From Desulfocapsa sp. (GTDB lineage Bacteria > Desulfobacterota > Desulfobulbia > Desulfobulbales > Desulfocapsaceae), in NCBI GenBank assembly GCA_013792135.1, contig VMSP01000006.1:1-64000 (forward strand): a stretch of 64,000 nt of DNA, read 5' to 3'. The translations under genes and the position numbers were made by a program. The notes under the pieces were generated by a model. That model had not been told where the DNA came from. It ran no database searches and worked only from the letters and a program-made list of their open reading frames with translations. Of the stretch, positions 1 through 64,000 are shown piece after piece (the first letter of the stretch is position 1; each line of letters opens with the position of its first letter).

Positions 1-129
1 AAAAGCAAGGGGGCACGGAATGTTGCCCAGGCAATGCGTAAGCTGTCATTTAACGTGGGCTCTGTTCTTGGCTGCCTGAATATTACCGGAAAGAATCACA
101 GCCCTTCAATGCATGTAGGGTTAGCATAA
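1..129 (+). CDS. C-terminal tail of an unidentified ORF (partial)
   Basis: Frame 1 is open from the window edge to the TAA at 127-129 and reads about 42 residues, ending in the motif GKNHSPSMHVGLA. I do not recognise the family. It is followed after 12 bases by the headless KDPG aldolase remnant, so it could be the end of whatever replaced the aldolase 5' end (for example a transposase), but nothing in the sequence proves that. The open frame is short and could also be chance. Confidence 0.25.
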   Translation, partial: KSKGARNVAQAMRKLSFNVGSVLGCLNITGKNHSPSMHVGLA

Positions 130-141
130 ATTTACCGTGCT

Positions 142-504
142 GTGGTGATCGACTATGCCAAGGCAGAAGGAATTCCCATTGTCACCGGGGCGCTGACTCC
201 CACCGAGGTGTACGCCGCCTGGTCCGCCGGGGCAAACCTTGTCAAGGTCTTTCCCTGCGGTGCCATGGGTGGTCCCCAGTACATTAAAGACCTTCTGGGT
301 CCTTTTGACCATCTCCGGCTCGCAGCCGTCGGTGGAGTCAGTAGCGCCAATCTTCAGGAATATTTTGGGGCAGGCGCAGCGGCGGTGGGAGTTTCCTCCA
401 GTCTCTTCGGTGGCCAGGCGCTACGGGAAAAGAATCTTGATCTGATCGGACAAAACGTAAAAAATTTCATTGACCATTGCCGCGACGCCAAGAATCGGGT
501 ATGA
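142..504 (+). pseudogene. eda: KDPG/KHG aldolase, 5'-truncated
   Basis: The 120-residue frame matches the C-terminal half of 2-keto-3-deoxy-6-phosphogluconate aldolase: the segment VTGALTPTEV, the Schiff-base lysine in NLVKVFPCGAMGG, and the phosphate-binding end AVGGVSSANLQEYFGAGAAAVGVSSSLF. The family is usually about 205-215 residues, so roughly 90 N-terminal residues are missing, including the strand carrying the catalytic Glu. In the same frame a stop at 127-129 lies just upstream, and the only starts are GTG codons at 142 and 145 without a clear ribosome site. I read it as a remnant of a gene whose 5' part was replaced. A short functional protein is unlikely because the half barrel would not fold. 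Confidence 0.8.
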
Positions 505-552
505 TCCCGCAATTTTATCGCTAAATTTACGTCTTTTTTAAGGAGACTTTCC

Positions 553-1503
553 ATGTTCAGATCGGAAATAAAAGTTATTGATTGTACTGTCCGCGACGGC
601 GGCTTGATGAATAAATGGCAGTTTGACGACGCCTTTGTCAAACAGGTGTATCATGCCCTTGCTGAAGCAGGGGTCGATTACATGGAGATCGGCTACCTCA
701 GTTCCGAATCAGCCTTTGACCGCAACGTGGTCGGGCCCTGGCGCTTTTGCGGGGAGAAAGATCTGAAGCGTATCATCGGGGATTCGGAAAAGAAGATCAA
801 ACTCTCGGCCATGGCAGATATCGGCAGGATCGACTACAACGACATCCCGGTTCGTTCGGAAGGATCTCTCGACATGATCCGGGTGGCCTGTTATGTCCAC
901 CAGATCGACAAGGCCGCCGACCTGGCGCACCACTGCATGGACAAAGGCTATGAGACCACGATAAACCTGATGGCGGTTTCCACCGTAGGTCCGCGCGATC
1001 TGGAAGAGGGGCTCAACGATCTGTCCAAGTGTAGGGTTCCGGTGATCTATCTGGTGGACAGTTTCGGCGCCTTTTATTCCGAAGATATCGAAGTGCTGGC
1101 CAAGATGTACATGGAGCGGATGCCTGAAAAAACCATCGGCATCCATGCCCACAACAATCAGCAACTGGCCTTTGCCAACACCATCTCCTCCGTCATCTCC
1201 GGGATCAACTATCTGGATGCCACCCTGTACGGCATTGGCCGCGGTGCAGGCAACTGCCCGCTGGAGCTGCTTCTTTCCTTCCTGAAGAATCCGAAGTTCA
1301 AGGTTCGACCTTTGATCAAGGTGATCGAGGACCAGATTTTGCCTTGGCGCGAGAAGATCGATTGGGGCTACTTTATCCCCTACATGGTTTCCGGAGTTCT
1401 CAATCAGCATCCCAGAGAGGCCATGGCCTGCATGGAATCAGACCAAAAAAATCAGGTCACCGAATTCTATGACCAGATGACCAGCGTCGCTTCCGGCTTA
1501 TAA
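553..1503 (+). CDS. DRE-TIM metallolyase (HMGL/4-hydroxy-2-oxovalerate aldolase-like)
   Basis: The 316-residue protein begins with the DRE-TIM signature IDCTVRDGGLMNKWQF (Asp and Arg-Asp-Gly-Gly for metal and keto-acid binding) and carries the C-terminal metal motif GIHAHNNQQLAFAN and the GIGRGAGNCPLE segment. These are typical of HMG-CoA lyase, isopropylmalate synthase and hydroxy-oxovalerate aldolase relatives. Length fits a single catalytic barrel without the LeuA regulatory domain. The ATG at 553 follows AAGGAGACTTTCC, a good ribosome site. The upstream neighbour is a truncated KDPG aldolase, and a strong terminator follows, so it was probably the last gene of a sugar-acid or keto-acid operon. 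The substrate cannot be named from sequence. Confidence 0.8.
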   Translation: MFRSEIKVIDCTVRDGGLMNKWQFDDAFVKQVYHALAEAGVDYMEIGYLSSESAFDRNVVGPWRFCGEKDLKRIIGDSEKKIKLSAMADIGRIDYNDIPVRSEGSLDMIRVACYVHQIDKAADLAHHCMDKGYETTINLMAVSTVGPRDLEEGLNDLSKCRVPVIYLVDSFGAFYSEDIEVLAKMYMERMPEKTIGIHAHNNQQLAFANTISSVISGINYLDATLYGIGRGAGNCPLELLLSFLKNPKFKVRPLIKVIEDQILPWREKIDWGYFIPYMVSGVLNQHPREAMACMESDQKNQVTEFYDQMTSVASGL

Positions 1504-1526
1504 TATTTTCGAAAAACGCGTTTTAC

Positions 1527-1561
1527 AAAAGGCAGCCTCAGCAATTGGGCTGCCTTTTTTT
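1527..1561 (+). terminator. Rho-independent terminator
   Basis: The stem AAAAGGCAGCC pairs with GGCTGCCTTTT around a short loop and runs into a T-tract. It ends the aldolase transcript just before the convergent EAL remnant. Confidence 0.85.
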
Positions 1562-1564
1562 GTT

Positions 1565-2029
1565 TTACTCAAGGAGAGGAGCCCCGGAGGGATTGGTTTC
1601 CTTCGGAGCTTGGCCAGCAGCTGATCTAAGATAGTCGCGGAAGTCCTGCGGCGACAAGGGGTAACTCATCAGATAGCCCTGGATCAGATCCACCCTCTTA
1701 GCGGTCAGGTATTGCAGTTGCTCTTGATTTTCGACCCCTTCGGCCACCACCTGAAGATTGAGGCTATGGGCCATGGCGATGATCGCGCTGACCAAAACTT
1801 GATCATTGGTATCGTATTCCAGATCATTGATAAACGAACGGTCGATTTTCAAGGTCTGCATGGGGAAACGTTTTAGATAACTGAGAGAGGAATAGCCGGT
1901 GCCGAAATCGTCCAGGGAAAGCTGGATTCCCATCTCTCGGAAGATTGTCAGCTTTCCCATAATCTCCGGAAGGTCCTGCATGAGTAGGCTCTCGGTGATT
2001 TCTAGTTCGAGCAGATGGGGATGGGCCAT
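1565..2029 (-). pseudogene. EAL (c-di-GMP phosphodiesterase) domain, C-terminal fragment
   Basis: The 154 residues cover the second half of an EAL domain: ELEITESLLM, LSLDDFGTGYSSLSYLKRFP, LKIDRSFI, VVAEGVENQEQL and the final QGYLMSYPLSP. A complete domain is about 240 residues. The EAL(V/L)RW motif and the NLS strand that hold catalytic metal ligands are absent. Upstream of the ATG at 2029 the same frame continues for about 30 codons of unrelated sequence to a stop, so the N-terminal half has been lost rather than hidden in another start. Catalytic activity is not expected. Confidence 0.75.
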
Positions 2030-2156
2030 GTTGCTTGCCTCGGGATGACACGATTCGTCTGAGGGAGATAGGCTTTTGTCTCTTTCTTTATCCGGGGTGT
2101 GAGCGTTGGTCGCGGTGGTTATTCTCCTTTATTCTATCACTTGGGCAATTGGAACT

Positions 2157-2736
2157 TTACTCCATGTAGCTGACCTTAACACCAACCAGCCATCGATCTT
2201 TATTGCTGAGCCATACGGCAACAATGGGATGGAAGGGAGCTGAAAAGACAAAATTCACGTTTGTTTTCACGCTGTGAATGCCAATGGAGGCGTCGGTTGA
2301 TGTCTGGTTAAAGACATCAAGACTTGCAGCTGTTGCCCTCACTGGTAAGGCGCAAAGTTATTGTGCTGCTGCCGCTTCGATCGACCGCATTTTTCCAGAT
2401 CAGTTGAATGGCGGTGATTTTTGTTCCTTCAGCAAAGGGCAGCGGGGCGATCCACTGTGAGGAGGTATCGGTGAGAGGTTGAATGACGCCCCCATCGGCG
2501 CTGAATTGCCATGCGGTAAAGGAATTAATAGCACGGAAGGCCAATCCCGGGAGATAGAGCACTTTTTCTACAGGAGCGCTTTTGCTGTTCATGGGGATAA
2601 CCACCACCTTGGGAGTCTCGCCCCATGCATTTTGGACGACAAGCAGCAGGCAGAGCGTGATGATGATCGGAAGATAATTGGTGAATATTCTTGATTTTAA
2701 AAATAACAGTTTGTTGATTATTTGTATGACAGGCAT
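2157..2736 (-). pseudogene. Secreted protein with signal peptide, frameshifted
   Basis: The 5' part (2736 down to about 2345) encodes 139 residues with a positively charged start, a hydrophobic stretch ITLCLLLVVQNAWG and a likely signal-peptidase site near AWGETP, then VVVIPMNSK. Reading then moves into another frame at about 2340-2352, where 2342-2157 continues as RATAASLDVFNQTSTDAS to WLVGVKVSYME. Joining the two frames gives a continuous beta-rich product (TITLRL then PVRATAASLDVF), which suggests a single-base insertion. The family is not recognised; the start PKVVVIPMN resembles secreted DUF1566-type proteins of this phylum. A sequencing error is possible. Confidence 0.55.
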
Positions 2737-2755
2737 CTTTTTATCCCTCGAGTGC

Positions 2756-2809
2756 TAGTGTTTTGGAGGTATTGGCAAGGGCGTGATTTCAGGCGGTTAG
2801 TGTTTTGGA
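2756..2809. repeat. 12-bp direct repeat in a divergent intergenic region
   Basis: TAGTGTTTTGGA occurs at 2756-2767 and again at 2798-2809. It lies in the 299-base spacer (2737-3035) between the divergent secreted-protein remnant and the rhodanese-MBL gene, so it may be a regulator site. I see no clear gene or terminator in the rest of the spacer. Confidence 0.5.
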
Positions 2810-3035
2810 ATACAGTTTGAAACCTTAATACTCAGAATATCATAACGATTGGAAATATCAAGGACGTCCCTTTGAAGGTTCATGGTAGAGTGTATCTACA
2901 GATTAGGCGGAAGCGATGTGTTATTGTGAAAAAAAAATTGCGGAAACAGAAATCAATGAGTACCTATTCTTATGTTTATCTGTATGATTCCTTGAGATGT
3001 ATTTTCAACATTATCCTCTATGCTGGAGAAAAAAT

Positions 3036-4238
3036 ATGAAGAATGCCATGCCGTTTTTGTACACCGCCAATGAGCTTTTTGACTGGTTGAGCGGTCATCC
3101 TGATTTTGTCCTTCTTGATGTTCGGAATGACAAGGACTTTACTAATTTCAGCGTCGAGGGCCCATCCTTCTTTCCTTATATCAATATCCCCTACTTTGAT
3201 TTCATGGAAGACGCTCAGGGGAGCATTAATCTGGTGCCGAAAGGGCAGAAAATACGGATCGTCTGCGCCAAGGAGGGATCGGCAAAATATGTGGCAGATC
3301 TCCTCTGTGAGCATGGTTTCACTGATGTTGGTTATCTGCAGCAGGGCATCGTCAGTTGGGGCAATGCCCTTGTGCCCAAAAAAGTAAGCAGTGATGATGA
3401 AAAGTATACACTCTATCAGTTTGTCCGACCGGGGAAGGCCTCCTGCAGCTATATGCTGATCTCTAAAGATGAGGCCATGGTCTTTGACCCTTCCCGGAAT
3501 ATTGAAGTTTATAAGGCCATGGCCAAACAGCATGGCAGCAAGATCATCAGATCTTTCGAGACGCACAGGCAGGCTGATTATATCTCCGGCAGTATGCAAC
3601 TGGCCCAGGAGAAGGGATGCAAGGTGTTGGCGAGTAGGCTTGATTTTACCGGTGCTACCTTTCCCTATGAACCGGTTGATGACGGTGAGATCTGCAACTT
3701 TACTAAAAAAGGTCCGGAGGTTAAGGTTCTGCATACACCGGGTCATACCATGGGTAGCTCCTGTTATCTCATTGATAACAAATATCTTCTCAGCGGTGAT
3801 ACTGCCTTTATCAGCACTGCTGGACGTCCCGATCTGGGTGGGCGCTGGGCGGAGTGGGCGAGGGAGCTTTACCTGAGCCTTATGCTGCGTCTCCGCGATT
3901 TGCCTGATCATGTCCAGGTGCTTCCTGGTCATTATACCTCCTGGAACGAGGCCAATCGTGAGCACATCTTCATGGAGACTCTGGGGAATTTACGAAAACA
4001 TGTGGTGGCCTTTCGTCTGGCCAATGAGAAGAAATTCGCTGAGTTTATTGAGGAAAACATGCGTCCGCAACCTGCTGTCTATGCTGAAATCCGCAAGGTC
4101 AATATTGGTTTTCTGCAAGTGGCCGAGGAGGAGGCCGATGTGATGGATCTTGGTAAGAATGAATGCGGGGCCAGTAACTACGGTAAGGTGGGTGTCAGCG
4201 CCGGGAATGAGCGGATTGACCGAAGGCTGGCAGCTTGA
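3036..4238 (+). CDS. Rhodanese-MBL fusion protein with degenerate metal motif
   Basis: Residues 1-110 form a rhodanese domain (LLDVRNDKDF, putative active Cys77 in IVCAKEGS). Residues about 120-340 form a metallo-beta-lactamase fold like persulfide dioxygenases, keeping HTPGHTMGS, LLSGDTAF and LPGHY. The first metal motif, normally THxHxDH, reads THRQADY at 176-182, so two histidine ligands are replaced by Gln179 and Tyr182. About 60 further residues follow, of unknown function. I chose the ATG at 3036 rather than the in-frame ATG at 2997 because GGAGAAAAAAT precedes it. The family acts on glutathione persulfide or protein persulfides; here catalysis may be altered or lost and the protein may bind sulfane sulfur. 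It stands alone upstream of arsC. Confidence 0.75.
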   Translation: MKNAMPFLYTANELFDWLSGHPDFVLLDVRNDKDFTNFSVEGPSFFPYINIPYFDFMEDAQGSINLVPKGQKIRIVCAKEGSAKYVADLLCEHGFTDVGYLQQGIVSWGNALVPKKVSSDDEKYTLYQFVRPGKASCSYMLISKDEAMVFDPSRNIEVYKAMAKQHGSKIIRSFETHRQADYISGSMQLAQEKGCKVLASRLDFTGATFPYEPVDDGEICNFTKKGPEVKVLHTPGHTMGSSCYLIDNKYLLSGDTAFISTAGRPDLGGRWAEWARELYLSLMLRLRDLPDHVQVLPGHYTSWNEANREHIFMETLGNLRKHVVAFRLANEKKFAEFIEENMRPQPAVYAEIRKVNIGFLQVAEEEADVMDLGKNECGASNYGKVGVSAGNERIDRRLAA

Positions 4239-4290
4239 TTTTTGTTGCCATGGAGTGAAGAATTTACCAGCATTTACATGCTGATTGTTT

Positions 4291-4725
4291 ATGAAGATAT
4301 TGATTTTATGTACCGGTAACAGTTGCCGCAGCCAGATGGCGCATGGTTTCCTGCAATCCCTGGATCCTCGGCTCCAGGTCTTTTCCGCAGGCACGCAACC
4401 GGCCGATCGGGTCAATGCTTTGGCGGTGCAGGTGATGCATGAAGCAGGGGTTGATATCAGTCATCATGTTCCTGCCCATGTAAATCAATATCTGGGAGAG
4501 CCATGGGATTTTGTTATCACTGTCTGCGGTGGAGCCAATGAGTCGTGTCCTGTCTTTATCGGCACGGTGAAGTCACGCCTTCATTTCGGTTTTGATGATC
4601 CATCCAATGAGCAGGGTACGCCGCAGCATATCATGGAAAAATTTCATCAGGTCAGGGATGCCATCAAAACCGGGTTCCATGAATTCTATCGTGATCAGGT
4701 TCAACCATTATTGCCGGAAAGATGA
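4291..4725 (+). CDS. arsC: Arsenate reductase, low-molecular-weight phosphatase type
   Basis: The protein of about 144 residues has the P-loop LCTGNSCRSQMAHGFL (C-x5-R) close to the N-terminus, the DxAxExCP-like segment CGGANESCP with the resolving cysteine, and the FGFDDPS loop. This fits the thioredoxin-coupled ArsC family, which reduces arsenate to arsenite in the cytoplasm. ATG 4291 is preferred to the TTG at 4285. No arsB, acr3 or arsR lies nearby, so this is an isolated copy. Its stop overlaps the bioD start, so the two genes are probably co-translated, though their functions are unrelated. An LMW protein tyrosine phosphatase is the alternative, less likely because of the second cysteine motif. 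Confidence 0.85.
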   Translation: MKILILCTGNSCRSQMAHGFLQSLDPRLQVFSAGTQPADRVNALAVQVMHEAGVDISHHVPAHVNQYLGEPWDFVITVCGGANESCPVFIGTVKSRLHFGFDDPSNEQGTPQHIMEKFHQVRDAIKTGFHEFYRDQVQPLLPER

Positions 4726-5426
4726 TGGCTGAATTTCCGGTCATTGCAGTCATCGGTATTGATACCAATATTGGTAAGACGGTGGCCACTGGCCTTCTGG
4801 GCCGTTATCTTCTGGGGCAGGGAAAACGGGTCATTAGCCAGAAGCTGGTGCAGACTGGTTGTACTGGTCTTGCAGAGGATATTATTGTCCATCGCAACTT
4901 GATGGGCCAGGAACTGCAGCCTGAGGATTATCAGGGCCTGACCTGTCCCTATGTCTTTGCTAAGGCATGCTCTCCCCATCTTGCGGCCTCCCTTGCCGGG
5001 CAGGAGATTGATCTCGCTGTTATTCGTCAGGCCACCCGGACGCTTACTGTTCAGTATGAACAGGTATTGCTGGAAGGGGCAGGCGGTTTGCTTGTTCCTT
5101 TGACTGAAAAACTGACCTTTCTTGATTATCTGGAGCAGGAGGCCTATCCTTTGATTGTGGTCAGTACCCCTCGTCTGGGATCGATCAATCATACCCTCTC
5201 TGTTCTGGAATTGGCCCGTAACCGAGGGTTGACCGTGCTGGGGATTATTTATAATCGCTACCAGGAAAGCGATCCAGTGATTGCCGAGGATTCCGCGCAG
5301 GTTTTTTCCAGTTACCTGAAGCGCTATGGGTTCCATGATTGTGTTATCGATCTGTTTGGGCTGGAGGAGTATGACCAGCAGGAAAGGAAACTGGATTTCA
5401 GTCCGTTGTTTAGGTGCCGTTCCTAA
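4722..5426 (+). CDS. bioD: Dethiobiotin synthetase
   Basis: The 234-residue protein has the P-loop IDTNIGKTVATGLL, the KLVQTG switch, and the segment LLEGAGGLLVPLT, all hallmarks of BioD. The enzyme makes dethiobiotin from 7,8-diaminopelargonate, CO2 and ATP. Length matches the family. The start overlaps the arsC stop (ATGATG around 4722-4727), so translation is coupled. No other bio gene is in the window. Directly behind the stop lies a hairpin repeat that also occurs behind napA. Confidence 0.9.
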   Translation: MMAEFPVIAVIGIDTNIGKTVATGLLGRYLLGQGKRVISQKLVQTGCTGLAEDIIVHRNLMGQELQPEDYQGLTCPYVFAKACSPHLAASLAGQEIDLAVIRQATRTLTVQYEQVLLEGAGGLLVPLTEKLTFLDYLEQEAYPLIVVSTPRLGSINHTLSVLELARNRGLTVLGIIYNRYQESDPVIAEDSAQVFSSYLKRYGFHDCVIDLFGLEEYDQQERKLDFSPLFRCRS

Positions 5427-5529
5427 GCAAGCAAGGTCTTTTTCTTGCTTGCTTAGTTTACGGCAGCTTATGCCGCGTCAAAGAAACGGCAATCTTTCCT
5501 GGCTGTTTCTTTGCACGGCGCCTGGCAGA
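5424..5529 (+). repeat. Dispersed three-hairpin element, copy 1 (3' of bioD)
   Basis: Hairpin A is TAAGCAAGCAAG, loop GTCTTTTT, then CTTGCTTGCTTA (5424-5455). Block B contains CGGCAGCTTATGCCG. Hairpin C pairs CAAAGAAAC (5479-5487) with GTTTCTTTG (5505-5513), and the unit ends in GCCTGGCAGA. The same blocks in the same order occur on the minus strand at 44545-44408 downstream of napA. Hairpin A starts at the bioD stop codon and may act as a terminator or 3' processing element. Confidence 0.75.
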
Positions 5530-5580
5530 TAACATTTGGCCGATAACAATAGTCGTTACGAAAGCTGTGCAAGGAGTAAC

Positions 5581-5823
5581 ATGATACATTTACAAAAAAA
5601 AATCTGTCTCAGTTGTCGAAATTTCAGTCTGCAGGATACTCAATCCGGTGCCTGTAAGGTGGTCAAAGGGCTTGCGACCTATCCGTTAAAGGCAACGGGA
5701 GATACCTGTGACAAGTGGCTGGACTGTGGGCAGCAATATTTTATCCGGACCGGTTGGATCAAGGGGAGGTTGGCCAAAGAACATGGAGACAAGGGTACGA
5801 CCGAGACCGGAATCATCTTTTGA
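5581..5823 (+). CDS. Small cysteine-rich protein
   Basis: An 80-residue cytoplasmic protein with cysteines at 9, 12, 25, 43 and 49 (CLSC, GACK, TCDKWLDC), a pattern that could bind zinc or an iron-sulfur cluster. I chose ATG 5581 because GCAAGGAGTAAC precedes it; the longer frame from 5536 has no ribosome site. I do not recognise the family. It sits between bioD and a DUF202-like membrane protein, with a spacer on each side. Confidence 0.6.
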   Translation: MIHLQKKICLSCRNFSLQDTQSGACKVVKGLATYPLKATGDTCDKWLDCGQQYFIRTGWIKGRLAKEHGDKGTTETGIIF

Positions 5824-5882
5824 TTTTTATAAAATCAGTATCCCGTAAGCTGCTATAAGGAACAGATAAAGGGGAGTGAAAT

Positions 5883-6215
5883 TTGGGCAACGAAAAAAGT
5901 GAATTTGATGCCATTGTCATCAATGAGGCCCAACTCATTTTAGCAGAAAAACGCACATCTTTAGCCGTGATGCGGACAGGTATTGCTGTTCTGGCATTGC
6001 CGCTGTCAATTCTGAGTCTGTTGATAGTGACGTCAAAAGCTTATGATATCACGCGTGTTCTCCATTTTGTTATTCCGGTGGCGCTTCTCAACTTTTTGTT
6101 AATCGTTTTTGGTGCCTATCTGGTTGTTCATTCGTTCATTCGGATGCACCATCACGATCGTCTTATTCAGGAAATCAAGATGAAGTATAGCGTCATTGGA
6201 GAATTTATTGATTGA
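5883..6215 (+). CDS. DUF202-like (YidH type) inner-membrane protein
   Basis: A 110-residue protein with a short charged N-terminus, the family-like segment LAEKRTSLAVMRTGIAVLALP entering the first membrane helix, and a second helix LHFVIPVALLNFLLIVFGAYLVV. DUF202 proteins are small membrane proteins of unclear role. The start is TTG at 5883, supported by AAAGGGGAGTG eight bases upstream. A CYTH phosphatase follows after 74 bases on the same strand. Confidence 0.65.
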   Translation: MGNEKSEFDAIVINEAQLILAEKRTSLAVMRTGIAVLALPLSILSLLIVTSKAYDITRVLHFVIPVALLNFLLIVFGAYLVVHSFIRMHHHDRLIQEIKMKYSVIGEFID

Positions 6216-6289
6216 AGATGTGAATTGTTTTTACCATGCAAAAAAGGTCGGCGGTCTGGGCTACGAGGAAATCATCTGGAGGGCAGAGT

Positions 6290-6760
6290 ATGGGGACTGA
6301 GATTGAACGAAAATTTCTGCTCACTGGCGATGGCTGGAGAGATATGGCCGTTGGCATTGAATATCGTCAAGGCTATCTTGGCTTAGATAAAGAACGGACG
6401 GTACGGGTACGGATTGCCGGTGATCAAGCATTCCTGACCATCAAGGGGAAAACCAATGGCATCAGTCGGATGGAGTATGAATATCCGATTCCGGTGGAAG
6501 ATGCCAGTATTCTGCTGGCTGAACTCTGTGAACAACCGATCATTGAAAAAAAAAGGTATAAAATTTCTTATCAGGGATTTGTCTGGGAGGTAGATGAATT
6601 TTTTGGTAAAAACGAAGGATTGCTTGTGGCTGAGATCGAGTTGGAAGAGGAGGGGCAGGAGTTTGAGAAGCCGCCATGGGTTGGGATGGAAGTCAGTTCA
6701 GACCGCCGCTACTGCAATGCAAGTCTGGTTAAAAATCCCTTTTCTGGGTGGGAGCACTGA
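6290..6760 (+). CDS. CYTH-domain triphosphatase
   Basis: The 156-residue protein starts MGTEIERKFLL, the ExExK motif of the CYTH (triphosphate tunnel) family, and contains the alternating charged strands RTVRVRIAG, LTIKGKTNG, RMEYEYPI, KKRYKI, WEVDEFFG and VAEIELEEE. These line a tunnel that binds triphosphate and a divalent metal. Bacterial members of this short type are mostly inorganic triphosphatases or thiamine-triphosphatase-like, less often adenylate cyclases. ATG 6290 follows GGAGGGCAGAGT; the upstream in-frame ATG at 6236 lacks a site. Convergent with the channel gene. Confidence 0.85.
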   Translation: MGTEIERKFLLTGDGWRDMAVGIEYRQGYLGLDKERTVRVRIAGDQAFLTIKGKTNGISRMEYEYPIPVEDASILLAELCEQPIIEKKRYKISYQGFVWEVDEFFGKNEGLLVAEIELEEEGQEFEKPPWVGMEVSSDRRYCNASLVKNPFSGWEH

Positions 6761-6788
6761 TCAGTATCCTGTTGTTTCAAAATACCCA

Positions 6789-7775
6789 TCAGACAATCTG
6801 TTCTAATTCTTTTATCTTTGTGTATTCACCCAGGACAATCAGGGTGTCGTTTTTGAGGATCATGCTGGTGGGGTTGGGATTGAACAGCATTTCACCTTGC
6901 GCGCGTTTGATGGCCACGACAATCAGGTTGAAATCGCGGCGGATATTGGAATCCATCAAGGTCTTATTCACAATCCTGCCGTGGTCGGATACTGAGAGCT
7001 CTTCCATCCGCAGGCCCAGTTCGCCGCTGTCGAGAGTCAGGTCAATAAAATCGGTGACCGTTGGACGCAGGATGTGCTGGGCCATACGACAGGCTCCGAT
7101 ATAGTAAGGAGAAATGACCCGGTTTGCTCCGGCTCGCAACAGTTTGGTTTCTCCCCCATCGGTTCCGCTGGAGCGGGCCATAATGTAGAGATCGTTGTTC
7201 AGGCCACGAGCCGATAAGGTGATATAGACATTGTCGGCATCAGAGGAAACCACAGAGATAAGTCCTTTGGCCCGTTTGACTCCAGCCTTGAGCAGCATAT
7301 CATCACTTGAGGCCTCACCATCAAGGAAAAGATAGTTGAGGTCAGACAGTTCCCGGATGACCTTGGGGCTGTTCTCAACGACGACAAAGGGCTTGTTCGC
7401 CTCTTTGAGGAGGTCACAGATGACCCGGCCAATGCGGCCAAATCCGCAGATGATGTAGTGATCATTGAGCTCTGTGACTTTTTTCTTCATATTCAATCTC
7501 CCGTAAATAGCCCGCAGCTCCCCTTCTACCACTGCCTCGGTAATCTTGCTGAACATAAACATGACAAGACCCACCCCGACCAGGATGAGCACCATGGTGA
7601 AGATCCGTCCCTTAGTACTCAAGGGAAATATCTCCCCATAGCCGATGGTGCTGATGGTGATCATGGTCATGTAGAGGCTGTCCATAAAACTGCTGTGTTC
7701 GAGGAACATATAGCCGGATGTTCCGAACGAGAGGACAACGATCAGCATGATCAGGGCGGTGACTGCTTTAGGCAT
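6789..7775 (-). CDS. MthK-like potassium channel with RCK domains
   Basis: The 328-residue protein has two membrane helices flanking a pore with the selectivity filter TISTIGYGE (residues about 41-49), then a TrkA-N/RCK domain beginning HYIICGFGRIGRV with the GxGxxG nucleotide or ligand site, and a C-terminal TrkA-C-like domain. It is a ligand-gated K+ channel of the inner membrane. Length fits the MthK family. No convincing ribosome site precedes ATG 7775, and the frame is open further upstream without a better start. A perfect inverted repeat lies 26 bases upstream. Confidence 0.85.
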   Translation of the reverse strand: MPKAVTALIMLIVVLSFGTSGYMFLEHSSFMDSLYMTMITISTIGYGEIFPLSTKGRIFTMVLILVGVGLVMFMFSKITEAVVEGELRAIYGRLNMKKKVTELNDHYIICGFGRIGRVICDLLKEANKPFVVVENSPKVIRELSDLNYLFLDGEASSDDMLLKAGVKRAKGLISVVSSDADNVYITLSARGLNNDLYIMARSSGTDGGETKLLRAGANRVISPYYIGACRMAQHILRPTVTDFIDLTLDSGELGLRMEELSVSDHGRIVNKTLMDSNIRRDFNLIVVAIKRAQGEMLFNPNPTSMILKNDTLIVLGEYTKIKELEQIV

Positions 7776-7800
7776 ACATTCGATGTTGTTATATTTGTGA

Positions 7801-7835
7801 AACAGGGTATGTTTTTTTATGCACCATACCCTGTT
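7801..7835. promoter_or_regulatory. Perfect 11-bp inverted repeat between divergent genes
   Basis: AACAGGGTATG (7801-7811) and CATACCCTGTT (7825-7835) are exact inverted repeats separated by 13 bases. They lie in the 136-base spacer between the channel gene and the lactonase-like gene. The element could be an operator for either gene, or a stem in the channel mRNA leader. Confidence 0.5.
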
Positions 7836-7911
7836 TTCCTTGAAAGAGCATCTTGAAAAATGGGTTTCTTATCTCACTGTTTATAAACACTATTCCAGAA
7901 GGTAGACGACT

Positions 7912-8658
7912 ATGAGCACCTACAAGATTCATCCTATTGTCATGGGGACTAAAATTTTTGATAAGGGAATGATGACCTATCAATATGATTACGGTGTTCC
8001 CTATACCATTCCCATTTATTGCTGGTACCTTGAAGGTGGCGGCAGGAAAATTCTCGTCGATACCGGTGAGATGCGTCCCATCCAGTCGGAGGAGCGGGAA
8101 AGGAATATCGGCGGTCCAATCTATACCTTTGAAGAGGGGTTGGCTAAATGGGGACTAAAGCCGGAGGATATTGATCTGGTGATCCATACCCATCTTCATG
8201 CCGATCACTGCGAAAACGACTACAAGTGCGTTAACGCGGTTTTTTATATCCATGAAAAAGAGCTGGAGACCATTCATAACGTTCATCCGCTGGATTACCG
8301 TTACGTGGAAGACTACATTTATGAGATTGCGGAAAACGGGCAGATCAGGCCGGTCAGCGGGGATTGTGAGATCGTGCCGGGAATCTCGGTTGTCCATACT
8401 CCAGCTCATACCCCGGGTGGCTTGACCGTGCTTATTGATACGGAAAAGGGAAAGGCGGCCATCACCGGTTTCTGTGTTATCAGGGAGAACTTTGAGCCGC
8501 CGCCAGCCATCAGGGCCATGGAGATGGAGGTGATTCCGCCCGGCACCAGTATCAATACCTATGAGGCCTATGATATCGTGCTGCGGGTGAAAGGGATGGC
8601 CGATATTATCCTGCCCCTGCATGAACCTGAATTTACTTCGGTTGACACCATTGGCTGA
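7912..8658 (+). CDS. N-acyl homoserine lactonase-like MBL hydrolase
   Basis: The 248-residue protein carries a complete metallo-beta-lactamase site: HTHLHADH for two metals, HTPAHTPGG, a later aspartate region (ITGFCVIREN) and the terminal LPLHEPEF. The overall pattern and length match the AttM/AiiA-like N-acyl homoserine lactonase family. The aspartate usually found in GDxx is replaced by Thr-Gly (AITGFC), so bridging-metal binding may differ. Many such proteins in anaerobes act on other lactones or esters. It stands alone between the channel and rmuC. Confidence 0.7.
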   Translation: MSTYKIHPIVMGTKIFDKGMMTYQYDYGVPYTIPIYCWYLEGGGRKILVDTGEMRPIQSEERERNIGGPIYTFEEGLAKWGLKPEDIDLVIHTHLHADHCENDYKCVNAVFYIHEKELETIHNVHPLDYRYVEDYIYEIAENGQIRPVSGDCEIVPGISVVHTPAHTPGGLTVLIDTEKGKAAITGFCVIRENFEPPPAIRAMEMEVIPPGTSINTYEAYDIVLRVKGMADIILPLHEPEFTSVDTIG

Positions 8659-8754
8659 GGCGGTTTTACAAGCCCGTTTTCTGATTCTTGTGCATCGTAG
8701 GGGGAGCAGAAAGATAGTTGAAGATGAAAAGTTCTTTTCTGAAAGAGGTTTTTT

Positions 8755-10113
8755 GTGCCGGAAATCCTGATATATGCGCCAATTGTTTTGCTGGTCGTCG
8801 TGTTGATTTTTCTTATTCTGATACTGAAAAAAGTAGCACAGCAGTTTGATGCCTCTACCCTTGCTGTTGTCCGACTTGATGCCTTTGAAAAGGGTCAGGA
8901 ACGTGCCGAGTCTATGATTCGAGAGGAAATGAGCAAGAGCCGCGAGGAGTTGAACCGGACAGCGAGAGAGCAGCGGCAGGAACTCACCGGCGCGTTTGCG
9001 ACCTTTGGTGATTCTGTGATCCAACGGATGAAAGATGTCGCCACGATCCAGAAGATGCAACTTGAGGTTATGTCAACTACTATTGGCAAGCTTTCCGATT
9101 CCAATGAGAAGAAACTGGAGGCTCTCAGAGTCACAGTAGAGGGTAAACTGCAGAGTATGCAGGTTGACAATGCCAGACAGCTTGAACAGATGCGGCAGAC
9201 CGTGGATGAAAAACTGCAGGGAACCCTGGAGAAGCGCCTGGGAGAGTCGTTTAAACAGGTCAGCGAACGACTGGAGTTGGTGCATAAGGGCTTAGGCGAG
9301 ATGCAGACTCTGGCCACCGGGGTAGGTGATCTGAAAAAGGTACTCACCAATGTCAAGACACGCGGAACCTGGGGAGAGGTGCAGCTTGGGGCGCTGCTTG
9401 AGCAGGTGTTGAATCCTGACCAGTTTGCCGTCAATGTGGCCACCAAGGATGGCGGAGAGCGGGTCGAGTTTGCCATAAAATTACCGGGGCAGGGAATAGA
9501 CAAAGATGAGGTTGTCTGGCTCCCCATTGATGCCAAGTTCCCCATTGAGGATTATCAACGTCTGATCGATGCTCAGGAGCTGGGTGACCTGGCAGGGGTG
9601 GAAACGGCCGGCAAGCAGCTGGAGGGTCGCGTTAAGGGATGCGCCGGAGACATCTGCCGAAAGTACTTAAACCCGCCGAAAACAACGGATTTTGCCATCC
9701 TTTTCCTGCCGATTGAGGGGCTTTTTGCCGAGGTCATTCGCCGCACCGGCCTGACCGAGGCCATCCAACGGGAGTGCCGAGTGGTGATTGCCGGACCGAC
9801 AACTCTGTGGTCGATCCTCAGCAGCCTGCAGATGGGATTTCGGACCCTTGCCATCCAGAAGCGATCAAGTGAGGTGTGGAATCTCCTGGCTGCGGTCAAG
9901 ACTGAGTGGACCAAGTATGGGGATGTCCTGGATAATGTACAGAAGAAGTTGGAGCAGGCATCAAGAACTATCGATCAGGCAAAAACTAGATCAAGGGCCG
10001 TTGAGCGAAAACTGCGGGATGTGCAGGAGCTGCCCGGTGTCGAGGCGGCCGTTTTGTTGTCTCTTGATGTGGTGGAGGATGAGGTTCATGATGGGGTAGA
10101 AAATAACCCATGA
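8755..10113 (+). CDS. rmuC: DNA recombination protein RmuC
   Basis: The 452-residue protein has one N-terminal membrane helix (IYAPIVLLVVVLIFLILIL), a long coiled coil (residues about 50-200), and the RmuC endonuclease-like domain with TRGTWGEVQLGALLEQVL, LPIDAKFPIEDYQRL and LFLPIEGLFAEV. RmuC limits inversion at short inverted repeats, which is of note in a window so rich in them. The start is GTG 8755 after AGAGGTTTTTT. Length matches the family. It is followed by secreted proteins of unrelated function. Confidence 0.9.
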   Translation: MPEILIYAPIVLLVVVLIFLILILKKVAQQFDASTLAVVRLDAFEKGQERAESMIREEMSKSREELNRTAREQRQELTGAFATFGDSVIQRMKDVATIQKMQLEVMSTTIGKLSDSNEKKLEALRVTVEGKLQSMQVDNARQLEQMRQTVDEKLQGTLEKRLGESFKQVSERLELVHKGLGEMQTLATGVGDLKKVLTNVKTRGTWGEVQLGALLEQVLNPDQFAVNVATKDGGERVEFAIKLPGQGIDKDEVVWLPIDAKFPIEDYQRLIDAQELGDLAGVETAGKQLEGRVKGCAGDICRKYLNPPKTTDFAILFLPIEGLFAEVIRRTGLTEAIQRECRVVIAGPTTLWSILSSLQMGFRTLAIQKRSSEVWNLLAAVKTEWTKYGDVLDNVQKKLEQASRTIDQAKTRSRAVERKLRDVQELPGVEAAVLLSLDVVEDEVHDGVENNP

Positions 10114-10293
10114 TCTGCTGGAGAGGGATGGGTGCCGTGGCGATGTCAGTCAGAATCAGTCTTTCTTTCCCTTGAGCTTGAGGAAAAACCGGCGGAGAAT
10201 GTGTGCAATATACGTGTGCAATGTTTCCTTGACATGGTTGTGGCGCTATGCTTTAGAGGGGAGCAGGATTCATTTATGAGGAGAGAGGCAGGA

Positions 10294-10905
10294 ATGAAAA
10301 GGAGAGCGCCGATGGGTCAGCAGAGTATGGATAAGGGTGGCCGTGGTGTGCGGCAGTTGGTGAGGGTGGCGGTGTGTGTTTTTTTGCTGGCACCGGGTAT
10401 GGTGCAGACCGCGGAGTGGAAGCCCTTACCGGATACCGGTCAGAGAAAATGTTATGATACTGGTGGGAAGGAGATTCCCTGTCCAGCGCAAGGTCAGCCT
10501 CTGTATGGGCAGGATGCTCAGTATGTGGGAATCCCCCGTGCCTATCAGGATCATGGGGATGAAACCATCACTGATCGGAACAGTGGCTTGATGTGGATGA
10601 AGGGTGATGACGGCACTGGCCGCACCTGGCAGGATGCTTTTGCTTACTGTGATAACCTTGTCTTTGCCGGCCGCAATGACTGGCGGTTACCAAACAGATT
10701 TGAACTCGATTCCATTGTCGATTATGGCAGATCGTATCCGGCTATTAATCCGATGTTCAGGTGCCAGGCATCTTTTTACTGGTCGTCCGTTCCCTACGCG
10801 GGTGACCCCGTGTACGCGTGGGGGATCTATTTCAATGATGGCGGTGATCATTGGCTTGATAAGATCAATAAATATTATGTTCGTTGTGTGCGTGCCGGAC
10901 GATGA
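10294..10905 (+). CDS. Secreted DUF1566 (Lcl C-terminal) protein 1
   Basis: From ATG 10294 the protein is about 203 residues with a basic N-terminus, a hydrophobic core LVRVAVCVFLLAPGMVQTA (signal peptide) and a mature DUF1566 domain: ITDRNSGLMWMKGDDG, WQDAFAYCDNL, NDWRLPNRFELDSIVDYGR, FYWSSVPYAGD and the end YYVRCVRAG. The domain is frequent in secreted or surface proteins of Desulfobacterota; its role is unknown. Two cysteine pairs suggest disulfides. A second copy of the family lies 211 bases downstream on the same strand with a palindromic repeat between. ATG 10276 is an alternative start. Confidence 0.7.
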   Translation: MKRRAPMGQQSMDKGGRGVRQLVRVAVCVFLLAPGMVQTAEWKPLPDTGQRKCYDTGGKEIPCPAQGQPLYGQDAQYVGIPRAYQDHGDETITDRNSGLMWMKGDDGTGRTWQDAFAYCDNLVFAGRNDWRLPNRFELDSIVDYGRSYPAINPMFRCQASFYWSSVPYAGDPVYAWGIYFNDGGDHWLDKINKYYVRCVRAGR

Positions 10906-10917
10906 ACATTTGATGGC

Positions 10918-11062
10918 GTCGCAAAAAGTCGCCAACTGCTGCGTTGCCGCACATTGTCTCGTCACTGCGGCGTACTTAAGTACGCCGCATTCCTCGAAAT
11001 GTGCGCGCCTTGCATTTGACGATTTTTGCTTAGCCATCCCCAAAAATGACTTTTTACGAGAC
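10918..11062. repeat. MITE-like palindromic element with 24-bp perfect palindrome
   Basis: Ends carry inverted repeats TCGCAAAAAGTC (10919-10930) and GACTTTTTACGA (11048-11059), matching at 11 of 12 positions. The centre holds a perfect 24-bp palindrome at 10966-10989, with half GCGGCGTACTT. Similar elements ending in GACTTTTTACGAGAC are familiar to me from genomes of this phylum. It fills the spacer between two DUF1566 genes. Confidence 0.7.
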
Positions 11063-11116
11063 TGCTTGATCTATTTTTTGGCACCCATTGCGGTGTTTTT
11101 GTATGCAGGAGGAGAT

Positions 11117-11623
11117 ATGGAGAGGAAACAGAATAGGCTTGATAGTGGGCGGCGGGTCGGGCAGAGAAGAAGCGGGTCGTGCAGAATGGGCGTTATATCT
11201 GCGGTTTTGTTCTGTACTCTGGCCTGTCCCTCTGCTCATGCCATCGGTCCTTACACGATTGGCGGCAGGACAATTATTGATCAGGGAACCGGGCAGGAGT
11301 GGCAGAAAAGTGATGATGGCAGGCTCCGTAACTGGCAGGATGGGCTTGCCTATTGTGAAGCTCTCTCCATTGACTCCAAAACCGATTGGCGGCTGCCCAA
11401 TATTCGGGAACTGAAATCCATTGTTGACGTGAGCAGATATTATCCTGTCATTGATCCAGCTTTCAGCTGTCAGTTGTCCCCCTACTGGTCAGCCAGCTCC
11501 GTTGCCAATTATCCCTCCACCAGTGCCTGGGTCGTTCATTTCGGTGTTGGTGATGACAATTGGTATGATAAAAGCAGCAGCTATTACGTCCGTTGTGTCC
11601 GCGGCGGGCTCTCTGGCTTATAG
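11117..11623 (+). CDS. Secreted DUF1566 (Lcl C-terminal) protein 2
   Basis: From ATG 11117, preceded by AGGAGGAGAT, the protein is 168 residues: a basic start, signal peptide core VISAVLFCTLACPSAHA, then a DUF1566 domain with RTIIDQGTGQEWQKSDDG, WQDGLAYCEAL, DWRLPNIRELKSIVDVSR, PYWSASSVANYP and YYVRCVRGG. It is clearly a paralogue of the protein at 10294, and the two probably arose by duplication. The open frame extends upstream through the palindromic element but without a start that fits. Its stop codon overlaps the convergent dacB stop region by six bases. Confidence 0.75.
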   Translation: MERKQNRLDSGRRVGQRRSGSCRMGVISAVLFCTLACPSAHAIGPYTIGGRTIIDQGTGQEWQKSDDGRLRNWQDGLAYCEALSIDSKTDWRLPNIRELKSIVDVSRYYPVIDPAFSCQLSPYWSASSVANYPSTSAWVVHFGVGDDNWYDKSSSYYVRCVRGGLSGL

Positions 11624-12871
11624 GGTGTTTCCGGCTGCAAATGCTGTTGTGGGCTTGTGTCCTGATGACAGAATGTGCAGGATCTCATCCCGGTTGTTCT
11701 GAGCCTGGTTGAGGAGGATGACGAAAGGTGCATTCTGCTGCTGCGGGAGGTATCCGGCATAACAATAAACCCCGGTAAGCCTCCCTGACTTGAGTGGGAA
11801 CCCTTTTTTGATGGGTAGCAGTTCCTGATATGGGGCAAACTTCTGCAATACTGTAATCATCGCCCTAGGAGTTATTCTGTTCCTGCGTGACAGGCCGGAG
11901 CCTTCAAACATCACCAGTTCCGCTTCTGATATTCCCAGATCTTCATTGATATAGGTTCGCAATACGGTCCGGGACTTTTCCCAGGTAGCAGGTTTGCCGA
12001 GGCGAGCTGATCCGCAGGCAAGAAAGAGCTGATTGGCAACAAAGTTGTTGGAGTATTTCAGGCACTGCTTGATCATTTCCTGTACCGTCTTGTCTGACTG
12101 GTAGGTGAGAAGGGGAGCGGCCGTAGTTGGTGTCTGTCCCGCTATGATAGCGCCCCGGACTACAATCTGTTTTTGCGCCAGTAGGGCAGCAAAGAGCTCG
12201 CCACTGTAGCGTAGAGTGTTGGAGAGCTGTCCGGTCGCTTTAAAGGCATTGACGTTGAGGTGATAATTGCCAGGTGGAAGAGTGGCCCCGATTGTCTGCA
12301 TCATCGGCAGAAAAGGGACTTTAGGGTCATCGGAGGAGACGGCGCGGTCAGGGGCAACCCGGATAGCAATGGAGTTGAAGTTGACGGCCAGACCTCCGTT
12401 CCAGGCATCATAAGGATTGGTGGTGTTCTCACAACCGTCAGCCGGGAAGTCGAGTTGGTACACGCTCTCGTCCATAACCAGGTTGTTGATCTCCCTTATT
12501 CCTGATTCGTGCAGTCTCTGGACAATGGCAATGATATTTTCTGTGAGCAGAAAAGGATCGCCACTTCCCTGGATGTAAAGATTGTTCTGCTGGTCACGAG
12601 ATATCAGGGTGGAGAAATGATAATCCGGCCCCAGAATATCGAGGGCTGCGAGGCTGGTGATAATTTTCAGTGTTGAGGCTGGGATAAACGGGGTTGTACT
12701 ATTCTGAGCCATTGCGATATGGCTATTTTGGGCCAAGGCATAGCCGCCGTGCTGAATAAAATTTCGGGCCGATACAGCCTGGACTGCATGGAGCAGACCA
12801 GGCATGCACGAGATATAATAGAAGAGGACAGCGGTCAAAAACACCGCTGTCCTTAAGGGATGTGATGCCAT
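11618..12871 (-). CDS. dacB: D-alanyl-D-alanine carboxypeptidase/endopeptidase (PBP4 family)
   Basis: The 417-residue protein has an N-terminal hydrophobic signal, then the three penicillin-binding motifs of peptidase family S13: SxxK as ASTLKI, SxN as YSNNF, and KTG as KSG in PLKSGRLTG. PBP4 trims peptidoglycan peptides in the periplasm. It is slightly short for the family (E. coli 477), consistent with a reduced inserted domain. The start ATG overlaps the stop of trpB2 as TGATG, so translation is coupled to a biosynthetic gene with no known functional link. Confidence 0.85.
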   Translation of the reverse strand: MASHPLRTAVFLTAVLFYYISCMPGLLHAVQAVSARNFIQHGGYALAQNSHIAMAQNSTTPFIPASTLKIITSLAALDILGPDYHFSTLISRDQQNNLYIQGSGDPFLLTENIIAIVQRLHESGIREINNLVMDESVYQLDFPADGCENTTNPYDAWNGGLAVNFNSIAIRVAPDRAVSSDDPKVPFLPMMQTIGATLPPGNYHLNVNAFKATGQLSNTLRYSGELFAALLAQKQIVVRGAIIAGQTPTTAAPLLTYQSDKTVQEMIKQCLKYSNNFVANQLFLACGSARLGKPATWEKSRTVLRTYINEDLGISEAELVMFEGSGLSRRNRITPRAMITVLQKFAPYQELLPIKKGFPLKSGRLTGVYCYAGYLPQQQNAPFVILLNQAQNNRDEILHILSSGHKPTTAFAAGNTL

Positions 12872-14214
12872 CAGATCTTTGGCAGTCGGGCCAGGGATTT
12901 GGCAATTTCCTCTTCCGGGTAATCATAGTTGAACAGATCGCCGGAAAAATATTTGTCGTAAGATGCCATGTCGATGAGTCCATGCCCGGAGAAGTTGAAG
13001 AGGATGGTCTTGGGTTCATCCTTATCGCGCATGGCCTCAATGATCGTGGCCCGGATGGCGTGACAGGTCTCAGGGGCGGGGATGATGCCTTCAGTGCGGG
13101 CAAAAAGAACGCCGGCCTCAAAGCACTCAAGTTGATGCACTTTCATGGGCTCAATGATCTTTTCCCGGACCATAGCTGAGATAATGGGGGACATCCCATG
13201 ATAGCGCAGACCGCCGGCATGGATTCCCGGTGGGATGAAATCATGACCCAGGGTGTACATATAGAGAAGCGGTGTCGTCTGGGCCACATCGCCAAAGTCA
13301 TAAGCCAGTTTGCCCATGGTCAGTGATGGACAGGAAGCAGGTTCCACGCCTACAAATTTGATCTTCTTGCCTTCCAGGTAATCAGGAAGATAAGGGGTGG
13401 CCAGGCCGGCGAAGTTGGAACCACCGCCACAGCAGCCAACGATGACATCGGGATAATCTCCGGCCAGTTCCATCTGTTTCTTGGCCTCAAGGCCGATGAT
13501 GGACTGATGAAGAACGACGTGGTTGAGCACGGAACCAAGGGCGTACTTGGTATCTTCCCGGGAGAAGGCATCCTCAATGGCCTCGGAGATGGCTATACCT
13601 AAGGAACCAGCGGTGTCCGGGTATTCTTCTCTGATCTTGCGGCCTATTTTGGTGTCTTCGCTGGGGCTGGAGACGACGTCAGCCCCAAAGGTCTGCATCA
13701 TCGATTTGCGGTAAGGTTTCTGGTCAAAGGAAACCCGTACCATATAAACCTTGCACTCCAAACCGAATTTACCGGCGGCGAAGGACATGGCGCTTCCCCA
13801 TTGTCCTGCACCGGTCTCGGTGGCGATACGTTTGACACCCTCTTTGGCATTGTAGTAGGCCTGGGCTACGGCGCTGTTCGGTTTATGGGAACCAACTGGT
13901 GAAACCCCTTCATTCTTGAAATAGATCTTGGCCTTGGTGCCGATGGCCTTTTCCAGATTATAGGCCCTGACCACCGGGGATGGCCGCCAGATTTTCAGAA
14001 CATCCATAACCTCATCCGGGATGTCGATGAAGCGCTCTGAGGACATCTCCTGTTCCAGAAGACCCATGGGAAAGATGGCCCCCAGTTTTTCCGGTCCCAT
14101 AGGTTGTTTGGTGACGGGGTCAAGCGGTGGCAGCAGTCCGTTTGGGATATCGGGAGCAACATTGTACCATTGGGTGGGCATCTCATCATCGCGAAGGACT
14201 ATTTTTTTAATCAC
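12871..14214 (-). CDS. trpB: Tryptophan synthase beta-like enzyme (TrpB2 type)
   Basis: The 447-residue protein is longer than TrpB1 and starts [14 protein letters not shown], as in TrpB2. The PLP-lysine motif is [10 protein letters not shown], followed by [14 protein letters not shown] and the phosphate loop [12 protein letters not shown]. TrpB2 enzymes condense indole and serine, often without a TrpA partner, so the gene may salvage indole. No other trp gene is in the window. The start is GTG 14214 after AAAGGAGAATACC. dacB follows with a TGATG overlap. Confidence 0.9.
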
Positions 14215-14432
14215 GGTATTCTCCTTTAGGGTAGTTATTATGTTCTATGGAAGCGACCTGAATACTATTTTATAAAACCACCTTTCTGGGTAGCATATCC
14301 GGGCTGAATTTGCAACCATTGCGAAACCCTCTTGGTTTTGTTCAGATGGGTTTTTTGAGATTAAAATAAGGTCGGAATAAAGAGAAGGGGAGCGCTCAGT
14401 CTTTGGCAGGCAATGAATTGTCATGCTGATTA

Positions 14433-14557
14433 ATTCCAATTTGTATTCAAGCTGGAACCTTCGTCGGCTACACTGCGCGACTCCTCACCGTACTACCCGT
14501 ACTGCTTCGTCGCCGTTCGCTTGCCTTCTCGGTGTCAACTTGAATGCTTCTTGGAAT
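14433..14557. repeat. MITE-like element with imperfect terminal inverted repeats
   Basis: The left end ATTCCAATTTGTATTCAAG (14433-14451) is the imperfect inverted match of the right end at 14539-14557 (CTTGAATGCTTCTTGGAAT); about 15 of 19 positions agree. The interior is GC-rich, with TCGTCGGCTACACTGCGCGA and CCGTACTACCCGTACTGC. It occupies most of the 374-base spacer (14215-14588) upstream of trpB2, where I see no gene. Confidence 0.6.
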
Positions 14558-14588
14558 ATGGACTGAACGCTCAAGAGTTTTTTGGAGA

Positions 14589-15689
14589 TCAAGCCACCAA
14601 GTCCAGTTGCTGAATGGTTCCCACTGTACCGTTTTCGTTGACGAAAATTCCGCTTGATCGAACCTGCCCCTGGAGATTAGTGTCTGTGTCTTTGATGGCG
14701 AAAGGGGTACTGACGTTGCCCAGATAGATTGCCCCTATCCCTTTCCGGCCAAGAGCCACAAGGCTGTCTTTGCCTTCGGAGTCTTTGCTCCAGATCCTCA
14801 GCTGGTTGTAGATGGAATCGTTTTCATCGATCCAGTTGTTGCCATCAAGGTCATAGGCGGCCAGCTCGTTGAAGCCATTGCCACTCTGGGCGCCGAAGAG
14901 TTCCGAGCCGTTGTTGATGCTTCCGTCTCCGTTTTTGTCGAGAGCCAGAAAGCCGCTGTTGCTGCCCACAAAGGAGATCTGATCGTTTTGGCCGTCGGAG
15001 TCAATGTCAAAGCTGAATTTTGTCTGAGTAAGCTCCGTTGCCTGACCACCGAAGTTGATCACCAGCGGATCCTTCAGAGCATCTCCTTCCCTGATGTTCA
15101 CACTCTGCTCCGCGAAAAAAGCACGGCTCATGTTCAGTTGTACGGAAAAATCGATTTCTTTACCATCTTCGGTTAAAATTTTCCCTTGGGCTGTAAAAGC
15201 TGTTGTTTCATATTCCTGATGGGATTCATAATAATCGTAGATAAGACCGGAACCTTGCAAGGCAGGATCTGCTGGTGCGCCTGTTTCAGGCTTAGTAGGA
15301 GTTGTGGCAGGTGTCACTTCGCCGACAGTGACCGGTGCTGCGGCATTTTCCGGCGTGGTCAGTCGTATCTGTTTGCCGGTGATCCGTTCGATCATGGATT
15401 TCAGAATCCGCATATTCAGGTCGGCCATGACCTCATCTTCCTCAGGAACCGGTTCGGCCACGGCCTTGACCGGTCGTGCCTTCATTGCTTCTGTAGAAAT
15501 AGATATCTTGGTAGATTGCTGGGATCTGGCCTGGTGATGCAGCCTCAGCTCCCGCCCTCTGCCTTCATTGTCGGTGACTGTTTTTCGTTCCTGTCCTTGT
15601 TGCCAGACGGTTAGAGACTCTTTTTTTTGGTGCTGTTCAATGGAAATGTGGTTGGAATAGAGCTGGATGGCGGAATCGGCAATCTTCAT
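14589..15689 (-). CDS. Calcium-binding EF-hand-like protein
   Basis: The 366-residue protein has no signal peptide. Residues about 1-140 are charged and low in structure, with a Pro/Thr/Ala linker (PATTPTKPETGAPADPA). The C-terminal half carries repeated Dx[DN]xDG calcium loops: FDIDSDGQNDQ, ALDKNGDGSINNGSELFG and YDLDGNNWIDENDSIYNQL. Such proteins with LDxNGDGxI-SELFG motifs are common in Proteobacteria and often unannotated; some are exported by type I systems. GGGAGGGCCTGCC precedes the ATG. It is monocistronic, with the tat terminator upstream. The function is unknown. Confidence 0.65.
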   Translation of the reverse strand: MKIADSAIQLYSNHISIEQHQKKESLTVWQQGQERKTVTDNEGRGRELRLHHQARSQQSTKISISTEAMKARPVKAVAEPVPEEDEVMADLNMRILKSMIERITGKQIRLTTPENAAAPVTVGEVTPATTPTKPETGAPADPALQGSGLIYDYYESHQEYETTAFTAQGKILTEDGKEIDFSVQLNMSRAFFAEQSVNIREGDALKDPLVINFGGQATELTQTKFSFDIDSDGQNDQISFVGSNSGFLALDKNGDGSINNGSELFGAQSGNGFNELAAYDLDGNNWIDENDSIYNQLRIWSKDSEGKDSLVALGRKGIGAIYLGNVSTPFAIKDTDTNLQGQVRSSGIFVNENGTVGTIQQLDLVA

Positions 15690-15841
15690 GGCAGGCCCTC
15701 CCTGGCTTTCATGAATTACGCATGGGTGATGATTGCAACATGTCTTCGGCGACTGCTACAGCATCATTGTAATGTAGATATATTCCTATCGGCAGGAGAG
15801 CGGTTTTTCTTTAGGGGATGTCAGGAGAAATGTAAAAAAAA

Positions 15842-15880
15842 AAGGGGCAGATTATTTTTACGAGAAATAATCTGCCCCTT
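15842..15880 (-). terminator. Rho-independent terminator of the tatA pair
   Basis: A perfect 16-bp stem, AAGGGGCAGATTATTT (15842-15857) with AAATAATCTGCCCCTT (15865-15880), has a 7-base loop. The A-tract at 15834-15841 becomes a U-tract on the minus strand, so it terminates the transcript of the two tatA genes. Confidence 0.9.
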
Positions 15881-15930
15881 GCTCATGCGGAATTGGTATG
15901 ACACGATGTTCGTGTGGAGATGGAAACTCT

Positions 15931-16176
15931 TTATTTAAGAATGTTTCCCATGTCCTTGACCTGCTGAACTTGCTGCTTCACCGAAGCAACCTCTTTGACC
16001 CCGGGAATGCTGTCTACGAGATCCTTGCCACCTTTGTCAACTTCACTCAAGCCATTTTTAAAAGATGAAATGGCTTTTCCCAGACCAGAGCCGATTTCAG
16101 GCAGTTTCTTTCCGCCAAAAACGAGAAAAGCAATACCAAGAATGACGACCAACTCAGGGGTTCCAAGTCCAAACAT
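15931..16176 (-). CDS. tatA: Sec-independent translocase protein TatA/E, copy 1
   Basis: An 81-residue protein with the typical start MFGLGTPELVVILGIAFLVFG (one membrane helix), the [17 protein letters not shown] amphipathic helix, and a charged tail. TatA oligomers form the pore for folded Tat substrates. Downstream of a second tatA on the same strand, 66 bases apart. No tatC is nearby. Tat substrates in this window, such as the RRDFLK-type leaders of NapA and NapG, would depend on it. Confidence 0.92.
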   Translation of the reverse strand: MFGLGTPELVVILGIAFLVFGGKKLPEIGSGLGKAISSFKNGLSEVDKGGKDLVDSIPGVKEVASVKQQVQQVKDMGNILK

Positions 16177-16242
16177 ATTATGCTCCCGAAAAAATGTTGT
16201 GAGGGTTCATGAAAAAAATTGATACAAGATACTTTCCATAGA

Positions 16243-16431
16243 TCAGGTGGCAGAATCGCCTTTGGTCTCATCGTCGATTTTTTTCTTCTCGTCTTCTTTT
16301 TTTGTGGCTTCTTTAAAATTTTTGATTCCCTTGCCAATGCCGGAACCAATTTCAGGAAGTTTACCAGCGCCAAAGATAATGACAATTATTACCAGAATAA
16401 CAACAAGTTCTGGCATTCCAAGTCCAAACAT
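16243..16431 (-). CDS. tatA: Sec-independent translocase protein TatA/E, copy 2
   Basis: A 62-residue protein with one helix ([18 protein letters not shown]), then [19 protein letters not shown] and a short Lys/Glu-rich tail. It is a clear paralogue of the following gene but shorter. Two differing TatA/E-type proteins side by side are frequent in Desulfobacterota and may form mixed pores. ACGAGGTATCTTT precedes the ATG. Confidence 0.9.
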
Positions 16432-16524
16432 AAAGATACCTCGTATGGTGGGGAAGGGTGATTGTATCGGAACAGTCCGAAGGGAATCAGTAACCAGAGA
16501 GTTTAGAGCAGTTTAAGCAGAAAG

Positions 16525-17856
16525 TCAACGATTTCTCGTGGACTGGATGTGTCGGCCGATTTCCCTCATCCGGTCCAGAATAGCCTCTTCATCAAGGGTC
16601 AGGAGCTGTCGGTTACGCATGACCAGCCTGCCGTTAATGATGGAATGAATCACATCTGCCCCTCGTGCCGCATAGACCAAATGCGAGGGGATATTGTAGA
16701 GAGGGGTCAGGTGGGGTTGATTCAGGTCAAGCACAATAATATCGGCCTTCTTGCCGACAGCCAGGGTGCCGATATCGCTTTCCGCCTGCAGGCATGCAGC
16801 TCCCCCGAGAGTGGCGGCATGGAGGGTGGTCTCCGCATTCATGGCGGTGGGATCCATGTTGATCACCTTGTGCAGCTTGGCTACGGTATTCATCTCGCCG
16901 AACATATCCACGTCGTTGTTGCTGGCACTGCCGTCTGTTCCCAGGCCCAAAGTGATTCCCGCATTAAGTATTTTGACTGCCGGTGCTTCGCCGGAGGCCA
17001 ATTTCATATTTGATTCCGGACAGTGGGAAACCTTCACTCCATGCTGGGCCAGAGTGTTGATCTCCTGCTCGCTCATGATGACGCAGTGGACAGCCAAAGT
17101 GCGTTCATTGAGAAGCCCCAGTCTGTCCAGATGCTCCACCGGGGTACAACCATAACGCTCCCGGCAGATGGCGACTTCTGCCGTGTTCTCGGAGAGGTGG
17201 ATGACATAAGGGCAGTTGTGTTCAGCAGCCAGGGTTCCGAGACGTTGCAGGAGTTGAGGTGAACAGGTGTAGACGGAATGAGGATCGGCGGTGATCGTGA
17301 TCAGAGGGTGATTCTGATAGTGGTTGAACATCTCCCCCACATAGGTAAAACCGTTTTCCAGCTCACCATAATTAGGTGAGGGGAAATCGTAGAGCACTTC
17401 GCCGATCCAGGCGCGCATTCCTGATTCTTCAGTGGCCCGGGCTACTTCTTTGGCAAAAAGATACATGTCGCAGAAGCTGGTGGTACCCGACTTGATCATC
17501 TCGGCCAGAGAAAGCAGGGTGGAGTCGTAGACAATCTCGGGCGTGAGTTTGGCCTCGGCCGGGAAAATATGTTCCTGCAGCCAGGTCATGAGCGGCAGGT
17601 CATCGGCAAGACCTCGAAAACAGGCCATGGGGGCGTGGGTGTGGGTGTTGATGAGTCCCGGCATGATCAGGCCGTGTTCTTCATGGATGCGCTCGGCGTG
17701 TGGGTAGCGCTCGGCCAGCTCATCAGCTGTGCCGATGGCGATGATGCGATCTCCGGCCACGGCCACGCCCCCATTTTCTATACAGTCCTGCTGTCGCGAA
17801 GTGGGCAGGAGCCAGAGGCCGGTGATGAGCAGATCAGCGTGCTGTCTTTGTGGCAT
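16525..17856 (-). CDS. mtaD: 5-methylthioadenosine/S-adenosylhomocysteine deaminase
   Basis: From ATG 17856 (ribosome site CAGGAGAATAT) the protein is 443 residues. The amidohydrolase metal motif is NTHTHAPMACFRG, with further ligands at HLSENTAE, VSHCPESN and the catalytic Asp in LGTDGSASNN. This is the TRZ/ATZ subfamily that deaminates methylthioadenosine, SAH or related purines in the cytoplasm. The upstream purine nucleoside phosphorylase overlaps its start by 23 bases, so the two genes are translated together. This supports a deaminate-then-phosphorolyse salvage route. The longer frame up to 17970 lacks a ribosome site. Confidence 0.88.
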   Translation of the reverse strand: MPQRQHADLLITGLWLLPTSRQQDCIENGGVAVAGDRIIAIGTADELAERYPHAERIHEEHGLIMPGLINTHTHAPMACFRGLADDLPLMTWLQEHIFPAEAKLTPEIVYDSTLLSLAEMIKSGTTSFCDMYLFAKEVARATEESGMRAWIGEVLYDFPSPNYGELENGFTYVGEMFNHYQNHPLITITADPHSVYTCSPQLLQRLGTLAAEHNCPYVIHLSENTAEVAICRERYGCTPVEHLDRLGLLNERTLAVHCVIMSEQEINTLAQHGVKVSHCPESNMKLASGEAPAVKILNAGITLGLGTDGSASNNDVDMFGEMNTVAKLHKVINMDPTAMNAETTLHAATLGGAACLQAESDIGTLAVGKKADIIVLDLNQPHLTPLYNIPSHLVYAARGADVIHSIINGRLVMRNRQLLTLDEEAILDRMREIGRHIQSTRNR

Positions 17857-18688
17857 ATATTCTCCTGATGATTTCGATAATAAGACGTTCCAGTTGTGGT
17901 TCCACAAGGCCAGCGGCGGCAATGATCTCTTCCAGGATGATCGGCTGCATCTTGTCGGGATCATTGACATTGGAGATCACCGACAATCCCAGGACATCCA
18001 TGCCGGCGTGGCGGGCGACAATAATCTCCGGGATGGAAGACATGCCGACAGCATCTGCGCCGCAGCCACGCAGCCAGCGGGTTTCGGCCGGGGTTTCCAG
18101 GCTGGGTCCGGGGATGCAGGCATAGACGCCGGTGACCACCTTGTCAAGACCGCAGGTCTCAGCGCTCTCCAAGGCGACTTTGATCAGCTCCGGATTGTAG
18201 GGAATAGAAAAATCCGGAAATCGCGGCCCCCAGGAATCCACATTGGGGCCGCGCAGGGGGTTGTCGCCCAGCAGGTTGAGATGATCCCTGAAGATCATGA
18301 TGGAGCCGGGGGCAAAGGCAGGATTCAGCCCGCCCGCCGCATTGGTCAGGATCAGGGTCCGGACGCCGAGCAGGGAGAGGACGCGGATGGGAAAGGCCAC
18401 TTCTTTGCTGGAATATCCTTCGTAACAATGAAAACGTCCCTGAAGAATGATAACCGGGGTCCCGTGCAGATGGCCGATAATAAGATTACCCTGATGGCTG
18501 CTCACCGTGGAGCAGGGAAAGTTCGGGATCTCGTAATAAGGGAGGATCAAGTTCGGCTTTACCTGCCCGGCCAGTCCACCCAGCCCGGTTCCAAGCTGAA
18601 TCACCAGTGAAGGGATAAAGGGCAGCTGCTCACGCAGGAAAGCGACGCATTCTTCCACCTGTTGAATATACTTGTTTTTTTCTGTCAT
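17834..18688 (-). CDS. Purine nucleoside phosphorylase (PNP-I, trimeric type)
   Basis: From ATG 18688 the protein is 284 residues. Motifs are IQLGTGLGGL, GRFHCYEGYS (phosphate and sugar site), LTNAAGGLN, YACIPGPSLETPAE and VGMSSIPEIIVARHAG. The SSIPE segment and a purine-site Asn (ISNVND) suggest 6-oxopurine nucleosides (inosine, guanosine) more than MTA, which fits a partner deaminase producing methylthioinosine. The gene precedes and overlaps the deaminase. An in-frame TTG at 18748 would add 20 residues but seems less likely. Confidence 0.88.
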   Translation of the reverse strand: MTEKNKYIQQVEECVAFLREQLPFIPSLVIQLGTGLGGLAGQVKPNLILPYYEIPNFPCSTVSSHQGNLIIGHLHGTPVIILQGRFHCYEGYSSKEVAFPIRVLSLLGVRTLILTNAAGGLNPAFAPGSIMIFRDHLNLLGDNPLRGPNVDSWGPRFPDFSIPYNPELIKVALESAETCGLDKVVTGVYACIPGPSLETPAETRWLRGCGADAVGMSSIPEIIVARHAGMDVLGLSVISNVNDPDKMQPIILEEIIAAAGLVEPQLERLIIEIIRRIYATKTAR

Positions 18689-18988
18689 CTCTGGCCGGTA
18701 AAAAAGATTTAGCGAATTTCTAAGGTACTGAAGGGGAAATGATATCAAGTGAGGATAAGCTTACCGGAAGCAAGAAGATTTTTCAATGGAAGAGAAATGC
18801 CATTGTCAAACCATTCTGCAATGGCCAGAACGCTGGGAATGAAGATTGCAATTTCAAAACAGCGAAGGGCCGCACTGGGTGACCAGGGATTCAGATTCCT
18901 GCAAGGGGCCCAAAGGATTTTTGTTGTATGAATTTGTCTCACTCTACCACTTGCCGATCTGGGAAAATGAAAGCTGAGACAAAAGGAT
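18689..18988. other. Intergenic spacer, no clear gene
   Basis: About 300 bases between the PNP start and the RapZ-C stop on the same strand. A minus-strand frame of 89 codons crosses it and overlaps both neighbours, but has no ribosome site and no recognisable family. I see no strong hairpin. Confidence 0.4.
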
Positions 18989-19387
18989 TCAGTGGCTTTC
19001 TTTCTCGATATCACGATGATGGTGACTGACGGGAAAGGCTTCGTTTTTCAGAAGGGCGGCAAGGGCTTCAGTGACGGCCACAGAACGATGATGGCCTCCG
19101 GTGCAACCGATTGCGATGCGTAGTTCCTTTTTTCCGCTTTGCTGGTGGGCGGTCGCGAAAAAGCTGATGATTCGGTGCAGATGGCGCAGACAGTCGCTGC
19201 CCGACTGATTCCGGAGGACATAGTCAGCGATGGAGGATTTAAGCCCGGTAAAGGCGTGCAGGGTGTCGACGTGGTAGGGGTTGGCAAGAAAACGGACATC
19301 AAAGAGCAGATTCACATCCTGCGGCAGCCCGTATTTATAGCCAAAAGAGAAAATGGTGATGGTAAAGGAAGGCTCCACCACTGTCAA
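18989..19387 (-). CDS. Standalone RapZ C-terminal-like protein
   Basis: The product of about 132 residues matches only the C-terminal domain of RapZ (YvcJ): ITIFSFGYKYGLPQDVNLL, DVRFLANPYHV and IGCTGGHHRSVAVTEAL. Full RapZ has an N-terminal Walker-type ATPase domain of about 150 residues that is absent here. In E. coli the C-terminal domain binds small RNAs and GlcN6P, so an RNA- or sugar-phosphate-binding role is possible. The start is uncertain: TTG 19387 overlaps the phosphoribosyltransferase stop as TTGA, and GTG 19381 or 19378 also fit. Coupled translation with the preceding gene is likely. Confidence 0.75.
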   Translation of the reverse strand: MTVVEPSFTITIFSFGYKYGLPQDVNLLFDVRFLANPYHVDTLHAFTGLKSSIADYVLRNQSGSDCLRHLHRIISFFATAHQQSGKKELRIAIGCTGGHHRSVAVTEALAALLKNEAFPVSHHHRDIEKESH

Positions 19388-19953
19388 GGTGCTGCCCCCA
19401 GGATCTGATCTCGGGTGAAGATGACCTTGACCGGACAATTGTCCATCTGGTTGAGGGTGACGAATTTCATGATGTTTTCCACCCCGTTGCCGTCGAGGCT
19501 GTCGATGACGATGATAATCTTGACGATATAGGCTCCGAACTGGATGATTTCTTCAAGAGCCCTGATAAGCTGACTGCCTGTGGAGACGACATCGCCGACC
19601 AGAGCCACCCGATCTCCCGCCATGATCCGTGACTCAAGCCACTTTGGATTCAGAATGTCACCCTCCTTGCGCATGGAGTCGCGTATGTAAAAGACACCAA
19701 TCTCTTTGAGAAAGGCAGCCCGGCAGAGCACGGAAAGGATGGCATGACCCGGACCGCCCAAGGCACAAATGTTAAGGTCCTTGATTTCGTCATAGACCAG
19801 CTCACCGGCCAGTTTGATGCCCTGATGTTTCAGGGATATTTGGAAAAAATCAAAGTAGTCGCCAACGATTTTAGACGGTGTGCGAAAATGCCCTTCTTGC
19901 TTATAGGCCCTTTCGGCAATGAGTGTATTTAATTCCTCCCAGACGGTAGACAT
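19384..19953 (-). CDS. Orotate phosphoribosyltransferase-like protein
   Basis: The 189-residue protein has the PRPP-binding loop VALVGDVVSTGSQLIRALEE and a GGPGHAILSVLCRAAF segment like the OPRTase ribose-binding region, with FYIRDSMRKEGD in the place of the lysine-bearing hood (VRKxxK). It transfers or removes phosphoribosyl groups; the substrate base is uncertain because several residues differ from PyrE. It overlaps the RapZ-C gene and probably forms a two-gene operon with it. Confidence 0.75.
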   Translation of the reverse strand: MSTVWEELNTLIAERAYKQEGHFRTPSKIVGDYFDFFQISLKHQGIKLAGELVYDEIKDLNICALGGPGHAILSVLCRAAFLKEIGVFYIRDSMRKEGDILNPKWLESRIMAGDRVALVGDVVSTGSQLIRALEEIIQFGAYIVKIIIVIDSLDGNGVENIMKFVTLNQMDNCPVKVIFTRDQILGAAP

Positions 19954-20278
19954 GACAACCTCTCTCTCCTTCTATGCACAAGTGAAAAATATAATGCTCT
20001 CACTCCATTTTATAGGGAGTTCCGGCGTTTATGGCAATAGATTATTGGAAAAAAGAAAGAAATTCTACCGTTATCTTTTAGAACGTTATGAAAACAGAGA
20101 TGATTTTGATCATTGGCGGCCGGGCGGGGGACTGTTTTCAATGCAGCGCCCTGTTGTCCTTTCCTGTATATGCGGGTACTCTGCAGGCGAGAGCGTCATG
20201 AAACTTTCTCAGTAGAGGTCGGAGCTGCCGGATGAGCAGAGAGCGCAGGGAAGAGACAAAAAAAACAGGGGCACAAGC
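19954..20278. other. Divergent intergenic region, no gene seen
   Basis: About 325 bases between the divergent phosphoribosyltransferase and thioesterase genes. The start is AT-rich (AAAAATATAATGCTCTCAC and later AAAGAAAGAAATTC), consistent with promoters, but I cannot fix a -35/-10 pair. A plus-strand frame through the region overlaps the transferase start and looks spurious. Confidence 0.4.
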
Positions 20279-20686
20279 ATGTATTCCATTTTTGAGACAG
20301 AAATTACCGTGCGGCCGGATGATATCGATATGAACAATCATGTCCATTATTCCCGCTATCTTGATTACATCCTCATGGCCCGTTATGACCAGATGAAAAA
20401 GGACTACAAGGTGTCCATGGAGGAATTTGTGGAACAAGGGCATTCCTGGGTGGCCTCACAGGTCAATATTATCTATAAACGGCCGATTCTGCTTAAGGAT
20501 CGGGTGACGGTTCGTACTCAGCTCCGGAGTTTTCAAGGAGCCATGGCTATGGTCAATTTCTGGATCGTCAAGAGCGATGGCGGGAAGGTGGCAGCTCAGG
20601 GGGAGGTGAGTTACACCATGGTCTCAATCAAAAGCGGTAGGCCCATCCGTATCCCCGGTGAAATAATAGAAAAATATCAGGTGTGA
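20279..20686 (+). CDS. Acyl-CoA thioesterase (4HBT, YbgC-like)
   Basis: The 135-residue hotdog protein has the 4HBT signature VRPDDIDMNNHVHYSRYLDY, with the catalytic Asp and the NHV turn, and the strands QVNIIYKRPILLKDRVTVRTQL. It hydrolyses acyl-CoA thioesters in the cytoplasm. ATG 20279 lies after AGGGGCACAAGC. It stands alone. Length matches single hotdog enzymes. Confidence 0.82.
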   Translation: MYSIFETEITVRPDDIDMNNHVHYSRYLDYILMARYDQMKKDYKVSMEEFVEQGHSWVASQVNIIYKRPILLKDRVTVRTQLRSFQGAMAMVNFWIVKSDGGKVAAQGEVSYTMVSIKSGRPIRIPGEIIEKYQV

Positions 20687-20850
20687 GGCGTGTCCTCTTT
20701 CCAGGTGGTATCGGTTAGGGAGACAACCTGAAGGGAATAAACAATGTTTTTTGATGTTATATGATTATTGGCTTCAGGCAGCCTTTTTCAGTTGTGCACG
20801 TCCGTCAGCGTTAGGAAAGCGGACGAGTTTTCTGGTGATCTGAGTTTGAT

Positions 20851-21447
20851 TTACGGGCCGTATCCCAGGCCGATGTCAGTGACCTCTTCGCCTGGCATAA
20901 GGATAAAATAGCTTGAACCGTCCGCGGCCATGATCTTTAATTCATATGGATTGGTCCTGGTCAACAGGGAGGCAATGCGTCCATTTGGAAGCACGCAGGG
21001 TGAATTGTCATTATGAAACTGTTCGGTTATTTTGACCGGCAAGGTGCCTCCAGAAGGAAGCCGCCAGATCTGTTCATAGTTTTCGGCCTCCTCAAAGACG
21101 ATGGAGCCGGCCGGCCCGTAATCGGGCTGATTGAGGAAGGTAGAGCCATCGGCCTGGGCCGTGGCGACGGACACACGGAACCCGGTGCCGTTGCTCTTCA
21201 CTTCACAGATAGATGAATTGTCATAGGAGTCCGTGCCGCACTTGAACAGGACCTTGGCTCCATCTGCGGAGATGGAGGGCTGCTGATTGAAGGGAAAGGT
21301 CGAGCCTGCTGTCATGCTTCTTTTCTGACGATCCGTTGTCGTACGGCAGGGAGTTTGCTTCTTCTCAAGGTGACCGGCTGACATGTCAAACCTCATGACT
21401 GGGAAATAATGGGGTGGTAGTAAAATTAAATAATTTCCTTCCACCAT
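20851..21447 (-). pseudogene. TolB-like beta-propeller protein, probable C-terminal remnant
   Basis: The C-terminal ~145 residues contain PD40/TolB-type blades: QQPSISADGAKVLFKCG, QPDYGPAGSIVFEEA with QIWRLPSGG, and SPCVLPNGRIASLLTRTN with LKIMAADGSS. The N-terminal ~50 residues do not resemble a blade or a signal peptide and include low-complexity TTTDRQKRSM. Intact proteins of this kind have a signal peptide and six to eight blades, so this is probably the truncated end of a periplasmic propeller. It borders a further decayed gene. Confidence 0.5.
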
Positions 21448-21658
21448 CCGAAAGGCCGCCCTCTCTTTTTTTTTGTTGCAGTCGCCTTCCCGTCAAGTTC
21501 TTTCGAATTTGGGTCTGTGCAAACCTTCGGGTGATGCACCATTTACTCTGTTTAAAGACCGGCGGGTTTTGATCCAAGCCCAATTTTCTGTGATGGCGAA
21601 CAGCCTGATACTGCAAAGAGATGTCTGGTCACAAGCTACTTGCTGAACCATGGATAGA

Positions 21659-22412
21659 CTAAAAAAGCAAGGCGGCACACGTCAGAGAAACATATTGATT
21701 GAATGGTAACCCGAACTTCCTGCAAATAAATCGGCTCAGCGGTTTGTCCACAGAGGAAATCTCCTTTTTCCTCTTGACTTTACTTATCATAGATGACCCT
21801 GTTTTTTCAGGAATGGATGTTAGAAACTGTTCTCTCAGCCCGCAGTGCAGGTACAGATGGCGGCGCAGGAAGAGCCAGAGGCATAACGCGCAACTACCGG
21901 AGATGAGGGCAAGGATGCCGATGTAGCGGATTTTGTCCGGCCAGTCCAGCGATACCGCAGCCATGCTCAGGGCGCCGCAGAGAAAGTAAGAAAAGAACAT
22001 GATCGAAGAGGCGGTGCCCGCGTCCTTGTGCCCCTGTTCCAAGATCAGGTTGCTGGAGGGGGGCCGACTCATCCCCAGGAAAAAGGTGATGATACCATGG
22101 GCAGGGCAAAGCGCAGGGGTCCGTTGATCATGGGAGAAAGCAGGCCGATAATCAGAGGCGGCTGCGGCCAAAGCGGTCGGAGAGTGGGCCGTAGATCAGC
22201 AGTGAGCCACAGTAGGCGACAAAAAAGAGAACCAGGGTCAGGTTGACGATGGCCAAGGGGAGTTGCCAGGTTTCCACCAGGTGGGGAATGGCCGGCAGGT
22301 ACATGACTGTGGCCAATGGTGGAAAGGCGGAAAGCAGGGCCGGAAGCAGGATAAAAAGGAACATTGCGCCGCCATCGGGTCGATAGGGTGCATAATCAGG
22401 TGTGGGCGGCAC
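21659..22412 (-). pseudogene. Bcr/CflA-type MFS transporter, internally deleted
   Basis: The 5' part (22412-22152) encodes the first two helices and the MFS motif LIYGPLSDRFGRSRL. The rest of the N-terminal half and much of the C-terminal half are missing. The 3' part (to 21659) resumes with FFLGMSRPPSSNLILEQ and DAGTASSIMFFSYFLCGALS, typical of the last helices of Bcr/CflA drug exporters. Around 22090-22160 another frame reads LLSPMINGPLRFALPM, so the junction also contains a frameshift. About 200 or more residues are lost compared with a ~400-residue transporter. It is not functional. Confidence 0.8.
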
Positions 22413-22435
22413 AGGTTGAAGCTCGTTAAGGGTTT

Positions 22436-22726
22436 TTAAAGGGAGCAGCTTTTGTTCTTTTTCAAGCCGGAAAGAGAATTGTTCTTGTCAAAATCATATA
22501 AAGGATCTTCCCTCCTGGGCTGGAGGGAAGATCCTTTGACTGGACCGCAGTGAGAACGTCGAAGAGTGCGTACTGTTGAGGGGCATCTTGAAAAGATAGA
22601 CTCGTTGTTGCCAAGGTCCCTGACAAAGTGGGCAGGGCAGGGAAAGCGTCCGCCGTGGGCACGGACCGCTTCTGGTGTTTGGATATCTTTCATATACATG
22701 AGTCTTTCGTTGTCATCAATACTCAT
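22436..22726 (-). CDS. Hypothetical short protein downstream of the CarS-like fusion
   Basis: A 96-codon frame starts 12 bases after the fusion gene, with MSIDDNERLMYMKDIQTPEA. I do not recognise it. It runs through a strong hairpin at 22500-22535, which argues that the true product, if any, is shorter, or that the gene is decayed. No good ribosome site is present. Confidence 0.25.
   Translation of the reverse strand: MSIDDNERLMYMKDIQTPEAVRAHGGRFPCPAHFVRDLGNNESIFSRCPSTVRTLRRSHCGPVKGSSLQPRREDPLYDFDKNNSLSGLKKNKSCSL
22500..22535 (-). terminator. Strong hairpin, possible operon terminator
   Basis: A perfect 15-bp stem, AAGGATCTTCCCTCC (22500-22514) with GGAGGGAAGATCCTT (22521-22535), has a 6-base loop. 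On the minus strand it is followed by ATATGATTTT, only a weak U-tract. It lies about 200 bases downstream of the lipid/protease operon. Confidence 0.5.
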
Positions 22727-22738
22727 CTTAAGATGTCT

Positions 22739-24172
22739 TTATGGCGAAAAGGTAGTATCTGTTAGGTCCACATCTCCCTTTACCAGAGTGATGACAGTGA
22801 TCTCTCCCGGGCAGTTGAAGCGCAGGGGGATGCTGGAGGCGCCGGCGCCGCGGCTCGTATAGCCCTGCATCGACCGGTATTGCCAGTGGCCGGATGCGGT
22901 GAAGCGGGGTGCCCTGGAGTTGGTGAAGATGGGTCCGCATTTTATTGTGTCGGGCAGGCAGATCTGGCCGCCGTGGGTGTGGCCGCAGAGGTAAAGATCG
23001 GCGTTGCATTGTGCTGCTTCCCGGTAGGACTCCGGGGAATGGGCGAGGAAGATGGTGAAGCATTGGGCCGGGACATCGCGGAAGGCCTCTTCGGCATTGG
23101 CCATCTTGTAATAATGGGGGTCGTCGACGCCGACGATCAAGATCTTCCCGCCGTTTCTCTCAATCGGCCATGATTCATTGATCAGCATGATCAGGCCGGC
23201 CTCCTCGAAATCCGGAGCCATTTCCAGACAATCATGATTGCCGAGGACGCCGAGGAGGCCATGGCGGGTGCGGACATGGGGCAGGAGGCGGCGCAGATGT
23301 CGAAGACAGGGGGCAATGGGTCCGTAGGTCTGCATCCGAATATCCCCGCCAATCAGACAAAGATCGACCTCAATGTCCTGCAGGTGAGTAATGAGGCTAT
23401 CGGTCAGGCCATCGAGTCCGTCCAAGTGGAGATCCGTCAACAGGAGGATGCGAAACTGGTCAAAGGCGTCAGGCAGTGAGGGGAAGAAGAATGTTTTTTT
23501 CACCACCTCTATCTTGAGGGCATTACGGGTACCTTTTTCATACAGGCCGGTTACCTTAAACAGCGGAGCAAGAATAACCAGATCTGCAAGAACGCTGGTC
23601 AGATTGAACAGGGCCTGCCATCTGGCCAGAGGGAAATGGCAGGCTCTCCATTCACGCAGACGAACCGTTGAACGGACCTGGCGCGGATAATTTTCCAGCG
23701 GTGGTCGGTACATGATAAAATACCAGAAACGGGAACTCCAATAGGCGATGATGATAAACAAAATCTGAATTACCGCAATCTGTTCCCAGCTAAGATCCAG
23801 AACATGGGTAAGGAACAAGGCGGGGAAAAGGGATTCAAAGAGTTGATCAAGGATGACGATCTCGGTACCGCTTTTCAGGGTCCGGCGACGTTTAATAAAG
23901 CTGGATAGGAGGTCGCCGCTCATGGCCAGTAAGGCGGTAAGAGCTCCAACCCACCATGCAATGCCGATCAGGGGGGTGACCATGATTCCCCCCAGCAGGC
24001 TGGAGAGGATGCCGCGGATAGTCTTGTGCGGACCGAAGATGGGTTGCTGGTCTCGCCATACTCTACCGCCATCGAGCGGCATATTCCAACGGTCGCCAAA
24101 GAACATGCTGATAAGGGGCGGAAGTGCGTTGATCCACAGGAGATAAAGAGCAATAGTGGCCGCCACAATCAT
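22739..24172 (-). CDS. Fusion: CarS-like CDP-lipid synthase + metallophosphoesterase
   Basis: Residues about 1-165 form a membrane domain with ISMFFGDRWNMPLDGG, PIFGPHKTIRGILSSLLGG and SGDLLSSFIKRR, the signature of the CarS-like (CDP-archaeol synthase, PF01864) family, which uses CTP to activate a lipid. Residues about 235-477 are a calcineurin-type phosphoesterase (YkuE-like): LLLTDLHLDG, LIGGDIRM, GVLGNHDC, FLAHSPES and LCGHTHGGQ, all metal ligands present. The fusion would face the membrane with both activities. It is the last gene after sppA, a Gate-domain protein and a CDP-alcohol transferase on the same strand. I infer a phospholipid role, with the phosphoesterase possibly removing a terminal phosphate such as that of PGP. 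Confidence 0.75.
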   Translation of the reverse strand: MIVAATIALYLLWINALPPLISMFFGDRWNMPLDGGRVWRDQQPIFGPHKTIRGILSSLLGGIMVTPLIGIAWWVGALTALLAMSGDLLSSFIKRRRTLKSGTEIVILDQLFESLFPALFLTHVLDLSWEQIAVIQILFIIIAYWSSRFWYFIMYRPPLENYPRQVRSTVRLREWRACHFPLARWQALFNLTSVLADLVILAPLFKVTGLYEKGTRNALKIEVVKKTFFFPSLPDAFDQFRILLLTDLHLDGLDGLTDSLITHLQDIEVDLCLIGGDIRMQTYGPIAPCLRHLRRLLPHVRTRHGLLGVLGNHDCLEMAPDFEEAGLIMLINESWPIERNGGKILIVGVDDPHYYKMANAEEAFRDVPAQCFTIFLAHSPESYREAAQCNADLYLCGHTHGGQICLPDTIKCGPIFTNSRAPRFTASGHWQYRSMQGYTSRGAGASSIPLRFNCPGEITVITLVKGDVDLTDTTFSP

Positions 24173-24210
24173 TGTATTTTTCCTTCTATTGTGCAGTCAA
24201 AAAAGCAGGC

Positions 24211-24762
24211 TTAGCGAGTGGATGACTCTTTATCTCTCTGCTGCCGGCGGAGTGCCTGATAAAAAAGCAGACCGTAATCACCGGCAGCAATGAGGCTGCA
24301 GGACACGGTGACAAAGAGGGCAACCGGGGTCATCCCTGGAAAAAGGACCACCGTGAGCAGCAGGATAAATTGTCCCGCTGTGGCCAGCTTACCTGACCAC
24401 CTGGCCCCCATCTCGCGGAAGGAATCCCAGGATCGGATTGTTGCCGCATATCCGGCGGCAATCCCAACGGTCAGATCGCGGGCAATCACTGCCGGAATCC
24501 ACCAGATCGGGAATTTTCCGGTCATGGCAAAGGTGATCAGGGCAGCGAGCATGAACATTTTGTCAGCAACGGCATCCAGCAGGCCTCCCTGCCAGCTTGA
24601 TACCTTCCAGCGTCTGGCGCACCAGCCGTCAAGAAAATCACTGGCCCCGCTGCCCAGAATAAGCCAGACCCACAGTTCTTCGGGACAGAAAGGAAAGAGA
24701 CAGGCCAGACCCAGGCGCAAGGCGGATAAGATATTGGGAATAAGGGCCAGATATCGTTTCAT
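24211..24762 (-). CDS. CDP-alcohol phosphatidyltransferase
   Basis: The membrane protein of about 183 residues has the family motif SDFLDGWCARRWKVSSWQGG followed by LLDAVADK, that is Dx2DGx2ARx8Gx3Dx3D with all aspartates. It transfers a phosphatidyl (or other CDP-linked lipid) group to an alcohol, often glycerol-3-phosphate. ATG 24762 is preferred; TTG 24783 would overlap the upstream gene. It sits between the Gate-domain gene and the CarS-like fusion, suggesting a linked pathway. PgsA is one candidate, but the acceptor cannot be told. Confidence 0.8.
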   Translation of the reverse strand: MKRYLALIPNILSALRLGLACLFPFCPEELWVWLILGSGASDFLDGWCARRWKVSSWQGGLLDAVADKMFMLAALITFAMTGKFPIWWIPAVIARDLTVGIAAGYAATIRSWDSFREMGARWSGKLATAGQFILLLTVVLFPGMTPVALFVTVSCSLIAAGDYGLLFYQALRRQQRDKESSTR

Positions 24763-24769
24763 GTCGGAA

Positions 24770-25741
24770 TTACGATACGACAAAGTAGATAGCTCCCATG
24801 ATGATAAGGCTGCCGATACGGAATATCTGGTTGTAAAAAATTAATTCAGCGGCCACCTTTGGTTTAAAAATTCCTGCATAATAGGGGAATTGATGACGGA
24901 TGGCGCGGATAGGGGAAGAAAGAATGTTACCGACCAGGAGGGCAAGGATGATTTCCCGATAGGTCATGCTTCCCGCCTGGAGCAGAGCTCCGGCTGCGGC
25001 CAGGCCGGCGGTGAATTCAGCGGCAATCTGCAGGGTGATAATCCCCATGGATTCAGGGGTGAGCCAGGAGAGGAAAGAAAAGTAGGTGGCCATCGTTTTT
25101 TCCATGGTGGTGAAGATTCCCGCCTTGTGGAGCCAGAAGATGATGATGTAGATGGGGATGGTAAAGCGGATGATCGTGCGGATACGTTTTTTAAAGCGGA
25201 TCCAGCTTTTTTTGACAATGGCGTTCCATCCGCCTCCTGCCTCTTTAGGACCTTCCACCTGCATGCTTTCGGTTCGTTCCTGCCTTGGGAGGATAAAACG
25301 GCTGATAAGAAGGATAGAAAGGGTGCGGAGGATGGCTGCGCCAAAGGTGAGGCCGACATAGATGAAGGCCGCTCCCTTGATCATTGGTACGGCGATGAAG
25401 GAGACAGTGGGGAGATGGAGAAAATAAGTGGGCAGGGAGTTGAACAGGTTGGCCAGGATCAGTTCTTTCTTCGAGATTTTCTCCTGCTCGTAGGCCTCGG
25501 AGAGCATGGTGTTGGCGCTGATGCCGGAAAAAAGCGCCATGGTGAAGGAGGCGCTGGCGATATCTGAGAGGTTTCCCAGGCGCAACAGGGGACGGGCCAG
25601 GGTGGCAACCTTACTGGTCCAGTTCAGTGACTCGATCACGTTGGCAACAAAAAGGCCAATCGAAATATAGCCAAGCATTCGCAACAGCGGCCAGAACAGG
25701 TCATGCCAGAGAGTGAGGAGGGTATCAGCCGAAAAGGACAT
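24770..25741 (-). CDS. Nucleoside-recognition (Gate) domain membrane protein
   Basis: The 323-residue protein has about eight hydrophobic segments and the Gate-domain feature FTMALFSGISANTMLSEAY in the first half, plus AAEFTAGLAAAGALLQAG in the second. Similar domains occur in SpmA/B, FeoB and nucleoside transporters. Its role is unknown. It lies 23 bases downstream of sppA and just upstream of the CDP-alcohol transferase on the same strand, so it is part of that operon. Confidence 0.75.
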   Translation of the reverse strand: MSFSADTLLTLWHDLFWPLLRMLGYISIGLFVANVIESLNWTSKVATLARPLLRLGNLSDIASASFTMALFSGISANTMLSEAYEQEKISKKELILANLFNSLPTYFLHLPTVSFIAVPMIKGAAFIYVGLTFGAAILRTLSILLISRFILPRQERTESMQVEGPKEAGGGWNAIVKKSWIRFKKRIRTIIRFTIPIYIIIFWLHKAGIFTTMEKTMATYFSFLSWLTPESMGIITLQIAAEFTAGLAAAGALLQAGSMTYREIILALLVGNILSSPIRAIRHQFPYYAGIFKPKVAAELIFYNQIFRIGSLIIMGAIYFVVS

Positions 25742-25764
25742 GGACGTATTTTCCTGGTTTCCTC

Positions 25765-27630
25765 TTAAGGTTCAAGAATCGATGGGCCTTGAATCAGCGA
25801 ATGGGCGTAGAGACCTGCCGGATCGTTGAAGAGTAGGAGCTCCCTGAATGGCGCGGTCAGTTGAGCTATCTGTTGCACCAAAGGCCGTGACATCGTTTGG
25901 CGCAACAGGGTGGTTACGACCTGACCATTGAAGATGCCCCGTATTTCATCCAGAAAGCTGCGTGGCTTTTCAATGTAGATTGCTGAGTAATTTTCAATTT
26001 TTGCCATTTGGGCTGCAGACTTGATGGCGTCTTCCAGAGTTCCTATCTTATCCACCAGACCAAGTTGCTGTGCCTCTTTTCCATGAAAGACACGTCCTCC
26101 GGCAACGGTCTGGACTTTTTCCATATCCATCCGGCGTCCTTTTGCCACCAGGGAGAGAAACTGCTGGTAGCCATGCTCGAGAGTCATCTGGACAGCTACC
26201 TCCAAGGGCGGACTCAAAGGCCGGCTTAAGTTAAGGCCGGATGCCAGCGGGGTGGTGCCGAACCCATCACTGTGAATGCCAAGGCTTGCCAGACTGTTTT
26301 CAAAGGTGGGGAAGGCTGCGAAGATGCCGATGGATCCGGTGATGGTGGCGGTTGATGCCCATATCTCATCAGCATTTGCAGCAATCCAGTATCCGCCGGA
26401 GGCGGCAGTGGAACCCATGGATACCACCAGGGGTTTGGCACTTTTTTTCAGTTCAAGGATCTCCTGACGAATGATCTCTGAGGCAAAGGCCGAGCCGCCC
26501 CCTGAGTTGATGCGCAGCGCCACTGCCTTGACCTTTGGGTCAAGGCGGGCCTTGCGGAGACTCGCGGCCAGGGTGTCGCCGCCAATGGTGCCCATTGGTT
26601 GTTTGCCATCGAGGATCATGCCCTCGGCTATAATGACCCCGATGGTGTTGTCAGGTGTAATCAGTGGCGGTTCATAGGAAGGGGTGATGGTGCGCAGATA
26701 ATTATTTAAACTGATCTGGCTGAAACCATGGTCAGGAGCAGCCGCAGTCTGTTTTCCCAGATAATTGCGAAGCTCTTCCCTGGTTTTAAGACCATCCACC
26801 AGTTTGTTCTCCATGGCCAATTGTGCGGTACTGCCTCCAGATGCCGCCAGTTTCGTGGTAATGTTGTTGGTATATTGATCGATAGCGTCAGCAGGAAGTG
26901 AACGTTGTCTGGTGATGTCTGTCGTGAAAATCGACCATAGAGAGGTGAGCAACCCTCGCATTTGTTCTTTGGCCTCCTCTGACATGGAGTCTCGCAGGAT
27001 GGGTTCGACGGCCGATTTGTAGGTGCCGACACGGAAGACGTGATAATTAATCTGTAATTTCTCCAGGGCTTCCCGGAAGAAGAGCGGATAGGAACCAAGG
27101 CCGTGGAGATCAACGCCGCCCATGGGGTTCAGGTAGATTTCCGAGGCAAAGGAGGCCAGATAATAAGCCTTCTGCCGGTAGTAATCTTCGGCGGCAATGA
27201 CTTTTTTACCGCTTTTTTTGAACTCGTTCAGGGACTCTCCGATGGTCTGCATCTGGTCGAGCCCAACCGTCCCCAGATCATTAAGGTCAAGGAGGATGCA
27301 TTTAATCTGGCTGTCGGTGGCCGCGTGATGGATAGCGTCGAGAACATCCTGGAGCAGGGTCTCAGAGGTCGTCTCCTTGCTTTGAGTGAGCTCACTCAGC
27401 AGCTCCGTTATCGGGTCTCTGGACTGTTTCTCTTCTACGATATTACCGGCCAGAGAGAGGATAAGCGCAGCGTCCTTAATAACAGGCGGCTTTTTTTCAA
27501 AGAGAAACGTGGTGAAAATCACCACTATGAACAACAGAAAGAGAAGATTACCCAGGATGCTTCGGGTGGTGGAAAGAAATTTCCCTATCCAGCGGAAGAA
27601 GGTTGTGAGAGCAGCAAAGATGTTTTTCAT
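25765..27630 (-). CDS. sppA: Signal peptide peptidase SppA, 67-kDa type
   Basis: The 621-residue protein has an N-terminal membrane helix (ILGNLLFLLFIVVIFTTFLF) and two ClpP-like halves. The N-half carries the catalytic lysine in YYRQKAYYLASFAS; the C-half carries the nucleophile serine in GSTAASGGYWIAANADEI and the GSIGIFA loop. Length matches the long, E. coli-like SppA. It degrades cleaved signal peptides in the membrane. It heads an operon with the Gate-domain, CDP-alcohol transferase and CarS-like genes. Confidence 0.92.
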   Translation of the reverse strand: MKNIFAALTTFFRWIGKFLSTTRSILGNLLFLLFIVVIFTTFLFEKKPPVIKDAALILSLAGNIVEEKQSRDPITELLSELTQSKETTSETLLQDVLDAIHHAATDSQIKCILLDLNDLGTVGLDQMQTIGESLNEFKKSGKKVIAAEDYYRQKAYYLASFASEIYLNPMGGVDLHGLGSYPLFFREALEKLQINYHVFRVGTYKSAVEPILRDSMSEEAKEQMRGLLTSLWSIFTTDITRQRSLPADAIDQYTNNITTKLAASGGSTAQLAMENKLVDGLKTREELRNYLGKQTAAAPDHGFSQISLNNYLRTITPSYEPPLITPDNTIGVIIAEGMILDGKQPMGTIGGDTLAASLRKARLDPKVKAVALRINSGGGSAFASEIIRQEILELKKSAKPLVVSMGSTAASGGYWIAANADEIWASTATITGSIGIFAAFPTFENSLASLGIHSDGFGTTPLASGLNLSRPLSPPLEVAVQMTLEHGYQQFLSLVAKGRRMDMEKVQTVAGGRVFHGKEAQQLGLVDKIGTLEDAIKSAAQMAKIENYSAIYIEKPRSFLDEIRGIFNGQVVTTLLRQTMSRPLVQQIAQLTAPFRELLLFNDPAGLYAHSLIQGPSILEP

Positions 27631-27763
27631 GAATGTGTGGGCCTGAAAGGGGAAAGGATTTTACTTACTGACAGTGAATAGAAGAGAGAATAATAACAAT
27701 ACTGGCGTTGGAAGTAAACCTTCTTGCTGGTGAGCGACTGTTATTGTCCTGAACCTTGGAGGC

Positions 27764-29300
27764 TTACCAGCCACCACCCCCCCCGCCGCCGGATCCCCCA
27801 CTTGAGCCTCCCGACGAGGAAGAGCTGGCACTGGTGGCCATACTGTTGACTGCCGTAGCCCAGGAACCACTGGCTCCGGCGCCGCCGAAAATTCCACCGC
27901 CCCCACTGAAGCCGGAAGAGGAGTGAGGCGTGTTACCAGTGGAGAAGGCGTGTGTACTGCTGCCGTATTTACCAAACCAGGTATCCATATGTTTTCCCAG
28001 CCCAAAACCCAGAAGATAGGGGAACCATGCATCTTCTACCTGCGGCTTTTCTTTCTGCAGCTCGGCTTTAAAATATTCACGGGCCGAGGCCAAATGCTGC
28101 CGCAGGCGAATTCCTTCGATACTGTCCCGTGATTTTGCAATATTGAGAATGTTGTTCATCATTGCCAGTACAAGACAGAATCCACCGAGAAGCAGGAGTA
28201 GAGATGCATCGGCATAAAGCAGTGAGGCGTATCCTGTCCCAATGAGTATAACTATCCCCACAAAAGAAAGCATTCGACCAGGAAGCCGGGTGGAGGAATC
28301 ACGGTAGCCAATAGCTCTTATCAATCCGATAATGTAGAGGAAAAAAGCTACAACAACATAGGTCATCTGCAGTCCGAATTCATCCTGATGTAAAACCGCA
28401 TTAAAGAGGAGCAGGAAGAAACCACACACCCCCAAAACAAGAGTGGGGACCCAGATCAATTCCAAGGGATTTTTCAGGGCGGCAGTGAGGTCAGACACCT
28501 TTTTATCTAATGGCTCCCGAATCTTACCAGCCGGGTCGAAACTGCTGTTTTTCCCCTGATAATATTTCTTGATGGTGTCGGTGTCAGTTACATTTCCGTT
28601 GATAAAAAGGCCTTCAATGAGGGTCTGCTCGTAGCCGTTGAATTGTTCCCGTGGTTGAAGGAGCCTGAGGTGTAAAACCGGCGGCAGCCATGGCAGGAAG
28701 AGATCATATTGAAAGAGGGAAAACTTTTTTGGCTCCAACCAGCTCTCAAGCTTGCCCTCTAAAACCAGACGGGCAAGCACCGCAGCCACTTCGTAGCCGC
28801 TGGTCTTCTTGTCCCAGGTTGCTCCCACCACTTCAGGCAAGAGATGAAAGAGGTGCTGATCCAGCCATTGTCGGTCCACGTCTTCAGACGGTACAAGGGG
28901 ATGAAACCGATTGGCTTTCTTTTCGTAACCAAAAAAAACAGCAAAGCGCCAGAGAAAGAAGAGGAGAACAGTGCTGAAGATCAAGAGACGGCCGAAGGAG
29001 GGAGTATGCCGCACCGGAATGGGAGCCGGTGGCTTTGGCGGCCTGTTTATTGCAGCCGGATTCCCCTCGCTGTGTGTCAGTCTGGCCTGGAGGAGCACTC
29101 CTTTTCCAGGCGGGATATTGTCCCGCGTCAGGAAGGCGACCGTCACGGTCCAGACGAGCCTGAACCTCCATCTTCTGCCAGTATAAAGACCGTCCGAAGG
29201 CTGTTTGGGTCAGTAAGAAACAGCAACAGAGAAGGAATCCCAGGAGTGGGGAGCGCTTTCTTATGGTAGCGATCAGAGTGGAAATGATGGACTCTCTCAG
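27764..29300 (-). pseudogene. DUF2207 membrane protein, internally deleted and frameshifted
   Basis: The 3' frame (29146-27764, GTG start) encodes a membrane helix LLIFSTVLLFFLWRF, cytoplasmic segments, two further hydrophobic pairs and the DUF2207 Gly/Ser tail ending GGSGGGGGGGW. It lacks the extracellular domain of about 200 residues. In another frame upstream (29300 to about 29130) a signal peptide is visible (LLGFLLCCCFLL, TQTAFG) followed by SLYWQKMEVQARLDRDGRL, the expected first strand. The two pieces meet near 29130-29150 in different frames, so the extracellular domain has been deleted. AGGAGG at 29313-29308 is correctly placed for a CTG start at 29300. Confidence 0.65.
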
Positions 29301-31831
29301 GATAGCGCCTCCTGAACGGCAAGGCCGATCTGGCGCAGGGTGTACGGTTTTTTGATAAGTGTCCTTGCCCCCAGGGCTTGTGCTCTATTTACTTCCTCGT
29401 TCTCTGAAAAGCCGCTGGCCACTATCGCCTTCTGACCTGGTCGAATCTTGCATATTTCTTCATAGGTCCTGCGTCCATTCATACCCGGGTCCATGATCAT
29501 ATCAAGCAGGATAAGGTCCGGCTGCCTCATACGGACATACTCTATGGCCTTTTCTCCTGATTTTACACAATCCACCTTATAGCCGAGAAAGGTTAACAGC
29601 TTTTCAGCTATATATCGCTGTTGCTCATCATCATCAACAACAACAAGGATACTTTCTCCGTTGCCTTGCAGTTGAGTAATATCCTGTGTTTCGGTCTCGT
29701 CAGTCATCTCTTTATTTCGAGTGGCTGGAAAGTAGAGGGTAAAAACGGTTTTACCCTGAATGTTTTCTGCTGTTATAGTGCCCCCATGATCCTGAACACT
29801 ATTCCAGACCACTGTAAGTCCCAGTCCTGTGCCGCTCTTTCCCAGAACCTTTTTGGAGTAAAAAGGTTCAAATATATGTGCCAGATCATCCGCTCCAATG
29901 CCGGTGCCGTCATCAGAGATAGAAAGCATCACATATTCCCCCTTTTCGAGGAACTGCACCTGTTTCAGAGGTTGGTCAATGAAGCAATTCCTGGTAGCAA
30001 TCCAGATATGGCCCTTTTCACCCACAGCCTCGGTGGCATTGGTGATGAGATTCATCAGGCACTTGTTTATATGAACAGGAGAACAGGATATATTGAGTAG
30101 TTCAGAATTAAGATCAACAGTGCATTCGACCTCCCGATGATGGGAATGCATTTGTTGGTATTCTGGGGAGTTGAGATAACTCTGGATCAAGGTGTTCAAG
30201 TTAGCATTCTCCCTCGCAGCAGCAACACCACGGGCCATGGTGAGTAAATCGGCCACAACGGCCGCTGCCCGTTTTCCTGCATCACGTATTACCTCCAAAG
30301 GCTTGCGCAGATCACTGTCTTCCGGAATCTTCATGAGCAGCAGCTCCGGATAGGTGACAATGCCGGAAAGGATGTTGTTCAGATCATGGGCCACGCCTCC
30401 AGCCATCATGCCAATCATTTCCATCTTCATGGAGCGCTGGAGTTTTTCCTGCAGTTCTTTTTCTCGGCTTACGTCCAGGAAAAAGAAAAATTGGTATTCA
30501 ACCCCTCGATAGTTAAAGGAACTGGCAAAGATATCAACAGGAAAGGTAGAGCCGTCCTTACGTCTGTGTGTGCGCCTCATGGAAGAGGAGTTCCGTCCAT
30601 GCGAGCTTTTTAAAAGCCATTCTTGCCATGATTCCTCGGTGAATTCCGTGTCAATATCGCCAATGCCGAGATTGCACAATTCGTTATGGCTGTATTCCAG
30701 AAGATCGGTGCAGGCCTTGTTGGCATTGATAATATGTGTTTCTGCCAAAGTCTTTCTCTTCTCTACCCAGAGGATGGGGAAGGCGCAGGAATCCACGGCG
30801 TATTGGGTGAAGAGGAGCTTCCGTTTGGCCTGTTGTAGCAGCTGCGCTTGGTGTAAAATCTGCTGGTTCTGTTCTTTTAGTTGCCGGGTATATCTTCCAA
30901 GGGTAAAATTTCGATAGAGAAGCAGGGCGACACCAATCCCGACAAAAAATAGTGCCTGCCAGAGAATTTTCAAATCACGGCCCTGCTCAAACTTGACGGA
31001 TATCCAGCGATTGAGAATGCGCTGGTGTTCCTCCCTGTCAATTGCGGCTATGGCTTTTTCAAAGATAGAAAGGAGCAGAGGCTCGTCGTTTCGGGTGGCC
31101 ACTCCAAGCTCCCAGCGCTCATCAAATTTACCCGCAACCTTCAGTTCAGTGGGGAATGATTTTTGAATGGAATATGCCGCAGTGGCAAGAGTTTCAATAA
31201 AACCATCCAGCTTACCGTCCGCAACCTGCTGGAGCCCTGTAACAATATTTTCTACTTTCACAATCTGCATCTTCGGATAGCGTGTCTGCAACAGTTCTCC
31301 AAAGGCATACCCTTTCACCACCCCCAATTTTTGATCAGTGATAGCAGTGATGTCATCGACAAAAGGGCGATTCATCTTGGCAACCATGACCAGAGGAATG
31401 TGCAGATAGGGACGGGTGAAGTTCATGTAGGCTTCACGTTCCGGAGTCGGCATGGCCAGAGAAAAAATATCGCATTTTCTGGCCATGGCATAGTCAATAC
31501 TTTCCGACCAGGTTTTCGTGGGAACCATCACCAAGGGAACAGGAAGTATGCTGCGGATGAGAGTCATGTAGTCGGCAGTCATGCCCACATGCTTGCCGTC
31601 CTCAATCTTTTCCAGGGGCATCCAGTCAGGATCGACACACATGGTGATTTGTTTTTTTCTCTCCAGAAAACTGCGTTCCTCATCTGTGAACGCAAGGCTT
31701 GTCAGTTGCTCATTTGTCTTGGAAAACCCTTCTTGAGCTTCCACAGAAGTCACAGAAGTTAAAAAGATGCCGCCAAGAATCCAGAGAATTGTAATGCTGA
31801 AAACCAAAAGATTACTGGTTGTTTTTTTCAA
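29297..31831 (-). CDS. Hybrid sensor histidine kinase with periplasmic solute-binding domain
   Basis: The 844-residue protein has a signal/anchor helix, a periplasmic SBP_bac_3 domain (residues about 55-285, ITMCVDPDWMPLEKIEDG), a second membrane helix near 290-310, a PAS domain (about 345-465), HisKA with the phospho-His in GGVAHDLNNILSG, an HATPase domain (SDDGTGIGADD, GKSGTGLGL) and a C-terminal receiver with Asp in LILLDMIMDPG. It probably senses an amino-acid-like ligand or metabolite. No DNA-binding partner is adjacent, so the output is unknown. Its 3' end touches the DUF2207 pseudogene start. Confidence 0.9.
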   Translation of the reverse strand: MKKTTSNLLVFSITILWILGGIFLTSVTSVEAQEGFSKTNEQLTSLAFTDEERSFLERKKQITMCVDPDWMPLEKIEDGKHVGMTADYMTLIRSILPVPLVMVPTKTWSESIDYAMARKCDIFSLAMPTPEREAYMNFTRPYLHIPLVMVAKMNRPFVDDITAITDQKLGVVKGYAFGELLQTRYPKMQIVKVENIVTGLQQVADGKLDGFIETLATAAYSIQKSFPTELKVAGKFDERWELGVATRNDEPLLLSIFEKAIAAIDREEHQRILNRWISVKFEQGRDLKILWQALFFVGIGVALLLYRNFTLGRYTRQLKEQNQQILHQAQLLQQAKRKLLFTQYAVDSCAFPILWVEKRKTLAETHIINANKACTDLLEYSHNELCNLGIGDIDTEFTEESWQEWLLKSSHGRNSSSMRRTHRRKDGSTFPVDIFASSFNYRGVEYQFFFFLDVSREKELQEKLQRSMKMEMIGMMAGGVAHDLNNILSGIVTYPELLLMKIPEDSDLRKPLEVIRDAGKRAAAVVADLLTMARGVAAARENANLNTLIQSYLNSPEYQQMHSHHREVECTVDLNSELLNISCSPVHINKCLMNLITNATEAVGEKGHIWIATRNCFIDQPLKQVQFLEKGEYVMLSISDDGTGIGADDLAHIFEPFYSKKVLGKSGTGLGLTVVWNSVQDHGGTITAENIQGKTVFTLYFPATRNKEMTDETETQDITQLQGNGESILVVVDDDEQQRYIAEKLLTFLGYKVDCVKSGEKAIEYVRMRQPDLILLDMIMDPGMNGRRTYEEICKIRPGQKAIVASGFSENEEVNRAQALGARTLIKKPYTLRQIGLAVQEALS

Positions 31832-32139
31832 GGTAATTATCCACGATTATAGAGTTAAATTTCCTCTTAGCAGGGTGACAGTGTAGAAGATTGTCTGAGC
31901 AAACGAATATTATATGTTTTTTTATTTAGTGTAGGGGAAGAATAGGAATTAGTCAATTTTTTAGGGGACATGTTTTGTCACTGTAGTCATCTTGATTGCT
32001 CTCATTGGCTAATGAAGGTAATATGAACCTGCGAGCCCTCCTGGAAAGGCTTCGCAGGTAGATCTTTTCCTGTCTCAGATACCGCTGCGGCCGTTCTTTA
32101 AGCATAGCTATTCGCAGTATGATAATTATCATCATAAAA

Positions 32140-32289
32140 TATGCCTCTATACAATTCTCAGCAAAAAATGTTGAAGGAGGCCGCCTCGGGGCGATTGAAA
32201 CTTGATTGTAACCGAGAAGGTCGCTGTTACTGAATAACCCTATTGCTGTGCAATTCAGTAAATTCTGCTGAGAATTGTATAGAGGCACT
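32140..32289. repeat. MITE with perfect 22-bp terminal inverted repeats, copy 1
   Basis: The left end 32142-32163 (starting TGCCTCTATACAATTCTC) is the exact inverse complement of 32266-32287. The 8-base sequence TCATAAAA flanks the element at 32132-32139 and 32290-32297, a target duplication. The interior has a hairpin TTACTGAAT/ATTCAGTAA and no coding frame. It sits in the 557-base spacer (31832-32388), about 100 bases upstream of copA; the rest of the spacer shows no gene. Confidence 0.88.
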
Positions 32290-32388
32290 TCATAAAATGA
32301 TGTTTTTTTATTCTTTCGAAAGTTCACTGACGTTCTTGTTCGGAAGATGTCTGATCCTTTATCGGATATCTCTGAGTGGAGGTAGGTA

Positions 32389-34878
32389 ATGCAGTCCATA
32401 CAAAAAAGAATAGTTGCGGTGAAAGGGATGAGTTGTGCCGCTTGCTCCAGCCGCATTGAACGGGTGGTACAGGGCCTGGAGGGTGTTGAGCTTGCAGTTG
32501 TCAATCTGGCGGCGGAGAGCATGGAGCTGGTCTGGGACGACAGTGTTGTTTCTTTTGATCTGATTGCCGCCCGGGTCAAGGAGCTGGGCTTTGATCTTGA
32601 CCAGGAAGAGGAGAGTGAGGAGCTGACCCTTGACCTGGCCATATCCGGCATGCATTGTGCCTCCTGTTCCACCCGTATTGAAAAGGTCGTCTCCGGGATG
32701 GCAGGTGTGGTGTCGGTTGCAATCAATCTGGTAACTGAGACGGGAACAGTGATTTACCGCCAAGGGTTGATCAATCAGCGGCAGATTCGTGAGGCTATTG
32801 CCAGGCTGGGATTTGAGGCCCGTCCGGTGAGTGCCAGGCTTGATCAGTTCGCTCGTAAACGTCAGGAGACCCTTCTCCGTCTTGCGGCCATGAAGATGCG
32901 GCTTTTCTGGTCACTGGGGTTGGCCGCGATCCTCTTGCTTGTCTCCATGGGAGAGATGCTGGGACTTCCCCTGCCATCTGTTATTAACCCCCATCATTAT
33001 CCCCTGAGATTTGCCCTGCTCCAGTTCTGTCTGGTGGTGCCCATTATGGTGCTGGGCCGGAATTTTTATCTCATCGGTATTCCGGCCCTCCTGCGGCGGG
33101 TTCCTAATATGGATTCTCTGATTGCCATGGGCACGGGTGCCGCCTTTATCTATTCCACCTGGAATTTGGCGGAGATTATGCTGGGCGCAGATGCGCATAT
33201 GCTGGTCATGGATCTCTATTTTGAATCGGCAGGGGTGCTGATTGCTCTGGTCTCGCTGGGAAAATATATGGAGACCCGTTCCAAATCGCACACCTCCGAT
33301 GCCATTGCCAAGTTGATGCAGCTGACACCGGATAAGGCCATTCTGCTCAAGGGCGAGGAGCAGTCAGAGATCCTGGTGGAGGAGATTGAAGCTGGAGACC
33401 TGTTATTGGTGCGGCCAGGCGAGCGTATTCCCGTGGATGGTTCGATTGTCAAAGGGCGGACGGCTGTGGATGAATCCATGCTCACCGGTGAAAGCCTGCC
33501 GGTGTCCAAGGGAGAAGGCGACAAGGTGACCTGTGGCACTCTCAATAAAAACGGGGTTTTGCAGATACGTACCGAGCAGGTGGGGCAGGATACCCTTTTG
33601 GCTCGTATTGTCAGAATGGTGCAGACGGCGCAGGGCTCCAAGGCCCCCATTGCCGGCATGGCGGATCGGATCAGCCTTTATTTTGTGCCGGTGGTCATGG
33701 TCGTGGCGGTGCTGACAGGACTTGCCTGGTATTTCCTGGGTGGGGTGGATTTCACTGTGGCCCTCCGGTTCTTTATTGCGGTGATGGTCATTGCCTGTCC
33801 TTGTGCCATGGGTCTTGCCACTCCGACCTCGATTATGGTGGGAACCGGGCGTGGTGCGCAGTTGGGGGTTCTGATTAAAAGCGGAGAGGCCCTTGAAATG
33901 GCGGAAAAGATCCAGGTGCTGGTCTTTGACAAGACCGGCACTCTGACCTATGGCCGTCCAGAGCTTACTGACCTGATCAATGTGACAAGTGATGAAAGTG
34001 ATGAACGGCTGCTTTTTCTGGTTGCATCCGCAGAACAGTCTTCAGAACATTCCCTGGCTGAGGCTTTGGTGGCAGCCGCAAAGAATAAGGGAAGCATACT
34101 GAAGCAGCCTGAGACCTTTGAGGCCCTGGTTGGCCAGGGGATTTTCGCCCAGGTGGATGGACGGCAGATCCTTCTTGGTAATCGGCAGCTACTGGATGAA
34201 AGAGAGATTGGCGTGGAGGGTGTAGGCACTGAAGTTGCCAGGCTGTCAGGGGAAGGGAAGACGGTTTTGTTTCTGGCAGTAGATGGCCGGTTTGCGGCTC
34301 TGCTGGCCATTGCTGATAAGCTTAAGCCAGAGGTGCCGGCGGCGGTGGCCAGGATGCGGAAAATGGGATTGCGGCTGATCATGTTGACGGGTGACCAGGA
34401 GGCTACAGCCCATGCCATTGCCGCGCAGGCAGGGATTGATGAGGTGATTGCCCAGGTGATGCCTGATAAAAAGGCGGATAAAATTGTTGCCTTGCAGCAG
34501 CAGGGATTGCGTACGGCTATGGTCGGCGATGGGATCAATGATGCCCCGGCCCTGGCTATGGCCGATGTGGGGATTGCCATGGGCACAGGGAACGATATTG
34601 CCATCGAATCCGGTGATATCGTTCTGATGAAAGGCAATCTGGATGGGGTGATTATTGCCTTGCGTCTTTCTCGGGCGGTAATGCGCAATATCCGTCAGAA
34701 TCTTTTCTGGGCCTTTGCCTATAACGTCATTGGAATCCCGGTGGCGGCAGGGCTGCTCGTTCTCTTCGGGGGACCCAGTTTGAACCCGATGATCGCCGGT
34801 GCGGCCATGGCTATGAGTTCGGTGTCGGTTGTTGGTAATGCTTTACGATTGAGGAGATTTGAGAAGAATCAGGGATGA
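32389..34878 (+). CDS. copA: Copper-translocating P1B-type ATPase
   Basis: The 829-residue protein has two N-terminal heavy-metal domains, GMSCAACS (Cys16, Cys19) and GMHCASCS (Cys90, Cys93), then eight predicted helices, the TGES actuator loop ([13 protein letters not shown]), the intramembrane [12 protein letters not shown] (about residue 470), the phosphorylation site DKTGTLT (Asp514) and the hinge [20 protein letters not shown]. This is a Cu(I) exporter of the inner membrane. GTGGAGGTAGGTA precedes the ATG. It stands alone; no copper chaperone or CueR-like regulator is adjacent. A MITE lies in the upstream region. Confidence 0.92.
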
Positions 34879-34912
34879 AAGAAAAAGGTGCTGGCGATTC
34901 CCTTTTTTCTTC

Positions 34913-34942
34913 TTGACTTTTTCGTAAACAGCTATATATATT
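34913..34942 (+). promoter_or_regulatory. Sigma-70-type promoter of sat
   Basis: TTGACT at 34913-34918 and TATATA/TATATT at 34935-34942 are spaced 16-18 bases, close to the consensus. It lies about 95 bases upstream of the sat start, immediately after copA. Confidence 0.6.
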
Positions 34943-35038
34943 GAGCTGGTTTGATGAATGGTTGTTCATTTAATTGCCACTTCAAGGTTGGGGTGGGCGT
35001 TATTATTCATGAAAAAAATCAACAAAAGAGGGAGTCCT

Positions 35039-36319
35039 ATGTTCTCAAAATTGGTTGCACCACATGGCGGAAGAGGTTTGGTATGTGCTTTGCTCGAGGA
35101 TAAAGAGCGTGACGCAGAGCTCGAAGTAGCTAAAGGCTTGAAGCAGATTGAGATTACTGCCCGTGCCAAAGGCGATCTCATCATGATGGGCATTGGTGGT
35201 TTCAGCCCTCTTGATGGCTTCATGACCAAGGCTGACTGGAAAGGCGTTTGTGAGAACTTCCAGATGGCAGATGGCACCTTCTGGCCCGTACCCATCACCC
35301 TTGATGTATCTAAGGCTGATGCCGATGCCATTAAAGTAGGCGATCATGTTGCCCTGGTAAGAAATGGTGAGACCTTTGCCACCATGAAGGTTGCAGAGAA
35401 ATATGAGATGACCGACGCTGACAAGCGTTGGGAGTGCGAGAAGGTCTTTATCGGTGAGGGCGAAGAGTCTGTTGGCGGTAAATTCTGGGAGATCGCTCCT
35501 AAGGATCATCCAGGTGTTATCATGGTTATGGATCAGAAAGAGTTCAACCTTGCCGGTCCTGTAAAAGTACTTTCTCAGGGTGAGTATCCAGTAGAGTATC
35601 CAGGTGTGTTCCTGACCCCAGCCCAGACCCGTCGCATGTTTGACGATCGTGGTTGGGCCAACGTTGCTGCCCTGCAGCTGCGTAACCCCATGCATCGTTC
35701 CCATGAGTATCTGGCCAAGATCGCTGTTGAAGTATGTGACGGCGTTCTGATCCACTCTCTCATCGGTAACCTCAAGGCTGGCGATATCCCTGCTGCCACC
35801 CGTATCCAGGCCATTGATATCCTGATCGATAAATATTTTGTAAAAGCTAACGTTATCAACGCCGGTTATCCTCTGGATATGCGTTATGCCGGTCCTCGTG
35901 AGGCCCTGCTTCATGCTACCTTCCGTCAGAACTATGGCGTTAACAACATGCTGATCGGTCGTGACCATGCCGGTGTTGGTGATTTCTACGGCCTGTTCGA
36001 GGCTCAGGAGATTTTTGATCGTGTTCCCAAGACCGGTGACAACGCCAAAGATCTTCAGTGTAAACCAATGAAGATCGACTGGACCTTCTACTGTAAAGAG
36101 TGTGATGGTATGGCCTCTCTGCGTACCTGCCCACATGACAAGTCTTCCCGCGTAATCCTTTCCGGTACCAAACTGCGTAAGGCCCTTTCCGCTGGCGAGG
36201 AAATCGTTGACCACTTCGGACGTACCGAGGTTCTTGATCATCTCAAGAAGTACTATGCAGGCCTGACCGAGAAGGTTGAGGTTAAAATGCAGGGTGCTGC
36301 TTCCGGCTCTGCTATGTAA
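35039..36319 (+). CDS. sat: ATP sulfurylase (sulfate adenylyltransferase)
   Basis: From ATG 35039 (site GAGGGAGTCCT) the protein is 426 residues. It has the PUA-like N-terminus ([11 protein letters not shown]), the nucleotide motif [28 protein letters not shown], and the late CKECDGM and CPHD cysteines with [13 protein letters not shown]. This is the homo-oligomeric type used by sulfate reducers to activate sulfate to APS. The codon choice looks more biased than in neighbours, as expected for high expression. It is monocistronic, with its own promoter and a strong terminator; no apr, qmo or pyrophosphatase gene is adjacent. Confidence 0.95.
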
Positions 36320-36349
36320 TAGTAGTCAAGACTAGTTTTTTGAGTCTGT

Positions 36350-36389
36350 AAAAGGAGATACCGCCCCCCGGGTGGTATCTCCTTTTTTT
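36350..36389 (+). terminator. Rho-independent terminator of sat
   Basis: AAAAGGAGATACC (36350-36362) pairs with GGTATCTCCTTTT (36374 onward) around a GC-rich loop and is followed by seven Ts. Confidence 0.92.
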
Positions 36390-36419
36390 ATTTCTGATCT
36401 ATCTTCTCCGTAATCTATC

Positions 36420-37502
36420 ATGACACATACTCTTGATGTTGGTCTTGGTGACCGCACCTATCCTATCTTTATTGAAGATGGTATTATGGCCACTGTTGGC
36501 GTAGATCTGGCAAAACGTAATATCGCCAAGCGCTTTGCCGTGATTGCCGATGACAATGTGGCCCGTCTCTATGGCACTACTTTGATGAAATCCCTTAACG
36601 ATGCCGGGATTGCAGCTGAGCTGCTCACCTTTCCGCGAGGCGAGGCCAGCAAAAATCTGCAGGTTTTTGCCGAGCTTGCCAGCCGCCTGGCGCAACTGGG
36701 GATTGACCGCAAGGATGGCCTGATCGCCTTGGGCGGCGGGGTCACCGGCGACCTGACTGGCTTTCTGGCGGCATCATATCTGCGGGGTATCCCTTTTGTC
36801 CAGGTGCCGACCACTCTGCTCTCTCAGGTTGACAGTTCTGTGGGGGGCAAGACCGGGGTGGATATTCCAGAGGGGAAAAATCTGGTTGGGGCCTTTTATC
36901 AGCCCAAGGCCGTTTATATCGATACGGCTGTGCTGACCACCCTTCCTCTGGTGGAGTTGCTTGGCGGACTGGCCGAGGTCATCAAGTATGGGGTGATCAG
37001 AGACTTCGATTTTTTTGTCTTCTTGGAGCGTCATCTTGATTTAATCCTCTGTCTTGATCAGGAGAGTATCCAGGAGATGATTTTCACCTGTTGCCGAATC
37101 AAGGCTGAGGTAGTGGCAGAAGATGAGCGGGAGTCCGACCTTCGTCGGATCCTTAATTTTGGCCATACCATTGGTCATGCCGTAGAAGCGGCCTCTGACT
37201 TTTCCATTATTCATGGACTGGCCGTAGCCATCGGCATGGTTGCCGCCCTGCGGCTTGCGGTGGCATGCGAGCTCTGTAAAAGAAGTGATGCCGGCCGGGT
37301 TGCGGCCCTGATTAACGCTTATGGACTGCCAACGGAGATACCGCCAGACCTTGATAGAGATCGCATAAAAAAATATCTACTGACCGACAAGAAGACGGTG
37401 GCCGGTTCAGTCTTTTATGTCCTGCCGACTGCCATCGGCAGCGTGGTGATCACCAATGAAGTGAGCGAGGCACAGGTGGACGCGGTTCTGTCCCGGAAGT
37501 GA
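36420..37502 (+). CDS. aroB: 3-dehydroquinate synthase
   Basis: The 360-residue protein has the NAD-binding ALGGGVTGDLTGFLAASY, the PTTLLSQVDSSVGGKTGVD segment, the metal ligands in GLAEVIKYG and LNFGHTIGHAVE, as in AroB. The enzyme cyclises DAHP to 3-dehydroquinate in the shikimate pathway. It stands alone after the sat terminator. Confidence 0.95.
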   Translation: MTHTLDVGLGDRTYPIFIEDGIMATVGVDLAKRNIAKRFAVIADDNVARLYGTTLMKSLNDAGIAAELLTFPRGEASKNLQVFAELASRLAQLGIDRKDGLIALGGGVTGDLTGFLAASYLRGIPFVQVPTTLLSQVDSSVGGKTGVDIPEGKNLVGAFYQPKAVYIDTAVLTTLPLVELLGGLAEVIKYGVIRDFDFFVFLERHLDLILCLDQESIQEMIFTCCRIKAEVVAEDERESDLRRILNFGHTIGHAVEAASDFSIIHGLAVAIGMVAALRLAVACELCKRSDAGRVAALINAYGLPTEIPPDLDRDRIKKYLLTDKKTVAGSVFYVLPTAIGSVVITNEVSEAQVDAVLSRK

Positions 37503-37606
37503 ACCGGGCAACGAGAATTTGTTTTTTCTCGCCTGACTCGCCCTCAGTCCTGAACTTCTGCCTTTATAAAAACACATTGCCAAGGTCAATTGCATAGAAT
37601 AAATTA

Positions 37607-37752
37607 AGTGACTCTATACAATACTTAGCTAAAGGTACTTAGGTACCCCATAAAGACTAGCTTTCCGTTTACGCGGGAATGGCATCAACTAAATGCCTCG
37701 TCACTCCCGCGTGCCGGGGAAAGGTGGTAGCTGAGTTTCCTATAGAGGCATT
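37607..37752. repeat. MITE of the same family, copy 2, diverged
   Basis: The left end TGACTCTATACAATACTTAG and right end at 37728-37750 match as inverted repeats in 18 of 23 positions and share TGCCTCTATA with the copy at 32142. The target duplication ATAAATTA is present at 37599-37606 and 37753-37760. The interior has a CGCGGGA/TCCCGCG hairpin. It lies between aroB and the IS1595-type element, which has inserted at its right border. Confidence 0.82.
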
Positions 37753-37764
37753 ATAAATTATAAA

Positions 37765-38810
37765 AAGGGGTGGTCGGTTAGTGCCCCACAAGAGTTAGAC
37801 CCAGTTATATCCGTGCGTTACATCATTTTCAGTAACCGGACCCGTGGCAACTGCCCGTTCAAACAATCTTCTGAACACAAGGCCACGGCTGCGAGAAGTA
37901 CGTCTGTTGAATCTAAAAGTGAACTTCTCCAGATAAGCCTGTAGGTGTTCAGGAACTACTGAACCTTGGTGTGTTCCCAATATCCAGCGTTTCAATAAAC
38001 TTGCTATATGGTGAACGCCCGGCATGGATACATGTGCGGGATCGCCTGAAGATGATTGGACTGTAATTTTTTTGGTGAACCCATGTTCAGATAATCCATT
38101 GTAGCCGCTCCATCCATCGTATGCACAACAGAACTTGGAACGACTGCATCACATACAAACGTCATCAAGCTTTCACCAGAAGCATCGGGAATATGACGCA
38201 TTCGTACCCGTCCAAACCCCTTGGGATCAATGTTTTCTATGGCAATCACTACTATGCTTTTCGCAGAACCACGACCTCTTTTGCCGCCCTGCTTGACGCT
38301 GCCTGTAAAGGTTTCGTCTACTTCAACATTTCCGGAGAGCGGCTTAAGTTCGGCATCTACCATAGCCACACGAAATCGCTGGAGCATGGTCCACGCAACC
38401 CGATATTTTGTGCCAAGCGTACGCTCCAGCGTCTTGGCAGACAAACCGTTCTTAGCTGTACTCACGTGCCACGCTGCTTCGAACCATGTCGTTAGCGGTG
38501 TCCGTGTCTTATCAAAGATCGTTCCCGCTTGGGCGTAGGTGCGATGGCGGCAAAGCTGGCAAGTTAAGCGACCACGACTGCCTTGCCTTGGAGTAGTAGC
38601 TATTTTGCAGGCTGGGCAGATAAACCCATTCGGCCAACGTAATTTTATGAGGTATGCAGCGCAAGATGCATTGTCAGGGAACATCTCAACAAAACTGCGG
38701 TACGTGTTGGGATAATCGCGACCTGATATCAAGGATATTTCCACGGCATCTCCTCAGTAAAGAGTTTTTACGAGGAGCATACACCATGGGGCACTAACCG
38801 ACTACCCCAC
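37765..38810. mobile_element. IS1595-family insertion sequence (about 1046 bp)
   Basis: Terminal inverted repeats at 37767-37788 and 38787-38808 start GGGGTGGTCGGTTAGTGCCC and GGGGTAGTCGGTTAGTGCCC and differ at one of 22 positions. An 8-bp target duplication ATTATAAA flanks it (37757-37764 and 38811-38818). The length, 8-bp duplication and TAGTCGGTTAGTGCCCC-type ends fit IS1595. The transposase is frameshifted, so the copy is non-autonomous now. Confidence 0.92.
37795..38744 (-). pseudogene. IS1595-family transposase, frameshifted
   Basis: The 5' frame (38744-38004) encodes an N-terminal zinc ribbon (CPAC, CQLC), the RHRTYAQAGTIFDKTRTPL segment and a DDE-type core with VEVDETFTGSVKQGGKRGRG. 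After VVHTMDG the reading should continue in another frame as WSGYNGLSEHGFTKKITVQ and then into 38025-37795 (MPGVHHIASLLKRWILGTHQG, KFTFRFNRRTS), which is the expected C-terminus. The shift is near 38118-38124 and looks like loss of one base. Programmed frameshifting is not known for this family, so I call it inactive. Confidence 0.88.
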
Positions 38811-38944
38811 ATTATAAATATAGAGGTGGAGTTTAGGATCCGTTGTGGTGAAATAACCAGAGTGTTTTAGATTATTTTGTTATGGCTCTTCATGCCGCTT
38901 GGGCCATCCCCTTGACCGGGATATTTTCGTAGATAAGGTGTTGA

Positions 38945-39394
38945 ATGCACGCTTTTGATAAAAAAATATTTGAGGCCTTTAGTAAGTATGGACACAAGAT
39001 GCATCGCCTGTCATTGGGTTGCATCTTTATTTGGTTTGGTCTCCTTAAACCATTTGGAGAGAAGACAACCACTTCCCTTCTTGCTCATACCGTATATTTT
39101 TTCCCTCCAGAAATAGTCCTTCCTTTTTTAGGGTGGTGGGAAGTCGCCATTGGGATTTGCCTTATATATAAGCCCTTGGTCAAGGTTTCAATAATGCTAC
39201 AATTTATTAGAATTCCAGGAACTATACTGGCTTTTTTTATGCATCCTGATATTTGTTTTGTTCAACTACCTTTAGTGCCTAGCCCGGTAGGTCAATACTT
39301 GATAAAAGATATAGTCATCCTTTTTGCCGGCATCGCAATTGCGGGCACAATATATAATGAAAAATCTTCAGATCCGTATTTTTTTAATAAGTAG
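38945..39394 (+). CDS. DoxX/YkgB-like four-helix membrane protein
   Basis: The 149-residue protein has four hydrophobic helices and the features RLSLGCIFIWFGLLKPFGEK, LPFLGWWEVAIGICLIYKP and GQYLIKDIVILFAGIAIAG, like DoxX/DUF417 proteins. Their role is unclear; some relatives take part in respiratory or redox stress functions. It stands alone between the IS element and the nap block, and its DNA looks more AT-rich than neighbours. Confidence 0.6.
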   Translation: MHAFDKKIFEAFSKYGHKMHRLSLGCIFIWFGLLKPFGEKTTTSLLAHTVYFFPPEIVLPFLGWWEVAIGICLIYKPLVKVSIMLQFIRIPGTILAFFMHPDICFVQLPLVPSPVGQYLIKDIVILFAGIAIAGTIYNEKSSDPYFFNK

Positions 39395-39619
39395 AGCTTA
39401 ATTCAGCGCAAGTATCGTAGTCAATTTTCGATACAATCTTGCTTCTCAAAATAATAAACGACATCAACACCGTTTTCCAGTTCTCTCGACAGCTGATTTC
39501 TGTCGTCGGTTTCTCAGTCTATTTAAATCAGGCAAGCACTCAGTCCTCACCCATCGTTCGTCAAAAGTCACAGTGGCAAGGCCATGTGCTGGGCTGGGCG
39601 AGATGTGAACAGTGACTGT

Positions 39620-40954
39620 CTATTCAATCCCGTACCCTTTTAACTTTTCCCATAAATTTTTTCTGCTGATTCCTAGAACCTTTGCTGACTCGGTGCGGTT
39701 ACCATTACAGTATTCCAGGGCTCTTTTGAGGCAAATCTGTTCGGCAACGGCCAGATTCTCTGCCAGGTTCAGGCCGATTTCCGAATGTATGGTCTGACTG
39801 CGCAGTTCGGTCGGCAGATCGGCAGGAGTGATCTCCGGGCCTTTACACAGGACTGAGGCGCGCTCCATCAGATTGCGAAGTTCCCGGACGTTTCCCGGAT
39901 AATCATAGGACTGCAGGCAGTTCAGCGCCGTCTGACTCAGGCTGAGTGTCCTGTGGTGAGATGAGCTGAACTCCCTGAGAAAACTCTTGCACAGTTCCGC
40001 TATGTCTTCCTTGTGTTCCCGCAGGGGCGGCATAGTGATGGGGATAACCTGTAATCTGAACAGGAGATCCTGGCGGAAGCGGCCTTCTGCGACCTCCTGC
40101 TGGAGATTCTTTGAGGTGCAGGCGAGAATGCGGACGTCCACGCTGATGCTTTTGCTGCCTCCTACCCGTTCAAACTCACTTTCCTGCAGAACCCGCAGGA
40201 GCTTTGCCTGCAGCGGCCCTGGCAGATCGCCAAGCTCATCCAGGAGCAGGGTGCCATTGTCGGCTAGTTCGAATTTTCCCTTTCTCGTCTGCTCGGCTCC
40301 GGTGAAGGCACCGCGTTCATGGCCGAACAGCTCTGACTCCATGAGTCCTTCCGGTATCGCTGCACAGTTGATGGAGACAAAGGGCTTGTCCCGGCGGGGG
40401 CTTGTTTGATGAATGGCCCTGGCTGCCAATTCTTTTCCCGTGCCTGACTCCCCGGTAATGAGGATAGTGGCATTGGTGGGGGCTGCCTGCTCAATGATGG
40501 CGAAGATCTGGTGCATGGCAGGGCTGTTGCCTATCAGTCTGTTAGCCGCCAGAGGGCAACTCGCCTCAAGGGAGGCGCAACGGGCCTTGACGGCCTGGAT
40601 ATCGAGAAGTCTGCTGACCCGGATGATGAGGTCATCCATGTCGAATGGTTTCAGGATGTAGTCGGCAGCGCCTTTGCGCAGACAGTCCAGGGCGTCGTCA
40701 ATGGATCCGTAGGCCGTCATGATAATGACATCTATATCCTGGCTCTGCTCTCTGATCCGGCCGAGCAGGGAAATGCCGCTCAGGCCCGGCATCCGGATGT
40801 CCGAGATCACCAGATTGTACTTCTGCTTTTCCGCCATTGTGGCAGCCTTCAAACCGTCCTCCGCCTCATCCACCAGCCAGCCATATTGCTTCAGACGGTC
40901 GGATACGGAGATGCGGATGATCTCATCATCCTCTGCAAGTAGAATTCGTGGCAT
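39620..40954 (-). CDS. NtrC-family sigma-54-dependent response regulator
   Basis: The 444-residue protein has a receiver domain with Asp52 in VISDIRMPG and LKPFD, an AAA+ domain with Walker A GESGTGKEL, the sigma-54 contact loop GAFTGA, and a Fis-type helix-turn-helix at the C-terminus (RTESAKVLGISRKNLWEKL). It is the last gene of the nap cluster, 23 bases after the heme-binding kinase, and is its likely partner. I infer that it activates the sigma-54-like promoter upstream of napM. Confidence 0.93.
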   Translation of the reverse strand: MPRILLAEDDEIIRISVSDRLKQYGWLVDEAEDGLKAATMAEKQKYNLVISDIRMPGLSGISLLGRIREQSQDIDVIIMTAYGSIDDALDCLRKGAADYILKPFDMDDLIIRVSRLLDIQAVKARCASLEASCPLAANRLIGNSPAMHQIFAIIEQAAPTNATILITGESGTGKELAARAIHQTSPRRDKPFVSINCAAIPEGLMESELFGHERGAFTGAEQTRKGKFELADNGTLLLDELGDLPGPLQAKLLRVLQESEFERVGGSKSISVDVRILACTSKNLQQEVAEGRFRQDLLFRLQVIPITMPPLREHKEDIAELCKSFLREFSSSHHRTLSLSQTALNCLQSYDYPGNVRELRNLMERASVLCKGPEITPADLPTELRSQTIHSEIGLNLAENLAVAEQICLKRALEYCNGNRTESAKVLGISRKNLWEKLKGYGIE

Positions 40955-40977
40955 ATCTTTTCCTTATTCACTCTTTT

Positions 40978-42540
40978 TTATCCTGTTGGTAAGGTGACTA
41001 CAAACTGCGTCCCTTGTCCTGGATGACTCTCAACTGCAATGGTCCCGCCCATGCGTTGCACCAGGGAATAGGTGACCGCCAGTCCCAGTCCGGTCCCTTC
41101 TCCAACTCCCTTGGTAGTGAAGAAGGGGTCAAAAATATGGGGTAGGTGTTCAGCGGCTATGCCGGATCCGGTGTCCTGGAAGGTGAGGGTGAGTCGTGTC
41201 CCCCGGCAGCTCCCGGTGACTGTCAGAGTGCCGCCGGTCTCTGTCATGGCCTGGATGCTATTGAGACCTATGTTGACAATGATCTGCTTAAGGGCCTCGG
41301 CGTCGAGAATAATGTCTCGGGGGAGCTCAAGGATGAGGCGCACTTCAATATCCTTGAGCTTGCAGGAAAGCAGCTCAAAACATTCTCTGATCAGTCCGTC
41401 GGCATCCACCTTGCGCTGTTGCAGGGGTTCGGTCCGGCCAAAGTTCAGGAGCTGACGCATGGTCTGTTCGATCTGCTTCAGTCCTTTGTTGATCAGGGGC
41501 AGATAGCGCTGGTGTAGTTCCCGGTTCTCCGGGTTTTCTCCCATGGCCTTGACGCAGTTGAGCATGCCAGCCAGGGGATTGTTGACTTCATGGGCGATAC
41601 CGGCAGAGAGGATGCCAAGGGACGCCATCTTTTCGTTAAAGCAGGCCTGATTGCGGTTTTTCTCCAGTTCTTCTCGAGATTGATTCAGCCGCCGGCAGAG
41701 ATGGTCGAAATGGGCGCTGAGCATGGCGATTTCATCATGGCCTGAGGGCAGGAGCTCTGGATCAGGCTCTTTGTCGGGAAAGGATTTCATGGCGGCGGAG
41801 AGTTTACTGATACGTCCTGTCACCAGAGTGTCGAGCAGGAGAAAGAGCACAGCGGTGACCAGAAAGACAGAAACCAGCCCTACGACGAACAGGCTGTTTT
41901 TGTTTTCTCTGATCATGCTATCGGCCCAGGCAATGGGGATGGTAATGGAGAGAGCCCCAATGATATCGTCATGCTGGTAGCCTTGAGTGGCATGGCATTC
42001 AAGGCAGGAAGATTCCACGTTCAGTGGTGCCACGAAGCGGACCACACGGCCTGTGGGGCTGTTGAATACTGCGGCTGCCTCCAGGGCCCCTTGTTGAAAG
42101 CTGATCATGGCCTTTTGTTCATAGGCATCGGCAGCATTGGCCGGGTTTACGGGGTGGAGGCTGGTGACCCGGAAGCGGCCCTGTCCTTCTTGTTCGGAGT
42201 AGTTTGAGAGTTCCCTGGTAACCATGGCCGGGTTGCGCATCACATACTGATTGCCGGCCTTGTCGGTAATAACGGGCAGGGACAGGAAAGGGTTGGACTC
42301 AACCCCTTCCTTTTTCAGGATGAAAAGGCCGTTGTGGTCAGCCACCCATTGACGGGGCAGGCGAATATAGCGGAACAGCATGCGGGCCTGCTCCTTTGTC
42401 TGGGCGATAATGAGTTCGTCTTGAAGCTGCGAAGTCCTGTAGAGTAGTAGTGCGTAGGAGAGCGAGACAATGATCCCTATGCAGAGGATGAATTTTGTCC
42501 GTAAGGTTAAGAAGAAAGGAATGTTTTTTTTAATGTTCAT
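40978..42540 (-). CDS. Heme-c-binding sensor histidine kinase (Tll0287-like domain)
   Basis: The 520-residue protein has a membrane helix at about 15-35, a periplasmic DUF3365/Tll0287-like domain ending in the heme-c site CLECH (Cys179-His183), a second helix near 213-235, HAMP (about 235-290), HisKA with the phospho-His in GIAHEVNNPLAGM, and HATPase (DTGSGIAAEH, GEGTGLGLAV). Such domains bind one heme and sense redox state, NO or nitrite in the periplasm. It lies 13 bases downstream of napH, so nitrogen-oxide or redox control of nap is a good inference. Confidence 0.9.
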   Translation of the reverse strand: MNIKKNIPFFLTLRTKFILCIGIIVSLSYALLLYRTSQLQDELIIAQTKEQARMLFRYIRLPRQWVADHNGLFILKKEGVESNPFLSLPVITDKAGNQYVMRNPAMVTRELSNYSEQEGQGRFRVTSLHPVNPANAADAYEQKAMISFQQGALEAAAVFNSPTGRVVRFVAPLNVESSCLECHATQGYQHDDIIGALSITIPIAWADSMIRENKNSLFVVGLVSVFLVTAVLFLLLDTLVTGRISKLSAAMKSFPDKEPDPELLPSGHDEIAMLSAHFDHLCRRLNQSREELEKNRNQACFNEKMASLGILSAGIAHEVNNPLAGMLNCVKAMGENPENRELHQRYLPLINKGLKQIEQTMRQLLNFGRTEPLQQRKVDADGLIRECFELLSCKLKDIEVRLILELPRDIILDAEALKQIIVNIGLNSIQAMTETGGTLTVTGSCRGTRLTLTFQDTGSGIAAEHLPHIFDPFFTTKGVGEGTGLGLAVTYSLVQRMGGTIAVESHPGQGTQFVVTLPTG

Positions 42541-42553
42541 CTAGAACTTCAGC

Positions 42554-43399
42554 CTATTTGAGCCTTTGATTGAGTTTTTCATTTTGAACTTTTTCAGGGT
42601 TTTGTCGCCATTGAAAAGAGAGGGCCTGCGATTGGCAGACATCAATGCATTCGCCGCAGTTCCAGCAATAAAGAGATTCTGTCATGCCATTTGTGGGGCT
42701 GAGTCCCAGAGGACATCTGCGGTCGCACAGGCCGCACGCTGTGCATTTGTCATGATCCAGGATGACCGCGACTTTCCGTCTGGAACCGATGAGATTCAGG
42801 GCCGCCCCCAAGGGACAGAAATAGCGGCAATAAAATCTCCTGGTTACCAGGTTCATACCAAGAACAAGGAGGATAATCACCCCCTCAAGGGCCAGGGTGT
42901 GAAAAAAAATCAGGGTCATGATCTCCCGCCCGACAAGTCCTGGAGGGGAGACAAAAACAAAGATGGGTGCCCCCAGGATCATGCTGAGAAACAGCTCTCC
43001 CAACAGAGCATACCAGAGGAGGCGTCTTGAGAGCAAGAGCCGGTCTTTCAGCCATGTCCTGCCGCTGATCTTGCGACGGATCCAGTCGAGCAGTTCCGAA
43101 AAAAAGCTGATGGGACATATCCAGCTGCAGAAGACACTGCCGAGGAGCAGGGCCAGCACCACCGGGGCGAGCATGGCGATGAGCGCCGGCAGGTACAGCT
43201 GCTTGGCAACGAGGATGCTTTCCAGGCCTTCAAGGGGGGAGACAAACCAGAAATTTCCAATTCCTAAGGATTGATACCAACCCTGGATCCAGTTGATCTG
43301 GAAATAATAGTTTCCAAGGGGACCCAAAAGAATTACCAGAAAGGCGGCAGAGAGGACCAACATCCGCCGGGCGTGGAATGATCGAGGATTTATTTCCAT
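42554..43399 (-). CDS. napH: Quinol dehydrogenase membrane subunit NapH
   Basis: From the ATG at 43399 the protein is 281 residues with four to five membrane helices, two CxxxCP motifs characteristic of NapH (CSWICPISFF and CRYFCPLG) and two C-terminal 4Fe-4S sites (CTACGLCDRRCPLG; CWNCGECIDVCQ). It oxidises menaquinol and passes electrons through NapG to NapA. The start overlaps the end of napG by 10 bases. The longer frame to 43501 runs inside napG. Confidence 0.9.
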   Translation of the reverse strand: MEINPRSFHARRMLVLSAAFLVILLGPLGNYYFQINWIQGWYQSLGIGNFWFVSPLEGLESILVAKQLYLPALIAMLAPVVLALLLGSVFCSWICPISFFSELLDWIRRKISGRTWLKDRLLLSRRLLWYALLGELFLSMILGAPIFVFVSPPGLVGREIMTLIFFHTLALEGVIILLVLGMNLVTRRFYCRYFCPLGAALNLIGSRRKVAVILDHDKCTACGLCDRRCPLGLSPTNGMTESLYCWNCGECIDVCQSQALSFQWRQNPEKVQNEKLNQRLK

Positions 43400-43989
43400 T
43401 GCACGGTTTCCCGGGAATAAATCGGCTCGATATTGATGGCCTTGCTCCCATCCTCGGCAGTAACTGGACAGGCATGAGTGCAGATACCGCAACCGACGCA
43501 ATGGTCGCCCTCAATAATCGGGCGTAGCTCATCAAGGATGATGGCGCTGCCCTTATAGGGACAGACATCAAAACAGGTGCGGCAGATAATGGATCCCTCC
43601 CAGGTATAACATCTGTGCCGGTTTACCACCGCCATGCCCATGCGGGTCTGCTCCTGACTGGTTTTCCTGAGTGTTCCGGTGGGACAGATGAGCACACATT
43701 TCATGCAGAGATAACAGGGAATTGCTTCGGCCGCAATAATCGGGGTTCCGGTAAAGATGCCGGCCCTGATATCAAGTAGACTGATGGAGCGATAGGGGCA
43801 GACCTCAACACAACGGCCGCAACGGATACACTTGCCGGCAAAGATCTCTTCGGGCACGGCCCCTGGCGGCCGGAGCCTATTTGTGGTCACTGGGGATTTG
43901 AGCAGACCCTTGCTGAAGGCGGTTTCAGGCAAGGCCGTAATCAGGCACAGTGCGGCACCTGATTTTTTAAGGAAGTCGCGTCGTTTCAC
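43390..43989 (-). CDS. napG: Periplasmic ferredoxin-type protein NapG
   Basis: The 199-residue protein has a Tat leader (RRDFLKKSGAALCLI) and four 4Fe-4S motifs: CIRCGRCVEVCP, CYLCMKCVLICP, CRTCFDVCP and CVGCGICTHACP. It forms the electron relay between NapH and NapA. It lies 12 bases after napD and overlaps napH, inside the nap operon. Confidence 0.92.
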   Translation of the reverse strand: MKRRDFLKKSGAALCLITALPETAFSKGLLKSPVTTNRLRPPGAVPEEIFAGKCIRCGRCVEVCPYRSISLLDIRAGIFTGTPIIAAEAIPCYLCMKCVLICPTGTLRKTSQEQTRMGMAVVNRHRCYTWEGSIICRTCFDVCPYKGSAIILDELRPIIEGDHCVGCGICTHACPVTAEDGSKAINIEPIYSRETVQWK

Positions 43990-44001
43990 AATATTGCCTG
44001 T

Positions 44002-44307
44002 TTAATTTAATTTTTCCCAGTGCTTTTTGCGCGGAAAGGGGTTTGGGGAAAGATCACCGCTGGCGATCTTCTTTGCCTCATCCTCCACGTTCAAATAGGT
44101 GAGACCCACGTTCAGTACTTGTTCGATCCCCTCCATTTTTTTGACAATCTTTTCCAGGTCAGCTGAGGATTCGGCATCCACCACAGTGACGATATTTCCC
44201 TTTTCATCAGCGCCAAAAACCTCCACCTGCCCCAGTGCTTCGAGGGCAACAACGGTATCCTGTTGTGATTGGGGTTGGCATTGAACAACAAAACCGGCAA
44301 TAACCAT
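44002..44307 (-). CDS. napD: Nitrate reductase maturation chaperone NapD
   Basis: The 101-residue protein starts MVIAGFVVQCQPQ, contains LEALGQVEVFGADEKGNIV and IVKKMEGIEQVLNVGLTYLN, the ferredoxin-like fold of NapD. NapD binds the NapA Tat leader until the cofactor is in. The family pattern VxxxP is present. It follows napA after 248 bases that hold a hairpin repeat. Confidence 0.85.
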   Translation of the reverse strand: MVIAGFVVQCQPQSQQDTVVALEALGQVEVFGADEKGNIVTVVDAESSADLEKIVKKMEGIEQVLNVGLTYLNVEDEAKKIASGDLSPNPFPRKKHWEKLN

Positions 44308-44407
44308 GGGACCACCTGTGAGTTAGAAAGTATAGAATAGTAAGAGGTCGGATTTCAACCCGACAACCAGTAATGTCAAGTTTGCTCATAACGCTTTCGT
44401 GTGCGGT

Positions 44408-44545
44408 CTCTGCCAGGCACTACTTTAGGAAACAGCCGGAAAACCCCCTCCTTTTTTAAGGAGGGGTAGGGGGTGGTGCTGTTTCTTGGAAGCGGCATAA
44501 GGTGCCTAAACAAAGCAAGCAAGGAAAAGACCTTGCTTGCTTTGT
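44408..44545 (-). repeat. Dispersed three-hairpin element, copy 2 (3' of napA)
   Basis: Read on the minus strand from 44545: hairpin A has a perfect 15-bp stem (ACAAAGCAAGCAAGG with its inverse, loop TCTTTT), then block B (GGCACCTTATGCCG), then hairpin C (AAGAAACAGC/GCTGTTTCC) and the end GCCTGGCAGA at 44417-44408. The same order occurs behind bioD. Hairpin C here encloses an extra hairpin, CCCCTCC/GGAGGGG at 44443-44467. It lies between napA and napD and could shape differential expression. Confidence 0.75.
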
Positions 44546-44555
44546 AATAACGGAT

Positions 44556-46943
44556 CTAAACGATATACGGTTTCAAGGCCTGAGGCCCGGAAACTTTTTT
44601 GATCTTGCAGGCGCAGATCTTGAATTCCGGTTCCTTTGAGCCTGGATCAATGGCATCCATGGTCACCTTGTTGATCATTCTGTCGGGATGCTGATCGTGC
44701 CAGTAGGCAAAGACCATCCCCTCAATGGGGCCTTCATACACCTTGGCCGGCATGATGTTCGTGCCGCGCCTGGACGTTATCTCAACCATGTCTCCGGGTT
44801 TGATCCCCAGTCGGGTGGCATCTTTGGGGTTGACCTCAATGTATGAGTAAGGGTTGGCCCGAAGCAGTTCCGGGATACGTCCGGTCATACTCATGGTATG
44901 CCAGTGATCGATGATCCTTCCGGTGGAGAGGTAGAAGGGATAGTCGCCATCCGGGATTTCTTCCGGGTTGGCCTGCGGACGGGCCCAGATCCACAGTTTA
45001 TGGTCCGGGTGTGCTGCCCCGTAGAACTGGTAGGGCTTGTCGTCTGTTTTATGTGTTTCGGCCATGGGGTCCATGCCACGGACAAATTTTTTCACGGTGC
45101 CGCCGGTCTTGGCGTATTCGGCCGTGGGTGCCGGCCACTGCACACCGTCATACATCCCTTCCAGCACTTCATAGGTGGCGCCGGTCAGATCACAGTCAGT
45201 GCCCTTGGTCAGCTTCTGGCTGTATTCCTCCCAGATGGCCTTTGGCAGGGCGTATTCCGGTTCCAGCCCGGCAAAGGGTTTTATGCACTGGCTAATCACC
45301 GGATCATTCAGCTTCTTGGCCAGCAGGTTGGCCCAGTCGCGGACGATCTCCACTTCGGGCTTTGCCCCTTTGGGTGGATCGATGGCCTTTCTGGTGATCT
45401 GGGAACGTCGTTCGGTGCAGCCATAGACGCCGGTTTTTTCAAAGTGAAAGGCGGTGGGCAGCACCAGGTTGGCCGCAAGTTCTGTGGTCAGGGTAGGGAA
45501 AATATCGGTGCAGACAATGAAGGTATCGTCCTTGGCCAGCCCTGTATTATACTTGTTACAGTTGGGGAGACTCTGTACCGGACTGGTGCAGTTGATCCAC
45601 ATGGCCTTGATCTTGCCCTCGTTCACGGCTGAAAACATGGCCATGGTATGGAGACCAGGAAGCGCTGGGATGCGACCTTTGGGAACGCCCCAGGCCTCTT
45701 CCACCTGGTTTCTCATGGCTTCTTTTTCCACCGGTCGATGACCGGGCAGGATGTGACAGAGCCCGCCGCCCTCACGCACCCCGCCACAGGCATTGGGCTG
45801 TCCGGTGAGCGAGAGAGAGTCCGCCCCTTCTTTGAGGAGCTGGCCGGTGAGGATGTGCAGATTGTGGACCAGATTGTTGGCCCACACCCCTTGTTTGCGC
45901 TGATTGAGTCCCATGGTCCACATGGAGAGAGTGCCCTTGGAGCTTGCAAACTTGCGGGCCACTTCCCGGATCTGGTCGGCAGTGACCTTGCCGCCCATAA
46001 TGGTGGCCGCTTTCTCCGGGGTGTAATCAGCCAGGGATTTTTTGTACTCTTCAAAATCAATGGTATCCCCTTTACCTTTCTTGAATGCTACGTAATCATT
46101 GATAAATTGTTGGTTATGCAGTTTCTCCTCGATGATGACGTAGGCCATGGAATTGAGCAGGGCGAGATCGGTGCCCGGATTGAATTGCAGATGAATATCG
46201 GCGATGCGGGAGGTGAGTGAGATCCTGGGGTCGGCGTTGATCACCGTTACTTGAGGGTTGTCCAGCTTTCTCCGCATGACGCGGCGGAAGATAACCGGAT
46301 GTGCCTCGGCCATGTTTGAGCCGATAATAAAAAAGCAGTCAGCCTTTTCAATATCGGCATAGCCGCCAATGGGTTCATCGGCGCCAAAGGAGGTCATGTA
46401 GCCGCCAACGGCACTGGCCATGCACAGTCGTGGATTTCCCTCCACATTGTTGGTCTGCAGCCCGCCGCGAAAGATCTTCTGGAAGAGATAGGTCTCTTCG
46501 GTGAGTGCCTGACCGGAACCATAATAGGCCACAGAATCATTGCCATGCTCTTTGACCGCCCCGGCAAATTTGTCAGCAGCGATGTCCATGGCCTCATCCC
46601 ATGAGATTTTTTTGAATTTGTCAGATTTTTTTGCCCGATACAAGGGGGTTGTCAGCCGCTCTGGATGGTTCATCAGTTTCCAGAAGTGCATGCCTTTCAT
46701 GCACAGATATCCCATATTGGTGCGGGATTGTGGAACGCCGCGCAGGGCAACGGGGAGCCCATTCTTCACTCCCAGTTCAAGCCGGCAGCCAACGCCGCAG
46801 AGCCTGCAGCTTCCGCGGTGCCATGCTGTCTCGTCTGCAGCCAGTGCATTGTCCACATCCTGGAAAGGCAGGAGCATTCCCAGATAAGATGCAGCGCTGA
46901 GCGCCGCGGTTCGTTTCAGAAAATCACGTCGTGTCTGTACCAT
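44556..46943 (-). CDS. napA: Periplasmic nitrate reductase catalytic subunit NapA
   Basis: From ATG 46943 (site AAGGAGGGGGGCA) the protein is 795 residues. It has the Tat leader QTRRDFLKRTAAL, the 4Fe-4S site CRLCGVGCRLEL with the last cysteine in GYLCMKG, and the Mo ligand Cys in GNPRLCMASAVGGY. C-terminal molybdopterin-binding segments are STGRIIDHWHT and NPKDATRLGIKPGD. It reduces nitrate to nitrite using bis-MGD molybdenum. The length matches the monomeric Desulfovibrio type. napM precedes it by 11 bases. Some relatives in this branch reduce other oxyanions, but the nap neighbours support nitrate. Confidence 0.93.
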   Translation of the reverse strand: MVQTRRDFLKRTAALSAASYLGMLLPFQDVDNALAADETAWHRGSCRLCGVGCRLELGVKNGLPVALRGVPQSRTNMGYLCMKGMHFWKLMNHPERLTTPLYRAKKSDKFKKISWDEAMDIAADKFAGAVKEHGNDSVAYYGSGQALTEETYLFQKIFRGGLQTNNVEGNPRLCMASAVGGYMTSFGADEPIGGYADIEKADCFFIIGSNMAEAHPVIFRRVMRRKLDNPQVTVINADPRISLTSRIADIHLQFNPGTDLALLNSMAYVIIEEKLHNQQFINDYVAFKKGKGDTIDFEEYKKSLADYTPEKAATIMGGKVTADQIREVARKFASSKGTLSMWTMGLNQRKQGVWANNLVHNLHILTGQLLKEGADSLSLTGQPNACGGVREGGGLCHILPGHRPVEKEAMRNQVEEAWGVPKGRIPALPGLHTMAMFSAVNEGKIKAMWINCTSPVQSLPNCNKYNTGLAKDDTFIVCTDIFPTLTTELAANLVLPTAFHFEKTGVYGCTERRSQITRKAIDPPKGAKPEVEIVRDWANLLAKKLNDPVISQCIKPFAGLEPEYALPKAIWEEYSQKLTKGTDCDLTGATYEVLEGMYDGVQWPAPTAEYAKTGGTVKKFVRGMDPMAETHKTDDKPYQFYGAAHPDHKLWIWARPQANPEEIPDGDYPFYLSTGRIIDHWHTMSMTGRIPELLRANPYSYIEVNPKDATRLGIKPGDMVEITSRRGTNIMPAKVYEGPIEGMVFAYWHDQHPDRMINKVTMDAIDPGSKEPEFKICACKIKKVSGPQALKPYIV

Positions 46944-46954
46944 TGCCCCCCTCC

Positions 46955-47332
46955 TTATTTGTTTGCCCGTTTGAATGAGTGTGGTGTGTGACAGGCCCAG
47001 CATTTTTGATCCTTGGGACATTTTTCAACCATGTCCATGTGGCATACCGCACAATCCGAGATGGCTGGTTCCACCTTGAAATTTTCATAGGTGCCGTGGC
47101 ATTGATAACATTTCACCATGCCAATGCCGTGTAATGAATTAAACCACTGTTCATAGACCTCAGGCGTTGCCTGCTGATGACATTCAGAGCAGGGTAGTAA
47201 TTTTTCCTGCTCCGTGATTTCTGGATGTTTGATAGATTCGGAAGGGCTGCTGCCGGAATCCTGCGCGCAGGCACAGATCAAGGCCAGGCAGAGGGAAGCA
47301 AGCAGCAAGGTAAAGCTGGAACTTTTTCGCAT
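46955..47332 (-). CDS. napM: Tetraheme cytochrome c NapM-like lipoprotein
   Basis: The 125-residue protein has a signal sequence with a possible lipobox (LICAC) and four heme sites: CSECH, CYQCH, CAVCH and CWACH. It is first in the cluster after a strong ribosome site (AGGAGGTTCGAA). In Desulfovibrio desulfuricans the order is napC-M-A-D-G-H; here napC is absent and napM leads. It probably passes electrons to NapA in the periplasm. Confidence 0.85.
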   Translation of the reverse strand: MRKSSSFTLLLASLCLALICACAQDSGSSPSESIKHPEITEQEKLLPCSECHQQATPEVYEQWFNSLHGIGMVKCYQCHGTYENFKVEPAISDCAVCHMDMVEKCPKDQKCWACHTPHSFKRANK

Positions 47333-48077
47333 TTCGAACCTCCTGAAAAAATGGATTGGATAAATGGTAATTGCTCAGCTTGACGGGTGGAAGGGGGTAT
47401 CGACTTCTTTCAAATCACCTCCTTGAGACGATATTAATTCCTCTGTTTTGGAGAATAACCTGGACTCTTGGAATGACAGTTGGTGAGATATTGGTATGCA
47501 AAAAATGATCCAGACTCTTGCAGGCTTCATGAAACGATTCTTGGTGACCTGATATCTTCTTGAAATGTAGACGTATGTCTGTGCTTGTCTTTCTTTATGG
47601 GAAATGCCACGAGCGTTAGAAACGAATAAGTGTCAAAGGGCAATGTAACCTTAAGGTAACGTTTGTTTCTTGACTGCTGTCTTATTTGATAAATTAAAAG
47701 ATGAAAGGGGTAGATGGAAAAATTTCTTGACTTAATTCTCGGTGGCATCGACCATTACATAATCCTTTTTTGATAATGAAGAGCGGCTGTAGGACAATTA
47801 TTGAGCGATGGGGCCTTTTGGAAACGAGATGTGTTACCTGTTGGTGACGATTTTCCTACGTGATGATACTGAATGGTATCGCGGCCGGATGCAGAAGTAA
47901 AAGATATTTTGTTGTTTTAGGGGAGGGGTTCTTTTTTTCGGCTGTTTTTGGGGGATTTTTTTATGAATGGAAAAGAAATTTCGAGTCTGGTGTGCTTGTT
48001 GCATAAAAGGTTCCCGTTGGGAATGGATGGTTTTGTCCAAGAATTTAACCATATTATGCCGCAAGGGAGGTGATGGT
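47333..48077. other. Divergent nap/nrf control region
   Basis: About 745 bases with no recognised protein gene. It holds the sigma-54-like element at 47498-47512, the palindrome ACCTTAAGGT at 47648-47657 framed by GTAAC repeats, and the repeated word GACTCTTG at 47463 and 47513. Poly-A/T tracts occur at 47930-47960. A plus-strand frame starting at 47967 leads into the nrf leader ORF but only its last 34 codons have a good start. Confidence 0.5.
47498..47512 (-). promoter_or_regulatory. Putative sigma-54 (-24/-12) promoter of the nap operon
   Basis: On the minus strand TGGATCATTTTTTGC has GG and GC exactly 10 bases apart and the TGG-N8-TTGC pattern. It lies about 165 bases upstream of napM. 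The cluster's own NtrC-type regulator fits it. Confidence 0.5.
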
Positions 48078-48182
48078 ATGAGAGTCACGTTAGAAAAGAA
48101 ACAGGGGGCGCCGGTTCACCATGTTGAATATTACGTAACGGCATCAGTTACTTATCCACTCTGGCAGGATACTACAACATGA
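48078..48182 (+). CDS. 34-residue leader peptide upstream of nrfH
   Basis: ATG 48078 follows a near-perfect ribosome site (GGGAGGTGAT). The frame of 34 codons contains EKKQGAPVHHVEYYV and ends with TGA at 48180-48182, which overlaps the nrfH ATG as ATGA. nrfH itself has no separate ribosome site, so its translation probably depends on this small ORF. No family is recognised. It may be only a coupling leader. Confidence 0.5.
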   Translation: MRVTLEKKQGAPVHHVEYYVTASVTYPLWQDTTT

Positions 48183-48709
48183 AAACAGGTAAACTCTTAA
48201 AATACAGTTCCATAGCGCTGTTTCTCGTCGCCATTGTTTTATTCATCTATCTGGTGAACGCGTCAAAGGCCTTGTCCTATTTGTCCAAGGATCCAAAGGC
48301 CTGTATCAACTGTCATGTCATGAACACTTCGTATGCGACATGGCAGCATAGTTCTCACGCCCGGAACGTCACCTGTATCGAGTGTCATCTTCCTACTACC
48401 GGTGTCATTGATAAATATCTGGCGAAGATGAGAGATGGCTGGAAACACTCCAGTGCCTTTACCATGAATACCTTTGCCCAACGGATTCAGATCAGTGACA
48501 ATGCAGCAGAACGGGTGCAGGCCAACTGTATCTCCTGTCATGCCACGATTACCGGGACAATCAGGGCGAACAGTGACCGGTACCATGACTTTTCAGGTAC
48601 GGTGCAGGTGGATAGAAAATGCTGGGAATGTCATCGAGACGTACCCCATGGCAGAGTGAGGAGTTTAACCGCCACACCAAATAATCTTGGTGTGAGAGAA
48701 TTGAAATAG
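48179..48709 (+). CDS. nrfH: Tetraheme quinol dehydrogenase NrfH
   Basis: The 176-residue NapC/NirT-family protein has one N-terminal membrane anchor (IALFLVAIVLFIYLV) and four heme motifs: CINCH, CIECH, CISCH and CWECH, with Met near the first (CHVM). It takes electrons from menaquinol and gives them to NrfA. It is 15 bases upstream of nrfA. In the absence of napC, it may also supply NapM or NapA. Confidence 0.93.
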   Translation: MKTGKLLKYSSIALFLVAIVLFIYLVNASKALSYLSKDPKACINCHVMNTSYATWQHSSHARNVTCIECHLPTTGVIDKYLAKMRDGWKHSSAFTMNTFAQRIQISDNAAERVQANCISCHATITGTIRANSDRYHDFSGTVQVDRKCWECHRDVPHGRVRSLTATPNNLGVRELK

Positions 48710-48724
48710 AAAAAGGAGGGGATT

Positions 48725-50230
48725 GTGAATAAGTACAAGTTATTATTGGCTGGTTCGACGGTTGCGATAGCTGGGATGCTGCTGCTGACTAATTCCATTA
48801 ACGGCAAAAGCGAAGAGAGAAAAGCGATCAATACCAGCCCGGTGGTCAAGGAAAAAGGGGTGGAGAGTAGAAATGAGGAATGGGCCAAATACTATCCACG
48901 ACAGTACGATTCATGGAAAAAGACCAAAGAGAGTGACAAGATTGATGACCAGCTCACAAAGAACCCGCAGCTTCCCGTATTGTGGGCCGGTTATGGTTTT
49001 TCCAAGGATTATAATGCCCCGCGCGGTCACTTTTATACAATCCAGGATATTACCAATACCCTGAGAACAGGCGGTCCTATTGACGCGGTGACAGGCCCCA
49101 TGCCGACTGCCTGCTGGAGCTGCAAGTCACCGGATGTCCCGAGAATGATTGAAGAGGTTGGTGAGCTGGAATATTTCACCGGCAAGTGGGCCAAATACGG
49201 TCAGGAAATCGTCAATCCCATTGGTTGCGGTGATTGCCATGACAGTAAGACCGCCAATCTCACGTTGACACGGCCCTATCTCAAAAAAGGACTGGAGGCC
49301 AGCGGGGTCAAGCTGGAAGATATTACCCATCAGGACATGCGCTCACTGGTCTGTGCCCAGTGTCACGCCGAGTATTATTTTAAAAAGACGGAGTGGACGG
49401 ATGCTGCCGGGACCAAGAAAACGGCAGCTGTTGTTACCTTCCCCTGGGCCAATGGCTTGACCGCCGAAGGCATGGAAAAGTATTATGATGATGCGAATTT
49501 CAGTGACTGGACCCATACGATCAGTAAAACCCCGATGTTGAAGGCTCAGCATCCCGGTTACGAGATGTTTAAATCAGGTATCCATGCCCAGAGAGGCGTG
49601 GCCTGTGCCGATTGCCATATGCCTTATGTGCAGGAGGGTGCAGTCAAGTACTCTGACCATCATATCACCAGCCCCCTTGACAATATCGCCACCACCTGCC
49701 TGAATTGTCATCAGGAGACGGAGGCTGAGTTCAAGGCCGTTGTCAAAACAAAGCTGGAGAGGAAAGAGCAGTTGAACAAGATTGCCATGGATAATCTGGC
49801 CAAGGCCCATCTGGAGGCCGGAAAGGCATGGGAAGCAGGGGCAACCGAAGAGGAGATGAAGGATATCCTTCAGGATATCAGACATGGCCAGTGGAAATGG
49901 GATTATTCGATTGCCAGCCATGGCGCCTTTTATCATGCTCCGGAAGAGACCCTGCGTCTCTTATCTGTGGCCAATGAGCAGGCCCAGACAGCCCGGTTGA
50001 AACTGGTAAGCGTTCTGGCCAGACATGGTGTGGTTGACTATATTGCCCCTGATTTCTCCACCAAGGAGAGCGCCCAGGCACTGGCTGGCGTGGATATGCC
50101 AAAACTGGTGGCCGAAAAAGAGGCCTTTAAGGCTACCCTGCTCCAGGAATGGAATAAGCAGGCAGTTGAAAAAGGTATCTTGAACATGGAAACCCGCAAG
50201 GGGATGAGCGATAACACCTCGTACAAATAA
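48725..50230 (+). CDS. nrfA: Ammonia-forming cytochrome c nitrite reductase NrfA
   Basis: The 501-residue periplasmic protein has a signal segment, the catalytic heme site CWSCK (Cys130-Lys134) with lysine as heme ligand, and four CxxCH sites (CGDCH, CAQCH, CADCH, CLNCH). It reduces nitrite to ammonium with six electrons and forms the NrfHA membrane complex. The start is GTG 48725 after AAAGGAGGGG. A strong terminator follows, so the unit is leader-nrfH-nrfA. Confidence 0.96.
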   Translation: MNKYKLLLAGSTVAIAGMLLLTNSINGKSEERKAINTSPVVKEKGVESRNEEWAKYYPRQYDSWKKTKESDKIDDQLTKNPQLPVLWAGYGFSKDYNAPRGHFYTIQDITNTLRTGGPIDAVTGPMPTACWSCKSPDVPRMIEEVGELEYFTGKWAKYGQEIVNPIGCGDCHDSKTANLTLTRPYLKKGLEASGVKLEDITHQDMRSLVCAQCHAEYYFKKTEWTDAAGTKKTAAVVTFPWANGLTAEGMEKYYDDANFSDWTHTISKTPMLKAQHPGYEMFKSGIHAQRGVACADCHMPYVQEGAVKYSDHHITSPLDNIATTCLNCHQETEAEFKAVVKTKLERKEQLNKIAMDNLAKAHLEAGKAWEAGATEEEMKDILQDIRHGQWKWDYSIASHGAFYHAPEETLRLLSVANEQAQTARLKLVSVLARHGVVDYIAPDFSTKESAQALAGVDMPKLVAEKEAFKATLLQEWNKQAVEKGILNMETRKGMSDNTSYK

Positions 50231-50261
50231 ATAAGCTGAATCTTTTACAGCTTGTCTCAGC

Positions 50262-50304
50262 GGCCAAGCTCCTGCACTATCTCTGCAGGAACTTGGCCTT
50301 TTTT
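50262..50304 (+). terminator. Rho-independent terminator of nrfHA
   Basis: GGCCAAGCTCCTGCA (50262-50276) pairs with TGCAGGAACTTGGCC (50284-50298) with one mismatch, followed by six Ts. Confidence 0.92.
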
Positions 50305-50379
50305 GCCGCTTAGCCTAATAAAAGAAATGTGAGCTTAGATAAATCTGGCACCATTTTTACTAATTATTAATATAACTAA

Positions 50380-51783
50380 CTAAAAGTATTCGGCAAATCC
50401 TGTGGCAGGAAGTTCCTTTTTCGAAACATTAAAAAGTTCTTCTGAATCCATCGCATTATCTGGTAGGCGACCTTCCATCATTTCACAAAAACTGTCCCTT
50501 TCTTTTGTCTCAATCTGGATGGAGCCACTGCCTGTTTCTTTCACTACAAAAATGTGTTTCAACCCGGAAATTGCAATCTCAGTTCCATCCTCTAATGGCT
50601 TTTCATTGATTATTGCTGCCTTGTAATCTACAAAAACAGGTTCCTCACCAAGTTGCATCTGAAGGAGCGAGTTTTTTGTAAGAGATATCTGCTTCTGATC
50701 TTGTGAAATCCGCCATCCATTTCCTTCAGGAGACAACTGGATCAGCTGGTTTCCCAATGTTTTAAGCGGCATGGAAATTCCTTGCAGGCTAAGGTTGCGA
50801 ATAAAACCATTTTGATTGATTTCTTCCTGCTCATTGAAAACAAAAGCCGCCGCTTTTTTGCGGAAGGCGGATTTTTGGTAATGGCTTTTGTAATGAAAGG
50901 AACAATAATTCACTGCTAATCTCAGTCCTTGTTGAAAAACAAAGTTGATAATTTCCAGTGCCGTTAGTTCCGATTCCAGAACCGTGATTTTCTGGCCATG
51001 TAAAAAAGTATAATTCCGATTGAAGAGATTTTTAAAATTATAGGGAGTAAGCCTCATTTGGTGGAGATTGAGAAAATTTACGCCAAGGTTGTCGAGTTCG
51101 ATAACCATGTTTTTTAACTGTGCTATGTCTTCTGGAATTGCAGGTATTTCAACAGTTACGTTTGGAATTTTCCCCAAGGCAAGTTTCAAGTTTTTGGTGT
51201 TATACTCTGTGGCAGTAAGGTCGAAGCGGATTTCATCCAAGCCGGCTTCAGCTAATTTTCTTGTTTTTTCTTCATCTAAAAGTGTTCCGTTGGTGTACAT
51301 CCAAACATAAACCGAATCACCAAATTCTTTTTTTATTTTAGACAGAAAATCAAGGGTAGTACCGAAAGTAAGCAACGGCTCTCCGCCACTCAGCCCAATG
51401 CCTTTAAATCCGAACCTTTTAATGTATTCAATGTAATTTTCAGGCTTGTCGAAAGTAATGCCTTGGGTCTCAGGAATTGATGTATCTACCTGGGACGTCG
51501 GGCAATAAAAACACCTGCAGTTGCAGCGGTTATTCACGAAAAGACACGACCAATGACCTTCTCCACAAAGCCTGCACCCCGGAGAAACAGCGTGTGCAAA
51601 TGGTTTTGTTCCATTACAAAGGTAACCAGCCTTGCCTTCGATTTCGGAGATGAGACGAGAACGTTCTTCATCGGCCTCAAGCAAACGGTAATACGATGGT
51701 TTTTTTAATTGATCATAGTAAATGCCGTATTCTTTTCGATTTGCTGCAATTTGATTATTTTGATAGTTTATGAGTGCTTTCAA
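50380..51783 (-). CDS. Radical SAM protein
   Basis: The 467-residue protein has an upstream cysteine pair (PGCRLCGEGHWSC), the radical SAM cluster site CNCRCFYC (Cx3Cx2C), GIGLSGGEPLL for SAM binding, and WMYTNGTLL. The N-terminal cysteines resemble a ribbon seen in some PflA-like proteins. The C-terminal ~150 residues have no known fold. By eye its DNA is more AT-rich than neighbours, and Lys/Asn codons with A and T are frequent, which hints at transfer. It stands alone between nrfA and a structured region. The substrate is unknown. Confidence 0.75.
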   Translation of the reverse strand: MKALINYQNNQIAANRKEYGIYYDQLKKPSYYRLLEADEERSRLISEIEGKAGYLCNGTKPFAHAVSPGCRLCGEGHWSCLFVNNRCNCRCFYCPTSQVDTSIPETQGITFDKPENYIEYIKRFGFKGIGLSGGEPLLTFGTTLDFLSKIKKEFGDSVYVWMYTNGTLLDEEKTRKLAEAGLDEIRFDLTATEYNTKNLKLALGKIPNVTVEIPAIPEDIAQLKNMVIELDNLGVNFLNLHQMRLTPYNFKNLFNRNYTFLHGQKITVLESELTALEIINFVFQQGLRLAVNYCSFHYKSHYQKSAFRKKAAAFVFNEQEEINQNGFIRNLSLQGISMPLKTLGNQLIQLSPEGNGWRISQDQKQISLTKNSLLQMQLGEEPVFVDYKAAIINEKPLEDGTEIAISGLKHIFVVKETGSGSIQIETKERDSFCEMMEGRLPDNAMDSEELFNVSKKELPATGFAEYF

Positions 51784-51881
51784 GCTTGTCTTTCCAATGT
51801 AAGATGATAGCTATTAGTAGCAGAGTGAGTTGAATATATTTCGTTATCTTTTTTATCTTACTCACGCCATTTTGTTGCATA

Positions 51882-52076
51882 GCCGAACGCTGCTGTTGAG
51901 CCTCGAGCATCGGAGGCATTTGTGTAAACTTGTTTACATAAATGCTGAGAAGCGCAGTGGCTCGACCGCCTTGATAGGTGTAGCCTTAAGGCGGAACCTG
52001 TCAGGGTGTTCGAGTTTACTCAATAGCAGCGATAAGCTCGTCCGCGTCAGCGGGCGAGCTTATCAGTGTGTTAGGC
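51882..52076. repeat. Highly structured non-coding element with attC-like ends
   Basis: Nested pairings: outer CGCTGCTGTTGAG (51888-51900) with CTCAATAGCAGCG (52019-52031), 12 of 13; GTTGAGCC with GGCTCGAC as an alternative inner stem; a 14-bp hairpin GCATTTGTGTAAAC (51916-51929) with GTTTACATAAATGC; CCGCCTT with AAGGCGG; and a 15-bp hairpin GATAAGCTCGTCCGC (52031-52045) with its inverse at 52050-52064. The ends GCCGAAC (51882) and GTTAGGC (52070-52076) recall integron attC core sites, but the span is long and one core base deviates. Confidence 0.55.
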
Positions 52077-52347
52077 AGAATGAGTCTGTATCGTGCCAGG
52101 CGGATTCTGTCTAGTAAATTCCCTGAATTTTGAGTTACCCCTGTTTTTCCAACATATTCACATAACTTTTTGAGGATACCTGATGCGGCAGGGAATAACA
52201 ATATCTGCAACAGGGAATGGTGCATCTCATGGTAGTCGTCAGAGCTGTTTGCTCAGTTGAGCCAAGGCGTGGTTTCCCGTCTGGCTGTTCGTCGTCGGGG
52301 TGACGGACGAAGTTGAGGAGCTTACCAGGAAGCCAGCCGGAGGGGAG

Positions 52348-52446
52348 ATGCAAAAAAAGAAAGCCATCCAGCCTGCTGCGGCGATGAAGGGCTCATGGGA
52401 TGAAGATATCGACCAGTGCAAATTGAACAAGGTACTGTCAGGTTGA
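52348..52446 (+). CDS. Possible 32-residue protein
   Basis: ATG 52348 follows GGAGGGGAG, a strong ribosome site. The product is Lys/Ala-rich at the start (MQKKKAIQPAAAMKGSWDED) and acidic near the end. The frame is open upstream to 52261 with a GTG at 52300, so a longer protein or a decayed one is possible. Minus-strand frames in 52135-52457 look like shadows. I do not recognise it. The remainder of 51784-52477 holds the structured element and no other gene. Confidence 0.35.
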   Translation: MQKKKAIQPAAAMKGSWDEDIDQCKLNKVLSG

Positions 52447-52477
52447 TATCTTCTCAAAGCGACCGGCGTTCTTGCGC

Positions 52478-53374
52478 TCAGGTGGACTGTTTGCTTGTGC
52501 CGGAATCTATCTTTTCAGATTGTATTGCTTCGTACTCTACAGGGTAATGTTTCTTTGCGCATACAGGGCAGATGCCATGGCTGAAGTCTGCATCAGATCG
52601 CTCTTTTACATAAACTTCAATCTGATGCCAGGAATCATCATCGTCACGAATTTTTTTGCAGAATGAACAGATAGGGAGTATCCCCCTCAGAGTTTTTACT
52701 TCTGCCAAAGCTCTTTCTAGCTTGGCAACTGTGTCGTAGAGTCCTTTTAAAAGAGGGTTGGTAATTTTAAAGAAAAGGCCAACCCCCAATACAATTATAA
52801 CTATCGCCAACAATCCACTTATGAAGCCGGCCTTAATAAACGGCGCCCTGATTTCTGAAAGATCAATTTTTGCTACGATGCCTAGATTGAGCTCAGTCAC
52901 CGGTTCATAAGCAGCCAATACTGTTTTCCCCCTGTAGTCAATGCCGATAATTGTTCCAGATTTCCCCGAAAGTGCCAGCCGCATAGGCTCTGCTAATCCC
53001 GACTCCCATGGCACAGGTTTCGGATTGTCGAGGTCATAGTGTCGATGGCTTAACAGGAAAACAATTTGATTGTTTTCCCTGGTTGACAGTGTGAACTCCC
53101 CTGTTTTACCAAAACCACGGTATTGAGAGTGCGCATCTTTTATTTGATCGATAGTTGCTTGCCTTGCCCCATGAGGGTAATCGCTACTGTAAACCTTGTC
53201 GAAACGGGCCACTGCTTCAATCAAACGTGCCTGACTTTGGGCTGCTTCTACAAGACGTGATTTTTGTCCTGTCATCACAGTATGGTAAAGGATGCCTATG
53301 GTGATTGCCTCGATCACCAGAACGATGGAGGTCATTATCAAAATTAATAAGAGAATTCTTTTACGTGGGCTCAT
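52478..53374 (-). CDS. Membrane sensor with periplasmic Cache-like domain and Cys-rich tail
   Basis: The 298-residue protein has two membrane helices (about 7-30 and 188-208) flanking a periplasmic sensor domain resembling single Cache (LSTRENNQIVFLLSHRHYDL; GKTVLAAYEPV). The cytoplasmic tail is a short coiled coil, then the motif LPICSFCKKIRDDDDSWHQI and FSHGICPVCAKKHYPVEY. This cysteine tail often ends PAS, kinase or receiver proteins in Desulfobacterota and may bind metal. No kinase, GGDEF or MCP domain is present, so how the signal leaves is unclear; it could be a truncated relic. Confidence 0.7.
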   Translation of the reverse strand: MSPRKRILLLILIMTSIVLVIEAITIGILYHTVMTGQKSRLVEAAQSQARLIEAVARFDKVYSSDYPHGARQATIDQIKDAHSQYRGFGKTGEFTLSTRENNQIVFLLSHRHYDLDNPKPVPWESGLAEPMRLALSGKSGTIIGIDYRGKTVLAAYEPVTELNLGIVAKIDLSEIRAPFIKAGFISGLLAIVIIVLGVGLFFKITNPLLKGLYDTVAKLERALAEVKTLRGILPICSFCKKIRDDDDSWHQIEVYVKERSDADFSHGICPVCAKKHYPVEYEAIQSEKIDSGTSKQST

Positions 53375-53450
53375 GTGTACACTTTATTTTTCCAAAGGTA
53401 TGTCACGGCACAACGGTGTCGTAGGTAGAATAAACCAACACTCAGTTAGG

Positions 53451-53470
53451 TAGGATCTGCTAGGATCTGC
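53451..53470. repeat. 10-bp perfect tandem repeat
   Basis: TAGGATCTGC occurs twice in tandem at 53451-53460 and 53461-53470, about 80 bases upstream of the sensor gene on the minus strand. It may be an operator or chance. Confidence 0.45.
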
Positions 53471-53601
53471 CGATGAACGCCGTGTCTATTCTGTGTATTG
53501 TTGGCTGGTTGGGGTATGGATTTCTACCGGGCAGCATTGAGCATCTATCTGAGAATACTCGATGCGCAGGACAAAAACATCCCCAAAAATGGAGGGTGGA
53601 T

Positions 53602-54090
53602 TTAGAACCAGGGGAACAGCATACGAGAGCGTTGCTGATAGAGGAAATAGTCGGGGAAATGGTCAGCAAGCAGCTTCTCTTCGATCCTGACCTTGAGATA
53701 GAGGACAAGCCACAAGGCAAAGAAGGTGACCAGACGCAGCCAGCTGAAGGAAATAAGGAGCAAGCCCACTCCCCCGAGCAGAAGACTGGCGTACATGGGA
53801 TGGCGGATATAGCGATACGGGCCGTGGGTCACGAGAAGAGCTCCGCTCTTGATGGTAGGACGAACATTGAAATGACCCAGGCGCATGACCTTGACGGCCC
53901 AACCGGCCAGCAGGAGGGAGGCGATGAACAACAGCAGGGCCGGAAGATGGATATCACGCCAATTCGTAGTCGCCGCCAAAAGAAGCAGGAGGACGAATTG
54001 ACAGACGACAAGCAGCGCGCCATACTCCTTTTTCACAGCCCCTCCACCATTTGCCGGCACGGTTGTCATTTTTTTTTTGTGCCTGCTCAT
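53602..54090 (-). CDS. Isoprenylcysteine methyltransferase-like membrane protein
   Basis: From ATG 54090 (site GGCAGGAAAAAATTA) the product is about 162 residues with four hydrophobic segments and the ICMT/PEMT-type motif LVTHGPYRYIRHPMYASLLLG, then RIEEKLLADHFPDYFLYQQR near the end. These proteins methylate small lipids or carboxylates in the membrane. The substrate in bacteria is usually unknown. A GTG at 54144 overlapping the preceding stop (GTGA) is an alternative start that would couple it to the upstream gene. Confidence 0.75.
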   Translation of the reverse strand: MSRHKKKMTTVPANGGGAVKKEYGALLVVCQFVLLLLLAATTNWRDIHLPALLLFIASLLLAGWAVKVMRLGHFNVRPTIKSGALLVTHGPYRYIRHPMYASLLLGGVGLLLISFSWLRLVTFFALWLVLYLKVRIEEKLLADHFPDYFLYQQRSRMLFPWF

Positions 54091-54140
54091 TAATTTTTTC
54101 CTGCCATCGCCTTGGTGCCAAGGTTGGTCTTTTGTGTCTG

Positions 54141-54488
54141 TCACTGTACTTTGTGTGTGTCGGCCTCATCGATAAAATGGGGCATCTTGTGATGTTCCTG
54201 TTTTCTGGCAATGATCTCCTTGGCCTCTTTCTCGCTGATCTGCAGTGATTTTGCTATCTCGGCAACATTATAACAGGGCTGGCCGTCCGGTGCGTATCCT
54301 GTCGCCTTGAGCTCTGGGAAGCACTCGCTGGTAGCCGTTCCTGATGATTGCAGGAGCAGGTCACGAACCTCTTCAGGGCCAAAAAGGATCAGCCATTCAA
54401 CGGCCTCGGCCCAGAGCTTTGAGTCAACGGTCTTGTGCTGAAGGACCTCCATGGCGGTTTCCACTGTCCATTCGTCTTTGATGTCCAT
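54141..54488 (-). CDS. Hypothetical protein, small and acidic
   Basis: A 115-residue cytoplasmic protein with a good ribosome site (CAGGAGATATAAGAAA). The C-terminal half has YNVAEIAKSLQISEKEAKEII, which looks like a helix-turn-helix-type segment. I do not recognise a family. It is next to, and probably co-transcribed with, the methyltransferase-like gene. Confidence 0.6.
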   Translation of the reverse strand: MDIKDEWTVETAMEVLQHKTVDSKLWAEAVEWLILFGPEEVRDLLLQSSGTATSECFPELKATGYAPDGQPCYNVAEIAKSLQISEKEAKEIIARKQEHHKMPHFIDEADTHKVQ

Positions 54489-54618
54489 TTTCTTATATCT
54501 CCTGGAGTTTTGTCTGGAGTAAGGGTCTGCAGTATACTATAATCCATCCTGTCAGCTCTGCAAGTCGGAAGCAGGAAGATGCAAATGGTCAAAATAACTT
54601 GTTGATATGAGGAGTGTT

Positions 54619-55749
54619 ATGAATACCTTTGATAGCGCCATTTTTCTTGAAAACATAGAGTGGTTTGATGAGACGGGCCAGGAGCTGGTCCATCGCTTGC
54701 CGGATGAGGGGTCGGGTGAGATCAAGTGGGGGGCACAACTCACCGTGCGTGACAGTCAAGCCGGAGTCCTCTTTTATCAGGGCAAGGCCTGTGATGCCTT
54801 CGGGCCGGGGCGGCATACCTTGAAAACGGGTAACCTCCCCCTGCTCACCAAGATCCTCTCGGTTCCGTGGCGCGGCAACAGTCCCTTGCGGGCTGAAGTC
54901 TATATGGTCAACATGAAACATTTCACCAATCTGAAATGGGGGACCATGAGTCCGGTGGCCTTCAGGGACAGTGAACTGGGGCTGATTCGACTGCGGGCCC
55001 ATGGCGTTTTTAATATTCAGATTGTGCAGCCTGTTCTCTTTATCAACTCCCTGGTGGGCACTATGGGGCGCTTCAGCACCGAGGCCATTGCCAATTATCT
55101 CAAGGAGGTGATTGTCTCCCGTTTTAATGATTATCTGGGCGAGGTCCTGGATACCATCCTCAATCTGCCGGGCCGCTTCGATGAATTGTCCTTGCAGTTG
55201 CAGAAGCGATTGATTGGCGATTTCGGACATTTTGGATTGCAGCTCAGCCAGCTTTATATAACCTCGATTACTCCGCCGGAAGAGGTGCAGAAGGCCATTG
55301 ATGACAAAGGTCGTCTGAACGTGATCCATGATATTGATAAGTTTGTGAAGATGAAGGCGGCCATGGCCATGGAAAAGGCCGCGGAAAATCAGGGAGAGGC
55401 CGGGGCCGGGATCGGGCTGGGTATGGGCATGATGATGCCTGCCATGTTTGCCCAAGGTATGGGGGGCTCCGGCGTTCAAGAAAAGCCTGGAAGTGCGACC
55501 ACCTCGTGTCCTGAATGCCAGAATGTGATCCCGGCAGACGCCCGCTTCTGTCCTTTGTGCGGGCATCAACAGGTCGTCTTGAGCCACTGTGCTCATTGCG
55601 GAAAAAATCTGGCCTTAAATGCCAAATTCTGTTCCCGGTGCGGCCATCCTGCCACGGAACAGCCGCAGGTCGTTTTGTGTTCCTATTGCAAGGCTGAAAA
55701 TCTTCCTGGCGCCATGTTCTGCAATCAATGCGGGCAGCGTGTTGATTAG
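54619..55749 (+). CDS. SPFH-domain protein with C-terminal zinc ribbons
   Basis: From ATG 54619 (GAGGAGTGTT) the protein is 376 residues. The N-terminal ~250 residues form an SPFH/band-7-like domain of the virion-core/YdjF type (FGPGRHTLKTGNLPLL, RAHGVFNIQIVQP). A Gly/Met-rich hinge (AGAGIGLGMGMMMPAMFAQG) leads to three zinc-ribbon pairs: CPECQ/CPLCG, CAHCG/CSRCG and CSYCK/CNQCG. It lacks a membrane anchor. Such proteins form large ring assemblies; the role is unknown. The next gene also starts with a zinc ribbon, 14 bases downstream. Confidence 0.8.
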   Translation: MNTFDSAIFLENIEWFDETGQELVHRLPDEGSGEIKWGAQLTVRDSQAGVLFYQGKACDAFGPGRHTLKTGNLPLLTKILSVPWRGNSPLRAEVYMVNMKHFTNLKWGTMSPVAFRDSELGLIRLRAHGVFNIQIVQPVLFINSLVGTMGRFSTEAIANYLKEVIVSRFNDYLGEVLDTILNLPGRFDELSLQLQKRLIGDFGHFGLQLSQLYITSITPPEEVQKAIDDKGRLNVIHDIDKFVKMKAAMAMEKAAENQGEAGAGIGLGMGMMMPAMFAQGMGGSGVQEKPGSATTSCPECQNVIPADARFCPLCGHQQVVLSHCAHCGKNLALNAKFCSRCGHPATEQPQVVLCSYCKAENLPGAMFCNQCGQRVD

Positions 55750-55763
55750 GATCAGAAAGATAG

Positions 55764-57011
55764 ATGGATCTCACCGTTGAACAGAATTGTCCTTCCTGCG
55801 GGGCGGCCATTGAATTGCATGAAGCAGACAGGTTGTTGCAGTGTTCCTTCTGTGGAGTGCGGAATTACCGGATCAGCCGTGGCGTGACCCGGTTTGTCCT
55901 CCCTGACAAGGCCCCGGAGCATATTCCCCGGGAAGAACTTTTTTATGCACCGTATCTCCGTTTTAAGGGGAGTGTCTTTTACTGTAAAGGGAAAGAGGTG
56001 CAGCACCGGATCGTTGATATCACCCATCTGGGGGTAAAGACCACGGCCCTGCCGTTGACGCTCGGATTGAGGCCGCAGGCCATGAAGGTCTCGCTGCTCG
56101 CCGAGGAGAATGCAGGCTATTTTTTCCGTCAGTCAGTGAAGGCCGTATCCATTGTAGAAATGGCAGCCCAGCTGACGGTTCTTGATTCGGAACAGAATAC
56201 AGAACCCTTTTATCATCGTGCCTATATTGGAGAGACGATCAGTTATATTTATCTGCCTCTCTATATTCATGACAATATCCTTTATGATGCGGTGACCAAT
56301 AGTAGGTTGGCGCGAAGTGGCCCAAGCGACGAGTTGAAGAAAAAGAGCCGCCGTTTTCAGAACCAGTGGATACCTCATTTTCTGGCCACCTTGTGTCCAT
56401 CCTGTGGTGAGGCGTTGGAAGGAGAACAGGACAGTCTGGTTCTTTCCTGTCATAACTGTGACAGTTCCTGGGAGGAGGCAGGTGGACAGTTTCGCTCTCT
56501 TCCCTGGCAGCGGGTTCCTTCCCAGCACAAGGATGTGGCCTATCTGCCGTTTTGGAAGATAGAGGTGAAGGCGAGCGGTGTAGTGATGGAAAACTTTGGG
56601 GATTTTCTGAGGCTGACCAATCAGCCTCTGGTGGTGCGGCCTGAGCATGATCGTATGCCCCTCTGTTTCTGGATTCCGGCGTTCAAAATCCGGCCTCATA
56701 TTTTTTTGAATCTGGCCAAAAATATGACCGTGACCCAAAAACGTCTGCCGGCAGGGGAGGCCACCATGGCCAGCGGTCTGCATCCGGTAACCCTTTCCCG
56801 AACAGAGGCGGTGCAGGCGTTAAAGACAGTTCTGGCGGAAGCTGCCCTGAATAAAAGGGATGTCCTGCCCCTTCTGCCTGGTCTCTCTTTTCATCCCCTG
56901 GCCACCGAACTTGTCTATCTGCCTTTTATCGACAACGGCCATGATCTGGTTCAGGAACAGACCATGCTCTCGGTTGCCGGGGCTGTGCTTCGTTCCGGTC
57001 GCAGCCTGTAA
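55764..57011 (+). CDS. Zinc-ribbon protein partner of the SPFH gene
   Basis: The 415-residue protein has an N-terminal zinc ribbon (CPSCGAAI, CSFCGVRNY), a second one around residue 210-235 (CPSCGEAL, CHNCDSSW) and no membrane helix that I can be sure of. The region between carries VYLP-type strands (YAPYLRFKGSVFYC; VAYLPFWKIEV) that are repeated, hinting at duplicated domains. It directly follows the SPFH-zinc-ribbon gene, a pairing seen in other bacteria. I cannot name a function. Confidence 0.7.
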   Translation: MDLTVEQNCPSCGAAIELHEADRLLQCSFCGVRNYRISRGVTRFVLPDKAPEHIPREELFYAPYLRFKGSVFYCKGKEVQHRIVDITHLGVKTTALPLTLGLRPQAMKVSLLAEENAGYFFRQSVKAVSIVEMAAQLTVLDSEQNTEPFYHRAYIGETISYIYLPLYIHDNILYDAVTNSRLARSGPSDELKKKSRRFQNQWIPHFLATLCPSCGEALEGEQDSLVLSCHNCDSSWEEAGGQFRSLPWQRVPSQHKDVAYLPFWKIEVKASGVVMENFGDFLRLTNQPLVVRPEHDRMPLCFWIPAFKIRPHIFLNLAKNMTVTQKRLPAGEATMASGLHPVTLSRTEAVQALKTVLAEAALNKRDVLPLLPGLSFHPLATELVYLPFIDNGHDLVQEQTMLSVAGAVLRSGRSL

Positions 57012-57051
57012 TGGTGAAAGAAGTAAATTAGAACGGGGCTGAGGAAGAACA

Positions 57052-57567
57052 ATGCAAGAGCATGAAAAATTTATGAGACTGGCTCTGGTCGAGGCTGAGG
57101 TGGCCTTGAAGCAGGGAGAATTCCCGGTGGGCTGTGTGCTGGTGCATGGGGGAAAAGTGATTGCCTCCGGCAAGAGGATACACTCCTGCGGCAGGGTAAA
57201 CGAGATGGATCATGCCGAGATGTTAGCCATACGGGCCTTTCTTGACGCGGAACTGGCCATCGCACCCGAGGAAGTGGTGGTTTATGCCACCATGGAGCCC
57301 TGTCTCATGTGTTTTTCTACCATGATTCTTAATGGCATTAGAAAGATCGTCTATGCCTATGAAGATGTGATGGGCGGCGGTACCAATCTGCCCTTGACTG
57401 TGCTGAATCCCCTCTATGCAACGATGGAGGTCAAGGTTGTGCCCTCGGTGCTCAGGCAGGAGAGTCTGGCCCTTTTCCAGCAATTTTTCAGCAATCCTGA
57501 CAACCCTTACTGGAAAGGTTCGCTCCTGGCCAGGTACACCTTGGAGCAGGACAGTTTTAGGGTATAG
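57052..57567 (+). CDS. Cytidine/guanine-type nucleoside deaminase (TadA-like)
   Basis: The 171-residue protein has the zinc-deaminase motifs HAE (NEMDHAEMLAIR) and PCLMC (ATMEPCLMCFSTMI) with GEFPVGCVLV upstream. This arrangement is shared by TadA and guanine deaminase. The C-terminal part (LFQQFFSNPDNPYWKGSLLARY) differs from E. coli TadA, so tRNA-A34 deamination is not certain. It lies 40 bases after the zinc-ribbon gene and may belong to that operon. Confidence 0.8.
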   Translation: MQEHEKFMRLALVEAEVALKQGEFPVGCVLVHGGKVIASGKRIHSCGRVNEMDHAEMLAIRAFLDAELAIAPEEVVVYATMEPCLMCFSTMILNGIRKIVYAYEDVMGGGTNLPLTVLNPLYATMEVKVVPSVLRQESLALFQQFFSNPDNPYWKGSLLARYTLEQDSFRV

Positions 57568-57648
57568 AGAGGTAATTGCCAAAGTCATGACTTTGGCAAT
57601 TATTCGAAATGTAACATTGAGTGGTTAATAATTACAGCCAGGAACAAA

Positions 57649-57686
57649 ACAGGGTGGTCACGCCGGAATCGGCGTGACCACCCTGT
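57649..57686. terminator. Long perfect hairpin between convergent genes
   Basis: CAGGGTGGTCACGCCG pairs perfectly with CGGCGTGACCACCCTG around GAAT. It separates the deaminase from the convergent rhodanese gene. There is no T-tract, so it may be a bidirectional barrier or a repeat rather than a classic terminator. Confidence 0.55.
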
Positions 57687-57719
57687 GGAAAATCGAGGGG
57701 TAGGTCCAAAAGGGGCTGC

Positions 57720-58298
57720 CTACAATTGCTTGATTCCCGCCTCGCTCAGATACTTGTTGGCCTTCCGTTTCAGCTTGACATCATCCTGGACGGCCTTGAA
57801 TAGAAACGGATAGCCGGCACGGAACCAGATGGAATTTTCCGGCTTATAGCCCCAGGCACTCACCGCCATGAATGCAGCATTGTAGCTACGATGACATTTA
57901 GGGCCCTGGCAAAAAAAGATCACCTTTGCGCTGTCCTTGCTCAATCCGGCATCGATCACCGCCTTATCCAGGGTCTCCTGGCTCAGGACATTGCCCGCAA
58001 CCCCTTGCTTGTCATAGGGTAGGAGAATGGCGCCTTGTACGCTTCCCGTTTTATAAAAGCTCTCCGGCCGGGTGTCCACCCATAGCACCTTGGCGTCGCT
58101 TTTCAATTGGGCTACCGCCTCATCCACATCCCAGACCGGTGAACCCCAGGCCAGCTGCTTGAAGCTTGCGGCTAGCTGATCAGCTGGGATCTTGCCCTTG
58201 TCCACTTCTTGGGCCAGGCCAGGCCCTGCTTGCAGGCTCAAAAGCAGACAACCTGCTATCAATCCTACCACAATCCGTTTCAGTGACACCGTAATCAT
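57720..58298 (-). CDS. Periplasmic rhodanese-domain protein
   Basis: From ATG 58298 (site AAGGAGGTTAT) the product is 192 residues with a signal peptide (RIVVGLIAGCLLLSLQAGPGLAQ). The rhodanese domain covers VLWVDTRPESFYKTG to FFCQGPKCHRSYNAA, with a probable active cysteine in CQGPKC. Such exported rhodaneses bind or transfer sulfane sulfur, which suits a sulfur-metabolising organism. The longer frame to 58364 lacks a ribosome site. Confidence 0.8.
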   Translation of the reverse strand: MITVSLKRIVVGLIAGCLLLSLQAGPGLAQEVDKGKIPADQLAASFKQLAWGSPVWDVDEAVAQLKSDAKVLWVDTRPESFYKTGSVQGAILLPYDKQGVAGNVLSQETLDKAVIDAGLSKDSAKVIFFCQGPKCHRSYNAAFMAVSAWGYKPENSIWFRAGYPFLFKAVQDDVKLKRKANKYLSEAGIKQL

Positions 58299-58420
58299 AT
58301 AACCTCCTTGTCTGAGTGGTTTGTACCCTGTAACCCGCAGGATGATATCCCTTGGTGGGAGCAATCCTCCGCACTATGTGGCGGATTGCTTGAATAAATC
58401 CTTGGCAATGCAAGACCTCT

Positions 58421-60460
58421 CTATCCTGGTTCCAGGGTAAAGGTCTCAACGGTCTTTTCCAGATCTGCAGCGAGCAGGGACAGCTTGGTCGCCGATTCGG
58501 TCAGGTCGCGATAGGTCCCTTCGGAGGCACTGATCGAGGTGTTGATATCCTCAATGGCCTTGACGAAGGTCTGTGCCTCTTCGTTAGTCTGCGAGACATT
58601 CCCCGCAATATCTTCAGCGACTGCGGCCTGCTCGGTGACGGCCGAAGCCACCACCAAGGATGCCTCGCTGGCCTCAATAACGACCGTCCGGATCCGGGCG
58701 ATGGCCTCTACCGCTTTATTGGTAAACTGTTCGATATCGTTGACATCGGTATGGATGACCTTGGCCATGCTCATGCTCTGTTTGGCCAGCTCTTTGACCT
58801 CGGAGGCGACAACGGCAAAGCCCTTGCCAGCCTCGCCGGCCCGGGCAGCCTCGATGGTGGCGTTGAGGGCCAGCAGGTTGGTTTGATCGGCAAAACCGCT
58901 GATCGCCAGATTGGCCTTGGCGATATGGACCACCGCTCCCTGCAGTCTGTCGATGGTTTCCGCAACTTGTGCTGAAATATTGCGGGCATCCTCAGTTGTA
59001 TTGGCGCTCTTGTTGGTATTCTCGCTGATCTCCTGGATCGAGGCGGACATCTGAACCGTGGCGTTGGTTGTGATATCCATGTTGCGGCTGATGGCCTCTG
59101 ATGAATGAGACATGGCCCTGGCCCGTGCACCGATGATGGTGGAGGTATTTACTAAATTATTAACGATATCTGTAATGTATTTGGACTCAGCCAGGAGGTT
59201 GTTAGCCTTGTCTTGCAGATCCTCGACAATCTCACCCAGGTTGATCTTGATTTTTTGGAGGGAGTGACCCAGGATGTCTTTGTCTGAATAGACGGTGATT
59301 CTAGTTGAGAGGTCGCCGGCGGCAATGGACTCCGCCTTTTGGGCATGCTGGCGGATGTGTTTCAGCATGGTGTTGAGGGCCGTGCCCATTTCGTTGATCT
59401 CGTCATTGGTACGGATCTCAAGCGATGAGGTCATATCGCCTGCAGCCATATTGGCGGCAAAATCCACCACCTTCCTGATCGGTCGGATAATGCTGTGTCG
59501 TACGCTAATGAAGGCAATAATTTGGGTAAGGACAATAATGAGCACGGTCAAGGTCACGGCAAAGAGCAGATTTTTCCTGGACGCCTTGACTTGGGCGGTG
59601 GTATCGCTGATTGTAACCAGGAAGGATACCGTTGTCCCGGCAGGGTTTTGCAGGGGTAACAAATCGGAGAGATACCAAATATTTTCTGTCTTGAACTGGA
59701 TAAAAGTACGCGAGGCGGACTCGTCTGCAAAAAGTTGGATTAGTGGCGTGGTGAGTTCGCTGCTGCTGGATGCGGCAAATGTTTTTTCGTGTGGGTTGTA
59801 CAGGGCAATATTAGTATCGGTTAAAGTCGCCACATCCTTCAGCCAGGTTGCCGCCTTCAGGGCCAATTCAATATAACCGATCGGATTGTCGTCATCATCG
59901 GTTACCACGCTGACCACGCAATACTCCACCGGAAAGGCGGGCAGAAGTCCATCGTTGCCCCGAAAATAGTAATGAAAATTGAAATCTTTGACTGCCTCAT
60001 CGAACGTCTTCTCGAGATATGTCGGCAGTGTGGTTTCCCGCTTTGGTCGCGTCCCTGCCTCTTCCAGCAGTACTTGCTTATTTGCTGAATAGAGGGTGAA
60101 ACGGGCGATATTGTTTTCTGCCAAGGAGAGAAACAGCCCGGATAGCACCATTTTTGCGGCTTGGTCCTGGGGGTTGGCAAGGAAGGTGATGATCTCGCTG
60201 GTGTTCAGGACACCGGTGATCAGCTTTTCCAGATGCTTAGCCTGTTTGTCAATGGCCCCGTTCAGGGCGATGGTGTCGGCCAGATGTTTTATGCGGTTAC
60301 TATCTTCCGTCATGTCAACTACCACACGCTCATAGATAAAGACAAAAGTGAGCAGGAGCAGGAACATCGGTAATCCGACCATTCCCATGATCTTGATATT
60401 CAATGATAACTTCTTTGGTAAAGTCAGAGCCATGTGTAAGTTTCTCTTAAATTTTGACAT
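58421..60460 (-). CDS. Methyl-accepting chemotaxis protein
   Basis: The 679-residue receptor has a first membrane helix ([21 protein letters not shown]), a periplasmic dCache-like domain to about residue 295, a second helix ([20 protein letters not shown]), HAMP, and a signalling domain with the hairpin tip [20 protein letters not shown] then [14 protein letters not shown]. No pentapeptide tether is seen. No che genes are in the window. A 17-bp tandem repeat lies upstream of the start. The first codon is the ATG at 60460; internal methionines (MALTLPKK) could also serve. Confidence 0.93.
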
Positions 60461-60490
60461 ACATTCTCATCTTTCATCTATATAAGAGTT

Positions 60491-60524
60491 TATATCAAGA
60501 GGATCTGTATATATCAAGAGAATC
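60491..60524. repeat. 17-bp tandem repeat upstream of the chemoreceptor
   Basis: TATATCAAGAGGATCTG (60491-60507) is directly followed by TATATCAAGAGAATCTG (60508-60524), one base different. It lies 31-64 bases upstream of the receptor start and probably overlaps its promoter; a paired operator is possible. Confidence 0.6.
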
Positions 60525-60639
60525 TGTTTTTGAAGCAAAAAAGAAAGTATTCAGCTAAGATTAAAAGTGAGAATGAAAAGTGTGTCGTCCAATAATGAAA
60601 TGGCTTGAATGAACCCCTGAATTTCACCTTTTAACGTCT

Positions 60640-61674
60640 ATGACCCCAACAGCCAGAACGGTCGGCTTTGTCCCCGGCGAAAGAAACGTCTTTTTTCATA
60701 TCCTTACAGCCTGTAATCTCTCCTGCCGTCATTGTTATATCAATCCAGAGCAGCATGGTCGGGTGACCCTGCCGCGTGAGACCATGGAGCGGTGGATTGA
60801 ACTTTTTGCCCGTCCTGACCAGAAATCAAACATGATCTTTCTGGGCGGCGAACCCACCCTCCATCCGGATCTGGTACATGGGATTGCCAAGGCTAAGGCC
60901 TGTGGTTTTGCGGTAACGGTTGATTCCAACGGCTATCTCTTTCATGATCTTCTTGATCGCACCACCCCTGAGCTTCTCGATTATCTGAGTTTCAGCCTGG
61001 ACGGCCCGGATGCCGCGGTCAATGATCCCATCCGCGGGCAGGGCGTCTTTGCGATGTGTACTGCCAATCTGCGCAAGGCTGTGGCCCGCGGATTTTCCGT
61101 CAGTGTGATCTATACCGTCTCCAGCCTCAATATTGATCATCTGCCCCGGATGGTGGCCCTGCTTGGTGAATTAGGGGTGAAACGATTTTTTATTCAGGTG
61201 ATCGGGCTGCGGGGAAAGCCTGCACAGGAGGGCGCTATCGGCAATCAGGAGAAAGGTAAAACGGAATGGCAGGTGAGCCCTGAACAGTGGCTGCGGGTGG
61301 TGCCGGAGGTGGCGAGGCAGGCTGCTATGCAGGGTATTCATGTCACCTATCCCAAGGTCTTTCTCGAGGAGGGTGAGCCTTTCGAGTGTGCCGGTGTGGT
61401 GGCGGATAATTTTTTCATCTTTCCCAATGGCCGGGTTTATCGCTGTCCCCTGTGCGAGGACTATCCCATCCATGCCTGGCGCATTGAAAACGACACCCTG
61501 CTTCACAATGAGGGACTGACAGAAGACCGTTTTTTTCCCCTGAATATTGCCGAAGGATGCGTGATGAATAAGCTGCTCCAACCAGACACGATCCACTATG
61601 ACGCCTCGGGCCAACCCGAACACCGAATCTCCTGCTGTTTGTTGAAGCAGGAGATGAAACCCGCTACAGTATGA
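60640..61674 (+). CDS. Radical SAM protein with C-terminal cysteine region
   Basis: The 344-residue protein has the CNLSCRHCY cluster site, FLGGEPTLHPDL and a partial SPASM-like end: YRCPLCEDYP and later AEGCVMN and SCCLLK. It belongs to the MoaA/PqqE/SPASM group by pattern. Such enzymes modify peptides or cofactors. No small precursor peptide is adjacent that I can recognise. It is a single gene. Confidence 0.8.
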   Translation: MTPTARTVGFVPGERNVFFHILTACNLSCRHCYINPEQHGRVTLPRETMERWIELFARPDQKSNMIFLGGEPTLHPDLVHGIAKAKACGFAVTVDSNGYLFHDLLDRTTPELLDYLSFSLDGPDAAVNDPIRGQGVFAMCTANLRKAVARGFSVSVIYTVSSLNIDHLPRMVALLGELGVKRFFIQVIGLRGKPAQEGAIGNQEKGKTEWQVSPEQWLRVVPEVARQAAMQGIHVTYPKVFLEEGEPFECAGVVADNFFIFPNGRVYRCPLCEDYPIHAWRIENDTLLHNEGLTEDRFFPLNIAEGCVMNKLLQPDTIHYDASGQPEHRISCCLLKQEMKPATV

Positions 61675-61883
61675 GATTCAAGTATGGTAGCTCTCTTTAA
61701 CATTATGGCAGTCAAGGATTTTTTTATTGAAAAAAATGTCGTCTTGCAATCCTGCTGTTTTACTGTTTAATAGTTATTATTATTTCCTTTTTGGTTGAGG
61801 CTTATTCTGCTTGACCCCCGAAAGATAAGGTGTTTTCTTCTCCGTCATTTTCTCCTGATATCAAAATCTACGTGAGTTTAACT

Positions 61884-63533
61884 ATGGATAGGCTAGGCGA
61901 AGTACTCCTCAAGAATGTTTCAGTCATGAAGTCCCGTGTGACCAAGCATGCTGTCTATGGGGTTTTGATTGCTGTTAGTACCATCATTCTGGCCACTTTA
62001 TTATCTGCTCAATATCAATATGGTGGCATTAGTGTTGAGAATATCGTAGCAGCCCAGAAAAATAATTTCACTTTGTGGATTATTGACGGGATGCCGTTCA
62101 TTTTCGCTTTTTGGGGGCAATATGTCAGTGCGTCCATGGCCCTGCAGGCGAGCACCATGGTACTCGACCAGACCAATGAGCTGCGTAACCAGACGGTGGC
62201 GCTCGAATACCAGGTTATGCATGATGCCACGCATGATTCCCTTACTGACCTCCCTAACAGAGTTCTTCTGCTGGATCGATTGGATCAGGCTATTCATACA
62301 GCATTTCGGGAGCAGCAACGTCTTGCTCTTCTTATCCTTGATCTGGATCATTTCAAAGACATCAATGACACACTTGGTCATCATAGTGGGGATCAGGTTT
62401 TAAAATATGTCGCACTCCGTTTGCAGGGAGTGATGCGAAAATCAGACACCCTGGCCCGTCTTGGTGGTGATGAATTTGCCATTATGGTTCCCTTGGCCCA
62501 AGAAAGGAACGATGTCCATATCGTTGTTGAGAAAATTCAGAACGCTTTTATATCTCCCTTTATTGTCGGTGGCTTGAGTCTGGATGTGCAGGCTAGTATC
62601 GGCATTGCCATATTCCCAAAGCATGGTAAGGATGTCGATACGATTATGCAGCGGGCTGATGTCGCCATGTATGTTGCCAAACAGAATAAAGAGGGTTTTG
62701 CAATCTATTCTCCGAAGCTTGATAAACATACTCCCAAGCGTCTGACCCTGATGGGCGAATTACGTCAGGCTATTGAAAATGGTGATCTTGTTCTTCATTA
62801 CCAGCCAAAAATAAATATCAGCGGCAACTCCACCATTGGTGTTGAGGCCTTGGTGCGCTGGCAGCATGCAGAACACGGACTTATCCCGCCGGACGATTTT
62901 ATTCCGATGGCTGAACGAACTGGTCTGATCAAGCAGCTTTTCTTCTGGGTTGTAAAAACGGCCCTGGCGCAGGCCGAACAATGGCACAACGAGCAACTCA
63001 AAATAGGTATTGCCATTAACCTGAGTCCCTCCACGCTCCTTGACGCAGATCTGCCGGACATAATTACCGGTCTGCTTGCATCCAGCAATGTTCCTGCCCG
63101 CTATATTACCTTTGAAATAACTGAAGGATCGATTATCCAGGATCCCGATCGAGCCTTGGATATCCTTGTCCGCTTGGCAAAAATGGGTATCAATATTTCT
63201 ATTGACGATTTTGGTACCGGGTATTCTTCTCTGGCGTATCTTAAGAAAATGCCGGTTTCTGAATTAAAGATTGATCAGTCTTTTGTGCAGGATATGCTGA
63301 AAAATGACAATGATGCAGTGATTGTCCGTTCGACCATTGATCTTGCCCATAATATGGGACTCAAGGTTGTTGCCGAAGGTGTAGAAGAAAAGGAGATAGT
63401 TGTTCGTTTGAAATTGCTTAACTGTGATATTATCCAAGGATATTATTACAGTGTACCACTGAATAATAATGATTGTACAGAATGGCTGCGTTCTCATACC
63501 TTGGATATTATAGATAATCCTACGACAGGGTGA
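61884..63533 (+). CDS. Membrane-bound GGDEF-EAL c-di-GMP protein
   Basis: From ATG 61884 the protein is 549 residues: two N-terminal membrane helices (GVLIAVSTIILATLL and LWIIDGMPFIFAFWGQ), a GGDEF domain with intact LARLGGDEFAI, and an EAL domain with EALVRW, NLS, FEITEGS, DDFGTG, KIDQSF and VVAEGVEE. Both enzyme motifs look intact, so synthesis and breakdown of c-di-GMP are possible. The GTG at 61830 would add 18 residues. It is a single gene. Confidence 0.9.
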   Translation: MDRLGEVLLKNVSVMKSRVTKHAVYGVLIAVSTIILATLLSAQYQYGGISVENIVAAQKNNFTLWIIDGMPFIFAFWGQYVSASMALQASTMVLDQTNELRNQTVALEYQVMHDATHDSLTDLPNRVLLLDRLDQAIHTAFREQQRLALLILDLDHFKDINDTLGHHSGDQVLKYVALRLQGVMRKSDTLARLGGDEFAIMVPLAQERNDVHIVVEKIQNAFISPFIVGGLSLDVQASIGIAIFPKHGKDVDTIMQRADVAMYVAKQNKEGFAIYSPKLDKHTPKRLTLMGELRQAIENGDLVLHYQPKINISGNSTIGVEALVRWQHAEHGLIPPDDFIPMAERTGLIKQLFFWVVKTALAQAEQWHNEQLKIGIAINLSPSTLLDADLPDIITGLLASSNVPARYITFEITEGSIIQDPDRALDILVRLAKMGINISIDDFGTGYSSLAYLKKMPVSELKIDQSFVQDMLKNDNDAVIVRSTIDLAHNMGLKVVAEGVEEKEIVVRLKLLNCDIIQGYYYSVPLNNNDCTEWLRSHTLDIIDNPTTG

Positions 63534-63660
63534 TCATGGAGGATAGGTTAGAGCCGATTGTCGATTCCGTTTCTGGCCACGTTTTCAAAAATACCCGTGA
63601 ATAAGCTCATAAGCGGAAAGCGTTTTTAGTTTACCCATAAAAAATGGAGTAAGAGTCAGT

Positions 63661-64000
63661 TTAGTTTTCTACCGTCCTGTATACGAAGTCAATAATGGCC
63701 TTTTCGCCATTATTGTTTAATGAGGTCACACGAGCTGAATAAAAAGTAGTATTAGCAGGTGGATCATTCTGAAAACTTTTTGATATATAGCAAGCTGAAA
63801 GACCTGTACAAGCATTTGTTCTGCCTAAAGCTGTGCAAACTTGTGGATTTATAATAATTTGTGCGTTGGCATTGCAGCTTTCTGGTGTTGAATCGGCAAT
63901 GCATGGTCCTGAGGCGGCTGGATTACATGTTAAATTTTCATCTTGAATTTCGGCCATGATATATCCAGCAACTCCTTTGGCAGTATCTAATTCAACAGTA
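63661..64000 (-). CDS. Cys-rich secreted or pilin-like protein, C-terminal part (partial)
   Basis: The frame is open to the window edge (TVELDTAKGVAGYIMAEIQDEN) and runs to a stop at 63661. It contains cysteines in CNPAASGPC, CNAN, VCTALG, ACTGLSACY and a final YSARVTSLNNNGEKAIIDFVY strand. The pattern fits an exported protein with disulfides, such as a minor pilin (PilX type), but the N-terminus that would decide is outside the window. Confidence 0.5.
   Translation of the reverse strand, partial: TVELDTAKGVAGYIMAEIQDENLTCNPAASGPCIADSTPESCNANAQIIINPQVCTALGRTNACTGLSACYISKSFQNDPPANTTFYSARVTSLNNNGEKAIIDFVYRTVEN

Follow-up and report, generated by a model that had tools for sequence, protein, structure and literature searches.

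A CarS-like/metallophosphoesterase fusion and its CDP-alcohol phosphatidyltransferase neighbour in Desulfocapsa: candidates for a second CDP-lipid branch

Results

A CarS-like and a phosphoesterase domain in one chain

The window, i.e. the whole stretch of DNA analysed here, comprises 64,000 nucleotides from a Desulfocapsa sp. contig, and the four genes of this locus described below lie on its minus strand. The gene at 22739-24172 encodes a protein of 477 amino acids in which a CarS-like (PF01864) and a calcineurin-type metallophosphoesterase (MPE; PF00149) domain share a single frame free of internal stops; the original observation of two predicted activities in one chain therefore holds for this gene. 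The CarS-like CTP:lipid cytidylyltransferase domain (residues 1-165, 23678-24172) scored 39.7 bits against PF01864 at residues 17-142 (gathering cut-off 22). It has five transmembrane helices and the motifs FGxHKTxRG, GDxxSSFxKRR and LDQxxE, with D34, K50, T51, R53, G86, D87, S91, K94, R95, R96, D109, Q110 and E113 invariant. It is followed by a conserved, basic and predicted helical linker (residues ~166-239, 23456-23677), with a mean of 7.3 K+R vs 1.9 D+E at residues 156-190 over 27 sequences; a linker-like segment is also found on stand-alone MPE relatives, namely at locus L062 and on alphaproteobacterial MPEs. The MPE domain (residues 240-477, 22739-23455) scored 39.9 bits against PF00149 at residues 240-401 (cut-off 21.5) and keeps all metal-binding motifs (DxH, GD, GNHD, H, GHTH), and D247, H249, D277, N312, H313, H378, H398 and H400 are identical in 27/27 fusions.

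The AlphaFold2 model of the fusion reached a mean pLDDT of 83.9. A fold search with the whole model as query returned the CarS structure 5GUF with Z 16.7 and rmsd 2.2 (143/158 residues aligned), and for the MPE part Mre11, GpdQ and Rv0805 with Z 13-15. The high rank of Mre11/SbcD for the MPE part was read as a shared fold only.

The adjoining transferase and the surrounding genes

The gene at 24211-24783 encodes a CDP-alcohol phosphatidyltransferase of 190 amino acids, here called P2 (PF01066, 75.4 bits), in which the superfamily motif DxxDGxxAR(x8)GxxxDxxxD is complete (DFLDGWCARRWKVSSWQGGLLDAVAD). Its best curated model was PgsA (TIGR00560), at 69 bits and below the cut-off of 109.1, whereas the genome's own canonical PgsA (L045), used as a positive control, scored 150.3 bits. 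P2 and this PgsA are 29% identical, and the only PDB sequence match of P2 was the S. aureus PgsA 7drj. Judged by sequence, P2 is a subfamily separate from the genome's own PgsA.

Upstream lie a Gate (nucleoside recognition) protein (24770-25741; PF07670, 34 bits), whose frame overlaps that of P2 by 14 bases, and an SppA of the 67K type (25765-27630; TIGR00705, 555 bits). Their co-orientation, pointed out in the original prediction, is real at this locus but confined to the window's own genus: Gate adjoins P2 in 6/6 other same-genus loci and in 0/7 fusion+P2 loci of other genera, three of which (L141, L142, L175) are short on one side of P2. Both proteins were consequently discarded as module members. 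No fixed wider operon was seen among ten fusion neighbours scanned in other genomes, which were not the same in different genomes (sigma factor, radical SAM/B12, aminotransferase, glycosyltransferase, peptidase M1, peptidase M16, Na/Ca exchanger, ABC ATPase, ion channel; the tenth had no match).

Distribution and linkage

The fusion is not restricted to the window, as it was found at full length in 14/297 genomes of the phylum, with matches in 42/116 genomes of the order. Together with 76 invariant columns across 27 fusions aligned over their whole length, both active sites among them, this conservation excludes a chance joining, and the fusion is genuine. In the CarS tree, all fusions (28 rows) form a single clade with a support of 100/100; two main groups are recovered in both the CarS and the MPE tree, less well supported in the latter (82-92). 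The fusion matched 153 plasmid records, none of them across as much as 80% of its length. Our literature search, by title and abstract opening and with subscription papers mostly outside its reach, returned no description of a CarS/MPE fusion.

The P2 subfamily was detected in 22/116 genomes of the order, in 17 of them together with the fusion and in five without it; of the 42 genomes of the order with the fusion, 25 lack P2. Where both occur, they lie side by side on the same strand in 14/17 genomes and on separate contigs in the other three. The linked cases span five genera and both gene orders (P2 first in eight, fusion first in six), one fusion-first locus having an 877-bp gap between the two genes. 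Co-occurrence was significant by genome (Fisher p 2.9e-5) and by genus (fusion in 8/10 P2 genera vs 11/40 others, p 0.0037), both p values overstating the association, as related genomes are not independent. The CDP-alcohol transferase motif was found near the fusion in 0/13 loci of one set (L049-L061) and in 0/14 further loci of the order (L161-L174; P2 absent or elsewhere), some stretches being short.

The canonical lipid genes of the same genome

The genome also encodes a canonical CdsA (191.7 bits), PgsA (the control above) and PgpA (148.6 bits), so that a separate cdsA/pgsA/pgp set does exist. PgpA was present in 36/36 searched genomes, a sample picked for having CarS. The fusion as a "missing CdsA" and as a "missing PGP phosphatase" were both ruled out on these grounds. 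The original prediction had likened the module to phosphatidylglycerol (PG) synthesis; given the canonical genes, it is not simply PG synthesis but a second set.

CarS is best known for CDP-archaeol synthesis and is taught as the archaeal half of the lipid divide. Synthesis of an archaeal-type (isoprenoid, G1P) ether lipid would agree with the PF01864 and 5GUF matches, but the genome gave no match to PcrB/GGGPS (PF01884) in a search that was positive for 7/14 control genomes, and the fusion missed the archaeal CDP-archaeol synthase equivalog NF003114 (66.7 bits, cut-off 148). Moreover, the DQxD motif of 5GUF and of 4/4 archaeal-like Desulfobacterota CarS is altered to DQxxE in 28/28 fusions. 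Because of the missing PcrB/GGGPS and this change, an archaeal ether lipid is an unlikely product; we regard such a pathway as very improbable, and the archaeal lipid substrate was dropped.

LpxG hydrolyses the pyrophosphate of UDP-diacylglucosamine, and the MPE domain resembles it weakly. The nearest curated models of the domain were YaeI (NF008460, 84.5 bits, cut-off 188) and LpxG (NF033458, 60.2 bits, cut-off 350), both far below cut-off, and the genome encodes LpxI (169.3 bits). An action on UDP-sugars such as UDP-diacylglucosamine, raised earlier as a competing role, is not needed since LpxI is present. That the MPE is the LpxG-type hydrolase of lipid A synthesis is hardly credible, and this candidate was discarded as well.

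Other CarS and phosphoesterase arrangements

CarS of the DQxxE type occurs with a phosphoesterase in three forms: with a fused MPE, with an adjoining separate MPE, and with an adjoining, unrelated PHP enzyme. The second form was found on plasmids of two Alphaproteobacteria, Methylobacterium nodulans and Bosea sp. F3-2; viral_contigs gave no relative of these MPEs. In M. nodulans, the pair adjoins a protein with acyl-AMP ligase, carrier and PlsC-type acyltransferase parts, which would fit a special phosphatidate substrate. The third form was seen in 13/13 genomes checked. The PHP partner has no close solved relative (best 2anu) and its CehA/McbA-like score is below cut-off; a CDP-alcohol transferase motif was found near the CarS+PHP pair in 0/9 loci (L066-L074, some stretches short). 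At four Desulfobacterota loci (L062-L065), the MPE is present with no CarS within the stretch, and by-eye reading of the listed ORFs around a Variovorax plasmid CarS (L179) recognised no phosphoesterase.

Discussion

A possible dedicated CDP-lipid branch

The presence of CdsA, PgsA, PgpA and LpxI and the absence of PcrB/GGGPS point to a second set distinct from housekeeping PG, lipid A and archaeal lipid synthesis. We consider it plausible, with confidence a little short of even, that the fusion and P2 constitute a second, dedicated CDP-lipid branch of activation, transfer and dephosphorylation acting on a non-standard phosphatidate; all of its activities, its substrate and its head group are what we infer. 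The membrane CarS-like domain, with a cytoplasmic active site, would move CMP from CTP onto a phosphatidate-type lipid, a CTP-dependent step suggested by the intact CarS motifs and the fold; the substrate would not be archaeal DGGGP and would most likely be a non-standard phosphatidate. P2 could then swap CMP for a small phosphorylated alcohol, with glycerol-3-phosphate as a first guess, and the MPE domain, kept at the cytoplasmic side of the membrane by its link to the CarS-like domain, would strip the terminal phosphate. With the third step tethered to the first, a single chain could serve both ends of the route and the transferase would be its partner; in carriers without P2, a different CDP-alcohol transferase of the cell may perform the second step.

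The catalytic motifs kept in both fusion domains and in P2 speak for such a branch, as do the 5GUF fold match, the single clade of fusions, the co-occurrence and linkage with P2, the canonical set in the same genome and the pairing of this CarS type with an MPE or a PHP enzyme elsewhere. Calcineurin-type enzymes act on many substrates, including pyrophosphates, and this breadth, like the MPEs found without CarS at L062-L065, counts against it, as do the DQxxE change, which might alter the CarS chemistry, the order carriers that lack P2, the five genomes with P2 but no fusion, and the many fusion and CarS+PHP loci without a transferase motif nearby. The three-step module as originally predicted is supported in part, by the three domains, their active-site motifs and the P2 linkage in five genera.

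Two other explanations deserve weight, both of which we judge rather unlikely. The set might make ordinary phosphatidylglycerol from diacyl phosphatidate and glycerol-3-phosphate, as a duplicate of CdsA-PgsA-PgpA that is redundant or under different regulation: its chemistry is that of PG synthesis, and both the best curated model and the sole PDB match of P2 are PgsA. Against this, the canonical set with PgpA is already in place, P2 falls far below the PgsA cut-off with low identity to the genome's own PgsA, and the retained enzyme is of the CarS type and no CdsA duplicate. Alternatively, CarS and phosphoesterase could form a two-enzyme unit that sets the level of CDP-lipid or phosphatidate with no dedicated transferase, the phosphoesterase cleaving either the CDP-lipid pyrophosphate (LpxG-like) or phosphatidate, and P2 having been added in some genomes of the order. 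The recurrence of the CarS-phosphoesterase coupling in three forms, which the transferase does not share, would be explained in this way, and the sub-cut-off similarity to YaeI and LpxG agrees with it; however, for one chain to both make and break a CDP-lipid would be wasteful without regulation, and the linkage of P2 in both gene orders argues for a transfer step where P2 exists.

More speculatively, the DQxxE type of bacterial CarS might mark an undescribed CDP-lipid pathway, parallel to CdsA and directed at a non-standard phospholipid, that is regularly coupled to a phosphoesterase in three or more solutions. If the dedicated branch is real, many Desulfobacterota would run a second CDP-lipid line besides CdsA, in which an enzyme of the CarS type, retained by bacteria that own CdsA, is fused to a phosphoesterase and often accompanied by a CDP-alcohol transferase of its own. 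With two genes (573 + 1434 bp) and three predicted activities, the set is compact enough for heterologous lipidomics. The MPE domain is also a candidate phosphatase for phosphorylated head groups; one report calls the phosphatidylinositol phosphate phosphatase unidentified (PMC9385802).

Comparison with known systems

The CarS domain of the fusion shares PF01864, five transmembrane helices, the KT loop, GDxxxSFxKRR and the DQ motif with CarS of Aeropyrum pernix (5GUF), at 24% identity over 143 aligned residues, but it is joined to a phosphoesterase and resides in a bacterium without GGGPS. Like PgsA of S. aureus (7DRJ) and of the genome itself, P2 has the complete CDP-alcohol transferase motif; in contrast, it reads LDAVAD instead of LDPLAD, the LR arginine seen in the canonical rows is missing from it, and a five-residue insertion precedes its GK motif. 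With the Chlamydia UDP-diacylglucosamine pyrophosphatase LpxG, described as membrane-associated (PMC4807358), and with YaeI-type enzymes, the MPE has DxH, GNHD and GHTH in common but shows GGDxR in place of GDxxDR, and the LpxG step of lipid A synthesis is already covered by LpxI here. The pairs of M. nodulans and Bosea come from another phylum and consist of two convergent genes with no P2 annotated in the stretch; their MPEs are nevertheless 43.9-46.9% identical to that of the fusion, part of the linker included, and their CarS likewise carries DQxxE. Finally, if our preferred reading of a dedicated branch is right, it would repeat the chemistry of CdsA-PgsA-PgpA in the same order, with fusion domains and a P2 that are not orthologues of these three enzymes and that occur besides them in the same genome.

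Gene layout and architecture of the fusion protein

Open-frame and Pfam analysis of the window bore out the coordinates and domain assignments of the original prediction. The fusion is a single open frame of 477 aa (22739-24172, minus strand) combining a CarS-like domain (PF01864, residues 17-142) with a metallophosphoesterase domain (PF00149, residues 240-401), both of which exceed the Pfam cut-offs. Upstream on the same strand lie the CDP-alcohol transferase P2 (CDP-OH_P_transf, 75.4 bits; 24211-24783), Gate (24770-25741) and SppA (25765-27630). Gate and SppA are thus co-oriented with the P2/fusion pair as predicted, but they neighbour it in the window's genus only. Just downstream of the fusion, an MFS transporter is apparently split into frames of 86 and 170 aa (21659-22412, minus strand); in the compared locus L002, the match to the first piece is limited to 46 residues. 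A 149-aa protein (18989-19438, minus strand) matches RapZ in the C-terminal half only (positions 158-278 of 278), under the cut-off; its gene overlaps a phosphoribosyltransferase-like gene, and both are kept in L002 and L147.

In a full-length alignment of 27 fusions, the others being 42-86% identical to that of the window, the CTP-transferase motif residues (D34, K50, T51, R53, G86, D87, S91, K94-R96, D109, Q110, E113) and the expected phosphoesterase metal ligands (D247, H249, D277, N312, H313, H378, H398, H400) are invariant. The AlphaFold2 model (mean pLDDT 83.9, pTM 0.77) predicts five long helices (2-25, 52-69, 73-96, 108-125, 129-155), followed by a helical linker and the phosphoesterase fold. 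Among solved structures, A. pernix CarS (5GUF) fits the first part with Z 16.7 and an rmsd of 2.2 over 143 residues; the second part resembles the calcineurin-like enzymes Mre11, GpdQ and Rv0805 (Z 13-15). Helix 5 is followed by a highly basic tail (on average 7.3 K+R vs 1.9 D+E, residues 156-190), and the two short loops on the opposite side are nearly uncharged in the fusions. Following the positive-inside rule for membrane protein topology, these charges would have both the phosphoesterase and the active-site loops of CarS face the cytoplasm.

Distribution and CarS types

One scan of genome_contigs yielded 11 loci with the fusion, mostly titled Desulfobulbaceae. Across Desulfobacterota, the fusion query matched in 202/297 genomes spread over the phylum, mostly single-domain phosphoesterases, and the full-length fusion was present in 14. 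PF01864 matched in 70/395 phylum genomes, many hits being CdsA-sized frames; 22 of the 70 held frames of 446-792 aa, with both domains shown by alignment in 19 and three (G316, G334, G352) counted on frame length alone. Within the same order, the fusion matched in 42/116 genomes (E<=1e-30), only partially in G409, G425, G458 and G490. In G480 (C90:17124-18478), the two parts lie in two overlapping frames, either because the gene is split or because the assembly is wrong there.

In the CarS tree, the 28 fusions group in a single clade (100/100) that excludes the short CarS proteins, and the phosphoesterase tree recovers these two main groups again at support 82-92, with long branches among the outside rows. 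The simplest reading is that the domains fused once and have been inherited together since. Among the papers listed by our literature searches, none describes this fusion in its title or the start of its abstract.

Archaeal CarS (5GUF) carries DQxD, whereas all 28 aligned fusions carry DQxxE. DQxD recurs in four of four archaeal-like CarS of other Desulfobacterota (L080-L082, L087), and DQxxE in both alphaproteobacterial CarS proteins and 12/13 short stand-alone relatives, the remaining one having DHxxE. Judged from these motifs, the DQxxE proteins are a separate bacterial CarS type. G290, G270 and G365 each hold two CarS-like genes of different types. In extracts of PMC7852524, CarS is reported as not detected in Cloacimonetes bins.

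The short CarS (about 167 aa) occurs with a PHP-type phosphoesterase, unrelated to that of the fusion, on the same strand in 13/13 phylum genomes checked (G290, G029, G101, G249, G066, G228, G129, G270, G205, G181, G310, G384, G346; loci L066-L074, L085, L086, L092, L098). The genes adjoin in 12 and lie ~1.5 kb apart in one (G228, L071); expected PHP active-site residues are kept in 6/6 aligned, and no description of the pair was found. On its other side, the short CarS gene is frequently flanked by RsmG or by an MsbA-like ABC transporter. Four archaeal-like CarS loci showed no PHP or MPE (calcineurin-type) match within about 1.5 kb.

On Methylobacterium nodulans and Bosea sp. F3-2 plasmids, a separate phosphoesterase, 44-47% identical to the fusion's and with a similar linker, adjoins convergently a gene annotated as CDP-archaeol synthase. 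Two genes upstream of the M. nodulans phosphoesterase lies a 949-aa acyl-AMP ligase/carrier/acyltransferase (PF01553); this pMNOD02 row (L177:3522-8302), continuing with a small hypothetical, the metallophosphoesterase and CarS, is possibly a special phospholipid locus. The coupling is common, not absolute, since a Bradyrhizobium plasmid and four Desulfobacterota loci (L062-L065) carry the phosphoesterase with no CarS in the stretch, and a Variovorax plasmid carries CarS with no phosphoesterase recognised.

Association with P2

P2 has a complete transferase motif. Against the PgsA equivalog, whose cut-off is 109.1, it reaches 69 bits and the genome's own PgsA 150.3. It reads LDAVAD where canonical PgsA reads LDPLAD; the LR arginine seen in canonical rows is absent, and five residues are inserted ahead of GK. 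P2 was found in 22/116 order genomes (E<=1e-50; next best 1e-15): 17 with the fusion and 5 without, leaving 25 with the fusion only and 69 with neither. The p-values for this co-occurrence (Fisher p 2.9e-5 by genome; by genus 8/10 vs 11/40, p 0.0037) are both optimistic because the genomes share descent. Linkage is the stronger evidence: 14 of the 17 genomes with both, spanning five genera, have P2 and the fusion as neighbours on the same strand. P2 precedes the fusion in 8 of them and follows it in 6, in one case across an 877-bp gap; the other three genomes carry the two genes on different contigs.

Possible role in lipid synthesis

The original prediction likened the module to PG synthesis. 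The window's genome (4.2 Mb, 99.99% complete) holds the separate set of CdsA (191.7 bits), PgsA and PgpA (148.6 bits), two further CDP-alcohol transferases besides P2, and LpxI (169.3 bits), and can therefore do without the module for both PG and lipid A synthesis. LpxG, a UDP-diacylglucosamine pyrophosphatase of Chlamydia, is described in extracts of PMC4807358. PgpA was present in 36/36 genomes searched, all picked for having a CarS. PcrB/GGGPS, which normally supplies DGGGP, was not found in the window's genome; the activity, structure and preference of CarS for DGGGP over phosphatidate are described in extracts of PMC9385802.

The reading that we favour, at slightly less than even confidence, is a second CDP-lipid branch. 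The CarS-like domain would activate a non-standard phosphatidate, P2 would transfer it to a phosphorylated alcohol, and the tethered phosphoesterase would dephosphorylate the product; redundancy with CdsA and the M. nodulans neighbour gene point to such a special substrate. The predicted three steps gain partial support: transfer is supported only in genomes that have P2, and the pathway would not be simply PG synthesis. In loci without P2, our motif scan found no transferase motif near the fusion. A transferase encoded elsewhere would have to act in these carriers; a rather unlikely alternative is that the CarS-phosphoesterase pair does something else.

Sulfate reducers do make unusual alkyl ether phospholipids, but according to extracts of PMC11150832 these are formed from ordinary PG and PE once the head group has been added, which requires no second CDP route. 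The fusion is a variant of known enzyme families, and its lipid product may be a non-standard one.
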